From Patescibacteria group bacterium (lineage in GTDB: Bacteria; Patescibacteriota; Patescibacteriia; Patescibacteriales; WJLG01), in NCBI GenBank assembly GCA_028707065.1, contig JAQTUZ010000012.1, positions 1 to 44,923 of the forward strand: DNA of 44,923 nt, read 5' to 3'. The notes under the pieces are model-generated. The model was not told the origin of the DNA. It worked only from the letters and a program-made list of their open reading frames with translations, and did no database searches. How positions within the stretch are numbered: position 1 is the first letter of the stretch; each line of letters opens with the position of its first letter. Both the position numbers and the translations under genes were made by a program. This document shows, piece after piece, positions 1 through 44,923 of this stretch.

Positions 1-96
1 GAATATTTCATTTTATAAGAATGAATATAAATATTAGCATTTTATTGGTTAATTGTCAATAGTGTTAAATTATAAATTTTAAGATAAGATGAAGAT

Positions 97-3000
97 ATGG
101 AAATGAAAAAAACTCAATTAAACAAAGAGCAAGCCGGGGCTGTCGCGTTTGGCGAGGGGCCGCTTTTGATCGTAGCCGGAGCGGGCACGGGCAAGACCAG
201 CGTGATTTCCGAACGCATCGTCGGTTTGATCAATTCGGGCAAGGCGAAATCTGAAGAAATTTTGGCACTGACTTTTACGGAGAAAGCGGCGGGCGAAATG
301 GAAGAGCGCGTTGACCGGCTTTTGCCTTATGGCGCATTTTTCGATTTATCAATTTCTACTTTTCATTCTTTCTGCCAGGAAATTTTGACCGAAGCCGGAT
401 TGGATATCGGTTTGCCGACCGATTATAAATTATTGGACGAATATCAGCAGTATGCCTTGTTTAAAAAGCATTTGGACCGTTTTGGTTTGGATTATTATCG
501 GCCGATGGGCAACCCGACTAAATTCATCCGCGATTTGCTGAAACATTTTTCCCGCTGCAAAGATGAGGATATCACGCCGCTGGAATATTTGCAGTATGCC
601 GAGGAGTTAAGACAGAATTTGGACGGGATGCTATCTGGAAAAGTTGGAAAAAAGAAGGGGCATAGACCCTCCCCGTCCGGCGAGGCGCCGTCCACCCCTC
701 CCGAGGAGGGGACGTTTTTAAATGCCAAGGGTGAATTTGACCAGGAGGTCGCCGAATTCGAAGTTAAAAAGATCGAGGAAGTGGCCAATGCCTACCATGT
801 CTATCAAAATCTGCTTTTGGAAAATAATGCGTTGGATTTCGGCGATTTGATCAATTATTGCCTGAAGCTTTTCCGCGAGCGGCCGAATGTCTTGGCGCGC
901 TATCAAACCAGATTTAAATATATTTTGGTCGATGAATTTCAGGATACCAACTGGGCGCAATATGAATTAGTGAAATTATTGGCGGCGCCGCAAAATAATA
1001 TCACGGTCGTCGGCGACGATGATCAGGCGATTTACCGTTTCCGCGGCGCGGCCATGGCCAATATCTTGGAATTCAAAAAAGATTATCCGGCCGCCGAGCA
1101 GGTTTTTTTGATTGAGAATTACCGCAACCGGCAGAATATTTTGGATCTCGCCTATGAATTCATCAAATTGAATAATCCAAACCGTTTGGAAGAGCAATTA
1201 ACACACCCCGCCCTCGCTAAAGGCTCGGGCACCCCTCTCGAGAGGGGACTTGTCAATGTAAAATTATCTAAAAAGTTAAAGGCAAATTTCAAAGATGTGG
1301 GCGAGATCGAAGTTATCCGCGGCGCTGACACGGCTGATGAAATGGTGCGGGTGGTTAGCAAAATCGCCGAACTCAAGGCGGCCGACAAAGAAGCGAACTG
1401 GGGGGATTTCGCGATCATGGCTCGCTCGAATGATGCGGGCAAGGAAATTTGCGTCTATCTTGACGAGGCGGGGTTTCCTTATAAATTATTTTCTTCACGC
1501 GGGCTTTACGGCACAGTACCGATCATCAATTCGATCAGTTATCTGACGGCCGTCGCGGATCAATATGATGGTGTGGCCTTATATAAGGTTTTGACTTTGC
1601 CGGTTTTTAATTTTACGGCTGAAGAATTAGCGGCGATGAATTATATCGTTTATCGCAAAGCCATGTCGCTTTATAAGGTTTTGAACGAGGCATCGGCTCT
1701 GGGCTTGGGCGCGGCGGCCTTGGAAAAGATCAATAAATTTTTGGCGATCTTCCGCAAGCATTCAGCGGACGCGCGTTATAAGCCGGTTTCGGAAATTTTT
1801 TCCGATTTTCTTGAGGATACGGGCTATTTGAAATTTTTATATTCTCAACCGGAACGCGAAACGATTTTAGCGACCAACCAGCTTAATCAATTTATGAAGC
1901 GGATCAAGGAATTTGAAACCGGCTCGGCTGATAAATCGGTGCGTGAATTTTTGAATGAATTGCAAGTGGAAATCGAAGCCGGCGAGCAGGGGACATTACC
2001 AATCAGCGACGAGGAAGATCCGGCGATGATCAAAATTATGACTGTCCACGCCGCCAAAGGTTTGGAATTCAAATATGTTTTCGTGATAAATCTGATTGAT
2101 AAACGCTTCCCGTCGATCGAGCGTTCCGAATCGATTAAGATTCCCGATGCTTTGCTCGATGAGATAATTCCCGAAGGCGATCATCATCTGGAAGAAGAGC
2201 GACGCTTATTTTATGTGGCGATCACCCGCGCCAAAAAAGGAATTTATTTTTCCTGGTCGTCGGACGCGGGCGGCAAGCGCGAACGCCGCGCCTCCCGATT
2301 CTTAGTTGAAACAAAACTTGTGGAAGATTTGGACATCAGCAATGCGGACGAAAAATCCGAAGTCTCCCCCCTCCTTCCGAAGGAGGACCCCCCCTCCTTT
2401 TCAAGGAGGGGTTTGGGGGTGGTTCTGGGGGGTGGTTCGGTAAGCGGTTTGCTGAAAAATTTGCGGCAAACCACCCCTAGCCCCTCCTTGGAAAGGAGGG
2501 GAATACCGCCAGCGCCGGAAAGGTTTTCCTATTCGCAATTCGAAGCTTACGAGCGCTGCCCGTATCAATATCGTTTCGATAACATTCTGCGCGTGCCCAA
2601 GCGCGGCAATTTTCAGATGTCTTTTGGCAAGACCATGCACTCGACCTTGCAGAAAATTTTGCAAACCGTTCAACAAGCCGGCGAAAAAAAGCAAGACTCA
2701 TTGTTTGGTGTACCGGTTGAAAAGTCCCCTCTCGAGAGGCCTGCCTTCGCCAGAGGCTTCGGCAAGGCGAAGGGTGGCGCGCCGCGCGAGACGGCTTTGT
2801 CCGACGAAGCTCCGCCGCGGAGCGAAGTCGGAGGTGTGTTAAAGCCGGAGGACAAGAAAGAGCAGATTAGTTTAGAGGAGTGTCTAAAAATTTACGAAGA
2901 ATCCTGGATTGACGAATGGTATGAGACCGAAGCCAACAAGAAAAAATATCATGAAAAAGGCAAAGAGATGACCAAGGCTTTTTTTGAAGAGCATAAAAAT

Positions 3001-3426
3001 AATTGGCCCAAGGTTTTATTCCTGGAAAAAGCTTTTGCCTTGCGGATGAAAGTCGATGGCGAGGGGATCACGATTGCCGGCAAGATTGACCGCATCGACG
3101 AAATGCCCGACGGCAAACTGAAAATTGTCGATTATAAGACCGGCAAGCCGAAAGAAAAATTAGAATTCAACGAAAAAGCGCAATTATTGATCTATCAGCA
3201 AGCGGTGAAAGAATTATTCCGCCAGGAAGTTGGCGCGCTTTGCTTTCGCTACTTGAATGATAATAGCGAGATAGAATTTTTGGGCAAAGAAAAAGATTTT
3301 GCCAAGCTTGATGAAAAAATTTCCGAAACCATCCGCGCGATAAGAAAAGGCGAATTCCCGCCGACCCCCGGTCAGCAATGCAAATTCTGCGACTACAACG
3401 GTATCTGCGAATTTAGAAAATTATAA
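97..3426 (+). CDS. UvrD/PcrA-type ATP-dependent helicase fused to a RecB/Cas4-like nuclease
   Basis: A superfamily 1A DNA helicase, probably acting in recombination or repair. Visible motifs are the Q motif near residue 8, Walker A GAGTGKT (28-34), DEFQDT (about 279), GDDDQAIYRFRGA (about 306), TVHAAKGLEF (about 649) and FYVAITRAKK (about 705). The C-terminus carries a PD-(D/E)XK nuclease: GKIDRID (about 995) then VDYKTGK (about 1011). One Cys in CPYQY (about 821) and three in CKFCDYNGIC (about 1095-1104) are arranged like the Fe-S cluster of AddB and Cas4 nucleases. Architecture is therefore AddA-like helicase plus nuclease, although AddA itself lacks the cluster. Four low-complexity peptides interrupt the protein in frame at about 190-208, 369-385, 756-803 and 877-916; they are translated palindromic repeats and explain the large size. 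The start at 97 has no clear ribosome binding site; ATG 103 is an alternative. Confidence 0.93.
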   Translation: MEMKKTQLNKEQAGAVAFGEGPLLIVAGAGTGKTSVISERIVGLINSGKAKSEEILALTFTEKAAGEMEERVDRLLPYGAFFDLSISTFHSFCQEILTEAGLDIGLPTDYKLLDEYQQYALFKKHLDRFGLDYYRPMGNPTKFIRDLLKHFSRCKDEDITPLEYLQYAEELRQNLDGMLSGKVGKKKGHRPSPSGEAPSTPPEEGTFLNAKGEFDQEVAEFEVKKIEEVANAYHVYQNLLLENNALDFGDLINYCLKLFRERPNVLARYQTRFKYILVDEFQDTNWAQYELVKLLAAPQNNITVVGDDDQAIYRFRGAAMANILEFKKDYPAAEQVFLIENYRNRQNILDLAYEFIKLNNPNRLEEQLTHPALAKGSGTPLERGLVNVKLSKKLKANFKDVGEIEVIRGADTADEMVRVVSKIAELKAADKEANWGDFAIMARSNDAGKEICVYLDEAGFPYKLFSSRGLYGTVPIINSISYLTAVADQYDGVALYKVLTLPVFNFTAEELAAMNYIVYRKAMSLYKVLNEASALGLGAAALEKINKFLAIFRKHSADARYKPVSEIFSDFLEDTGYLKFLYSQPERETILATNQLNQFMKRIKEFETGSADKSVREFLNELQVEIEAGEQGTLPISDEEDPAMIKIMTVHAAKGLEFKYVFVINLIDKRFPSIERSESIKIPDALLDEIIPEGDHHLEEERRLFYVAITRAKKGIYFSWSSDAGGKRERRASRFLVETKLVEDLDISNADEKSEVSPLLPKEDPPSFSRRGLGVVLGGGSVSGLLKNLRQTTPSPSLERRGIPPAPERFSYSQFEAYERCPYQYRFDNILRVPKRGNFQMSFGKTMHSTLQKILQTVQQAGEKKQDSLFGVPVEKSPLERPAFARGFGKAKGGAPRETALSDEAPPRSEVGGVLKPEDKKEQISLEECLKIYEESWIDEWYETEANKKKYHEKGKEMTKAFFEEHKNNWPKVLFLEKAFALRMKVDGEGITIAGKIDRIDEMPDGKLKIVDYKTGKPKEKLEFNEKAQLLIYQQAVKELFRQEVGALCFRYLNDNSEIEFLGKEKDFAKLDEKISETIRAIRKGEFPPTPGQQCKFCDYNGICEFRKL
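664..720. repeat. GC-rich palindromic repeat inserted in frame in the helicase gene (copy 1)
   Basis: The DNA contains CCCCTCCCGAGGAGGGG, preceded by CCGTCCGGCGAGGCGCCGTCC. The same words occur in intergenic DNA at 3430-3478 and 6820-6876. It is translated as a Pro/Gly/Glu-rich peptide without stops. Confidence 0.75.
1201..1252. repeat. GC-rich palindromic repeat inserted in frame in the helicase gene (copy 2)
   Basis: ACACCCCGCCCTCGC followed by CACCCCTCTCGAGAGGGG is the same family as copy 1. It lies just after helicase motif IV (NYRNRQNIL) and adds about 17 residues. Confidence 0.75.
2363..2505. repeat. Composite palindromic repeat inserted in frame in the helicase gene (copy 3)
   Basis: CCTCCTTTTCAAGGAGGGG, a central GGCAAACCACCCC word and CTCCTTGGAAAGGAGG form nested inverted repeats. 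It sits between helicase motif VI and the nuclease domain. Near-identical blocks occur inside queA (7231-7376) and upstream of infB (22596-22695). Confidence 0.75.
2724..2843. repeat. Composite palindromic repeat inserted in frame in the helicase gene (copy 4)
   Basis: Starts with CCCCTCTCGAGAGG, continues through CGCGCCGCGCGAGACGG and ends with CTCCGCCGCGGAG and GGAGGTGTGTTAAA. It encodes about 40 residues within the nuclease half and preserves the reading frame. Confidence 0.72.
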
Positions 3427-3480
3427 AAAATTCCCCTCTTGGGAGGGGTGGCTCGCGCCGCGCGAGACGGGGTGGGTTTA
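3427..3480. repeat. Intergenic copy of the CCCCTC/GAGGGG palindromic repeat
   Basis: CCCCTCTTGGGAGGGG followed by GCGCCGCGCGAGAC and GGGGTGGGTTTA. It is the non-coding form of the element found inside the preceding helicase gene. Confidence 0.7.
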
Positions 3481-3506
3481 TTCTTGATATTATTAATTTT
3501 ATAAAT

Positions 3507-3785
3507 ATGGAAATCAAACAATTATTAAAACAATCAAAAGAAATTTGGGCCGAGGAAAAATTATCCCTGGCGCAAATCATCGTGCGGATGGGCAAAGTTT
3601 TTGGCGACCTCTGCCGCTGGGAACGGAACGCGGAAAAAGACAAAGCTATCCATACTGACGAAGAATTAAAAAAAGAATTAGGTAATGTGATTTTTTCAGG
3701 CATCCGTTTTTGCGATGATCTTGGCTATGACCCGGAAGAGTGCATCAAATCGGCGATTGATTGCCAGAAGAAATTTGAGAAATAA
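3507..3785 (+). CDS. MazG-like NTP pyrophosphohydrolase family protein
   Basis: A 92-residue, apparently all-helical protein. The stretch TDEELKKELGNVIFSG followed by IRFCDDLGYDPEEC resembles the acidic metal-binding helix pair of MazG-like nucleotide pyrophosphohydrolases, with E-rich helix 2 and D-D later. These enzymes hydrolyse non-canonical or excess NTPs to NMP and pyrophosphate. The assignment rests on motif resemblance only. It follows the helicase after an 80-bp repeat spacer and has no clear ribosome binding site. The closest alternative is an uncharacterised small helical protein. Confidence 0.65.
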   Translation: MEIKQLLKQSKEIWAEEKLSLAQIIVRMGKVFGDLCRWERNAEKDKAIHTDEELKKELGNVIFSGIRFCDDLGYDPEECIKSAIDCQKKFEK

Positions 3786-4075
3786 AAAAGTTTATTTTTG
3801 CCACTTTTTTAAAAAAGTGGCGCAAAAACTGCTCGCAGGAAAAATTTTGGGCCGCTCCGCTATGAAGCCTAGCAAAATTGCTATACTCGCCCAGCCCCAG
3901 TTTTTGTGAAAAAACAAAAGTAATTCTTTTTAAAGAATAATTGCTATATTCTGCTTTGTTCTATTTTTTAATAAAACTGGGGCTGGACTTCGGACAACGC
4001 AATTTTGCACGGCTTCTACGCTGCGCGTCATTTCCAAAATTTTTCAATGCTCGCTATAAGGAATTAGTAATTTAA
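3786..4075. repeat. Large composite inverted repeat, family C (copy 1)
   Basis: Begins with a GCCACTTTTTT/AAAAAAGTGGC hairpin. It continues with GCCGCTCCGCTATGAAGCC and AGCAAAATTGCTATACT, and holds inner arms CCCCAGTTTT/AAAACTGGGG. The same words occur in the opposite orientation at 6570-6795 and in shortened form at 29983-30106. No gene is seen in this stretch. Confidence 0.7.
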
Positions 4076-4084
4076 AGATTCCTC

Positions 4085-4602
4085 ATGTATAGATGGGATG
4101 AATTAAAAATAAGATTGGCTAAATCTAAATTTCGTTCGAGTTTCAAACTTAAGCTGAAAGATTTGGAGTATATTAACAAGAAGGGGTTGGCAGAAATTAG
4201 AATGCATGCGGAAGAATTCATTAAGGAAAGATTGGCGCCAGCTGCTCCGAAAAATGACGGAAAACAGACGCCGTTTAGGGGGCACCCGGTTTTCAAGGGT
4301 CTGTCGCCTCTGCTCATTTAGGCATAAATTTCCAAATTTTGAGGAAATTTTTTTAAAAATTTTTGAAGCGATACAATTGTATCGTTGAAAATATTTTTAA
4401 AAAAATTTACCGAAATTTGGAGATTTAGGACAAATACGGCAGAGGCGATAGACCCTAGGCCCAACATGCCACCGCCACCTGCTGCCGCGGCTGTTTGGAA
4501 AAACGGCACAAGATTCCCAAAAACAAAGCCTTGAATGATGAGGAAATTAGGTATATTATTGATATAATAATGAAGTGGATAGAAAACGAAATTGGAAATT
4601 AG
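4085..4602 (+). pseudogene. DUF4186 family gene interrupted by a palindromic insertion
   Basis: The 5' part (4085-4297) encodes MYRWDELKIRLAKSKFRSSF and continues to GKQTPFRGHPVFK. The 3' part resumes at 4459 in another frame as AQHATATCCRGCLEKRHK, then a helical tail ending at TAG 4600-4602. Joined, they give a complete DUF4186-like protein of about 118 residues, including the conserved CCRGC. The two parts are separated by 161 bp (4298-4458), mostly the palindromic element at 4296-4456, which shifts the frame by two and brings in stop codons. The molecular role of DUF4186 is unknown. By sequence the gene is broken; RNA-level removal or ribosomal bypass is conceivable but unsupported. Confidence 0.85.
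4296..4456. mobile_element. Palindromic MITE-like element inside the DUF4186 gene
   Basis: The ends are AGGGTCTGTCGCCTCTGC (4296-4313) and its inverse GCAGAGGCGATAGACCCT (4439-4456), matching at 17 of 18 positions. The interior is a long AT-rich imperfect palindrome centred on CGATACAATTGTATCG. There is no transposase or ORF, as in a miniature inverted-repeat element. A target duplication is not obvious (AAG on the left against TAG on the right). Confidence 0.8.
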
Positions 4603-4623
4603 AAATTGGAAATTTGTAAACAC

Positions 4624-4778
4624 TTTTTTGTCATCCTGAACGGAGCTCCGCCAGCTGGCGGAGCGGAGTGAAGGATCTATTGTCTCAGAAGCCCGTGTTG
4701 CTACGATAAAAATTTTTGTCGACGATGTTCGCGCTTCATACAAAATAGATCCTTCGCGCGGCGCTCAGGATGACAAAA
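4624..4778. repeat. Palindromic repeat, family B (copy 1)
   Basis: Arms TTTTTTGTCATCCTGA and TCAGGATGACAAAA enclose inner arms GAAGGATCTAT and ATAGATCCTTC. Other copies lie at 10930-11075 and 13962-14097. This copy ends 7 bp before the likely ruvB start. Confidence 0.8.
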
Positions 4779-4784
4779 CGATAT

Positions 4785-5810
4785 ATGAATGAAGAAAAAA
4801 TTGAAAGAATAATCAGTCCGAAAGAAGAAGGCGAGGATAGCTCGCTGGATTTGACTTTGCGGCCGCAAAAATTCGCCGATTATATCGGGCAGAATAAAGT
4901 CAAGGATAGCTTGGCAATTACGATCCAGGCGGCGAAGGGGAGAAAAGAATCGATCGAACATGTTTTGTTATACGGCGCGCCGGGTTTAGGCAAAACTACT
5001 TTGGCGCATTTGATTGCCAAAGAAATGGGCGCTAACATCCGCGTGACGACCGGTCCGGCGATTGAAAAATCCGGCGATTTGGCAGCGATCCTATCTAATT
5101 TGGAAGAAGGCGATGTTCTGTTCATCGACGAAATCCATCGTTTGAACAAGACCGTGGAAGAAATATTGTATCCGGCCATGGAAGATTATGCTTTGGATAT
5201 TATTTTGGGTAAAGGTCCGGCGGCGCGCACCGTGCGGATCGATTTGCCGCGCTTCACTTTGATCGGTGCGACAACTAAAGTCAGCATGCTTTCCGCGCCG
5301 TTGCGTGATCGTTTCGGTCATCATCATCATTTGGATTTTTACGAAAATGAAGATATTGAAAAAATTGTTGAACGCAGCGCCAAGATTTTAGGCGTGGAAA
5401 TCGATCCCGCCGCTTTGAAAGCGATTGCCACGCGCGCCCGCCGAACACCTCGCGTGGCCAATCGATTATTAAAGCGCGTCCGCGATTATTCGGCCGTCAA
5501 AGGCGATGGCTGCTTGTCGGATAATACCTGCCGCGACGCTTTCGGGATGCTGGAAATTGACGAACTCGGCTTGGATTGGGTAGACAGGAAAATTTTAGAA
5601 ACCATCATCGATAAATTTGCCGGCGGTCCGGTCGGCCTCAACACCATTGCCGCCGCCACCGGCGAAGAAATGGAAACTATCGAAGATGTCTACGAACCGT
5701 ACCTCATCCGCCTCGGCTTTCTTGACCGTTCACCTCGCGGCCGGATTGCCACTCCACACGCCTATAAACATTTAGGCAGAGAAGAGAGAAGAGATAAAAA
5801 ATTATTTTAA
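4785..5810 (+). CDS. ruvB: Holliday junction branch migration DNA helicase RuvB
   Basis: The hexameric AAA+ motor that drives branch migration with RuvA. Visible are Walker A GAPGLGKT (residues 64-71), DEIHR, the sensor-like [18 protein letters not shown], and a C-terminal winged helix with [15 protein letters not shown] and [17 protein letters not shown]. Length (341 residues) is normal for the family. An in-frame ATG at 4770 lies inside the palindromic repeat (GGATGACAAAA), so the ATG at 4785 ([10 protein letters not shown]) is the better start. No Shine-Dalgarno sequence is visible. Two small genes follow with a 4-bp spacer. Confidence 0.96.
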
Positions 5811-5814
5811 AAAT

Positions 5815-6261
5815 ATGATATATTTATTTATCATTATAGTTGTTGTTGCAATTTATGCATTGATTGTTTATTTACGCAAAATAGCAATAAAGAAGATTTT
5901 CATTGACGTTGAAAAAGTAAAAAGGTCGTTAGAAAATTTAATTGAAAGTTCGAAAGACGACACCTATATAAAAATATTAAACAATTCAAACCCTGAAGAA
6001 TTATGGGTAAGGGTTTATTCTAAATATAATAACGATAGAAAAACTCTCGGTATATTGAGTGGTAAAATAATATCTTTGACTGCGGCAATACAAAGAGTTA
6101 TACAGCTAGATAGTGATGCCCAAATTATTATTTCGGCTGGAGCGACGGCGGGAGAAAATCCAGCAGATTTAATTCAAGATTTAGATAAAATGCGTGCAGG
6201 AAAAATAAACATTATTACTGTGATCGATCAGCTAACAAAGGACATAAAAGAAAAGATATAA
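5815..6261 (+). CDS. Hypothetical protein with one N-terminal membrane segment
   Basis: I do not recognise the family. Residues 1-20 (MIYLFIIIVVVAIYALIVYL) form a membrane anchor followed by a positive segment. The rest is a soluble, largely helical domain of about 125 residues, with a central stretch AGATAGENPADLIQDL. The gene starts 4 bp after ruvB and is followed 5 bp later by another small membrane gene, so the three could share a transcript. Base composition is clearly more AT-rich than ruvB, which hints at a separate origin. Confidence 0.75.
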   Translation: MIYLFIIIVVVAIYALIVYLRKIAIKKIFIDVEKVKRSLENLIESSKDDTYIKILNNSNPEELWVRVYSKYNNDRKTLGILSGKIISLTAAIQRVIQLDSDAQIIISAGATAGENPADLIQDLDKMRAGKINIITVIDQLTKDIKEKI

Positions 6262-6266
6262 AATAT

Positions 6267-6548
6267 ATGAGTAATTTTGGAAAACCTTTAAAAGAGATGA
6301 CAGAGGAAGAGTTGAGAAATTGTGTTGATAAACAATCATGGGAGATGGCCAATTTACCTCTTACAGAATTGGCAATTCGTTCACTGAATAGTTTACAAAA
6401 AACCATTCAGATATTTAACGAAAAATCTTCAGAACAAACTTCAAAATTGTTGATTTTGACATGCTGGATTGTCGGACTCACGATAGTGTTAGTCGTTGGA
6501 TTGGTTATTCAAATTTTTCCTATTTTGGTTGCAATGTGGCCAAGATGA
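6267..6548 (+). CDS. Hypothetical small protein with a C-terminal membrane segment
   Basis: 93 residues; the family is unrecognised. The N-terminal part is charged (KPLKEMTEEELRNCVDKQ). A helical, coiled-coil-like stretch (SLNSLQKTIQIFNEKSSEQT) leads into a hydrophobic segment at about residues 64-88 (ILTCWIVGLTIVLVVGLVIQ). It follows the previous gene by 5 bp and shares its AT-rich composition. A tail-anchored or single-pass protein is likely. Confidence 0.7.
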   Translation: MSNFGKPLKEMTEEELRNCVDKQSWEMANLPLTELAIRSLNSLQKTIQIFNEKSSEQTSKLLILTCWIVGLTIVLVVGLVIQIFPILVAMWPR

Positions 6549-6564
6549 AATGAGTAATTTATAA

Positions 6565-6800
6565 AATTTTATTGCGCGCATTGGAAAATTTTGGACAAGA
6601 CGCGCAGCGTAGAAACCGTGTAAAATTGCGTTGTTCGAAGCCTCGCTTCTTTATTATAATTTTAATAAACAAAAGCGGGACAAGTATAGCAATTTTGCTA
6701 GGTTTCATAGCGGAGCGTCCCAAAATTTGTCCAGCGCGCGTTTTCCTGCCTGCCGGCAGGCAGGTTGCGCCACTTTTTTTAAAAAAAGTGGCAAAGATGT
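6565..6800. repeat. Large composite inverted repeat, family C (copy 2)
   Basis: Outer arms GCGCGCATTGGAAAATTTT and AAAATTTGTCCAGCGCGC enclose GCAATTTTGCTAGG and GGAGCGTCC. It ends in the GCCACTTTTTTT/AAAAAAAGTGGC hairpin and also holds CCTGCCTGCCGGCAGGCAGG. It is in the opposite orientation to 3786-4075. Apparent reading frames here are repeat translation. Confidence 0.7.
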
Positions 6801-6817
6801 TTGAAATAATGTCAGTA

Positions 6818-6876
6818 ATAAACCCACCCCGTCCGCGAGGCGCGGCCACCCCTCCCGAGGAGGGGACTTTTTTAAA
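6818..6876. repeat. Intergenic CCCCTC/GAGGGG palindromic repeat before queA
   Basis: Contains AACCCACCCCGTCCGCGAGG and CCACCCCTCCCGAGGAGGGG, the same family as the in-frame copies in the helicase and queA genes. Confidence 0.7.
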
Positions 6877-6898
6877 AAAACGTTACGCGTTGTGAGTT

Positions 6899-8197
6899 AT
6901 GCGTTATGCGAAGTTGAGTGATTACGATTATTTTTTGCCGGACGAGTTGATCGCCACGCATCCGGCCGAGCCGCGAGACAGTTCGCGGCTTTTAGTGCTG
7001 GACAAAAAGACGGGGAAGATCGAGCATAAGCATTTTTACGATATTATTGATTATTTGCGCGCTGGCGATATTTTGGTTTTAAATAATTCCAAAGTTATTC
7101 CGGCGCGGCTTTGGGCGCGGAAGAAATTGACTGGTGGAAAAGTTGAAGTTTTATTGCACAAAAAATTAAGCGCAAATGTTTGGCAGTGCCTTTTAGGCGG
7201 ACGAGTGCAAGAAGGTTTGGAAATTTTATTCCCCTCTCGAGAGGGGTGGACGGCCGCCTCGGCCGGACGGGGTGTGTTAAAAATGGTTGCCGAAGGCGAT
7301 CGGCAAACCACCCCCTCCCACCACCCCCAAACCCCTCCTCGGGCAGGAGGGGGGGTCCTTGAAAAGGAGGGGGGATTGCTGCGGGCGTCAATCATGAAAA
7401 ATAATCACGACGGTACTTGGGATTTGAAATTTAATAAATCCGGCGCGGCGCTGATGAAGACGATTGAAAAAATCGGGGAAGTGCCGCTGCCACCGTACAT
7501 TGAAAATCAAAGAAAAAATAAAAGAGAAAAAAGAATAAACAAGGAAGACAAAAAAGAATACCAAACCGTTTATGCTGATGCAAAAAAGGCGGGGAGCGTG
7601 GCCGCGCCGACGGCGGGACTGCACTTTACGCCGGCGCTTTTGAAAAAGATTAATAAAAAAGGCGTGAAGATTTTGGAAATCACTCTTTATGTCGGCATGG
7701 GAACTTTCGCGCCGGTGAAAACGGAGGACATAACAAAGCACGTGATGCATTCAGAATTTGTCGAGATAAGCGGCAAGGTTATCGAAGAAATCAAAAAGAA
7801 CAAAGAACAAAGATCAAAGAACAAATCGGGTAGAATAATTGCGGTGGGGACGACGAGCGCGAGAAGCTTGGAAGCGTGCTTTTCAGTTTTAACACACCCC
7901 GCCTCGTCCACGCCCAAGGCGGACACGCCGGGCTCGGCACCCCTCTCCCACGCACGCTTCCGCTTTGCGGGGCAGGCAAGAGGGGAATTTAAATCGTGGG
8001 TGGATATTTTTGTTTACCCGGGATATAAATTCAAGGTAGTTGACGCGCTCATCACTAATTTTCATCTGCCCAAATCGACTTTATTGATGCTGGTTTCGGC
8101 TTTGGCCGGCAAGAAAAATATTGATCACGCTTATCGCGAGGCGATCAAGAAAAAATACCGCTTTTACAGTTACGGTGACGCGATGTTTATAAAATGA
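6899..8197 (+). CDS. queA: S-adenosylmethionine:tRNA ribosyltransferase-isomerase QueA
   Basis: Transfers the ribosyl moiety of SAM to 7-aminomethyl-7-deazaguanine in tRNA, the epoxyqueuosine step of queuosine synthesis. Family motifs are LPDELIATHPAEPRDSSRLL at the N-terminus, ILVLNNSKVIPARL, VAAPTAGLHFT, YVGMGTFAPVK, ITNFHLPKSTLLMLVSAL and FYSYGDAMFI at the end. At 432 residues it is about 80 longer than usual. The excess is two in-frame palindromic repeats, at about residues 111-160 and 332-363. Both lie between conserved blocks, so the enzyme may remain active. The second falls just after the conserved GTTSARSLEA. The start at 6899 follows a GTTATGCG-type repeat and lacks a ribosome binding site. 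Confidence 0.93.
   Translation: MRYAKLSDYDYFLPDELIATHPAEPRDSSRLLVLDKKTGKIEHKHFYDIIDYLRAGDILVLNNSKVIPARLWARKKLTGGKVEVLLHKKLSANVWQCLLGGRVQEGLEILFPSREGWTAASAGRGVLKMVAEGDRQTTPSHHPQTPPRAGGGVLEKEGGLLRASIMKNNHDGTWDLKFNKSGAALMKTIEKIGEVPLPPYIENQRKNKREKRINKEDKKEYQTVYADAKKAGSVAAPTAGLHFTPALLKKINKKGVKILEITLYVGMGTFAPVKTEDITKHVMHSEFVEISGKVIEEIKKNKEQRSKNKSGRIIAVGTTSARSLEACFSVLTHPASSTPKADTPGSAPLSHARFRFAGQARGEFKSWVDIFVYPGYKFKVVDALITNFHLPKSTLLMLVSALAGKKNIDHAYREAIKKKYRFYSYGDAMFIK
7231..7376. repeat. Composite palindromic repeat inserted in frame in queA (copy 1)
   Basis: CCCCTCTCGAGAGGGG, then GCCGCCTCGGCCGG and GGGGTGTGTTAAAAATG, a GCAAACCACCCCCTCCC block and CCTTGAAAAGGAGGGGGG. The order of words mirrors copy 3 in the helicase gene, and it is translated without a stop. 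Confidence 0.75.
7893..7986. repeat. Palindromic repeat inserted in frame in queA (copy 2)
   Basis: ACACCCCGCCTCGTCC, GCCCAAGGCGGAC and GGCACCCCTCTCCC, closing with GCAAGAGGGGA. Same family as 1201-1252. It encodes about 31 residues. Confidence 0.7.
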
Positions 8198-8538
8198 TGA
8201 TAAATGATAGATGATAAATTTATCATTAATCATTTATCATCTATCATTAAAGCATTACCTCTTGCGTTTTTTGGGGATATGTATTAATATAACCTTAGTT
8301 ATTTAAATTTATATCACCTATAACAAAACCCTTGATTTAAGGTGGTCAGGGGACTCTACTACGAATGAATCCAAATATCGGTAATCCGAACTACTAATGC
8401 TACGAATATCGGTAATCCGAATAAGGTTTTATTCATTGGGGTTAAGGTCCTTTTTTTGTTGCGAATGTATCCGAAAATAGATAATCCGAATAAATATTCG
8501 TAGATTTGGATGCATTCGTAGATTAGGATTATATTTTT
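8197..8538. repeat. Non-coding repeat region upstream of the S1 gene, including ACGAAT-type repeats
   Basis: No gene is seen. Just after queA, AATGATAGATGATAAA is followed at once by its inverse TTTATCATCTATCATT (8205-8248). From 8352 to 8536 there are direct and inverted words: CTACGAAT with ATCGGTAATCCGAA twice (8358-8424), then GCGAATGTATCCGAAAATAG against ATTCGTAGATTTGGATGCAT. Related words precede ftsH and lie between infB and rbfA. The region must hold the promoter for the S1 gene, but I cannot point to one with confidence. Confidence 0.65.
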
Positions 8539-9834
8539 ATGGAAGAAAAGAAAAATTTAACTCCGGAGCAGGAGGCGTTTGCCAAGCTTTTGGAGAAAGA
8601 CAAATTGGTCGTACCGGGCGTGGGCGAAGCTGTCCGCGGCACGGTTCTGGCCGCTTCAAAGGCGGAAGTCCGCTTGGACATCGGCGGTATTTTAGTCGGC
8701 GTGGTCCGCGGGCCGGAACTTTACGGCGAAGCTGATGAATATGCCAACTTGAAACCGGGCGACGAAGTCGACGCCACGGTGGTTGATCTGGAAAACGAAC
8801 ACGGCGAATTGGAATTGTCTTTCCGCATTGCCGGTCAGGAAAAAGCCTGGGACACTTTGCGTGATGCTTATAAGGATAAGACCACCGTTAAAGTCAAAGT
8901 CATCGACGGCAACAAGGGCGGCCTTTTGGTCCGCTTCCGCCAGATTTCCGGTTTCTTGCCGGTTTCCCAACTGGCGCCGGAAAATTATCCCCGCGTTTCG
9001 GGCGGCGACAAATCCAAGATTTTGGAAAAATTGAAATCGTTCGTCGGCATGGACATGGAAACCAAAGTCATGACTTTGGACGAAAATGAAAATAAAATTA
9101 TTTTCAGCGAAAAAGAAGCTTGGAGCGAAAATCAGAAAGATGTCATCAGCAAATACCAGGTCGGCGCGATCGTGGAAGGCGAAGTTACCGCGGTTACCGA
9201 TTTCGGCGTCTTTGTTTCCTTTGGCGAGAACATGGAAGGTTTGATCCATATTTCCGAATTGGCCTGGAAGCGGATCGACAACCCGAGCGATCTGTATAAG
9301 GTCGGCGATGCGATCAAGGCCGAGATCATCAACATCAATGGTTCGAAGATCTTCTTGTCGGCCAAGAAATTAATGACCGATCCGTGGGCCGGTGTTGCCG
9401 AAAAATATAAAGTCGGCCAGATCGTGAAGAGCAAAATTCTCAAAGTCAATCCGTTTGGTTTGTTTGTCGAACTCGACGAGCTGATCCATGGTTTGGCGCA
9501 TATCTCGCAATTAGGTTTGGCTGCCGGACAAAAAATCGAAGAACTCTACAAGGCTGGCACGGTGATGGATTTCGAGATCACTTCCATCGAACCGAAAGAG
9601 CATCGCCTGGGCTTGCAGGTTATGAAGCCCTCCTCCGCTAAAGCTACGGCGGACAAGGAAGGTGGCAAAAAAAAGACAGAGAAAACAGAGAAGAAAGAAG
9701 AGATAAAAGAGGAGAAGGCTGAAAAAGTGGAGGAAAAATCCGAAGAGAAGGCCGAGAAGAAAGAAAAGAAGGCGAAGAAGGCCAAGAAGCCCGCCGATGC
9801 TGAAGCTGTGGCGGACAAGGAAGAAAAAGAATAA
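8539..9834 (+). CDS. rpsA: Ribosomal protein S1-like protein with four S1 domains
   Basis: RNA-binding protein with four OB-fold S1 repeats: about residues 27-95 (GEAVRGTVLAASKAEVRLD), 112-185 (VKVKVIDGNKGGLLVRF), 208-278 (GAIVEGEVTAVTDFGVFVSF) and 293-360 (GQIVKSKILKVNPFGLFVEL). In the ribosome S1 helps load mRNAs with weak Shine-Dalgarno sites, which fits a genome where many genes lack one. The C-terminal tail (from about 362) is Lys/Glu-rich and contains two repeat-encoded peptides, SSAKATADKEGG (about 365-376) and PADAEAVADKEE (about 419-430). A standard terminator follows. Confidence 0.9.
   Translation: MEEKKNLTPEQEAFAKLLEKDKLVVPGVGEAVRGTVLAASKAEVRLDIGGILVGVVRGPELYGEADEYANLKPGDEVDATVVDLENEHGELELSFRIAGQEKAWDTLRDAYKDKTTVKVKVIDGNKGGLLVRFRQISGFLPVSQLAPENYPRVSGGDKSKILEKLKSFVGMDMETKVMTLDENENKIIFSEKEAWSENQKDVISKYQVGAIVEGEVTAVTDFGVFVSFGENMEGLIHISELAWKRIDNPSDLYKVGDAIKAEIININGSKIFLSAKKLMTDPWAGVAEKYKVGQIVKSKILKVNPFGLFVELDELIHGLAHISQLGLAAGQKIEELYKAGTVMDFEITSIEPKEHRLGLQVMKPSSAKATADKEGGKKKTEKTEKKEEIKEEKAEKVEEKSEEKAEKKEKKAKKAKKPADAEAVADKEEKE
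9628..9666. repeat. Short in-frame repeat in the S1 tail (copy 1)
   Basis: CCGCTAAAGCTACGGCGGAC plus AAGGAAGG, with CCGC/GCGG pairing ends, encodes SSAKATADKEGG. The second copy lies 160 bp downstream. Confidence 0.65.
9790..9822. repeat. Short in-frame repeat in the S1 tail (copy 2)
   Basis: CCGCCGATGCTGAAGCTGTG followed by GCGGACAAGGAAG, encoding PADAEAVADKEE. Diverged copy of 9628-9666. Confidence 0.6.
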
Positions 9835-9857
9835 TCTCTTCTAATATAAATTAAAGA

Positions 9858-9886
9858 AAGCCCGGCTTAATGCCGGGTTTTCTTTA
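9858..9886 (+). terminator. Rho-independent terminator of the S1 gene
   Basis: GCCCGGCTTAATGCCGGG stem-loop followed by TTTTCTTT. Confidence 0.85.
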
Positions 9887-9889
9887 TTG

Positions 9890-9918
9890 TTGACATCGGC
9901 CAAACGAAAGGATAAGGT
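9890..9918 (+). promoter_or_regulatory. Putative promoter for the 9973 and 10374 genes
   Basis: A perfect TTGACA -35 (9890-9895), a 17-bp spacer and a weak TAAGGT -10 (9913-9918), directly after the S1 terminator. Confidence 0.5.
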
Positions 9919-9972
9919 AAAGTTGTTTTAGGATTGAACATTATCAACCATTTTATGGAAAGAAGGGTGTTT

Positions 9973-10314
9973 ATGAAAAAAGGATATAATGAGGCCACGA
10001 TAAAACCACTAAATTTTGAAAAGTCGCGAATGGATTCTTTCCGCTCTTATCTTAACGATGAAGAAAAAGAAAGGGTTGCCAGGAATATTATTTTGATGCA
10101 AAATTGCATCAGTAAAAGCGAGTGGCAACCTTTTACCGAACAGACCTATCATCGCTGCGCCACCTGCGAAAGAATTCACGGTATATTTAAGGATACCGAC
10201 GAAGATGTTTTGCGGAGATTCGTTACCAGCGGCCACCTGACTTTTTCAGGCCATATTTATTATCGCGTCACCGATCTTTTTATCTCCGATTTGTCTGCCT
10301 GGGTCCATATTTAA
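9973..10314 (+). CDS. Hypothetical protein with a CxxC pair
   Basis: 113 residues from the ATG at 9973, chosen because GAAAGAAGGG precedes it at a suitable distance; an upstream in-frame ATG at 9934 has no such site. The family is unrecognised. It is charged and cytoplasmic-looking, with TYHRCATCERIHGIF in the middle, possibly a small metal site, and a hydrophobic C-terminus (YYRVTDLFISDLSAWVHI). It begins a two-gene unit behind a TTGACA promoter. Confidence 0.65.
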   Translation: MKKGYNEATIKPLNFEKSRMDSFRSYLNDEEKERVARNIILMQNCISKSEWQPFTEQTYHRCATCERIHGIFKDTDEDVLRRFVTSGHLTFSGHIYYRVTDLFISDLSAWVHI

Positions 10315-10373
10315 CTATCCCGATGTTTTTGGGACAGCTCTTCGTGTTAACGTTTAACAAAAAGGGGTTTATT

Positions 10374-10871
10374 ATGAAGAGTATTGTCGGCCTGGTATTA
10401 TTTTTTGTTTTTCTCCTGGCATCGCTTTTGGTGCCTCCTTGGCCATTGCCGGTATCAGTTGTCGAGAGGACCGTAGAAAAATCAAGCCTGCCCAAATGCG
10501 CTCGGGAAGCGGGAGTGTTGCAAAAAGTTAAAGTCGATTATGAAATCGAATACGGGACGATCTATACTGGCGATCAGACGCCGATAGTCCACAGGGGTTC
10601 TGTCATAATCTCCACGAAGAAAGATGTGGGCATCGGGTCTAATGGACTGCCAATCTTGGGATTTTTCCCCCTTCATTCAGACATCACCTTCAAGCTTTAC
10701 AATGGCGAAGAGGCGACATTGCACATACCGGTTTTATCCTTGAAGCAGGTTAATGGCTTGCTGGAATTTAAGGATTTAAATCATATGTTCATGACCGTGG
10801 AAGTGTCGAAAAAAGAAAGCGGTACCTTTTTTGTCCACGCTTTTTCGGCAGCCGATCAAGGGACTATCTAA
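10374..10871 (+). CDS. Hypothetical exported or membrane-anchored protein
   Basis: 165 residues from the ATG at 10374, preceded by AAAAAGGGG; the upstream in-frame ATG at 10323 lacks a site and would spoil the signal sequence. Residues 1-27 (MKSIVGLVLFFVFLLASLLV...) are a signal peptide or anchor. The rest has beta-rich character (GSVIISTKKDVGIGSNGLPI) without a recognisable domain. It lies 59 bp after the previous gene, has similar codon use, and is followed by a terminator. Confidence 0.65.
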   Translation: MKSIVGLVLFFVFLLASLLVPPWPLPVSVVERTVEKSSLPKCAREAGVLQKVKVDYEIEYGTIYTGDQTPIVHRGSVIISTKKDVGIGSNGLPILGFFPLHSDITFKLYNGEEATLHIPVLSLKQVNGLLEFKDLNHMFMTVEVSKKESGTFFVHAFSAADQGTI

Positions 10872-10890
10872 TCTTTTTTACAGGTATTAT

Positions 10891-10928
10891 CACCCGACCA
10901 AAATTGAAAAATTGGCCGGGTGTTTTTT
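10891..10928 (+). terminator. Rho-independent terminator
   Basis: CACCCGACCAA pairs with TTGGCCGGGTG, followed by TTTTTT. Confidence 0.8.
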
Positions 10929-10929
10929 A

Positions 10930-11075
10930 TTTTTTGTCATCCTGCCTGCCCGCTTTGGGAGGGAGCGCCGCGCGAAGGATCTGATTCTTCCAATGTTCAG
11001 GATCTTGAAAATAGTAAGGAACAGATCCTTCATCTTCAGCCGCGGCGGCTTTCGACTCAGGATGACAAAGGTTTT
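10930..11075. repeat. Palindromic repeat, family B (copy 2)
   Basis: Arms TTTTTTGTCATCCTGCC and CTCAGGATGACAAAGG; inner words GAAGGATCTGATTCTT and AACAGATCCTTC. Lies upstream of the ftsH promoter. Confidence 0.75.
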
Positions 11076-11124
11076 TATCGTTGCGGTGTTATGCGTTACG
11101 TGTTATGTGCTACGTGATATATCT

Positions 11125-11152
11125 TTGACAAAAACCCTATTTTTGTTATGAT
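11125..11152 (+). promoter_or_regulatory. Strong promoter of ftsH
   Basis: TTGACA (11125-11130), 16-bp spacer, TATGAT (11147-11152) with an extended -10 TG at 11144-11145. It leaves a 5' leader of roughly 75-80 bases containing the ACGAAT-type repeat. Confidence 0.8.
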
Positions 11153-11189
11153 ATGAGCGCAAGATAATTAATTGAATGTTTCAATTTCG

Positions 11190-11236
11190 GATCTAAAATG
11201 TTCGTAGTATTCGGATATTTCGTAGGTTCGGATTAT
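11190..11236 (+). repeat. ACGAAT/TTCGTAG-type repeat abutting the ftsH start
   Basis: TTCGTAGTATTCGGATATTT and TTCGTAGGTTCGGATTATAT match the words that abut the S1 gene start (8480-8536). Their position in the mRNA leader could be regulatory or simply a repeat insertion site. Confidence 0.55.
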
Positions 11237-13078
11237 ATGTTTATGAAGAATCTCATCAAGAATTTTATAATCTTCTTCGCCGTTTTTTTAGTTTTGGCCG
11301 GAATTTTCAGTTTTTTCGGCAACGGTAATTTTGCCGGCAAACCAAAGAGCACGGATATGAACGTCGGCGCTTTGGTGCAGGAAATAAATAATGGCAATGT
11401 AACTTCGATCGTCGTCGAGGGCACGAAGTTGACCGTAACCTTGAATGACAAATCAGTGAAGATCGTGCAGAAAGAGCAGGGTGATTCTTTGTCGCAGCTC
11501 TTGAAAAATTATAATGTGCCCTCGGATAAAATTGATAAGATCGATGTGCAAGTCAAAAATGGTTCAGGCGGGGATTATTGGCTAGGCGTTATTCTGCCGA
11601 TCGTGCTGCCGGTTTTGATCATCGGATTTTTGATCTATTTTATGATGCGGTCGGTCGCGGGCGCTAATTCCAAAGCGATGATGTTCGGGCAATCCGGCGC
11701 CAAGGAATTCCGCGAGGACTCTAAGAATAAAACGACTTTCAAAGACGTGGCCGGTTCGGAAGAAGCCAAAGAAGAATTGAAAGAAGTGATTGAATTTTTA
11801 AGGTTTCCTAAAAAATTCCGCGAGATCGGCGCGCGCATTCCGCGCGGCTTCTTGCTTTTGGGCGCGCCGGGCACGGGCAAGACTTTGATGGCCCGCGCTG
11901 TGGCTGGCGAGGCCAATGTGCCATTCTTCCATATTTCCGGTTCAGAATTCGTGGAAATGTTCGTCGGCGTCGGCGCTTCCCGCGTTCGTGATTTGTTCAA
12001 CCGCGCCAAAAAAACCGCGCCTTGCATAATCTTTATTGATGAAATCGATGCGGTCGGCAGACGGCGCGGCGCCGGATTGGGAGGTTCACATGACGAGCGC
12101 GAGCAGACTTTGAATCAGATCTTAGTAGAGATGGACGGTTTTGACGGCGAGACTGAAATCATCGTTATCGCCGCGACTAACCGTCCTGATGTTTTGGATC
12201 CGGCCCTGTTGCGTCCCGGACGTTTTGACCGCCAAGTGGTTTTAGAAATTCCCGATCTAAAAGAAAGAGAAGCGATCTTGAAAGTCCATTGCGATAAGAA
12301 ACCGTTAGCCGCTGACGTGGATTTGAAAAAGATCGCCGAGCGCACTTCTGGTTTTTCCGGCGCTGATTTGGCAAATTTATTGAACGAAGCGGCGATTGCC
12401 ACGGCCAAAGCAGATCAGAAAGAAATAAAAATGCAAACTATTTTTGATTCGATCGAAAAGGTAATGATCGGACCGGAACGGAAAAGCCGCGTCATCACTG
12501 ATCGCGAGAAAAAAATCACCGCCTATCATGAAGCCGGCCATGCTTTGGTCGCGCATAATTTGAAAAATGTCGATCCGGTGCAGAAAATTTCGATTATCTC
12601 CCGCGGCCGCGCCGCCGGCTATACTTTGAAAACTCCGCTGGAAGACCGCCGCCTGCATTCCAAAGGAGAATTCGTCGAAGAATTGGCCGTGTTGGTTGCC
12701 GGACGGATGGCGGAAAAATTAATTTTTAATGATGTCACCACCGGTGCGTCATCGGATCTGCGCATCGCCACTGATCTGGCCAAAGCAATCGTCACCGAAT
12801 ACGGGATGAGCGATAAATTGCCGATGCGCACTTTCGGCAATTCTGATGAATTGGTATTCTTGGGCCGCGAAATGCACGAAGCCCGCGATTACAGCGAGAA
12901 AACTTCCGAAGCGATCGACACCGAAGTCGGAAAATTATTCGATGAAGCGGTGAAAACCGCCGTCGAGATTCTCAATACTAAAAAAGCCGACCTGGAAAAG
13001 ATCGTCGCCGCGCTCATGATCAAGGAGACGATGGAAAAAGATGAATTCGAAGCGATCGTGGGAAAAAAGATCTCGTAA
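11237..13078 (+). CDS. ftsH: ATP-dependent zinc metalloprotease FtsH
   Basis: Membrane-anchored AAA+ protease that degrades membrane and short-lived cytosolic proteins. An N-terminal membrane helix and an extracytoplasmic domain are followed by a second helix (about 116-137). The AAA domain has GAPGTGKT (about 209-216) and [15 protein letters not shown]. The zinc protease motif is HEAGH (about 431-435). The conserved [20 protein letters not shown] block follows. Length is about 613, normal for the family. The frame is open upstream to 11198, but that part translates the TTCGTAG repeat, so ATG 11237 (or 11243) is preferred. No Shine-Dalgarno sequence is present. Confidence 0.96.
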
Positions 13079-13180
13079 CACATAGCTCATAACTCGTAAC
13101 GGGGTGTGGTTTTTCGCCATGCAGCAGTCTCCGCCTCGGGACTGCTGCCGTCGAAGCGATTTGCGTTTATTTCAATAAAT

Positions 13181-13954
13181 ATGGCAAAACAAAATGAATT
13201 ATTCGGGCAGGTTGCTAAAGAATATCAGAAACATCGAAGCTCTTACGACTTGAGAACTTACAAATTTTTGGCCTCGTTGCTGGGCGGAAGAAGCAGACAA
13301 TATAAAATTTTAGATATCGGCTGCGGAACAGGGAAATCAACCGAGCCGTTGACTGAAATTTTTAAAAACGCCGAAATCATCGGCTGCGATCCGGACAAAG
13401 CAATGCTTGCCGAGGCGCGCCGGAGGGCGGAAAAATTAAAACTGCCGATAGAATATATTGAAGCTCGGGCGGAAAAATTACCATTTGCCGATAATTATTT
13501 CGACGCGGTAATTGCCGGAACGGCTCTGCATTGGTTCGGCACGAAGAAAGCGGTAAAGGAAATAAATAGAGTGTTAAAAAGGGGCGGATTGTTTTACGTA
13601 TTTTGGAGATTTTTTAAAGAAAACGGATCGATCAATTGGTTGAAAATCCGGCGCAAATATATTATTAAAAGTATGGCCCGGAAATTCAAAGATAACCTGC
13701 CGCGCTTAAAAAAGCTTTTTAAGGAGTCGGGTTTCATCGGAAATAAATTTTTTTCAATTCCTTTCAAAGAAAATAAAACTATAGCCGATGAAATCGGGGC
13801 GATTAAAACCAATGCGGCTTATATGATGTTGCCGGAAAAAAGAAAGAAAGCGTATATTAAGGAAATAACTCGGGAATATAAAAAAATTCAGGGAAAGAAT
13901 AAATTCATCATTGATCAAAGAGAAATTTTTATTTTTTATGGATTTAAAAAATAG
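13181..13954 (+). CDS. Class I SAM-dependent methyltransferase
   Basis: 257 residues from the ATG at 13181 (MAKQNELFGQVAKEY); the frame is open upstream to 13106 but that part covers an AGCAGTC hairpin. Motif I is ILDIGCGTGKST (about 44-55), the acidic loop is IIGCDPDKAML, and motif IV/post-I is LPFADNYFDAVIAGTALHWF. The layout matches UbiE/BioC/trans-aconitate-type methyltransferases. The substrate cannot be told. It is followed by a family B palindrome and then trmD. Confidence 0.85.
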   Translation: MAKQNELFGQVAKEYQKHRSSYDLRTYKFLASLLGGRSRQYKILDIGCGTGKSTEPLTEIFKNAEIIGCDPDKAMLAEARRRAEKLKLPIEYIEARAEKLPFADNYFDAVIAGTALHWFGTKKAVKEINRVLKRGGLFYVFWRFFKENGSINWLKIRRKYIIKSMARKFKDNLPRLKKLFKESGFIGNKFFSIPFKENKTIADEIGAIKTNAAYMMLPEKRKKAYIKEITREYKKIQGKNKFIIDQREIFIFYGFKK

Positions 13955-13961
13955 TCAAATT

Positions 13962-14097
13962 TTTTTGTCATCCTGAGCGCCGCGCGAAGGATCTATCATC
14001 CGAGAAGTTTTTAATTTTTAATAAAAAATTTTGATTGAATAAAGTCGCATTTCTACTAAGTAGATCCTTCGCCAGGGGCTCAGGATGACAAATTTTT
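13962..14097. repeat. Palindromic repeat, family B (copy 3)
   Basis: Arms TTTTTTGTCATCCTGAGCG and GCTCAGGATGACAAATTTTT; inner arms GAAGGATCTA and TAGATCCTTC. It ends directly at the trmD start codon, so it supplies the whole immediate 5' leader. Confidence 0.8.
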
Positions 14098-14098
14098 T

Positions 14099-14806
14099 AT
14101 GAATTTTCAGATAATTACAATTTTTCCCGAAATTTTGGACTCTTATTTCAATGAGGGGATGGTTAGGCGCGCGATCGGGAAAAAGATTATCAAAATAAAA
14201 GCGCATAATTTGCGCGACTGGACGGAGGATAAGCATAGATCAGTGGATGATTCGCCTTATGGCGGGGGAGCGGGAATGGTGATGAAGGCGGAACCCATTG
14301 TCAAAGCCTTAAAGGCTTTGACAAAAACAAAAAACAAAAAAGCCTGCCCGCGGACGCGGGACGCGGCCAGGGAAAAAACAAAAATAGTTTTATTGTCGGC
14401 GAAAGGGAAGAGGTGGAATCAGGCGATGGCCAGAAAATTTGCCAAGCTTGATGAGGTGATTTTTATTTGCGGAAGATACGAAGGGGTTGATGAAAGAGTT
14501 TTGAATTTTGTCGATGAGGAAATATCGATTGGCGATTATGTTTTGACCGGCGGAGAACTGGGCGCGGCCGTGATGATCGATTCGATCACCCGGCTCTTGC
14601 CTGGAGTTTTGGGCAATGCCGAAAGCGCCATCTCCGAATCGCATTCAGCCGAAGGAGTTTTGGAATATCCGCAGTATACTCGGCCGGAGGTCTTGACAAT
14701 CGGCCAAAAAAGTTATAGAGTACCAAGAGTTCTTTTACAAGGAGATCATCAAAAAATCCGCGCCTGGCGCGAAAAAAACAGCAAACAGAAGGAGCGTAAA
14801 GAATGA
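14099..14806 (+). CDS. trmD: tRNA (guanine-N1-)-methyltransferase TrmD
   Basis: Makes m1G37 in tRNAs reading CNN and some other codons, protecting against frameshifting. Motifs of the SPOUT trefoil-knot family are DDSPYGGGAGMVMK, FICGRYEGVDERV, ISIGDYVLTGGELGA and YTRPEV with VPRVLLQGDH. 235 residues, near the family norm. A short palindromic insert (PRTRDAARE, about residues 83-92) sits in the variable loop before LLSAKGKRWNQ. The start follows the repeat directly and lacks a Shine-Dalgarno site. The TGA stop overlaps the next start as ATGA. Confidence 0.95.
   Translation: MNFQIITIFPEILDSYFNEGMVRRAIGKKIIKIKAHNLRDWTEDKHRSVDDSPYGGGAGMVMKAEPIVKALKALTKTKNKKACPRTRDAAREKTKIVLLSAKGKRWNQAMARKFAKLDEVIFICGRYEGVDERVLNFVDEEISIGDYVLTGGELGAAVMIDSITRLLPGVLGNAESAISESHSAEGVLEYPQYTRPEVLTIGQKSYRVPRVLLQGDHQKIRAWREKNSKQKERKE
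14342..14371. repeat. Short palindromic insert in trmD
   Basis: GCCTGCCCGCGGACGCGGGA followed by CGCGGCCAGG forms CCCGCG/CGCGGG pairing. It lies between conserved TrmD blocks and preserves the frame. Confidence 0.6.
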
Positions 14807-15099
14807 GCTTTTCTATTATTTCAGTTGGCGATAATCAAACCGCAATGCTAGAGATTGATCAAGAGGCAATCAGCACGTTTTTCAAGAATGAAAGAAAAAT
14901 ATTCTCCGGAAAATTATCCGAATTACCGGCTGTAACCGTGAAAATAATCAAAGCAATGGTCGGCAAGACGGAAGACCTTGGATTCGTCCACGTTTTTACT
15001 GCCATCAAGTTGGCAGGCGAAAGAAATCGTCCGGACGTTCTTTCATTTATTCAGTATTGCCAGGAAAAATATTCTAGCAGATACTTCGTCGGTAAATGA
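14803..15099 (+). CDS. Hypothetical protein translationally coupled to trmD
   Basis: 98 residues. The start overlaps the trmD stop (ATGA) and is preceded by GGAGCGTAAAGA, a usable ribosome binding site. The family is unrecognised; it is mixed alpha/beta and soluble (MSFSIISVGDNQTAMLEID...). The overlap makes co-translation with trmD likely, but the gene looks like the other orphan small genes here, so a functional link to tRNA methylation is not implied. Confidence 0.7.
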   Translation: MSFSIISVGDNQTAMLEIDQEAISTFFKNERKIFSGKLSELPAVTVKIIKAMVGKTEDLGFVHVFTAIKLAGERNRPDVLSFIQYCQEKYSSRYFVGK

Positions 15100-15146
15100 T
15101 CTTTGCTGCAACGTCCTGAATATTTTGCCAAGGGAAGGAGCGCAGA

Positions 15147-15482
15147 ATGGAAGAATTGGTTTTTAATATCAGACACACTGTTTACTGGGTCGATACCAGG
15201 CTCAAGGAGGCAAAAGAATTTCCCCCGGAGTTCATTGCCAAACTGTACGGACAGACCCTTAGAGGTGACGCGGTTTATCAGGGAAATATTCCTCGAGCAA
15301 TCGCGCCGATCAAAAATCCGTTGCTTTTTGTAAGACCCGATGATTTTAGAGACATTGAGTTATTTAAGAAAGCGGCAGTTCCGGAGAAAAGAAAACATAT
15401 TTTAAAAATCATTGATTTCTCAATGCCGGCTTGGGTGGAGTGCTACGTGATCGCGCCGCGCCAAAATTTTAAATTGACATAA
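15147..15482 (+). CDS. Hypothetical protein
   Basis: 111 residues, preceded by GGAAGGAGCGCAGA, a good ribosome binding site. The family is unrecognised. It is soluble, with conserved-looking hydrophobic and Pro residues (NPLLFVRPDDFRDIELF). It is third in the trmD unit, 47 bp after the previous gene, and its stop codon runs into a terminator, which marks the end of the unit. Confidence 0.7.
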   Translation: MEELVFNIRHTVYWVDTRLKEAKEFPPEFIAKLYGQTLRGDAVYQGNIPRAIAPIKNPLLFVRPDDFRDIELFKKAAVPEKRKHILKIIDFSMPAWVECYVIAPRQNFKLT

Positions 15483-15513
15483 AATCCCGCCTCTTAATGA
15501 GTGGCGGGATTTT
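15481..15513 (+). terminator. Rho-independent terminator of the trmD unit
   Basis: AAAATCCCGCC pairs with GGCGGGATTTT, overlapping the stop codon of the preceding gene. Confidence 0.85.
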
Positions 15514-15569
15514 CATATTTTTGTGATTTTCCGCCCTAATTTTAGGGGTATGGAAATTTTTTGCCAAAC

Positions 15570-15597
15570 TTGCTAAAATAAGTTCAAGGTTTATAAT
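15570..15597 (+). promoter_or_regulatory. Putative promoter of the metalloprotease gene
   Basis: TTGCTA, 16-bp spacer, TATAAT (15592-15597), 20 bp before the start codon, leaving a leader of only about a dozen bases. Confidence 0.55.
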
Positions 15598-15617
15598 TAT
15601 TAAATCATCAAAAAACT

Positions 15618-16439
15618 ATGAAAAAAATTATTTTGGTTGTTTTGGCGGGTTTGTTGATGGCGCCGGGGGTCAATTTATCATTGGCGGCCAAGCCGGATCT
15701 GCCGGAGGCGGCGGCCAGGCATTTTGCTTTGCCGGCTAAAGCGCAAAAAATTTCCTCCAATGTTTATTATTTAGGCCAAGCTCTGGATAAAGAAGGGGTG
15801 GTTGAGGGTTATGCGATTTTAAAATACAAGGATGAATCTGCTAAAGTAAATCCGGCCAAGCAGCCCGCGGTTACCTGCTACGGCTTTTTAGGCAAGGGCG
15901 CGAAATGGAAAGCCGTTGAACCTTATTTATTCAATGCCATCGGCTCTAATGCTTCCAGCACGGGAAGCTTGGATCCTGCTGTTTTGAAAGGAATCATGGC
16001 TTCCAGCATCGGCAAATGGGAGGCGGCCGCCGGCAAGGATATTTTAGGCAATGAAACAACCGGCGTCATCGATGGCGCTGATTCGGTCGCTCCGGATAAT
16101 AAGAACGAGGTATATTTCGGCAGTATTGACGAGCCGGGCGTTATCGCCGTAACGATCGTTTGGGGGATATTCAGCGGTCCGACTTTCCAGCAGAAAATAG
16201 TGGAATGGGATATGGTTTTTGACGAGGTTGATTTTAACTGGTCAGCCAGCGGCGAAGCGTATAAAATGGATTTTGAAAATATCGCGACTCACGAATTGGG
16301 CCATAGCGTCGGCATGAAGGATACATATAATGCCGCTTGTTCGTTGGTGACGATGTACGGCTACGCTTCCGAAGGAGAAATCATCAAAAGGACGCTGGAG
16401 TCGGCTGATATTACCGGCGTCAAAACTTTATATAGATAA
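15618..16439 (+). CDS. Secreted matrixin-like zinc metalloprotease
   Basis: 273 residues. N-terminal signal peptide (MKKIILVVLAGLLMAPGVNL, cleavage likely near LSLAA). The zinc site is HELGHSVGMKD near residue 223, matching the metzincin HExxHxxGxxH/D pattern, and a candidate Met-turn VTMYGYAS follows about 20 residues later. The region before it (VIDGADSVAPDNKNEVYFGS, VEWDMVFDEVDFNW) resembles the matrixin beta sheet. It probably acts outside the cell on proteins. The gene stands alone between a promoter and a terminator. Confidence 0.82.
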   Translation: MKKIILVVLAGLLMAPGVNLSLAAKPDLPEAAARHFALPAKAQKISSNVYYLGQALDKEGVVEGYAILKYKDESAKVNPAKQPAVTCYGFLGKGAKWKAVEPYLFNAIGSNASSTGSLDPAVLKGIMASSIGKWEAAAGKDILGNETTGVIDGADSVAPDNKNEVYFGSIDEPGVIAVTIVWGIFSGPTFQQKIVEWDMVFDEVDFNWSASGEAYKMDFENIATHELGHSVGMKDTYNAACSLVTMYGYASEGEIIKRTLESADITGVKTLYR

Positions 16440-16478
16440 TAAAGGCGATAAAATAATTTTAAATCGAAAGCTACCAAC

Positions 16479-16510
16479 AAAAATCCACGCCTTAAAAGGC
16501 GTGGATTTTT
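16479..16510 (+). terminator. Rho-independent terminator of the metalloprotease gene
   Basis: AAATCCACGCC pairs with GGCGTGGATTT, ending in TTTTT. Confidence 0.85.
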
Positions 16511-16524
16511 GGCAGATCGATTTA

Positions 16525-16551
16525 CCCCGCCTTTTTTCTCTGAAGGGCGGG
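16525..16551 (-). terminator. Likely terminator of the DHH gene
   Basis: On the minus strand CCCGCCC pairs with GGCGGGG, directly downstream of the DHH stop. The T-run after it is weak. Confidence 0.45.
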
Positions 16552-16552
16552 A

Positions 16553-17533
16553 TTAAATTATTTTCCAGCCGGTTTCGGTTTTGACGATGCTGCCCGAGAG
16601 GCGGAAAGCTGCGGCTTTCGGGTGGCCGCCGCCGCCCAAGAAGGTCGCGAGGCGGGAGACGTCGACCTTATCGTCCTTGGTGCGCAGACTGCCGCGGATC
16701 TGGCCTTTGATCTCTTCGCGCAAGAATACCACGGCTTTGACGCCATCGATATTATTCAGGATATCCGTGGCCGCGTCTAAAAGATTTTCATTGCCAAATT
16801 CTTTTTTTAACTGGTTGATTTCTTCGAAAGTCAAAACTGAATAGGCCAGATTATATTTTTGGCTTAATTTTAAATTGTCCAGAATCCTGCCCCAGGCCTT
16901 CATCGCCGAGAGGCTTTTGTTCTGCAAAGTGTGTTTGGTTATTTTGGGGAAAGTCGCGCCGGCCAAAAGCATCATGGAAGAAATCCTGATCGTTTCCGGA
17001 GTGACCGCGCCGAAAAGCAGATTGCCCGTGTCGGTCAGGATTCCTGTCAAAAGGCAATTAGCGATCTCCTTGGAGAACGGCAGATTATTATAATGGAAAA
17101 AATAATAGAGCAATTCTGAGGCGGAAGACATCACGGCGCGGATTTCCAGGTCGGAATAATCATCAGTCTTGGGATGATGATCAAATTCGATGACGAATTG
17201 ATCTTTATTTCTGCCGCGTATTTCTTCGGCAAGCTTGGTTCGCCCCAAGCTGCCGCAATCCAGCACGATGATTAAATCGTAGGCGGAAAAATTTGCCGGC
17301 TTAGCCGATGTCAATCTTTTAATGTTAGGCAAAAAGGAAAAAAAATCCTGCGGCGCGTCAGCGCAAAAAATTGCGTGCTTCTTTTCCAGCTGGTCGAACA
17401 AAACCGACAAAGCGCAAACCGAAGCCAGGCCGTCGCCGTCCGGCCGCTCATGCGTAACCAACAGGATGTTTTTGGCCGCCCTGATCTTCTCAAAAGCGGC
17501 GATGAACCTGTCTTTTAATAATGATATTTCCAT
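16553..17533 (-). CDS. DHH/DHHA1 family phosphoesterase (NrnA-like)
   Basis: 326 residues. The N-terminal DHH domain shows THERPDGDGLAS (D-x-D metal ligands), VLDCG and the signature FDHHPKTDDYSD. Then come LLTGILTDTGNL and the C-terminal DHHA1 domain with GGGGHPKAAAFRLS. NrnA-type enzymes degrade oligoribonucleotides (nanoRNA) and can dephosphorylate pAp. A TATAAT lies only 8 bp upstream of the ATG, with TTTTCA 17 bp further up, so the transcript is probably leaderless. Confidence 0.88.
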   Translation of the reverse strand: MEISLLKDRFIAAFEKIRAAKNILLVTHERPDGDGLASVCALSVLFDQLEKKHAIFCADAPQDFFSFLPNIKRLTSAKPANFSAYDLIIVLDCGSLGRTKLAEEIRGRNKDQFVIEFDHHPKTDDYSDLEIRAVMSSASELLYYFFHYNNLPFSKEIANCLLTGILTDTGNLLFGAVTPETIRISSMMLLAGATFPKITKHTLQNKSLSAMKAWGRILDNLKLSQKYNLAYSVLTFEEINQLKKEFGNENLLDAATDILNNIDGVKAVVFLREEIKGQIRGSLRTKDDKVDVSRLATFLGGGGHPKAAAFRLSGSIVKTETGWKII

Positions 17534-17541
17534 AACAATTC

Positions 17542-17570
17542 ATTATAGATAAATCTTCCGCAAATGAAAA
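17542..17570 (-). promoter_or_regulatory. Promoter of the DHH gene, probably leaderless
   Basis: Minus-strand TATAAT at 17547-17542 and TTTTCA at 17570-17565, 17-bp spacer. The start codon begins 9 bases downstream of the -10 hexamer. Confidence 0.6.
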
Positions 17571-17591
17571 GGGCGCTGGAAGGCCGGAATA

Positions 17592-17620
17592 TTGACAGGC
17601 GAAGATAAAATTGATATATA
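17592..17620 (+). promoter_or_regulatory. Promoter of the 17685 gene
   Basis: TTGACA (17592-17597), 17-bp spacer, TATATA (17615-17620). TATAGT four bases further on is an alternative -10. Confidence 0.65.
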
Positions 17621-17684
17621 TAGTATTATGTTTTTTGCGCGTATTTTGTTGGTCCTTTAACCATTAACAACAGGAGTTGGTTCA

Positions 17685-18131
17685 ATGCTCACTTTATCAG
17701 AACCTTTAGTTCGGAGTGGCAACGCATCGGACACGGATTTGGCAGCTCAATTTAAGAATGTCGCGCCCAAGCCTGCCGCTGTGCCCAAAACAGTCAAGAT
17801 TTTGACGATCGATGACTGCGTTTCCATCGGCCAATTCAAACAAGTGGCAAAATCGATTTTGCAGGCTGATACCGGCCGGATCGATTGGCTGATCCGCAAG
17901 GCCGAGGAAAAATTCAGTAAATCAGGGCCGGGAAACAAATCCGCACCCGGTTATCAGGGGCTTTGTGACAAACTCACTCGCCTCAAGGTTTATTATGACG
18001 AGGGGATAAGCACGGAAATTAATGAAATTCTGTTGCGCCGCGCTTTCCGGAGTGCCGGAGCCACGGCCAGTCTGCCTTTGCCCTCGCGGAAGAGGACCAG
18101 GGCCGAAGCTTGTCTCTACGAGCCGGAATAA
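17685..18131 (+). CDS. Hypothetical protein
   Basis: 148 residues; the family is unrecognised. Preceded by CAGGAGTTGGTTCA, a clear ribosome binding site. There is no signal peptide. The N-terminal third is Pro/Ala-rich and probably disordered; the middle (TIDDCVSIGQFKQVAKSILQ) looks helical; the C-terminus is Arg-rich (LPLPSRKRTRAEACL). It has its own promoter and terminator. Style and codon use match the lipoprotein genes that follow. Confidence 0.65.
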   Translation: MLTLSEPLVRSGNASDTDLAAQFKNVAPKPAAVPKTVKILTIDDCVSIGQFKQVAKSILQADTGRIDWLIRKAEEKFSKSGPGNKSAPGYQGLCDKLTRLKVYYDEGISTEINEILLRRAFRSAGATASLPLPSRKRTRAEACLYEPE

Positions 18132-18155
18132 TCGGTACAAATGTCCTTTGCCCAT

Positions 18156-18187
18156 TGCTTCGCACCTTATGGCGCGAAGCATTTTTT
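18156..18187 (+). terminator. Rho-independent terminator
   Basis: TGCTTCGC pairs with GCGAAGCA, followed by TTTTTT. Confidence 0.85.
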
Positions 18188-18214
18188 ATTCCCAAAACTG
18201 TCGTCGAACGCTCT

Positions 18215-18243
18215 TTGACAAAAGATTGAGAGAGTTGTAATAT
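18215..18243 (+). promoter_or_regulatory. Promoter of the lipoprotein pair
   Basis: TTGACA (18215-18220), 17-bp spacer, TAATAT (18238-18243). The leader is about 95 bases. Confidence 0.7.
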
Positions 18244-18343
18244 TCGATTTGTCGCTGTTTCGGCTTGTTCATTGTATTTTTAAGTTGATTGAAGGGACGA
18301 GGCGGTCTTTTTGTTTTTTAACCATTTTCCAAGGGAGGACCTC

Positions 18344-19216
18344 ATGAAGAGGCTCATGTCAGTGTTAGCGGTTTCTGTTTTTGTGGCAGGGATGATCGGT
18401 TGTTCGAATAACCGCTCCCCGGTTTCCAACAATGCTTCGGGAGCCAAGGGCAATGTCGAGTTGTCGATCAAGATGGGCAAGGTCGGAGCGCTGGCCAAGA
18501 TGGCCAAAACCGCCGAGATCAATCTGGATTCGCTGACGCTGGATCTGACGGCGACCGGCGAAGTGCCGATCCATAGCGTGACTTTGATCTCCGGACACGA
18601 TCAGCAGATTGTTACCAAGAATTTTGAATTGGCTGCCAACAAAAATTGGACCGTGCAGGCCAGAACCTATGCGACCGAGCCCAATCCCGGCTGTCCGCAA
18701 TGTCCGCCCAATATTCGCCAGATCCATAATGGTTCAACAAGTTTTGACGTGGCAGAAGGCAATAGTGACCCGGTTAATCTGACGATCAACGCCCAGTATA
18801 GTATGCTGGTAACCAGAATCAATCCGATTCCGGACAGCTGTAACCGAATTACTCTTTATCAGGGCAGTGACATGAATCAGCTTTGGAATATGTGGGCAGA
18901 TACCAATTTCGCCATCGAGCAAAGAGCCGCTACGGATACGGCAAAATTGCGTTATGACTGGCTTTATGTTCAGTCATACAGCCAAAACATCCAGGTTGTC
19001 ATTCGCGGTGTCTGGAATGGAGTCCCAATGATTTTATATTGGGGCACTTTCTCAATTCCGCAAGTAGTCGCCGGAGAAGACGTGTCATACGCCTTCACGC
19101 TTGAGTGGAAGGGCCCCTCGACTGCCAAGGTGCAAAAAACGATTAATGTCACTGTCGGTGGCATCGGCACGAACACTATCGACGGTACGCCGATCCCGCC
19201 AGCGCCGATTAAATAA
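18344..19216 (+). CDS. Lipoprotein of unknown function (first of a tandem pair)
   Basis: 290 residues from the ATG at 18344, which has GGGAGGA at good spacing; the in-frame ATG at 18311 lacks one and would bury the signal. A lipoprotein signal peptide ends VAGMIGC (Cys 20). The mature part is beta-rich, with blocks NLTINAQYSMLVTRI and VVIRGVW and a CPQCPP pair. The same block order is found in the next gene, so the two are paralogues. Surface or membrane-attached; role unknown. Confidence 0.75.
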   Translation: MKRLMSVLAVSVFVAGMIGCSNNRSPVSNNASGAKGNVELSIKMGKVGALAKMAKTAEINLDSLTLDLTATGEVPIHSVTLISGHDQQIVTKNFELAANKNWTVQARTYATEPNPGCPQCPPNIRQIHNGSTSFDVAEGNSDPVNLTINAQYSMLVTRINPIPDSCNRITLYQGSDMNQLWNMWADTNFAIEQRAATDTAKLRYDWLYVQSYSQNIQVVIRGVWNGVPMILYWGTFSIPQVVAGEDVSYAFTLEWKGPSTAKVQKTINVTVGGIGTNTIDGTPIPPAPIK

Positions 19217-19254
19217 TTTCCCTTATCACCGTCTACCATTTCAAGGAGGATTGA

Positions 19255-20067
19255 ATGAATAAGCTTCTCTCTTTTGTCTTGCTCGCGGCCATCGGAGTTT
19301 TTTATAATTCCTGCTCCTGCGGCAAGGGCCCGACGGCCAGCGTTGCCGAACCGACCGGGGCGATTTCCGCCAAGATCTTTATCGGTCCGGTGGGATTTTT
19401 GGCCAAAACGCAGGCCGGTACGGCTATTAATTTGACCAAGGCCTATCTGGAAATTATGTCGGGCGCCGACACGCTGAAAGACTCTTTCGATTTGACCGGC
19501 TCGGCCCAGCAGTCGAAAGAAAAGATCTTCGGCGACATCCATGTGAAAACATGGAAAGCCAAAGCCTGGACGATTGACCAGAATAAAAAAATAATCCACG
19601 CCGACTCAACGACCTTTGCCGTGGTGGAGAATGACACGGTCGGAGTGAATCTTAATCTGTCGGCGAATTATTCGATGTTCGTGGCCAAGATTTTCCCGAT
19701 CTCCGACAGCGCCACTTCCGTCGAGGTTTACGTGAACGGCGTTTTGGTGGCCGATTCGGTTTTTGGGAAAAACGCTTCGTTCGATACTTTGCGGAGTTAC
19801 TTTGATTATTTGCCGGCTTCACCCACTCCGGGAACGTCGGCGACGATCAAGATCAATGTTCGCGGCGACTGGGTTGACGCTGATACTCTGCTCTGGACCG
19901 GTCAGAAAGTGATTAATGTCATTTCCGGGGTTGATCTTAATGAATCGATCAATCTGGCCTGGGTCGGCCCGCAAGTCGGCGGAGTCGACATCACGGTCAT
20001 CATCGGCAAAGTGGCCACGGTAATAGTGGACGGTGTTGTCCAGCCGCGGCCTAATACCACGCCATAA
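19255..20067 (+). CDS. Lipoprotein of unknown function (second of a tandem pair)
   Basis: 270 residues, preceded by CAAGGAGGATTGA. The signal peptide ends near FYNSCSC (Cys 20 or 22). Blocks NLNLSANYSMFVAKIFPISD and INVRGDWVDADTLLW align with NLTINAQYSMLVTRINPIPD and VVIRGVW of the previous gene. Both end in a similar VT.. IG.. ID(G) .. P tail. It is 38 bp after its paralogue and probably co-transcribed. Each could be a carbohydrate- or protein-binding surface protein; no family is recognised. Confidence 0.75.
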   Translation: MNKLLSFVLLAAIGVFYNSCSCGKGPTASVAEPTGAISAKIFIGPVGFLAKTQAGTAINLTKAYLEIMSGADTLKDSFDLTGSAQQSKEKIFGDIHVKTWKAKAWTIDQNKKIIHADSTTFAVVENDTVGVNLNLSANYSMFVAKIFPISDSATSVEVYVNGVLVADSVFGKNASFDTLRSYFDYLPASPTPGTSATIKINVRGDWVDADTLLWTGQKVINVISGVDLNESINLAWVGPQVGGVDITVIIGKVATVIVDGVVQPRPNTTP

Positions 20068-20092
20068 TCAAACAGAATGTCCTTTCTTTAGC

Positions 20093-20123
20093 AAAAGACT
20101 CGCCAGCTAGCGAGTCTTTTTTT
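20093..20123. terminator. Bidirectional terminator between the lipoprotein pair and rbfA
   Basis: AAAAGACTCGC and GCGAGTCTTTT pair, with T-runs on both strands. It serves convergent genes. Confidence 0.8.
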
Positions 20124-20499
20124 AATATTTATAGTTAATGTCTTCGAGTTCCTCATCCGGCAGATTTTTTTCTTTTTCCGCTGCGGCGAAGATTTTTTCC
20201 AGCGCGCCCGCTTGTTTTTCCGTCGGGTCAAATTCCCAGATCAGATGAGGAATTTTTCTGATCTTGATGCGATGTTTTAATTCTTCGGCGATCAATCCCG
20301 AACTTTTTCTTAATTTTTCCAAAGCCGTGCCGATCAGCGAATCCGGCAGTACCGAGAATAAAATGCGCGCCGAATAGAAATTCGGGTCGCATTCGACGTG
20401 GGTAATAGTGATCAAGCCGTTGGGAAATTCCACTTCTTCGGTAATGATCAGCGCGATCTCTTTGCGCAAAGATTCATTTAAGCGATCAATATTCGGCAT
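20122..20499 (-). CDS. rbfA: Ribosome-binding factor A
   Basis: 125 residues. KH-like RbfA features: MPNIDRLNESLRKEIALIIT at the start, then GLITITHVECDPNFYSARI, LRKSSGLIAEELKHRIKIRK and IPHLIWEFD. RbfA matures the 16S rRNA 5' end and the small subunit, especially in the cold. It lies directly downstream of infB, as in many bacteria. The gap between them is filled by a large palindrome. Confidence 0.92.
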   Translation of the reverse strand: MPNIDRLNESLRKEIALIITEEVEFPNGLITITHVECDPNFYSARILFSVLPDSLIGTALEKLRKSSGLIAEELKHRIKIRKIPHLIWEFDPTEKQAGALEKIFAAAEKEKNLPDEELEDINYKY

Positions 20500-20508
20500 A
20501 AGATTTTA

Positions 20509-20612
20509 AAATTGTAATACTAATGTCATACGAATACATACTAATATGACGAATGCGTGCTAAATAATAATTCGTTATATTAGTATGTATTCGTGGATTA
20601 GTATTACAATTT
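20509..20612. repeat. Large palindrome between infB and rbfA
   Basis: Outer arms AAATTGTAATACTAAT (20509-20524) and its exact inverse (20597-20612). Inner arms ACGAATACATACTAATAT and ATATTAGTATGTATTCGT also pair. The element includes the last codons and stop of infB. The inner words recall the ACGAAT-type repeats at 8352-8536. Confidence 0.85.
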
Positions 20613-22586
20613 GGCGGCTATTTCCTTTTCCTCAAAAAACTGCAAGATATCGCCTTCTTGGATGACCGGTTTGCCTTCATATTGCATCCCGCATTCCTGA
20701 TTGATGTCCACGCTCGGCATATCCATTTTTCCCGCTTGCAATTTGGTGATCTTGCCTTGCGCCACCATCACTTTGTTGCGCAGAATTTCCACGTGGACAT
20801 TATTTTTCGCTTGGCCGTCCAGAACTTTGCCGCCGACGATTTGGCTCTTGTTCTCGGTGCGGAAGATTTTCAGCACTTTGACGCGGCCAAGATCGACGCG
20901 CTGGATTTTTGCTACGACTAATTTTTTCATTTCTGCCTGCACGTAATCGATCAGATCATAGATGATATTAAAAGCGTGGACCTTGATGCCTTTTTCTCTG
21001 ATCAAGACTTCGATGGTCGGAGAAATTTTTACGTTAAAGCCGACGATTTCCGCGTTCGAGCCCTCGGCGCGGGCAATATCGCCCTCAATGATATTCCCCA
21101 AGCTTTTATTTAAGATTTTAACTTTAACTTCCTCGGTATTTATTTTCATCAATGATTCCTCGATCGCTTCCGCCGAGCCCAAGACATCGCTTTTAATGAT
21201 TAAATTAAGCCGTTTCACGTCAACCGCGTCTTCGTTTTCATTTTTCATCTGGATGGCGCTGCGATTCTGCGCGACCTTTTCGATCTTGCCCTTGATGCGT
21301 TCGCCCTCGCCAACTTCCAAAACATCGCCGACCGCCGGCGCCATTTTCAAGCCGAGGATCATCACCGGCATGGAAGGCAGGGCCTCTTTGACATTTTCGC
21401 CTTTGTAATTTTTCAGCGCCCGGGCTTTGCCGTAAATATTGCCGTGCAAGATCAATTGATCGCCGACACGCAGCGTGCCATTTTGAATTAAGATCGTGGC
21501 TAATGGCCCGGAGTTTTTATCAATATGCGATTCGATCACCGTGCCTAAAGCGGCTGCCTGGGGATTAGCCCGCATGCTTTTGGCTTCCGAATCGGCGGTG
21601 AGCAGGATCAGATCCAATAATTCCTCGATGCCGGTTCCTTTCAAAGCCGAGATCGGCGCGCAAACAACTTTGCCGCCCCAATCGTCCGGAAGAATTCCTA
21701 ATTTATTGACCATTTCCTGTTTGATTTTGGTAAGATCCACGCCCGCCTTATCGATTTTGTTTATGGCAATGATAAAAGGAAGTTGCGCGGCCTGGATAAT
21801 TTTGTAAGCTTCAATCGTTTGCGGCTGGACGCCATCATCAGCGGCCACGACTAAGATCGCCACGTCGGCGATGCGGGCGCCGCGCGAGCGCATGGCCGTG
21901 AAAGCCTCGTGTCCGGGAGTATCGATAAAAGTGATCAAGCGATTATTTTTGACGACCTGGTAAGCGCCGATATGCTGGGTGATGCCGCCGTGCTCGCCGC
22001 CGGCGACATTGGTTTTGCGGATCGTATCCAATAATTTTGTTTTGCCATGATCGACGTGGCCCATGACCACGATGACTGGCGGACGGATAATTAAGTTGCC
22101 TTCTTTTTCGCGAGCCAAAATTTCCTCGATTTTTTTATCGCCAACAGCTGCTTGCGCCGCTTGGCCTTGGGTTTCATCAAGCGATACTTCTATCCCCAAA
22201 GATTGGCCGATGATCGAAGCCGTATCAAAATCAATTCTTTCGTTCATCGAAGAAAAAACGCCGTTTTTCATCAATTCCGCCAAAACTTTATTGACCGGCA
22301 GATGCGTCAAGGCGGCAAAATCGCGGACAGTCATTATTGAAGGGATCGGAATGACTTTTTTCACCACGCCTTCGGCGATCATCTCTTCGCGCTGCGCCTT
22401 GGTTTTTTCCGCATCTTCGGTTTGCAATTTTCTCAATAAAAACGGCCAGTCGCGGATGATCATCTGAGCGGTTTTCGGATCGACCTTGATCGCCCGATAA
22501 CCGATATCAAAACCCATCCGCGGGAGCTTTTCCTTCAGATCGTTAGGTGTGACCTTTAATATTCTGGCTAATTCGGTTACGTTCAT
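20604..22586 (-). CDS. infB: Translation initiation factor IF-2
   Basis: 660 residues, short for IF-2 because the N-terminal extension is reduced. An IF2_N-like segment begins [20 protein letters not shown]. The GTPase domain has GHVDHGKT (about 175-182), DTPGHEAF and NKID. Domains II to IV follow, with the conserved [15 protein letters not shown]-like segment ([14 protein letters not shown]). IF-2 delivers initiator tRNA to the 30S subunit. No Shine-Dalgarno site is visible. The upstream DNA is palindromic repeat. Confidence 0.96.
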
Positions 22587-22595
22587 ATTATTTCC

Positions 22596-22695
22596 CCTCC
22601 TTTTTAAGGAGGGGTTAGGGGTGGTTGTAAGGGGTGGGTTTCCTTGGCGTTAATTCCCCTCCGCGGGAGGGGTGGCCGAAGGCCGGGGTGGGTTT
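22596..22695. repeat. Palindromic repeats upstream of infB
   Basis: CCCCTCCTTTTTAAGGAGGGG, read as a 9-bp arm CCCCTCCTT and its inverse. Then come GGGTGGTTGTAAGGGG and CCCCTCCGCGGGAGGGG with GGCCGAAGGCCGGGGTGGG. Same families as the in-frame copies in the helicase gene and queA. Confidence 0.75.
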
Positions 22696-22769
22696 CCAAT
22701 GATAATAATGTAAAATAAAAATAATTCCTAAGAATTATTTTAATACTACCGCTTTTTTGCGGTCGAGTC

Positions 22770-22803
22770 AAATAAAAAGGGAAGCCTGGCGGGGCTTCCT
22801 GGA
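22770..22803 (-). terminator. Terminator of the 22813 gene
   Basis: On the minus strand AGGAAGCCCC pairs with GGCTTCCC, followed by TTTTTATTT. Confidence 0.8.
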
Positions 22804-22812
22804 GACAAGATA

Positions 22813-23160
22813 TTAGCAGTGATTAAAGTCGTAGTAGACTTTAAGGACTTTGCCGCACTTTTTCTTTTTTAAGAGCAGCTTGGCTTTTTCTACGATTTCT
22901 TTGTAGGCATCTTTGAGTTGCTTTACCGTGTAATCCCAATTGCCATGCAATGCCTTCAGGTTGGGCTCTCTTGCCCAGAATTCATGAGCTTCAAATAATT
23001 CACTAACCCTAATGTTGTTAGTGAATCCTTTTTTCCATCCAAATCTGGGAAGTGATTTTTTGAAAAAGTTCAAAGCTTCTTCTTTTGTCGTAGCCGCCAC
23101 TGCATGGATGAGTACAAATTCAGATTGGTCGCTGTGGAGAAAAAAGAGCGTTCTATCCAT
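22813..23160 (-). CDS. Hypothetical protein
   Basis: 115 residues; the family is unrecognised. The start is fixed by GAAGGAGGTTCAA on the minus strand, an ideal ribosome binding site. The N-terminal half is alpha/beta (LFFLHSDQSEFVLIHAVAAT), with aromatic residues in the middle (FEAHEFWAREPNLKALHGNW) and a Lys-rich C-terminus ending in Cys. It has its own strong promoter, a 17-codon upstream ORF and a terminator. Confidence 0.7.
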   Translation of the reverse strand: MDRTLFFLHSDQSEFVLIHAVAATTKEEALNFFKKSLPRFGWKKGFTNNIRVSELFEAHEFWAREPNLKALHGNWDYTVKQLKDAYKEIVEKAKLLLKKKKCGKVLKVYYDFNHC

Positions 23161-23206
23161 TTGAACCTCCTTCGCTGTAAAATAAAAAGAATTTTTTGCT
23201 TGCCAT
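23153..23206 (-). CDS. 17-residue upstream leader ORF coupled to the 22813 gene
   Basis: Reads MASKKFFLFYSEGGSNG and ends at a TAG that overlaps the downstream start codon region (the downstream ATG lies within its last codons). It has its own AAGGAGG at good spacing, and the downstream gene's AAGGAGG is inside it. The arrangement suggests translational coupling or an attenuation leader. It may also be chance; the supporting signs are the strong site and the stop just past the next start. Confidence 0.5.
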   Translation of the reverse strand: MASKKFFLFYSEGGSNG

Positions 23207-23237
23207 TATGGCCTCCTTGATTCAGTGTTATAAGCGC

Positions 23238-23266
23238 ATATTATCAGGTTGATTTTTTTAAGTCAA
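23238..23266 (-). promoter_or_regulatory. Promoter of the 22813 gene
   Basis: Minus-strand TTGACT (23266-23261), 17-bp spacer, TAATAT (23243-23238). The -35 lies inside the 3' end of rnhB. Confidence 0.7.
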
Positions 23267-23899
23267 TTTTTTTAAAAGTTTTTTGACCGGGCCGAAGGTC
23301 TGGCGGTGGAACGGCGTGGGACCGTATTTTTTTAGGGCTTCCAGATGCTCTTTGGTGCCATAACCTTTATGGTTTAAAAATCCGTATTGCGGATATTGCA
23401 CGGCAAGCTCGGCGATCAGCCGGTCATGGGTGACTTTGGCAATGATCGAAGCGGCGGCGATCGAGAGAACGAAGGCGTCGCCGTTGATGATATTTTCCTG
23501 GCGTAGGCTTAAATTGGGAATGGGCGCCCGGCCGTCGAGCATAATATAATCGGGCTTGGTCTTGAGCGCGCCGATGGCTTTTTTCATGGCTAAAAAAGTC
23601 GCCTGATAAATATTGATCCGGTCAATTGTTTCATGATCGCAGACGCCGACGCCAACCTCGAAAAAATTATCTTTGATAATTTCAAAAAGCTCTTCGCGTT
23701 TTTTCTCCGGCACCAGCTTGGAATCCCTAATGGTTTTTAATTCCTTGACGGCGAAGAATTTTTCTACCATTTCCGGCTTAAGCGTGACCGCGGCGGCCAC
23801 GACCGGCCCGGCCAAAGGCCCTCTACCGGCCTCGTCCACTCCGGCGACGAGCGTCAGGCCGGAAGCGAACAGTGAATTTTCCTTTTTCAGATCGAGCAT
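23258..23899 (-). CDS. rnhB: Ribonuclease HII
   Basis: 213 residues. The signature GVDEAGRGPLAGPVVAAAV gives the catalytic D-E pair. DSKLVPEKKREELFE, the later YIMLDGRA and AAASIIAKVTHDR supply the remaining acidic and structural motifs. The end KYGPTPFHRQTFGPVKKLL is typical. RNase HII removes ribonucleotides from DNA and RNA primers. It is the last normal housekeeping gene before the cassette-like region. Confidence 0.95.
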   Translation of the reverse strand: MLDLKKENSLFASGLTLVAGVDEAGRGPLAGPVVAAAVTLKPEMVEKFFAVKELKTIRDSKLVPEKKREELFEIIKDNFFEVGVGVCDHETIDRINIYQATFLAMKKAIGALKTKPDYIMLDGRAPIPNLSLRQENIINGDAFVLSIAAASIIAKVTHDRLIAELAVQYPQYGFLNHKGYGTKEHLEALKKYGPTPFHRQTFGPVKKLLKKLT

Positions 23900-23997
23900 T
23901 GGTTTTCTTGTAAAATTAAGGAAATTTGTGATATAGTATCGATAGTTATTATCTTAGCTAATTTTGAGACAAAAAACAATCATTTCGTATATAATTT

Positions 23998-24638
23998 GTT
24001 AGGCAAAATTAAATTTATAAATAAAAAAACATGATCTATTATTTAGTTTTTTCAACATTCATCGTTTATTTTATTATTAGTATTTTATCTCGAGAATTGT
24101 ATTGGACTGCTTCGGGCGTTATAGTGTATAAATATCAAGGAAAACGTGCTGTCATGTTATCTTTTGGATTCTTGTTTTTGTTCATTTTTTTTGGCTGGAT
24201 GATAATTGATCAAAACAATATTTATTCATTAAATAAAGCGGCATTATCGTTAGTGTTTGCTGTTCCACTAGGAGTGATATTAAGAATGATGTTAATCTCG
24301 ATGCATCGAAGTCTGGGGGTGGAAATAGGAGAAACGACCAGAAAAAGAACAAAAAAAAGCATGACCGAATGGGCAATCGCAGGATTTTTTATAAGTCTGC
24401 CCATTAATTTTTTATTATATTTTTTTCTTAAATATACCATCAACATAACGACGGCTATAGTTACAATGTGTATTGTCACGATAAGTTCAATATTATTTTT
24501 TTCATTTTGGGGATCAAGAACTGTTTTCGAATAAAGCATTTTTTTATTTATAAATTTAACTCCGCCTAACACGGCATATCCGGTTCCGCTTCGCTCTACC
24601 CAAATCCGCCCAGGGCGGACTTCGGATAATGCCGATAC
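23998..24638 (+). mobile_element. Integron-like gene cassette 1
   Basis: Starts with GTTAGGC (23998-24004) and carries the exact inverse GCCTAAC at 24564-24570. Just inside, after 4-bp spacers on both sides, a 21-bp sequence at 24009-24029 is repeated exactly inverted at 24539-24559. This is how a cassette should look: the R'' box of its attC pairs with an R' box made from its own first bases. It holds one ORF. No integrase or attI is visible. Confidence 0.7.
24031..24534 (+). CDS. Hypothetical multi-pass membrane protein (cassette 1 cargo)
   Basis: 167 residues with about four hydrophobic segments: 1-18, 45-64, 70-90 region and two near the C-terminus (ITTAIVTMCIVTISSILFFS). The family is unrecognised. 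It is strongly AT-rich compared with rnhB and the genes after 26 kb. No Shine-Dalgarno site (AATAAAAAAAC precedes the ATG). It fills the first cassette-like unit almost completely. Confidence 0.75.
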   Translation: MIYYLVFSTFIVYFIISILSRELYWTASGVIVYKYQGKRAVMLSFGFLFLFIFFGWMIIDQNNIYSLNKAALSLVFAVPLGVILRMMLISMHRSLGVEIGETTRKRTKKSMTEWAIAGFFISLPINFLLYFFLKYTINITTAIVTMCIVTISSILFFSFWGSRTVFE

Positions 24639-24645
24639 GTTGTAT
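24564..24645 (+). other. attC-like recombination site 1
   Basis: R''-like GCCTAAC, 1-bp gap, L'' arm CGGCATATCCG (24572-24582). A variable centre includes the stem TCCGCCC/GGGCGGA. The L' arm CGGATAATGCCG (24623-24634) carries one extra base, then a 4-bp gap and R'-like GTTGTAT (24639-24645). At 82 bp it falls within the usual attC range. The R' box departs from the GTTRRRY consensus at one position. Confidence 0.65.
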
Positions 24646-25416
24646 GCAAGTTTTACTGGACAATTTTTATAATAATTAATATTTCCTGAAGGAGAATATA
24701 TTTATGGCACATGAACAAATAACAATTGACGAAAAGAACATTATCACATTTCCAATATTTTGTTGGAGAGTAATTGCTGTTTATATGATAGCGTATTTAA
24801 TTCCTGCTTTTGTTGCTCAAATTTACTATAAGCCTATTTGGGACGCAGGTACAATTTCAGCGATAATGAGACCAATGAACTCACCGTTGGTTGCTTTAGG
24901 GCCAATGCTTCAATCAATAAATGCATTTTTTATCGCTATTGTTCTTTTTCCTATCCGAAGTTTGATAATCGACCGAAAAAATGGTTGGTTAACATTATTC
25001 CTGCTTGTCGCCGGTTTTTCAATATTTGTTCCTCAGGCTCCCGCACCAAGCTCATTTGAGGGGTTTATTTATACAAAATTAACCATATCTGAACATTTAA
25101 TTGGTTTGCCTGAAGGCTTAATATTTTCATTTCTTTTTTCATTTGGATTATATCATTGGTATAGACGACCAAAAAAAATATGGAATATTATTTCAATTGC
25201 GCTGATTATATTAATCGTTCTTATGAGTACATTAGGATTTCTTGCAGCCATTGGAATAATTAAACAATCTTAATATTGTCCAGCAAAATCAGCGTACAAC
25301 AGCGCATATATGCTCCGCTCCCGATGGTCGCTTCGGGCTAAAGCCACATTTTTTATTTTGTCTGCTGCGCTTCGCTCGCTTTTCGGCAAAATAAAAAACG
25401 TCATATATGTGCGAAC
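24639..25416 (+). mobile_element. Integron-like gene cassette 2
   Basis: Starts GTTGTATGC (24639) and carries GCGTACAAC at 25292-25300. Over 26 bp, the start (24639-24664) and the inverse of 25275-25300 match at 21 positions, including ATTGTCCAG at the far end. One ORF lies inside and an attC-like hairpin ends it, as in cassette 1. Confidence 0.68.
24704..25273 (+). CDS. Hypothetical multi-pass membrane protein (cassette 2 cargo)
   Basis: 189 residues, about five hydrophobic segments, including VIAVYMIAYLIPAFVAQIYY near the N-terminus and IISIALIILIVLMSTLGFLA at the end. The family is unrecognised; the overall look recalls small integral membrane proteins of mobile cassettes. Preceded by CTGAAGGAGAATATATTT, a usable ribosome binding site. 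AT-rich. Not similar to the cassette 1 protein. Confidence 0.75.
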   Translation: MAHEQITIDEKNIITFPIFCWRVIAVYMIAYLIPAFVAQIYYKPIWDAGTISAIMRPMNSPLVALGPMLQSINAFFIAIVLFPIRSLIIDRKNGWLTLFLLVAGFSIFVPQAPAPSSFEGFIYTKLTISEHLIGLPEGLIFSFLFSFGLYHWYRRPKKIWNIISIALIILIVLMSTLGFLAAIGIIKQS

Positions 25417-25423
25417 GTTAGGA
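25294..25423 (+). other. attC-like recombination site 2
   Basis: R''-like GTACAAC (25294-25300), 2-bp gap, L'' CGCATATATG (25303-25312). A long centre contains the perfect stem ATTTTTTATTTTG/CAAAATAAAAAA. L' CATATATGTGCG (25402-25413) has two extra bases, followed by a 3-bp gap and R'-like GTTAGGA (25417-25423). At 130 bp it is long but within the range of large attC sites. Gap sizes match those of site 1. Confidence 0.65.
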
Positions 25424-25709
25424 GAAATGTTGCTCCGCTTTGCTGAAGCTCCGGAGAGGCAGGCGAAGGATTTATTTCGCGCGAACCCGGGATTTTCGCG
25501 GCCAGACTTTTTATCAGTTAATTGTAATATTGACAGTAGAAGTTTTAAATTTTAACGATAAGTATTTTTTTGCTCGGCGGGTTTATGATCGTTTTAGCTG
25601 ATTTTAAGATAAAAAACAACACCGAGCGATTATTATTAAATGTTCTTTGTCAAAATGTTTTTTAGCAAGTGTCTGATCATTAACCAATAACCGATTGAGG
25701 AGGCTGATC
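25424..25709. other. Non-coding stretch after the cassette-like units
   Basis: A third cassette would need an inverse of GTTAGGA downstream, and none is seen before 26 kb. The stretch contains GCTCCGGAGAGGC and AGGCGAAGGATTT, similar to family B repeat words. I see no convincing gene here. Confidence 0.5.
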
Positions 25710-25886
25710 GTGAAAAACGGCATAGAAAGAAGTAACCCGCCGCAGGCGAGAAGAATGAGAATCAGGGAAAAATATTATCCCCGGAGCATCAGCCGGTCCT
25801 TGGCGAGAGCAGGTTCGCGCCGATCTTTCGGACGTAATGTCCTGCTTTGCCAAAGAGCCAAGAGAAAAGTCGGGCTGGCAGCATGA
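25710..25886 (+). CDS. Possible small basic protein
   Basis: 58 residues from a GTG start with TTGAGGAGG just upstream. The product is very Arg-rich (ARRMRIREKYYPRSISRSLA, GSRRSFGRNVLL) with no recognisable domain. The strong ribosome binding site is the main support. A nucleic-acid-binding peptide or a chance ORF are both possible. Confidence 0.4.
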   Translation: MKNGIERSNPPQARRMRIREKYYPRSISRSLARAGSRRSFGRNVLLCQRAKRKVGLAA

Positions 25887-26004
25887 AGGATGATAATAGG
25901 GATTAAGGCAAGAGGGGAAGAAATATCTTCCCCATTTTCTAAAAAACATTTTAGCAGCGCCGCGATTTTAGGCGGAAATTTTTTACTAAATTTTCATTAA
26001 TTTT

Positions 26005-27036
26005 ATGGACAAATGGAAACTTCTCGTTGCCCGGGAGACCGTGCTGCTGGAAAGGTATATTCGGGTCGAGGGTTATCGGGATATGCTGGGAGCTCCCTCG
26101 AAAGTAAAAGTTGGCAACTTGCTGGTCATCAACCAAGACGGGATTACTTCGCAATATGTTTATCTGCCGGAAACGGCAAAAAGGCTTGATTTGGTGTGGG
26201 CGGAATATCAGCAAGGGTATTTGAAAAAATTTTTCCCTCTTTGGTCGGGCGAATTGGAGGAGCTTAAAAAATCCACGAAGGCCGTTTTGGCAAACGGTAC
26301 GGCTAAAAATTTTTCAATCTTTATCAAATGGTATAAGCTCGCCAGATCAATTGTATTTTATACTAACAACTTAAATAAACTTTTTGAATCAAAAAAGCTG
26401 AAAAAAGAAACATTGGCTATTGGTGAATGGCATGAAAAAGCCGAGGTGGAAAGCAGCGCGGCCTGGGACGCGCTGATGCCATTTTTTGAAAAGCTGGGGC
26501 GAAAGCATAAAACCTCGCCGGCAGAATTGATGTTTTATCTGCCGAAAGAATTTTTCAAGTTTCTTCAGGAAGGAAAAAAGGTTGGAGAGAAGATTTTGCA
26601 AGAACGGAAGAAACATTATGTACTGTGGCTCCAAAATGGCCGAATGAAATTTTATCTGGGCAAGCAGGCGCGGCAAGTGGAAATGGAACAAGTGCCGCCG
26701 GAAAAAATAGCGCCGGTAAAAGAAATCAAGGGGATGGTTGCTTGCCGGGGAAAAGCAACGGGCAAAGTTCGCGTGGTCAATACCAAGGCGCAGATGGAGC
26801 GGATGCAAGCGGGAGAAATCTTGGTATCGATCATGACTACGCCTCGCCTGTTGGCGGCAACAAAAAAAGCGTCAGCGATCATCACGGACGAAGGAGGAAT
26901 TACTTGCCACGCGGCGATTATTTCCCGGGAGTTTAAAATTCCCTGTATTATCGGAACAAAAAATGCCTCTAAAATTTTAAAAGATGGCGATTTTGTGGAA
27001 GTAGACGCGGATAGCGGGATCGTTAAAATTTTATAA
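26005..27036 (+). CDS. PEP-utiliser swivel (phosphohistidine) domain protein
   Basis: 343 residues. The last 85 or so are a PEP-utilising enzyme mobile domain: GKATGKVRVVN, ILVSIMTTPRLLAATKKASA, then ITDEGGITCHAAIISREF with the phosphorylatable His, and GTKNASKILKDGDFVEVDAD. In PEP synthase and PPDK this domain carries phosphate between ATP-grasp and PEP-binding domains, neither of which is present. The N-terminal 240 residues are mostly helical and unrecognised. It heads a five-gene run with spacers or overlaps of a few bases. A paralogue lies at 36591. Confidence 0.85.
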   Translation: MDKWKLLVARETVLLERYIRVEGYRDMLGAPSKVKVGNLLVINQDGITSQYVYLPETAKRLDLVWAEYQQGYLKKFFPLWSGELEELKKSTKAVLANGTAKNFSIFIKWYKLARSIVFYTNNLNKLFESKKLKKETLAIGEWHEKAEVESSAAWDALMPFFEKLGRKHKTSPAELMFYLPKEFFKFLQEGKKVGEKILQERKKHYVLWLQNGRMKFYLGKQARQVEMEQVPPEKIAPVKEIKGMVACRGKATGKVRVVNTKAQMERMQAGEILVSIMTTPRLLAATKKASAIITDEGGITCHAAIISREFKIPCIIGTKNASKILKDGDFVEVDADSGIVKIL

Positions 27037-27038
27037 AA

Positions 27039-27839
27039 ATGATAGTGGATAATATAAAAAAAGCAATAGCGCAGATCGAAAAAATTGATATTACCAATAA
27101 TGAGTTTAAATACGCGGTTTTTGATTTTGATAATACTTGCGTTGTTAACGATGTTGCCGAAGCCGCTTTTGCTTATCTTTGCGAGAATAATTTGCTCAAG
27201 GATTTTTCTTTATTGGGGAAAAAGCATCTCGATTCATCGGATTATCACGCCGCCGCCCTTCGTCATTATTATCAACTTTTGGATCAAGGTAAAACCGAAC
27301 AGGCTTTTGGTTTCATCGGCGAATGTTTGTCCGGTTTTTCTCTGGCGGAAGTCGCGGCAGCGGTGAAAAAAACCGTGGCGAGCGAAGGTGAAGCTGTCAC
27401 CAAAAGGATTTTATTTAGTTTAACGATCAATCGAGGATTAAAGGTTCGCGAGGGAATTAAAGAATTGCTGGCCTATGCTCATAAAAAAAATATTGCCGTT
27501 TGGGTTATCAGCGCTTCGCCGGAATCTATGGTCAAGCCGGCCTGGGAATTATTTTTTCCCAACGTCAAAGCCGAATGCATCGGCATTGAGAATGTGATGA
27601 ACGGAGATTTGCTTACCGCGAAATTAATTTATCCCTTACCGATCGCGGGCGGCAAAGTCGCCAATATCCAAAATAAAATTCAGCGAGAAATAAAACCGAT
27701 CTTCGCCATCGGCGATTCGATCAATGATCAGCCGATGCTGGAATACGCCGAGCTCGCCATCGTCATCGACCGCGGAAACAGTTTGGCGGAATATGCCAAA
27801 GGAAGAAAAGACTGGGTTATTTTGGCCGCCACAACTTAA
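27039..27839 (+). CDS. HAD-superfamily phosphatase (SerB-like)
   Basis: 266 residues, starting 2 bp after the previous stop. HAD motif I FDFDNTCVVND (about 29-39), motif II VWVISASPESMV, motif IV IGDSINDQPMLEYA. The helical cap between motifs I and II fits the phosphoserine phosphatase-like HAD-IB group. Substrate unknown: a small phosphorylated metabolite is likely. Probably co-expressed with the swivel protein and the Nudix genes. Confidence 0.85.
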   Translation: MIVDNIKKAIAQIEKIDITNNEFKYAVFDFDNTCVVNDVAEAAFAYLCENNLLKDFSLLGKKHLDSSDYHAAALRHYYQLLDQGKTEQAFGFIGECLSGFSLAEVAAAVKKTVASEGEAVTKRILFSLTINRGLKVREGIKELLAYAHKKNIAVWVISASPESMVKPAWELFFPNVKAECIGIENVMNGDLLTAKLIYPLPIAGGKVANIQNKIQREIKPIFAIGDSINDQPMLEYAELAIVIDRGNSLAEYAKGRKDWVILAATT

Positions 27840-27908
27840 ATTAGCCCGGCCGTGTTTCTCGCCGGGAACGCGGCGAATCAAGAAAAAACAAATTTTGATA
27901 TTAAAAAT

Positions 27909-28346
27909 ATGTCAGACCAAAAAAACAGGCCAAGAGTCGGATTGGGCGTTATCATTGTTAATCAAGAAGGGAAAATACTTATCGGCAAAAGAAAGAACAG
28001 CCACGCTCCTTATTATTCCATCCCGGGCGGCCATCTTGACCCTGGCGAAACTTTTGAAGCAGGGGCGATCAGGGAAATTAAAGAGGAAATGAATTTGGAT
28101 CTTAAGGACCCAAAGGTGATCGCGGTTACCAATAATTTGGAAACTTATCGCGATGAAGGATTGCATTATATTTCGATTATTTTGCTGGTAACGGAATTTT
28201 CCGGCGATCTAAAAAATATGGAACCGGAAAAATGCGAGGAGTGGTTGTGGGTTGACCCGAATCATTTGCCGTCGCCGCACTTTGACGCGAGCCGGATGGG
28301 TGTTGCTTGCTATTTGGAAAAAGCATTTTATAAAAAATTTGAGTAA
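27909..28346 (+). CDS. Nudix hydrolase
   Basis: 145 residues from the ATG at 27909 (MSDQKNRPRVGLGVIIVNQ); the frame is open upstream to 27852 without support. The Nudix box is GGHLDPGETFEAGAIREIKE plus EMNL, matching Gx5Ex7REUxEExGU except for Met at the last Gly position. Family members hydrolyse nucleoside diphosphates linked to other groups; the overall form resembles MutT/NUDT15-type proteins. Second Nudix domain in this run: see the next gene. Confidence 0.88.
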   Translation: MSDQKNRPRVGLGVIIVNQEGKILIGKRKNSHAPYYSIPGGHLDPGETFEAGAIREIKEEMNLDLKDPKVIAVTNNLETYRDEGLHYISIILLVTEFSGDLKNMEPEKCEEWLWVDPNHLPSPHFDASRMGVACYLEKAFYKKFE

Positions 28347-28366
28347 TTTCAGTAGTTAAATTTTTT

Positions 28367-29401
28367 GTGACGACAATAAAATACGACCAAATTTATCGAC
28401 ATCATAACGTTTGGGGGGAAAAGCCCAATCCGCTTTTGCAGAAAATTTTGGAAAAGCTCGAACCTGGTTCGGAATTTTTGGATCTGGGCTGCGGCCAAGG
28501 TCGCGATGCTTTGTTCATGCTGCAAAAAGGATTCAAAGTGACGGCGATAGATAATTCCGAGGAAGGGATCAAGAAGATGAGAGAAGCGATCGCGGCGAAG
28601 AAACTTTCCTTGTCCCGGATCAGGCTATTTTGCCAGAATATCGCGACCTTTAAGATCGAACCAAATAAATATTCAACCATCAACGCCTATAATTCTTTGC
28701 ATTTTTTGGCCAAGCCAGACGCGTTGCGATCGTTGGTTCAAATAAAGCAAGCCGTGAAAAACGGGGGATACGCGATTATTTCCTGTTTTTTCATTAAGAA
28801 GCCGTTGGCTAAAAAAATCGATAATAAACATTGTTTTATCGCGGCGGGGGAATTAATGAAAATTTTTTCCGATTTTGAAATTATTTTGTATGAGGAGAAG
28901 ACAACCGACAATAAGGGCCACGCGGGCTGCCCCGAACCGCACCGGCACAATGTGGTAAAAATGATCGCGCAAAAAGTAACGCAACGCGCCCGGGCGATTA
29001 TTATTGCCAAGAGAAAAATATTATTGATCAATCGCCTCAAGGATCACGAATCTTATTGGGTTTTACCGGGAGGGCGCGTCGAAGCGAACGAGACGATAGA
29101 AAAAGCGATCCGGCGGGAATGCCTCGAAGAGCTGGGCATCAAAGTTCGCGTTAAAGATTTATTCTATGAAGAAAAATCCGCCAAATCGGAAACGGCCGGC
29201 CAGCCGGAATTTTTTTATTTGTGCGAGATGACCGGCGGAGTCATCGGCACCGGCCAGGGGCCGGAGTTTCAATCCGGATCAACAATTTATCAGGGGGAAT
29301 ACGATATTAAATGGGTGGATTTGGAAAAGTTGCCGGAATTAAACCTGAAACCGGAGGAATTGAAGAATAAACTTATTAAAAGTTATGCCAGCGGAAATTA
29401 A
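28367..29401 (+). CDS. Fusion of a SAM methyltransferase (TehB-like) and a Nudix domain
   Basis: 344 residues, GTG start at 28367. The N-terminal domain (about 1-200) has FLDLGCGQGRDALFMLQKGF and VTAIDNSEEGI, and the later YNSLHFL resembles TehB-type methyltransferases. The C-terminal domain (about 205-344) is Nudix: YWVLPGGRVEANETIEKAIR, then RECLEELGI. It ends 17 bp inside the next gene. A methyltransferase and a Nudix hydrolase on one chain is unusual; substrate unknown. A linked step on a modified nucleotide is a possible reading. Confidence 0.85.
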   Translation: MTTIKYDQIYRHHNVWGEKPNPLLQKILEKLEPGSEFLDLGCGQGRDALFMLQKGFKVTAIDNSEEGIKKMREAIAAKKLSLSRIRLFCQNIATFKIEPNKYSTINAYNSLHFLAKPDALRSLVQIKQAVKNGGYAIISCFFIKKPLAKKIDNKHCFIAAGELMKIFSDFEIILYEEKTTDNKGHAGCPEPHRHNVVKMIAQKVTQRARAIIIAKRKILLINRLKDHESYWVLPGGRVEANETIEKAIRRECLEELGIKVRVKDLFYEEKSAKSETAGQPEFFYLCEMTGGVIGTGQGPEFQSGSTIYQGEYDIKWVDLEKLPELNLKPEELKNKLIKSYASGN

Positions 29402-29984
29402 AATCTTGGTCAAGGGCTACGCCAAAGAAAAGAACGGCAGCGAGTTCGCGTCCTCGACCGTCACTTTGATCCGGGAAAATGGGATAAACGTGATTGTCGA
29501 TCCGGGGATGGACAGGAAAAAACTTTTGGCCGCTTTGAAAAGCGAGGGCTTGCCGGCGGCGAAGATAAATTTTGTCATCTTGACCCATAATCATTCGGAT
29601 CATATTCTTTTGGCCGGAATTTTTTTCCAAGCAAAAGTTCTTGATAATGTTGATATTTTTTCCTGGGACGGAAAAATTGCTGGCCATCAGGGAAAAGTTC
29701 CCGGAACCGATATAAAAATAATCAAAACTCCGGGACACGATCAGTTCCATTGCTCGGTTTTGGTGCCAACCAAAAAATTTGGGAAAGTTGCCGTGGCCGG
29801 CGATGTTTTCTGGTGGCCAGATAATCAAAAACAAAAAACAGACCGGAAAAGTTTAATCAAACTCAAAGACCCTTACGTTAAAAATAAAAAAGATTTGCTC
29901 GCCAGCCGCAAGAAGATTTTGGCAATCGCCGACTACATCATTCCAGGGCACGGGAAGATGTTTAAAGTATATAATTTTTTATAG
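29385..29984 (+). CDS. Metallo-beta-lactamase fold hydrolase
   Basis: 199 residues, overlapping the previous gene by 17 bp. The zinc motif THNHSDH (HxHxDH) lies near 65-71, followed by PGHDQFHCSVLV and AGDVFW; IIPGHG near the end supplies the last His. The overall shape resembles MBLAC1-like proteins and other small hydrolases. It closes the five-gene run of HAD, Nudix, methyltransferase and MBL enzymes. Confidence 0.87.
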   Translation: MPAEIKILVKGYAKEKNGSEFASSTVTLIRENGINVIVDPGMDRKKLLAALKSEGLPAAKINFVILTHNHSDHILLAGIFFQAKVLDNVDIFSWDGKIAGHQGKVPGTDIKIIKTPGHDQFHCSVLVPTKKFGKVAVAGDVFWWPDNQKQKTDRKSLIKLKDPYVKNKKDLLASRKKILAIADYIIPGHGKMFKVYNFL

Positions 29985-30106
29985 CGCGCATTGGAAAATT
30001 TCCGTAATCACGCAGCGTATCACCCAAAGGGTGACTAGCGGAGTGATAGGAAATTTGTCCAGCGCGCGATTTTTTGTGCAACTTTTTCTAAAAAAAGTTG
30101 CAAAGA
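29983..30106. repeat. Composite inverted repeat, family C (short copy 3)
   Basis: GCGCGCATTGGAAAATTT and AAATTTGTCCAGCGCGC are outer arms. Inside is ATCACCCAAAGGGTGACT. GCAACTTTTTCTAAAAAAAGTTGC, read as arms GCAACTTTTT/AAAAAGTTGC, follows. Shares both ends with 6565-6800 but lacks its centre. Confidence 0.7.
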
Positions 30107-30115
30107 TGCTGATAA

Positions 30116-31051
30116 TTATTTGGTGATTTTTTTGATGTTTCCTTCTTTGATCTGGATATAATTATAAGCCGAGAGCGCCGCAATCGCGCCATTGCCGGCC
30201 GAAATGACGATCTGCTTGAACGGGCCGTTGGTGCAGTCGCCGGCCGCGAACATTCCCGGCAAAGATGTTTCGTATTTTTCATTGACGATAATTTCTTTTT
30301 TTTCATTGATCTTTACCAGGCCGGCGACCAGATCGGTTTTCACTTCAAAGCCGATTTCGACAAAAATTCCATCAACGGCGATTTCCCTGGAAGAATTGTC
30401 GGCCAGATTGCGTACTTTAATAGAGGCGACCTTTTTTTCGCCGACGATCTCCTCGACTTTGCTTTGTAAGATAATTTCAATGTTCGCCGTCGCGCGAACT
30501 ATTTTTTCCAAAGCTTCGAAGGCCTGGAAAGTATCGAATTGGTGGATCAAATAAACTTTAGAGGCGATTTTGGCGAGCAAACCGGCCGAATCCAGCGCGC
30601 TGTTGCCGCCGCCGACCACGGCCACGGTTTTATTGCGGAAAAGCGGGCCGTCGCAGTTGGCGCAGTAGGCCACGCCGCGGCCGCCCAATTCTTTCTCGCC
30701 CGGCACGCCCAATTGCCGATGCGCCGCGCCGATCGCGACAATCACCGTCTTGGCGGAAAATTTTTCGCTCGCCGTCGCGACCTCGAAATTTTCTTCAGCC
30801 AATTTTTTTATTTCCTTGACTTCGCTGATTTTTATTTCCACGCCCAAGTCTTTCACCTGCTCGGTGAATTTTTCAATTAGCTCGGAAGCAGGAATGGATT
30901 TATAGCCGGGATAATTCTCGATCATCGAAGCCCAGATCATCTGTCCGCCCAAGTCTTTAGCGACCATTAAAGTTTTCATCTGTCTTCTGGCGGCATAGAT
31001 CGCCGCTGACATCGCGGCCGCGCCGCCGCCGATAATTATAACATCATACAT
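30116..31051 (-). CDS. trxB: Thioredoxin reductase
   Basis: 311 residues, a normal length. FAD motif IIIGGGAAAMSAAIYAARR at the N-terminus. Redox pair CANCDG at about 133-138. NADPH motif VVGGGNSALDSAGLLAK. C-terminal FAD motif FAAGDCTNGPFKQIVISAG. Uses NADPH to keep thioredoxin-like proteins reduced. The next gene on the other strand encodes a thioredoxin-fold lipoprotein; no direct link is shown. A repeat fills the downstream side. Confidence 0.95.
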   Translation of the reverse strand: MYDVIIIGGGAAAMSAAIYAARRQMKTLMVAKDLGGQMIWASMIENYPGYKSIPASELIEKFTEQVKDLGVEIKISEVKEIKKLAEENFEVATASEKFSAKTVIVAIGAAHRQLGVPGEKELGGRGVAYCANCDGPLFRNKTVAVVGGGNSALDSAGLLAKIASKVYLIHQFDTFQAFEALEKIVRATANIEIILQSKVEEIVGEKKVASIKVRNLADNSSREIAVDGIFVEIGFEVKTDLVAGLVKINEKKEIIVNEKYETSLPGMFAAGDCTNGPFKQIVISAGNGAIAALSAYNYIQIKEGNIKKITK

Positions 31052-31303
31052 AATTTTATAATTTGAAGTTTAAATAAAAATTTTAGTTTGGAAAAATAAG
31101 TTTCAGAAATTTGAAATTTGAAATTGGAAATTTGGAAAAAATCGGCAAAAACCTAATTTCCAATTTCTAATTTCTAATTTCATCTTCGTTTTCATTGAGG
31201 ATAGTTTTATGCGCAATAGTTTCTTAAATTAATTATAAGTTTTTTATCGCATTATCGCAATCTTGACAATATAACAATATGGCAATGTAACAAATGTCTC
31301 TTT
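31052..31303. repeat. AT-rich inverted repeat between divergent trxB and the DsbA-like gene
   Basis: GAAATTTGAAATTGGAAATT and CTAATTTCCAATTTCTAATT words are oppositely oriented at about 31109-31182. Similar words lie at 4590-4616, and related AT words flank the tRNA-Met/tRNA-Lys gap. No gene seen. Confidence 0.55.
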
Positions 31304-31332
31304 TTGACTTCTTTATTCATATTTGATAAAGT
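31304..31332 (+). promoter_or_regulatory. Putative promoter of the DsbA-like lipoprotein gene
   Basis: TTGACT (31304-31309), 17-bp spacer, TAAAGT (31327-31332), about 43 bp before the start codon. Confidence 0.5.
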
Positions 31333-31375
31333 TAGTATATTAAAAATTAATTATTAACAATTCAAACTAAAACTT

Positions 31376-32452
31376 ATGAAAAAAGCGATTATTTTAAGCC
31401 TGATGCTGGCTCTGGTTTTGACCGGCTGCAGCTTCAAGGTTCCGCAGGCTGCCAAGGTCTTGACTCCTGATGAGGCCAAAGCGCAGATCACCGATTATAT
31501 CAATAATCAACTTTTGGCTGATGCCCCTTACAAGGCGACGATAAACAGCATTTCCGACATTAGCGGAGTCTACAAGCTGTCCATCGGCGTTAATGATCAG
31601 CAGATCGATGCTTACATGACTCGCGACGCTTCGCTCTTTTTTACGCAGATTTATGATATGAAAAAGAAACCAGCCGCCGCTTCTTCCACCGCCGCCAATA
31701 CGCCAGCCGAAACGACTCAAGAAGTGAATACCAAAACCGCCAAGCCGACCGTGGAATTATTCGTGATGAGCTCCTGCCCTTATGGCACGCAGATTGAGAA
31801 AGGCATTTTGCCGGTCGCGGCTACCCTGGGCAAAAAGATCGATTTTGCCATAAAGTTCTGCGACTATGCCATGCATGGTGAAAAAGAATTAAAAGAAGAG
31901 ATGAATCAATATTGTATCCAGCAAAATGAGCCGGCCAAGTTCGCGGCTTATTTAAATTGTTATTTGGCAGACGGAAAAACGGCGGCTGATTTTGAAACTG
32001 ATTTACAAAAAAAGGGTGAAGCCCAAAGCAAGTCAGCCGATATTTTGGCCAAGTGGGCTAAAGTTTCAGCCGATTGCGTAGCTAAAGTAAAAATTAATAA
32101 GGGAAAAATTGCAACTTGCGTCGCCGCCACGGACAAGAAATTCAATGTTATGTCAGGATTTGCCGACCAATCCAGCTGGATAAACGGACAATTCCCGCAA
32201 TTTAATATTTTTAAGGATGATAATACCAAGTATGGCGTCGGCGGTTCTCCGACCTTAGTGATCAATGGCGAAACCATTTCGACCGCCAGAGATTCTGCCA
32301 GCTTGCTCAAAACCATTTGCTCGGCTTTTACCACTGCTCCGGCCGAATGCCAGGCGCAGCTTTCTTCGGAAACTCCGGCTCCGGGTTTTGGCACTGCGAC
32401 CGCCGCTTCCGGATCGGATAGCGCTTCCTGCAACACTCCGACGGCGCAGTAA
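31376..32452 (+). CDS. DsbA/thioredoxin-fold lipoprotein
   Basis: 358 residues. Lipoprotein signal MLALVLTGC (Cys 18). An unrecognised N-terminal domain to about 95 is followed by an Ala/Thr-rich linker, then a thioredoxin-like domain starting PTVELFVMSSCPYGTQIEKG, with Cys at about 134 in a CPYG site. The cis-Pro loop appears late as GVGGSPTLVINGE. The usual second active-site Cys is Gly, but several other Cys are present (FCDYAMHGE, YCIQQN, LNCYLADG, DCVAK, ATCVAA). It probably works outside the membrane in thiol chemistry; a role as oxidase, isomerase or simple binding protein cannot be told apart. Confidence 0.8.
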   Translation: MKKAIILSLMLALVLTGCSFKVPQAAKVLTPDEAKAQITDYINNQLLADAPYKATINSISDISGVYKLSIGVNDQQIDAYMTRDASLFFTQIYDMKKKPAAASSTAANTPAETTQEVNTKTAKPTVELFVMSSCPYGTQIEKGILPVAATLGKKIDFAIKFCDYAMHGEKELKEEMNQYCIQQNEPAKFAAYLNCYLADGKTAADFETDLQKKGEAQSKSADILAKWAKVSADCVAKVKINKGKIATCVAATDKKFNVMSGFADQSSWINGQFPQFNIFKDDNTKYGVGGSPTLVINGETISTARDSASLLKTICSAFTTAPAECQAQLSSETPAPGFGTATAASGSDSASCNTPTAQ

Positions 32453-32707
32453 GACTGACTATTTACAAATAAGCATTTTGGTGCTATTATTTGTTCAGTT
32501 AATATTATTTAAACAGTTTCTGCCCTTAAGGATTGAAAAAATTTGGTAGAATTCATTTAAAATTAGCAAAATGATCGCAATTGAACCGACAAGCTTTATA
32601 CGACTTCATATATATAAAGAAGGGAAAAAATAATTTTCCTTGTTTGGCATTGCTAATTAAATAGGTTTTCTCACAATTTAAATTCCCGGGGCAGACTCAT
32701 ATTATTT

Positions 32708-34231
32708 ATGATTTTTGTTGAAATTGCACTTGGTCTGATCGCTGCCGCGGGAGTTTTTTTGTTGGGTTATTGGGTGCGCAAGAAAAGAGTAACGCAGCAA
32801 ATCGGAGACGCCGAAAATAAGGCGGAAAAGATCCTGCACGAAGCCAGGTCCAAAGAAAAAGATCTGTTGCTCAAGGCCCAGGACAAAGCCTTGAAGATCA
32901 TCGAAGAGTCCAAAGAAGAGGAAAGAAAACGCCGTGAAGAACTGAACGGCTTGCAGATCCGCTTGGAACAGCGAGAAAGCTCGTTTTCCAAAAGATTATT
33001 GGAGCTGCAGGAAAAACAGCAAGAGCTGTATGACCGCGTCAATAAAGTCGAGGAAGCGAAAGAAAAGATCCGCCAGATCCGCGAAGAGCAATTGGAAAAA
33101 TTAAAAAAGATCGCCGAGATGTCCAAGGAAGAGGCGAGAGAAGTTTTGTTCAAGAACGTCGAGGCGGAAGCCAAGGATGATCTGGTCGCCAGAATGAACA
33201 AGGCGGAAAGGGAAAACGACGAAGCGGTTGACGATAAAGCTCGCGAGCTGATTGCCAGCTCGATGCAGCGCATCGTTTCTTCTTATACTCCGGAAATTTC
33301 CACCACTAACGTCGATTTGCCTAACGATGAAATGAAAGGCCGCGTCATCGGCCGCGAAGGACGCAATATCAAAGTCATCGAACAATTGGCCGGCGTCGAG
33401 ATCATTGTCGATGATACGCCGAATACCATCGTCATTTCCGCTTTTTCCCCGATCCGCCGCCACGTGGCCAAGCGGGCGCTTGACGCGCTGATCAAAGATG
33501 GCCGCATCCATCCGACCAAGATCGAAGAAGCGATCGACAAAGCCAAGAAAGATTTGGCTTTGGATATCAAGAAAGCCGGCGAGGAAGCCATCTACGAATT
33601 GGGGATTACCGGTTTTGATCCGAAACTTGTCCAAATTTTGGGCCGTTTGAAATATCGCACCAGCTACGGCCAGAATGCTTTGCGCCACTCGGTGGAGGTC
33701 GCGATTTTATCCGGTTTGCTCGCCGAAGAATTGGGCGCGGATGTGCCGCTCGCCAAGAAGGCCGGCTTGCTTCATGATATCGGCAAGGCCGTTGACCACG
33801 AAGTGCAGGGCACGCATCCGGAGATCGGCCGCGACATCGCCAAGAAATTCAATCTGCCCGAAGAGGTCATCGCCCCGATCGAAACCCACCATGATGATCA
33901 TCCGCGCGGCTTGATTTCCGTTATCGTCAAAGTCGCTGATGCCATTTCCGCTTCCCGCCCGGGCGTGCGCAGCGATACCTATGAACGCTATTTGCAAAGA
34001 TTGGAAGAGCTGGAAAGTTTGACCAATTCTTTCGAGGGCGTGGAAAAGTCTTACGCCTTGCAGGCTGGCAGGGAAGTCAGAGTTTTTGTCAATGCCGAAA
34101 AGATCGATGATCTGGCGATGCAGAATCTGGCCCGCGAGATCGCCAAAAAAATCGAGGCCGAATTGAAATATCCCGGCGAGATCAAGGTCAATGTGATCAG
34201 GGAAAATCGCGTCATCGAATATGCCAGATAA
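32708..34231 (+). CDS. rny: Ribonuclease Y
   Basis: 507 residues. N-terminal membrane helix, a long coiled coil (about 25-200, rich in K/E/R), KH domain (KGRVIGREGRNIKVIEQLAG) and HD domain with LRHSVEVAILSGLLAEELG, LLHDIGKAVDHE and later ETHHDDH. RNase Y is a membrane-bound endoribonuclease that starts mRNA decay. All expected domains are intact. No Shine-Dalgarno site. The preceding 255 bp is AT-rich and holds no gene I can see. Confidence 0.96.
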   Translation: MIFVEIALGLIAAAGVFLLGYWVRKKRVTQQIGDAENKAEKILHEARSKEKDLLLKAQDKALKIIEESKEEERKRREELNGLQIRLEQRESSFSKRLLELQEKQQELYDRVNKVEEAKEKIRQIREEQLEKLKKIAEMSKEEAREVLFKNVEAEAKDDLVARMNKAERENDEAVDDKARELIASSMQRIVSSYTPEISTTNVDLPNDEMKGRVIGREGRNIKVIEQLAGVEIIVDDTPNTIVISAFSPIRRHVAKRALDALIKDGRIHPTKIEEAIDKAKKDLALDIKKAGEEAIYELGITGFDPKLVQILGRLKYRTSYGQNALRHSVEVAILSGLLAEELGADVPLAKKAGLLHDIGKAVDHEVQGTHPEIGRDIAKKFNLPEEVIAPIETHHDDHPRGLISVIVKVADAISASRPGVRSDTYERYLQRLEELESLTNSFEGVEKSYALQAGREVRVFVNAEKIDDLAMQNLAREIAKKIEAELKYPGEIKVNVIRENRVIEYAR

Positions 34232-34346
34232 AAAAGTAAAAAGTTAAAAGTAAAAAGTAGAAAAGTATTTTCGGGCGCGGAATCGCCATACCTTTCACTT
34301 CTGGCGGGCGGGTAGGCATATTATTGACATATATTTATTCATGGTA

Positions 34347-34374
34347 TTGCTATTTTTTTACCATTTGTTATAAT
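34347..34374 (+). promoter_or_regulatory. Promoter of the HU gene
   Basis: Extended -10 TGTTATAAT (hexamer 34369-34374) with TTGCTA 16 bp upstream. A second TTGACA lies at 34324. Confidence 0.6.
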
Positions 34375-34414
34375 ATTAGCAAATAACAAATCATCATAAT
34401 TTAAAATCAATACT

Positions 34415-34696
34415 ATGAACAAAGCGACTTTAATCGAGAAGATTGCGGAAAAAACCGGAGCTAACCGCAAGCTCGCCGAAAGCATGATCAATTCCATGGT
34501 GGACATCATCATTGAGGAGTTGAAAAAGGGGAGTGATGTTTCGATCACCGGTTTTGGCACTTTTGAAACCATGACTCGTTATGCCCGCGGCGGCGTCAAT
34601 CCGCAGAAACCGACCGAACGCATCCAGATCCCGGAAGTGAAGGTGGCCAAATTCCGCACCGGCAAAAGATTAAAAGATTCATTAAAGGGTAAATAA
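34415..34696 (+). CDS. hup: HU family DNA-binding protein
   Basis: 93 residues. MNKATLIEKIAEKTGANRKL opens the dimerisation helices; GSDVSITGFGTFET and the arm (RGGVNPQKPTERIQIPEVKV) followed by FRTGKRLKDSL are classic HU. It bends and packages DNA. Single gene with its own promoter and a strong terminator. Confidence 0.96.
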   Translation: MNKATLIEKIAEKTGANRKLAESMINSMVDIIIEELKKGSDVSITGFGTFETMTRYARGGVNPQKPTERIQIPEVKVAKFRTGKRLKDSLKGK

Positions 34697-34710
34697 TATC
34701 TCACATATCG

Positions 34711-34757
34711 TAACGCAAAAAAGGAAGACGATTTTTTCGTTCTTCCTTTTGCGTTAG
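34711..34757 (+). terminator. Terminator of the HU gene
   Basis: AACGCAAAAAAGGAAGA pairs with TTCTTCCTTTTGCGTT around a short loop. It is long and A/T-rich at the outside. Confidence 0.75.
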
Positions 34758-34931
34758 AGGGTGGGAGAGCAGAGAACAAAAAGCAAAGAACATTGAGTAA
34801 GAAGCAAAGAGCAGGAAGCGTGATTAAATTTGTTCTTTGATCTTTGATCTGTGTTCTTTCGAATTTGATTTAATATGTTGTTTATGTTAAGTTGAATTTA
34901 GTTTGAAATAAAAAGTCCCAGGATTATTTAG
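34758..34931. repeat. AG/CT-rich repeat words before the tRNA cluster
   Basis: AGAACAAAAAGCAAAGAACA and AAGAAGCAAAGAGCAGGAAG face TTTGTTCTTTGATCTTTG and TGTGTTCTTTCG, a loose inverted repeat. No gene seen. Confidence 0.45.
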
Positions 34932-35074
34932 CGCCCGTAGCTCAACGGATATCCGCGACATGCCGCTTTGCGGCTGCGCGGATCCGCTCACGGCCAAAGG
35001 CCGATGTAGCGGGGAGCGTCTGGCTTCGCCCCAGCCATTCGGCGGGGCGCCCTGTCGAATGGCTGGGCGGGCAC
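34932..35074 (+). pseudogene. Decayed tRNA-Arg gene invaded by palindromes
   Basis: Begins as a tRNA (GCGCCCGTAGCTCAACGGAT). Two hairpin blocks then fill the D-loop: GCCGCTTTGCGGC within a larger stem, and CCGCT/AGCGG around GGCCAAAGGCC. The D-stem and anticodon part GAGCGTCTGGCTTCG (35014-35028) is identical to the intact tRNA-Arg next door. A 12-bp stem CCCAGCCATTCG/CGAATGGCTGGG replaces the rest, ending CGGGCAC, which nearly pairs with the 5' GCGCCCG. It cannot fold as a normal tRNA. Confidence 0.7.
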
Positions 35075-35098
35075 ATTAATTAAAATAAATTTTTTCTG

Positions 35099-35172
35099 GC
35101 TCCCTTAGCTCAACTGGATAGAGCGTCTGGCTTCGGACCAGAAGGTTGCAGGTTCAAGTCCTACAGGGAGCA
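35099..35172 (+). tRNA. tRNA-Arg (anticodon TCG)
   Basis: Acceptor GCTCCCT/AGGGAGC, D-arm GCTC...GAGC, anticodon stem TCTGG/CCAGA with loop CTTCGGA, T-loop TTCAAGT, discriminator A. The T-stem has one mismatch. CCA is not encoded. Followed by a T-run. Confidence 0.93.
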
Positions 35173-35202
35173 CTTTTTTTGGCAGACTAAGAAGGAGATA
35201 GT

Positions 35203-35718
35203 ATGACAGACAATAAAGCAAGAAAAGAAAAAATAGTAAATAATTTTAGAAAATATTGTTCGGTGTGCGATGGCTTATGCTGCAAAAAGGGAGTTTTTTC
35301 AGTTTTTGGCTGGGAAATGAAAGATTTGCCGCTTGCCGGAAAGGATTTTGAAATCAGCAGCCAGTCCGGGGAAAGGGGCGAAACTAAGGATATCGTAATG
35401 AAAGACAGATGCATTTTTCTCGGGAAAAATGGCGGCTGCGTTTTACCGCCAGGCATCCGTGCTACCGATTGCATAACTTTTCCTTTTTATCCAAAAATAA
35501 GAAAGACGGAAAACGGCTTGGAGATTGAGTGTTTTTACATACATAAAGAATGTTCTTTTTATGATAAGGCCATTAATGATAAAAACATTATTCAAGATAT
35601 AAAAAAGTATTGGGAAGAAATAATTAAAAATGTTCCGGCCCAGGAAATCCTTGATTGGGTAGGACAAGATGCTTACTGGGACGATTGGTATAAAAATACC
35701 GTTATCGTAAATTACTGA
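35203..35718 (+). CDS. Cys-rich YkgJ/UPF0153-like zinc- or iron-binding protein
   Basis: 171 residues with GAAGGAGATAGT before the start. A CSVCDGLCCKKGVFS cluster (CxxCx3CC) at about 19-26, then RCIFLGKNGGCVLPPGIRAT and DCITFPFYP, matches the cysteine spacing of YkgJ-type (CxxCxxCC) proteins. These are presumed to bind Zn or Fe-S; function is not established. It lies between two tRNA genes but has its own ribosome binding site. Confidence 0.75.
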   Translation: MTDNKARKEKIVNNFRKYCSVCDGLCCKKGVFSVFGWEMKDLPLAGKDFEISSQSGERGETKDIVMKDRCIFLGKNGGCVLPPGIRATDCITFPFYPKIRKTENGLEIECFYIHKECSFYDKAINDKNIIQDIKKYWEEIIKNVPAQEILDWVGQDAYWDDWYKNTVIVNY

Positions 35719-35774
35719 TAATGGGTTAAGTTCAACATTTTAAATTAGTCGTCTATTTAAACAAGATTAATTAG

Positions 35775-35848
35775 GGCTGGGTAGCTCAGCTGGTTAGAGC
35801 ACGGCATTCATAACGCCGAGGTCGAGAGTTCAATTCTCTCCCCCGCCA
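35775..35848 (+). tRNA. tRNA with anticodon CAT (probably elongator Met)
   Basis: Acceptor GGCTGGG/CCCCGCC with one T-C mismatch, D-arm GCTC...GAGC, anticodon loop TTCATAA on a CGGCA/CGCCG stem, T-loop TTCAATT, discriminator A. No initiator features (no GGG/CCC anticodon stem). A tRNA-Ile with modified CAT cannot be excluded. Confidence 0.9.
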
Positions 35849-35970
35849 CACACAATCAATTACAAATTACAAATTAAAAATTATTTTATTGACAAAAGTT
35901 GTTTGTTCAGTGGAATATGGCTATATTAGGTAATTTGTAATTCGTAATTTTTAATTTGTGATTGAGTGTT

Positions 35971-36043
35971 GCGCTCATAGCTCAGCTGGTAGAGCAGCTC
36001 CCTCTTAAGGAGACGGTCGTGGGTTCGAATCCCTCTGAGCGCA
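35971..36043 (+). tRNA. tRNA-Lys (anticodon CTT)
   Basis: Acceptor GCGCTCA/TGAGCGC, D-arm GCTC...GAGC, anticodon loop CTCTTAA, T-loop TTCGAAT, discriminator A. The upstream gap (35849-35970) is an AT-rich inverted repeat with a TTGACA at 35889. Its 3' end is the seed of the repeat mosaic that follows. Confidence 0.93.
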
Positions 36044-36091
36044 CTAGAAATAAAAACAGTCCCGAAGCTTCGGGACTGTTTTTATTTCTAG
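36044..36091. terminator. Perfect 48-bp palindrome, bidirectional terminator after tRNA-Lys
   Basis: CAGTCCCGAAG meets its exact inverse CTTCGGGACTG at the centre, flanked by AAATAAAAA and TTTTTATTT. It joins tRNA-Lys to an inverted tRNA 3'-end fragment (GGATTCGAAC at 36106). Confidence 0.85.
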
Positions 36092-36545
36092 TGTTCTTAA
36101 AGTGTGGATTCGAACAGGTCAGGAGTGAGGCAATGGCCGCGAGGGAACGAGCGGCCGGCAGCCGAACGTCCGCCGACCTGCCGGGGGCAGGTCGGCGCTG
36201 ACCCCGGACAAGGGAGGCCGCCGCAATTGCGGCGGCGGCCGACCGCGGAAATCCCTCTGAGCGCACTGAAAATTAAAAAACGGGCATTCGCCCGTTTTTT
36301 AATTTTCCGCTCAGAGGGATTCGAACTGGTTGCGAGCGAGCTATGAGCCGCGAGGGAACGAGCGGCGAATAAGCGAGCGACGCCGGCCTTTCGGGGAAAG
36401 GCCGGCGGCAACCCTGGACAAGGGAGGCCGCCGCAATTGCGGCGGCGGCCGACCGCGTGCTGGTTATTTGAGAAAATTTTTAGAACGATAGAGGGATTCG
36501 AACTAGGCAGGAGCGAGACAAATTTGCCGCCGCAATTCCGTCGGT
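36092..36545. repeat. Tandem mosaic of tRNA 3' ends, terminators and GC-rich blocks
   Basis: GGATTCGAAC, an inverted tRNA T-arm, recurs at 36106, 36317 and 36494. A 42-bp block at 36206-36247 is repeated exactly at 36416-36457; GCCGCGAGGGAACGAGCGG occurs at 36136 and 36347, so the unit is about 210 bp. Between units, the tRNA-Lys end AATCCCTCTGAGCGCA (36250-36265) is followed by a CGGGCATTCGCCCG terminator and the inverse CGCTCAGAGGGATTCGAAC. The third unit is degenerate. Open reading frames here are artefacts of GC-rich repeats. Confidence 0.8.
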
Positions 36546-36576
36546 GGCAAATTGGTCGCAAATAAGCAATTAATGT

Positions 36577-36582
36577 TATAAT
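36577..36582 (+). promoter_or_regulatory. Extended -10 of the 36591 gene, probably leaderless
   Basis: TGTTATAAT ends 8 bp before the ATG, the same gap as for the DHH gene. No ribosome binding site fits between them. Confidence 0.6.
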
Positions 36583-36590
36583 AAAATCAT

Positions 36591-37691
36591 ATGGATTTGA
36601 AAAATATTAAAAAACACGACGATTGGGTAAAAATGTGGTCGGCAAAGGGCAGTTTGCATTTTGACTCTCATTTGGGAGAGATTTGGACAAGAAGAAAAAA
36701 TATTTCCGGAAAGGCGATGTATCGGCAGGTTATTTTTATCTACCAAGACGGAGTCACGGATTGTTGGGCCACTAAATCAGACCGAGACGATTTGGGTGAT
36801 CGATTGAGTTCTTTGGCGCGCAAGGATAAATCTTATGTTGTTAAAATATCGGATGATTTGCAATCTTGCGCCGAAAATGTTTTGAAATTCATAGATTCCT
36901 ATGATGCCAATAAGCTTAGCCTCGCCGATTTTGATGAATTCTGGAATCTTGTTTATGATTATTATTTACCGCACATCAGTGTTAAATATCTTGTTGATTA
37001 TGTTTCTCCCGCGGAATTGAAAGTAATTTTGCCCGTGCTCGAAAGAGCGCGTTTGGCTGCCGAACCAATCTATCGGAAGGTTGAAAATTATGTTGAGCTG
37101 ATAGCCGAGCGCGTCGCCCGGGAAACATCATTTACCCAAGAGATGATCATTGCCACCACCAAAGAAGAGCTTCGCTCCTATTTCCAGAACAAGAGATTGC
37201 CAGATCGTATCCAGTTGAATAATCGTTATCGTGGAGCGGCCTTGATTTTTGACGATAAAGACACTGATATTTTTACGGGCGAAGACGTAAGTAAAATTGA
37301 AGGAATGGTCCTGTCTTCGGCCGCGACTACGGTGATCGAAGGGCAAAGTGCTTATCAAGGCAAGGTTACCGGCCGCGTCAAGATCGTATTTGATCCTACT
37401 GATCCTCGATTATCATTTTCTGAAGGAGATATTCTTGTTGCCGGTATGACCCATCCGGAATTCTTGCCTCTCTTGAAAAAATCGGCCGGTTTTGTAACCG
37501 ATTCCGGTGGCATTTTATCTCATGCCGCTATCAGCGCTCGTGAGTTGCGGAAACCTTGCGTGATCGGCACGAATAACGCGACTAAATTGCTAAAAGACGG
37601 GGATTTGATTGAGGTTGATGCGAATAATGGATCAGTCAGAATATTAAAAAAGTCAGTTATAATTTCGCCAAAAAAACAGGGCAAGCGGTAG
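36591..37691 (+). CDS. PEP-utiliser swivel domain protein (second paralogue)
   Basis: 366 residues. The C-terminal swivel domain has YQGKVTGRVKIVFDP, ILVAGMTHPEFLPLLKKSAG, FVTDSGGILSHAAISAREL with the active His, and GTNNATKLLKDGDLIEVDAN. About 250 N-terminal residues are mostly helical, with FDEFWNLVYDYYLPHISVKY. Like the 26005 protein it lacks the ATP-grasp and PEP-binding domains. The N-terminal halves of the two are only loosely alike. Confidence 0.85.
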   Translation: MDLKNIKKHDDWVKMWSAKGSLHFDSHLGEIWTRRKNISGKAMYRQVIFIYQDGVTDCWATKSDRDDLGDRLSSLARKDKSYVVKISDDLQSCAENVLKFIDSYDANKLSLADFDEFWNLVYDYYLPHISVKYLVDYVSPAELKVILPVLERARLAAEPIYRKVENYVELIAERVARETSFTQEMIIATTKEELRSYFQNKRLPDRIQLNNRYRGAALIFDDKDTDIFTGEDVSKIEGMVLSSAATTVIEGQSAYQGKVTGRVKIVFDPTDPRLSFSEGDILVAGMTHPEFLPLLKKSAGFVTDSGGILSHAAISARELRKPCVIGTNNATKLLKDGDLIEVDANNGSVRILKKSVIISPKKQGKR

Positions 37692-37719
37692 AACTTTATC
37701 GCTTTAATATTATAATTAT

Positions 37720-39009
37720 ATGACCAAAAAAATCATCATCATTTTAGCGGCAATTATCTTGATTGCCGGCGGAACCAGCATTTATTATTTAAAAAGCCAG
37801 CAGCCGCCCACGCCAAAACCCCCGGTTGTTGTTGTGCCTCCCGTTATTACCGACGATAAGGGCGCGACGCCTGAAGGAATAAATTCGGTGGTAGGCGCCA
37901 ATAATCAGTTCGCCTTGGATCTTTACGCTGAATTAAAAACAGCAGACGGAAATATTTTCTTCTCGCCCTTTAGCATTTCGTCCGCCCTGGCTATGGTCGA
38001 TGAAGGAGCGCGCGGAAAAACAGCCGAGGAGATACAATCGGTGTTTCATTTCCCCGCTGACGCCAGTTCGCGCCAGTCTTCTTTCGCGGCGCTTTATAAT
38101 CAGATCAATCAGCCGGACGCAAAATACCAGCTTAGTATCGCCAATGCCCTTTGGGCGCAAAAAGATTATAAATTTTTGGATGAGTATCTTAATGTGTTGG
38201 AAAAATATTATGCCGGCCAAGCCACTAATGTTGATTTTAAAAATGCCACCGAACAGGCGCGGCTTGCCATTAATCAATGGGTGGAAGATAAAACTAATAA
38301 TAAAATAAAGGATTTATTTCCTCGGGGCGCTTTGAATGCCCTGACGCGCTTAGTCATTACTGACGCGATCTATTTCAAGGGAACCTGGATCAAACAGTTC
38401 GATAAGAAGCTGACTAGTGATGAAGATTTTCGGGTGAGTTCTGCTAATTCAGTCAAAGTTAAGATGATGCAATTAACGGGCGAGGAAGCGAACTTCAATT
38501 TCGCTGAGACAGCTGATTTGCAAATTTTGGAAATGCCTTATGATGGCGATAAATTATCAATGATGATCTTGCTGCCAAAAAATGACGATTTATCAGGACT
38601 GGAAAGCTCGCTGTCATCGGCCAAGATCAGTGACTGGAAAAGCCAATTGCAAGAGCAGCGTGTTGATGTGTATCTGCCGAAATTTACTTTTGATACTAAA
38701 TATTCTTTGAACGGAACCTTGGCAAAAATGGGTATGCCCACGGCTTTTACCGGTCAGGCTGATTTTTCCGGCATGGATGGCACGAAAAATTTAGCCATTC
38801 AACTGGTAATTCATCAGGCTTTTGTGGCGGTTGACGAAGAAGGCACGGAAGCGGCCGCCGCCACCGGCGTTGCCGTCGCCGCATCCGCCATGCCCATACC
38901 GCGCCAGATCCCGGTCTTCCGCGCCGACCATCCATTTCTTTTTTTGATCCAGGACAAGGATAGCGGAAATATTTTGTTCCTCGGCCGAGTTTCCAACCCG
39001 AACAAATAA
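37720..39009 (+). CDS. Membrane-anchored serpin (serine protease inhibitor)
   Basis: 429 residues. N-terminal hydrophobic anchor (IIIILAAIILIAGGTSIYYL), Pro-rich linker, then the serpin fold from about 60: NQFALDLYAEL, IFFSPFSISSALAMVDEGAR, VITDAIYFKGTW and MMILLPK. The hinge EEGTEAAAATGVAVAA is Ala-rich, as in inhibitory serpins. It is followed by VFRADHPFLFLI and GNILFLGRVSNP. The cleavage site (P1) cannot be fixed but lies near SAMPIP. Probably guards the surface against host or prey proteases. TATAAT lies directly upstream of the ATG. Confidence 0.93.
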   Translation: MTKKIIIILAAIILIAGGTSIYYLKSQQPPTPKPPVVVVPPVITDDKGATPEGINSVVGANNQFALDLYAELKTADGNIFFSPFSISSALAMVDEGARGKTAEEIQSVFHFPADASSRQSSFAALYNQINQPDAKYQLSIANALWAQKDYKFLDEYLNVLEKYYAGQATNVDFKNATEQARLAINQWVEDKTNNKIKDLFPRGALNALTRLVITDAIYFKGTWIKQFDKKLTSDEDFRVSSANSVKVKMMQLTGEEANFNFAETADLQILEMPYDGDKLSMMILLPKNDDLSGLESSLSSAKISDWKSQLQEQRVDVYLPKFTFDTKYSLNGTLAKMGMPTAFTGQADFSGMDGTKNLAIQLVIHQAFVAVDEEGTEAAAATGVAVAASAMPIPRQIPVFRADHPFLFLIQDKDSGNILFLGRVSNPNK

Positions 39010-39030
39010 TTTATACAAGCTGCCTAAAAA

Positions 39031-39078
39031 TAAAAGACCCGCTCCGTCATAATGACCGGAGCGGGGTTTGTTTTTTTA
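39031..39078. terminator. Bidirectional terminator between the serpin and the 39076 gene
   Basis: ACCCGCTCCG pairs with CGGAGCGGGG; T-runs lie on both sides (TTTGTTTTTTT to the right, TCTTTTATTTTT on the minus strand). Confidence 0.85.
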
Positions 39079-39573
39079 TTGGAAGACGGTAATTTTCCTG
39101 TTCCCGTCGGAATAAAAAAGAGTATTTCCGACTTGTTGAAATTTATTACGATCTCTTTCCAACCAGCCAAGAAATGGCGGAGTGAATTGGACTTCTGCTT
39201 TTGCATCCGCCCTCTCAAATTGATTGGCCTGAGGCCAGACGCCATCAAGATAATTGCTGAACTGAAAAAAACTTGATAGCATTTCCCAGAAGTTATCATC
39301 GCTTTGGCTTGATGATGTCTCTGCCGAAACGCCGGCGCAAGACGAACTGCGGCTGCCGGAGACGAGGGGGAATTCCGGCGAAAAATAATCGCCAAAACCA
39401 ATCCAGACAAAGGCCGTAATTACGCCGAGACAAGCCAGGGGGAAAGCGGCAATCAAAGCAATTCTTTTAACCGTTGAAAATACTCCGATTAAGTTTTTCA
39501 GCCAATCAGACAGAATTGCCGCTATCCAGTCGGTTCTGAAGATTGATCTGGCGGCGTAAACGATCATTTCCAT
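39076..39573 (-). CDS. Hypothetical membrane-anchored protein
   Basis: 165 residues from the ATG at 39573, which has AAGGAG seven bases upstream; the frame extends two codons further to a TTG. A membrane segment lies at about 38-60 (RIALIAAFPLACLGVITAFV). The C-terminal part is soluble, with SSSQSDDNFWEMLSSFFQF and a basic tail. The family is unrecognised. It lies downstream of purB but has its own strong promoter. Confidence 0.65.
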   Translation of the reverse strand: MEMIVYAARSIFRTDWIAAILSDWLKNLIGVFSTVKRIALIAAFPLACLGVITAFVWIGFGDYFSPEFPLVSGSRSSSCAGVSAETSSSQSDDNFWEMLSSFFQFSNYLDGVWPQANQFERADAKAEVQFTPPFLGWLERDRNKFQQVGNTLFYSDGNRKITVFQ

Positions 39574-39640
39574 CAGCAAACTCCTTTTTAAAAATGGTTT
39601 ATATTTGTTATTGTTATAATAATGAGCGATTCAATGTTCG

Positions 39641-39670
39641 TAGTATATAACTATTTTCTATTTTTGTCAA
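39641..39670 (-). promoter_or_regulatory. Strong promoter of the 39076 gene
   Basis: Minus-strand TTGACA (39670-39665), 18-bp spacer, TATACT (39646-39641). Confidence 0.75.
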
Positions 39671-39721
39671 GATTGGAATATAAAAACGGAGTTAAGACGG
39701 CAAGTAGCCGCCAATATATTA

Positions 39722-39760
39722 AAATAAAAATCCCGCTCCGTCGCAACGACAGAGCGGGGT
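39722..39760 (-). terminator. Terminator of purB
   Basis: On the minus strand CCCCGCTCTGTCG pairs with CGACGGAGCGGGA, followed by TTTTTATTTT. It resembles the terminator at 39031, so one may be a copy of the other. Confidence 0.8.
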
Positions 39761-39764
39761 TTGG

Positions 39765-41276
39765 TTACTGTCCGATTATCTCCTGATAAAGGACTGCTTC
39801 GTTTTTGAGCAAAAATGCCGGAGTGAATAATTCGTGCCACTCTTCCATAATTTTGATATCGCCGATCTGGTCGGCACGGAATAATTTTTCCAGAGCGATA
39901 TTATATATTTTGACCTGTGCATCGCCGATATCCAGGAATTCGGAAACGCGCAAGGCACTCAGGGGGATGAATTCCTCAATTGAGACAACCTTCGTTTCTT
40001 TTTGAAGAATCCGGGCGGTTTTTCGGAGAAGTTCCAATGATACTTCAAAGGAGGAAGCTATTGTTTCCCTTATTTCCATCCTTTCTTTAGATGGTTCAAA
40101 AACGTTGAAAGAGGCAAGTTGAACAATCCGGTAGACGTCCTCATAGCCTAAACCGAATTCTTCGTTGCACAAATGCTTTTTCAGGAATTCCTTTACTTCG
40201 CTGGAGGCATATACTCCGCGCGATTCGTAGATTTCCTTAAGCATGTTATCCGGGTAAACGTTAATGCGGCCAATGACGCCGGATAAAGTTTTTAAAGAAT
40301 CAGCGACCGTGTGGAAGAGATCAGGCCAGGCGACTCTTTCTATCCGCGATTGGTGGATCGCTCTTTCTTCCCAGGTTTTAATGCAATCGGTGATCATATC
40401 CGCATAACGTTTGGCCATTACACCATTGCCCTCAATACCTTCAGTACGAATGGTATTTTTTTTGTGCGGCATGGCCGAAGAACCCTTTTGTTTTTTAGTG
40501 AACGGTTCTTGCATCAGCGGATTTCCGCTTCGGGCCGACAGGCGGATGTCATTTGCGATTTTATCCACCACTTGAACGACATTGCTCAGGGCGTTCGCAA
40601 TTGGCGCAAAAAGGACACGGGGCAGAATTTGCGTAGCGCCATAGAACGGAACAAATCCCAAAATTCGCAGGGCTTCTTTTTCCACTTCCGGAGGAATGCT
40701 GCCATACTTGCCGATGGCGCCGGAAAGTTTCGAATATTTTAGATTTGCACGGGTTTGACGGAGCGTTTCACGGGCAACCTGAAGTTCCCTCAGCCAGGTT
40801 AAGCCGCGAGAACCTTCAGTCTGCAGCTCGGCTTCCTGGCCATGAGTTCTGGCGTTCATAATCGTGTAGCGAAAAGCAATGCAAAAACCTTTGATGGTTT
40901 TTTCCAGCTCATCAAAGAGCAGGTCGATTACCTCCAGAGATTCGATCAGCATTCTGATGAAGGCAGATTCTTCGGTGCAATAGGAAGTGATTTTTTCGTG
41001 CACGTTTTGATGAAGAGTGATTGGCAGGCCACGCAGCCGTTCGTCAATAAAAGCATTGAGGTCGTGGTGAATTTCTTTGTCACGTTTTTTCCACCACGGA
41101 ATATCAATTGGCGAATTTAGCCAGCAATCCCTGATGGCGATAAAAATTTCTTTGACGATCATCCCCAGATTGACCCGCGCCTCGATAACGGCCAGCTCGG
41201 TTTTTTGCCAGAGCGAGAGCCTGTGTTCATCGCTGAAAATTTCAGCGATTTTTGGATTGACATACCTTTCATGCAT
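39765..41276 (-). CDS. purB: Adenylosuccinate lyase
   Basis: 503 residues. The fumarase/aspartase superfamily signature GSSAMPHKKNTIRTE lies in the middle. TMNARTHGQEAEL-like NARTHGQEAE supplies the catalytic His region, and LSGAIGKYGSIP is a further family block. The enzyme releases fumarate from SAICAR and from adenylosuccinate, so it follows PurC in IMP synthesis and also makes AMP. The start has AAGGAGGCGTT. Its partner purC-purE lies just upstream, but each has its own promoter and terminator. Confidence 0.93.
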   Translation of the reverse strand: MHERYVNPKIAEIFSDEHRLSLWQKTELAVIEARVNLGMIVKEIFIAIRDCWLNSPIDIPWWKKRDKEIHHDLNAFIDERLRGLPITLHQNVHEKITSYCTEESAFIRMLIESLEVIDLLFDELEKTIKGFCIAFRYTIMNARTHGQEAELQTEGSRGLTWLRELQVARETLRQTRANLKYSKLSGAIGKYGSIPPEVEKEALRILGFVPFYGATQILPRVLFAPIANALSNVVQVVDKIANDIRLSARSGNPLMQEPFTKKQKGSSAMPHKKNTIRTEGIEGNGVMAKRYADMITDCIKTWEERAIHQSRIERVAWPDLFHTVADSLKTLSGVIGRINVYPDNMLKEIYESRGVYASSEVKEFLKKHLCNEEFGLGYEDVYRIVQLASFNVFEPSKERMEIRETIASSFEVSLELLRKTARILQKETKVVSIEEFIPLSALRVSEFLDIGDAQVKIYNIALEKLFRADQIGDIKIMEEWHELFTPAFLLKNEAVLYQEIIGQ

Positions 41277-41337
41277 AACGCCTCCTTATAAGGTTTATGG
41301 TTTATTGTAATTTACTATCTGTTTTCAGGAACTTTTT

Positions 41338-41366
41338 AATTTATCAGAATAACGGCGATAAGTCAA
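41338..41366 (-). promoter_or_regulatory. Promoter of purB
   Basis: Minus-strand TTGACT (41366-41361), 17-bp spacer, TAAATT (41343-41338). Confidence 0.65.
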
Positions 41367-41368
41367 TT

Positions 41369-41402
41369 AAAAAAGGACTGTCTCGTAATGAGCCAGCCCT
41401 TT
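41369..41402 (-). terminator. Terminator of the PurC-PurE gene
   Basis: On the minus strand AAAGGGCTGGCTC pairs with GAGACAGTCCTTT, ending in TTTTTT. Confidence 0.75.
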
Positions 41403-41425
41403 GTTGAATGTTCAAGAAACAGAGG

Positions 41426-42751
41426 TCAGGCGACGAAATTGTCAAATTTTTCAATTTTCGATTGAAGTTGCAAGTACGCCGCCGGATTGGTTTGCGCCAG
41501 AATGCCAATTGCCGCGGCAAAGGCATTGCTTTCCGGCCAGGTGGTTAAAAGCGGAACGCCCGAGGCCAGACGGATGCTTGACCAGATGTCATCCGGAAAT
41601 TCTTCGAATTTCACTGGGCAAATGATCACTTGCCAAGCGGTATGTGCCGCGAGTATCGGTCCCAGTCCGTCGGAGCGCCCGACCGAACAGACGATCACGC
41701 CGCCTTGCGGGTAATTGGCAACGATCCGGTCCAGCATCAACAGCGAATCAACCGTGCTTTTGTGACCCGACTTAATAATGTCAAGATTGTCGACACCGGG
41801 TACGGCCGGAATTTCTTTCGGTATCGGATCACTTTCTGATCCGCGCCAGAAAACCAGCGCTTGCCTGGGCAGGGTCAGACGCGCGGACATCTCGGCGATG
41901 AACTGGTAATTACGTTCGATTATTTCCAGTTTTTTCTCGCCGAAATCGCGAAAGACCTGTTTGTCGAACTGTTCGCCGTTCTTCCAGAGCCGCCAGCTGT
42001 CGTTATCGACGACATCGGAAACGCGCATCTGATCATCAAATTCGATTTTGAAATCGATCAGGTCAAGGCCAAGAACGGCCCAGGCTTTTTCCAGGACCAG
42101 AAACGTCCGGCGGGTTATTTCTTCCAGCTTGTCGATCTGCTCCGGCGTAACTTGCCTGGGAATTTCGGAAACGCTGATGGTTGATTCTTTGGTCCAGCCG
42201 GGTTTTTTGGAATGAACCAGCTGCCATTTTTCCGCGCGGGCATCGATGATCAACGGATCGTCGATGATTTCGCTTTTGTCGCTGAATTCGCCCTCCTTGT
42301 CCCTTTCTTTCAAATTGGAAAAGACGTCGCCGAATTTCCCTTTGGTGGTCTTGAGGAAGAATTCGATCTCCAGGCGGTGAAACCGTTTCGGTTTGGTTTT
42401 GTCCGCGGTTTTTAAATCCGGATGGCGGCTCAAGTAGCTGCCGACCGCCCGGCGCCGCGCTACGACTTCCAGCGGAACCATCTTTGATTTTTTCATGATG
42501 AATTCCGTTTCCGAATGCCGTCCGCAGTAGGCTGTAGGAATGCCGCAAGCGTTCAGCAGTTCGAAAACATTGCAGGTCGTGGTGGTGGCTGAAACAGCCT
42601 TACTGTCGAATTTGCGGGTCAGCCCGGGATCATCCATTGCCGTGATATCTTTCTTGTTTCCAACGATGACCAAATCATCGTTGCCGACCATGGCAAAAAT
42701 CATTTTTGTTTTGCCTTCAACCAGCGTTTTGCCTTTTTCCGGCTTTTCCAT
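41426..42751 (-). CDS. purC: Bifunctional SAICAR synthetase / AIR carboxylase (PurC-PurE fusion, animal PAICS-like)
   Basis: 441 residues. PurC domain about 1-290: EGKTKMIF, MVPLEVVARRRAVGSYLSRH, DDPLIIDARAEKW and VLGLDLIDFKIEF. PurE domain about 300-441: IIKSGHKSTVDSL with the catalytic His, then VGRSDGLGPILAAHTAWQVI and DDIWSSIRLASGVPLLTTW. These resemble the AGRSNGLGP and VWSSLRLPSG blocks of vertebrate PAICS, which is a class II PurE using CO2 directly. The domain order also matches PAICS. Two consecutive purine steps, AIR to CAIR to SAICAR, would then sit on one chain, with purB next. AAAGGGGTGTTTC precedes the start. Confidence 0.9.
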   Translation of the reverse strand: MEKPEKGKTLVEGKTKMIFAMVGNDDLVIVGNKKDITAMDDPGLTRKFDSKAVSATTTTCNVFELLNACGIPTAYCGRHSETEFIMKKSKMVPLEVVARRRAVGSYLSRHPDLKTADKTKPKRFHRLEIEFFLKTTKGKFGDVFSNLKERDKEGEFSDKSEIIDDPLIIDARAEKWQLVHSKKPGWTKESTISVSEIPRQVTPEQIDKLEEITRRTFLVLEKAWAVLGLDLIDFKIEFDDQMRVSDVVDNDSWRLWKNGEQFDKQVFRDFGEKKLEIIERNYQFIAEMSARLTLPRQALVFWRGSESDPIPKEIPAVPGVDNLDIIKSGHKSTVDSLLMLDRIVANYPQGGVIVCSVGRSDGLGPILAAHTAWQVIICPVKFEEFPDDIWSSIRLASGVPLLTTWPESNAFAAAIGILAQTNPAAYLQLQSKIEKFDNFVA

Positions 42752-42821
42752 GAAACACCCCTTTCTTGGGTTTAGGTTTTTTTGATTAACAATGAGCCTT
42801 CCTGCTTTTAGTGAACTTTCC

Positions 42822-42851
42822 AGCTTAACAGAAAACGCCTTTAAATGTCAA
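42822..42851 (-). promoter_or_regulatory. Promoter of the PurC-PurE gene
   Basis: Minus-strand TTGACA (42851-42846), 18-bp spacer, TAAGCT (42827-42822) with an extended TG. Confidence 0.65.
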
Positions 42852-42940
42852 TTTTTGAATTTGGCGAAAACCGAGGGTCATTGCCGGAAATTCGCTTTTT
42901 TTATGGCAGTTATTGCAAAAATTCTGGCAAAAAATTCAGC

Positions 42941-42969
42941 TTAACGCCAATTTCGGCATATGCTATAAT
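42941..42969 (+). promoter_or_regulatory. Putative promoter of the histidine kinase gene
   Basis: Extended -10 TGCTATAAT (hexamer 42964-42969); the -35 is weak (TTAACG, 17-bp spacer). A leader of about 120 bases follows. Confidence 0.55.
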
Positions 42970-43005
42970 TAAAGCGACCGGAGAAATCTCATTTATATCA
43001 TTTTG

Positions 43006-43028
43006 CCAAAGCAAGATCGTTGCTTTGG
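43006..43028 (+). promoter_or_regulatory. Leader hairpin before the histidine kinase gene
   Basis: CCAAAGCAA and TTGCTTTGG pair perfectly around a 5-base loop inside the presumed leader. There is no T-run, so a regulatory or stabilising role is more likely than termination. Confidence 0.4.
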
Positions 43029-43093
43029 CCGCGAATCGGGAGTTTTAAGAGGCGATTAATTTTAAATTTACGCCGGAGGGGAAAATCAACCAA

Positions 43094-44923
43094 ATGAATA
43101 ATTGTAAAAATTCGGAAAAAGACTTTCTTGATTTTTTTGATAATGTCCCGGACGGAGTATTGCTGGTTGATATAAAAACCAAGAAGTTTTATTCCGGCAA
43201 TAAAGCGATCTGCCGCCTGCTGGGCCGCTCGCGCAAGGAATTTAAAAAATTGCGAGTCAAAGATATTCATCCCCAAGCCGTCTTGCCCCGCGTTTTGAGC
43301 TATTTTGATCGTTTGGCAAAAAGGGAAATTTCTCTGGCGAAAAATATTCCGGTAAAAAGAAAATCCGGCCGGATTTTTTATGCTGATATAAATGTTTCAG
43401 CTCCCGTAATGGTGGATGGAAAAAAATTAATGATCGGTTTTTTCCGAGATGTGACCTCGAGAAAAAGGGCCGAGGAAGAATTAGCGGCGTCAAAACAGCG
43501 GCTGGCCGATTTGGTGAATTTTTTGCCCGACGCGACCATGGCCATTAATCTGGCGGGCCGGGTGATCGCCTGGAATAGAAAGATAGAGCAGATGACCGGC
43601 GTCAAAAAAAATGAAATTTTGGGCAAGGACAATTATCTTTACGCCGTTCCTTTTTACGGCAAGCGGCGGCCGGTATTGATGGACCTTGTCCTGAAAAGAA
43701 ATAAAAAGATCGCGAAAAAATATCCTTATATTCAGAAAGAAAAAGATCAGCTTATTTCCGAGATATTTATTCCTTTGCTTTACGGCGGGAAAGGCGCTTA
43801 TCTTTGGTGTGTCGCTTCCCCGCTCTATGATGAAAATGGCAAGCTGGCCGGGGCGATCGAATCGGTCAGGGACATCACTGATCGCAAACTGGCCGAGCAA
43901 GAATTGTCCAAAAGCCGCGAGCGATTCAAGAATTTGGTCGATTTGCTGCCGCAGACGGTTTTTGAAATGGATAAGAACGGCAAATTGACCTTTGTCAATC
44001 ATTACGGTCTTGCAACTTTCGGATATGCCAAAAAAGATTTGGCCCAAAAAAAACTAAAAATCCTAGAGTTGATCGCCAAAGAAGATCGAACCAGAGCCGC
44101 TAAGATGATCTTAGAGCGGATCAAAACCAGGAAAATCGGCGCCAATGAATATTTGGCCGTAAGAAAAGACGGTAACACTTTCCCCGCGCTTGTTTATTCC
44201 AGCTATGCGGTTCAAGAAAATAAAATGGATGGGATCAGGGGTATTCTGGTCGATCTAACCAGCATTAAGAAAGTGGAGCAATCATTAAAGGAAATAGCGG
44301 CCAAGGATGAGGCGCTGTTGGGAAGCATTGCCGACGGCGTGATTGCCGTGAATAAAGAGGGAAAAATAATTTTGATAAATCAAGCCGCTTTGAAAATGCT
44401 GGGCTATACCGAAGAAGAAACGATGGGAAAAAAATGGTTTGATGTTTTGCATAAAGAAGACGAAAAGGGCAATAAGCTTCCTTTGGAAAAAAGCGATTTC
44501 GCCGCTGTCCTGAAAACGGGCCAGACTTTTTCCGCCATCACGCCCTATTATTACGTGGGAAAAAGGGGGAAGAAATTTCCGGTCTCTCGGGCGGTAGCGC
44601 CGGTTATTTTAGGAGGGGAAACGATCGGGGCCATTAATGTTTTTCGGGACATCACCGAAGAAAAAGCGCTGGATCAGGCTAAAAGCGATTTTCTTTCTTT
44701 GGCCTCGCACCAGCTGCGCACCCCGCTTTCGGCGTCAAAATGGATTTTGGAAACAATGTCGTCGCAAACCCAAGGCCTAAGCGATAAGCAAAAAAGGTAT
44801 CTGCGCGATTTGGCTATTTCCAACGAACTATTGATCGGCTTGGTGAACGGCCTCCTGGACGTGGCGCGGATCGAGGCGGGCAGGCTGTCTATTTATAAAA
44901 AATCAGTTGACATTTTGGCGCTG
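43094..44923 (+). CDS. Multi-PAS sensor histidine kinase (partial, runs off the window)
   Basis: 610 codons are open to the last base. Four PAS domains: about 8-120 (DFFDNVPDGVLLVDIKTK), 135-265 (LVNFLPDATMAINLAGRVIA), 275-395 (LVDLLPQTVFEMDKNGKLTF) and 405-525 (LLGSIADGVIAVNKEGKIIL). Most end in a conserved GxxxxxRDIT-like segment (GFFRDVTSRKRAEEELA, AIESVRDITDRKLAE). The HisKA phosphoacceptor is at SLASHQLRTPLS (His about 539); the ATPase domain lies beyond the window. No membrane segment is seen in this part, so it may be a cytoplasmic redox or ligand sensor. GGAGGGG lies 12 bases before the ATG. Confidence 0.9.
   Translation, partial: MNNCKNSEKDFLDFFDNVPDGVLLVDIKTKKFYSGNKAICRLLGRSRKEFKKLRVKDIHPQAVLPRVLSYFDRLAKREISLAKNIPVKRKSGRIFYADINVSAPVMVDGKKLMIGFFRDVTSRKRAEEELAASKQRLADLVNFLPDATMAINLAGRVIAWNRKIEQMTGVKKNEILGKDNYLYAVPFYGKRRPVLMDLVLKRNKKIAKKYPYIQKEKDQLISEIFIPLLYGGKGAYLWCVASPLYDENGKLAGAIESVRDITDRKLAEQELSKSRERFKNLVDLLPQTVFEMDKNGKLTFVNHYGLATFGYAKKDLAQKKLKILELIAKEDRTRAAKMILERIKTRKIGANEYLAVRKDGNTFPALVYSSYAVQENKMDGIRGILVDLTSIKKVEQSLKEIAAKDEALLGSIADGVIAVNKEGKIILINQAALKMLGYTEEETMGKKWFDVLHKEDEKGNKLPLEKSDFAAVLKTGQTFSAITPYYYVGKRGKKFPVSRAVAPVILGGETIGAINVFRDITEEKALDQAKSDFLSLASHQLRTPLSASKWILETMSSQTQGLSDKQKRYLRDLAISNELLIGLVNGLLDVARIEAGRLSIYKKSVDILAL

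Follow-up and report, generated by a model that had tools for sequence, protein, structure and literature searches.

A cassette array beside rnhB in a Patescibacteria genome as the very likely remnant of a non-canonical chromosomal integron

The window, a stretch of 44,923 nucleotides, comes from a 1.51-Mb draft genome of a Patescibacteria group bacterium (42 contigs, 95% complete, 4.8% contamination); relatives from its order and class have genomes of 0.6 to 1.7 Mb, sizes that fit the inferred placement in the Candidate Phyla Radiation. The minus strand carries rnhB, which encodes RNase HII (23258..23899; assigned by Pfam and by synteny in G002, G051, and G089), and an attI-like site that also holds the promoter part upstream of an integrase gene now lost (23947..24010; located with nhmmer). 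Read on the plus strand, the core of this site is ATTTCGTATATAATTT|GTTAGGC. The cassettes lie on the plus strand. Cassette 1 (23999..24639), which is bounded by the R box pair GTTAGGC/GCCTAAC and an end repeat, exact over 21 nt, with spacers of 4 nt, contains ORF1 (24031..24534; 167 aa), predicted from composition to be a membrane protein of no known family, and the hairpin attC1 (24564..24645). Cassette 2 (24640..25417), with R boxes GTTGTAT and GTACAAC, contains ORF2 (24704..25273; 189 aa), another predicted membrane protein, and attC2 (25294..25423). The boundaries of cassette 1 assume a G|TT cut by analogy to integrons. The start of a truncated third cassette follows (GTTAGGA-GAAAT, plus strand, 25417..25428). 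This start motif is typical of the lineage and occurs in 20 of 24 attC sites of relatives, and no matching R'' was seen downstream by eye. Beyond the array, the minus strand carries the integrase-promoter part of the attI region a second time, as a partial copy (25584..25621; E = 0.0084 in the window). It is an 88% direct repeat of 23954-23979 and could be left over from a second integrase or from the deletion event. Elsewhere in the window, a 20-nt perfect palindrome (GCCGCCGCAATTGCGGCGGC) occurs twice (36217-36236 and 36427-36446) shortly after a tRNA gene. Several near-perfect, REP-like palindromes sharing a 28-nt core (GTAGAGACGTTGCATGCAACGTCTCTAC) lie close to rnhB in another genome (L060 of G034, 7393-7881 and 10523-10598).

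The original prediction, made from sequence alone, described two same-facing cassettes with two attC-like sites and no integrase. All of its coordinates held, with boxes, spacers, and hairpins where it had placed them, as did the shared direction of the ORFs. It had missed the attI-like site abutting unit 1 and the third-cassette start.

In both units, the R'' box pairs with the first bases of its own cassette, as had been claimed. For unit 1, GTTAGGC (23998-24004) pairs with GCCTAAC (24564-24570), and inside equal 4-nt spacers (AAAA/CTCC) lies the exact 21-nt inverted repeat, with its left arm at 24009..24029 and its right arm at 24539..24559 (inverted-repeat analysis, plus strand). This is the top inverted repeat of the whole window for arms 200 to 2000 nt apart; it scores 24, whereas none of 300 shuffles of the region gave more than 16. 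For unit 2, the boxes are GTTGTAT(GC) at 24639 and (GC)GTACAAC at 25294-25300. The end complementarity, predicted as 21 of 26 bp, is present and extends over 48-nt arms that are 73% complementary. By a strict ungapped score, this extended repeat alone is not above chance, but the attC site of unit 2 is. Relatives' attC sites are usually preceded by CATC or CTTC before R'' and followed by a GAAA-like stretch after R' and then by a cassette-specific inverted repeat. The suggestion that extended pairing of cassette ends characterizes this lineage is supported. Such pairing would exist only in the excised circle, after circularization. Model predictions of folding gave -33.7 kcal/mol for the joined ends of unit 1 versus -14.7 kcal/mol for attC1 in the array. 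Because folding of the circle is predicted to be far more favorable than folding of the site within the array, end pairing may stabilize the circle and favor insertion over excision and loss, although this step is inferred.

Both hairpins have the layout R''-1 nt-L''...L'-4 nt-R' (the predicted gaps were 1-2 and 3-4 bp). The first half of attC1 reads R'' GCCTAAC - A - L'' CGGCATATCCG - GGTTC and the second half reads ACTTC - L' CGGAT(A)ATGCCG - ATAC - R' GTTGTAT, while attC2 reads R'' GTACAAC - A - GCGCATATATG ... CATATATGTGC - GAAC - R' GTTAGGA. As to the extra unpaired bases predicted in the right-hand L arm, attC1 has one unpaired A, on the L' side, and attC2 has no unpaired L base. The R''-L''-L'-R' arms and the AAC/GTT of canonical attC sites are present in the window sites, and the extrahelical bases that canonical sites carry on the R''-L'' arm are absent from both. 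The consensus of relatives' sites is AAC-A-L''(11)-GGTTC ... ACTTC-L'(11)-NNAC-GTT, with no unpaired L base in 17 of 24 and one on the L' side in the other 7. A site in G025 (L055, 2358-2485), 3 kb from rnhB, has a core nearly identical to that of attC1. Across 13 sites of relatives, the arms showed 40 two-sided changes compared to 15.7 in shuffles, and the signal collapsed in slid controls; the 13 sites had been picked partly for pairing.

To score attC sites, we used a model trained on 24 hand-picked sites of relatives, all from other genomes. Scores were 49.4 for attC1, the top site of the genome, and 43.1 for attC2. The runner-up reached 14.7 in the window and about 22 (at most 22.4) in the rest of the 1.5-Mb genome, where nothing else scored 30 or more (2.93 Mb, both strands counted). 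Among 120 shuffled windows, the highest score was at most 30.5 and the median maximum was 14.8. When training left out one source locus at a time, attC1 stayed at 48 to 50 and attC2 at 41 to 44. No site in the canonical integron loci scanned reached 18; canonical reference sites (class 1, Vibrio, and Shewanella arrays) served as contrast only. Failure of a relaxed attC search would have counted against the original prediction, and both sites match the trained model. A Treponema attC model matched attC2 only in two colinear pieces, one of them weak (25290-25339, E = 0.22; 25342-25431, E = 4.6e-4). Our first generic attC scanners were dropped for lack of specificity, as terminator hairpins scored equally high. 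A generic GCCTAAC...GTTAGGC pattern had no match in the genome. A covariance model built from 13 short-form sites (R1) missed both window sites. It recovered its own short sites and failed on sites with long central loops or unpaired bases, and we do not count this miss as negative evidence.

The cassette genes are accessory. Neither ORF1 nor ORF2 has a convincing homologue among 184 relatives, so conservation of both genes, which would have refuted mobility, was not seen. Two matches to ORF2 in relatives (E ~5e-4) were chance-level fragments, and no curated family matched either ORF above cut-off. The genome from the same genus lacks cassettes at the corresponding place, which bears on the proposed gain or loss near rnhB; variation of cassette content between close relatives, a canonical integron trait, is met. 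In that genome (G001), DNA downstream of rnhB is duplicated in tandem (L053, 8831-12054; arms up to 100% identical), and the duplication covers a lipoprotein-like gene and a second gene pair as well as the tail of rnhB. The duplicated rnhB tail was set aside as an ordinary tandem duplication.

Outside these relatives, ORF2 has relatives at 38 to 39% identity in termite-gut metagenome-assembled genomes of Treponema, Tannerella, and the archaeon Methanorudis. The Treponema gene lies between two attC sites and its cassette has its own end pairing (GTTATGCGAAATTGCACCTTG against CAAGGTGCAACTTCGCATGAC); both the attC and the end pairing resemble those of the window. By eye, no attC sites were seen near the Tannerella and Methanorudis copies (L088/L090 set), the former chromosomal and followed by a second membrane-protein gene, the latter frameshifted. 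The termite-gut Treponema genome with the ORF2 relative (G192) carries a large integron-like array with more than 40 attC copies (L121, 1087-2322, and L089-L120). Its integrase is insert-less, 411 aa long with an N-terminal extension of ~130 aa, and lies beside a cassette.

In relatives, attI lies just upstream of a recombinase gene of ~280 aa, as a conserved element of roughly AACAAGTTATATGCGAACTT followed by the promoter region of the gene. An nhmmer model of nine such upstream regions, with the window left out, matched 24010-23947 on the minus strand, abutting GTTAGGC of unit 1 (E = 4.8e-7 in the window). This was the sole significant match in the whole genome (E = 1.6e-5). An attI next to the first cassette, another canonical integron trait, is therefore present. 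The same neighborhood houses integrases in relatives. Specifically, the integrase gene is just upstream of rnhB in G089, and in G002, of the same family as the window genome, it abuts rnhB and is truncated where the contig ends. G051 has a broken integrase copy and attI upstream of rnhB beside an array of at least four units, whose genes we called by eye as NUDIX-like, methyltransferase-like, and kinase-like. Contigs of relatives often start no more than 0.9 kb upstream of the integrase gene, as expected because arrays are variable and repeat-rich. We found attC sites upstream of the integrase in 10 of 12 loci inspected, with none at the other two (L071 and L130). All 24 sites scoring at least 30 in these 12 loci were upstream and pointed away from the gene, and none were downstream in 46 kb. 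Most of the 24 were training sites; with their own locus left out, the scores hold, and 1 of 24 drops below 30.

The recombinases of relatives form a family of ~270 to 300 aa, found in about 69 of 185 relatives by our own count of full members. Family-profile scores were about 180 to 450 bits for members, mostly above 290, and about 130 to 165 bits for Xer proteins. The whole region of the IntI-specific insert is missing from these integrases in alignment. We had considered TIGR02249 matches in relatives as ordinary Xer proteins and rejected this, as the split match (1-180, 237-314) reflects the missing insert. Residues R143, K168, H233, R236, H259, and Y268 (numbering of the first sequence), which we take to be the active site as identified by motif, are invariant. 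In a small tree of 31 proteins, the family grouped with IntI (100/98), apart from the sampled Xer proteins, including one archaeal sequence. In databases, the family is XerA-like (NF040815, 236.9 bits; best PDB match, 4a8e). One 322-aa member (L033, G176:C7:50046-50909) has a partial, unrelated-looking extra segment at the position of the IntI insert, possibly as an intermediate or as an independent insertion.

The genome of the window encodes no member of this family at E <= 1e-30, and both it and its same-genus relative G001 gave only Xer-level matches to the family profile. The insert-bearing tyrosine recombinase that the original prediction proposed to look for was not found elsewhere in the genome either: the best match to IntI was an Xer-like protein with 53.5 bits against a cut-off of 265. 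IntI was above the NCBIfam cut-off in no relative. Because the attI and promoter remnant directly adjoin rnhB in the window, we conclude that the integrase gene itself was deleted from this locus. It remains possible that an integrase sits on a missing contig of the draft genome, yet the place predicted by synteny is present and empty.

Together, we consider it very likely that the locus is the remnant of a non-canonical chromosomal integron that kept attI and two cassettes and lost its integrase, with recombination itself being inferred. The original reading of an integrase-less cassette array is supported, with two corrections. The locus goes beyond a CALIN, since it has kept the attI-like site and its integrase was deleted. 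The array type is also non-canonical, as the cognate integrases of relatives lack the IntI-specific insert and the attC sites differ in spacing and in the position of the unpaired base. In the proposed history, an ancestor would have encoded an insert-less tyrosine recombinase between rnhB and attI. At attI, where the GTT of cassette 1 lies at 23998, this enzyme would have integrated cassettes in circular form, each ending in an attC whose R'' and the stretch beyond it pair with the cassette's own start. Loss of the integrase would have left two membrane-protein cassettes and the start of a third, in an array that would be frozen, as its integrase gene is lost, unless an integrase acts in trans. 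Relatives do have the integrase, attI, and attC arrays, but no recombination event was observed, and both the action of the insert-less recombinase on sites of the window type and its work on folded single strands are inferred.

Among alternative explanations, an ordinary CALIN, whose cassettes came from a canonical IntI integron and settled at this place by chance, fits the attC-like hairpins, the single gene orientation, and the missing integrase. We regard it as unlikely, however, given that cassette 1 is directly bordered by an attI-like site of the kind specific to insert-less integrases and that none of the relatives passes the NCBIfam cut-off for IntI. The attC layout, in which the spacers are 1 and 4 nt and an unpaired base is either absent or on the L' side, agrees with the arrays of relatives and is unmatched in every canonical integron locus scanned. 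Xer-driven dif (pdif) modules, in which short sites flanking genes are moved by XerC/XerD, gain some support from the XerA-like database assignment of the recombinase family. Such modules use short two-armed sites, often alternating in orientation. Here, the sites are 82- to 130-nt hairpins with covarying arms and variable loops, all genes have the same orientation, and pairing links each site to the start of its own cassette, making this explanation very unlikely. Finally, the window holds many hairpins, as it might if terminators or repeats simply surrounded two resident genes, but this too is very unlikely given that the genome-wide scan sets the two sites apart from all others, that neither gene occurs in any of the 184 relatives, and that no terminator-like pattern was found in the region.

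Our preferred reading, an integron remnant, describes a system that works like an integron, with recombination inferred, and that falls outside the canonical class because the IntI insert and the extrahelical-base layout were checked and are both absent. A bolder reading is that bacteria with small genomes, probably CPR/Patescibacteria, and some treponemes of termite guts operate a second type of integron, with an insert-less integrase, attC sites mostly without extrahelical bases, 1/4-nt spacer polarity, and paired ends that stabilize the circle. As a joint claim, we lean toward this reading by a narrow margin. It is also possible that the insert-less integrase resembles the state before the insert was gained. 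In the open-access literature that we searched (subscription papers and preprints were outside its scope), no integrons were described in CPR/Patescibacteria, and integrons of the present type were not described either. Standard integron detection uses the IntI insert and attC models trained mainly on Proteobacteria, and because of this reliance the insert-less type should escape such searches. If this type is real, a large group of bacteria with tiny genomes would commonly capture gene cassettes, and distant phyla would exchange cassettes whose genes and sites are related. It would also open to testing how an attC strand is chosen without the insert that reads extrahelical bases, and how integrons originated from Xer-like recombinases.

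Compared to chromosomal integrons (IntI, attI, and attC; Vibrio and Treponema), the system shares an attI beside the integrase gene, one-gene cassettes of variable content with hairpin attC sites (R''/R' AAC...GTT), and cassettes that face away from the integrase. It differs in that the relatives' integrase lacks the IntI-specific insert, in the attC spacers of 1 and 4 nt, and in cassette ends that pair over a long stretch in this lineage, with spacers of the GAAA/CATC type. In canonical attC sites, extrahelical bases sit on the R''-L'' arm, where they determine which strand is used and are required for excision between two attC sites (PMC2727003), whereas the sites of this lineage mostly have none or one on the L' arm. 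The insert of IntI contacts extrahelical bases, and their scarcity here may fit an enzyme without that insert; polarity could come from the asymmetry of the 1- and 4-nt spacers. Like a CALIN (IntegronFinder; PMC9024848, PMC9668308), the window has two attC sites and no integrase in the genome, but it keeps an attI-like site, and its attC type was unmatched by the canonical arrays tested. The Treponema array of G192 is similar in its many attC copies, its insert-less integrase, and the ORF2 relative in a cassette, but its N-terminally extended integrase faces the same way as the cassettes and its attC sites are longer. A previous study examined two termite species and reported no integrons from them (PMC3607928). 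Archaeal XerA and other NF040815 recombinases resemble the insert-less family in overall length, absence of the insert, and the best structural match. In contrast, the insert-less family groups with IntI on our small tree and is accompanied by attI and cassette arrays.
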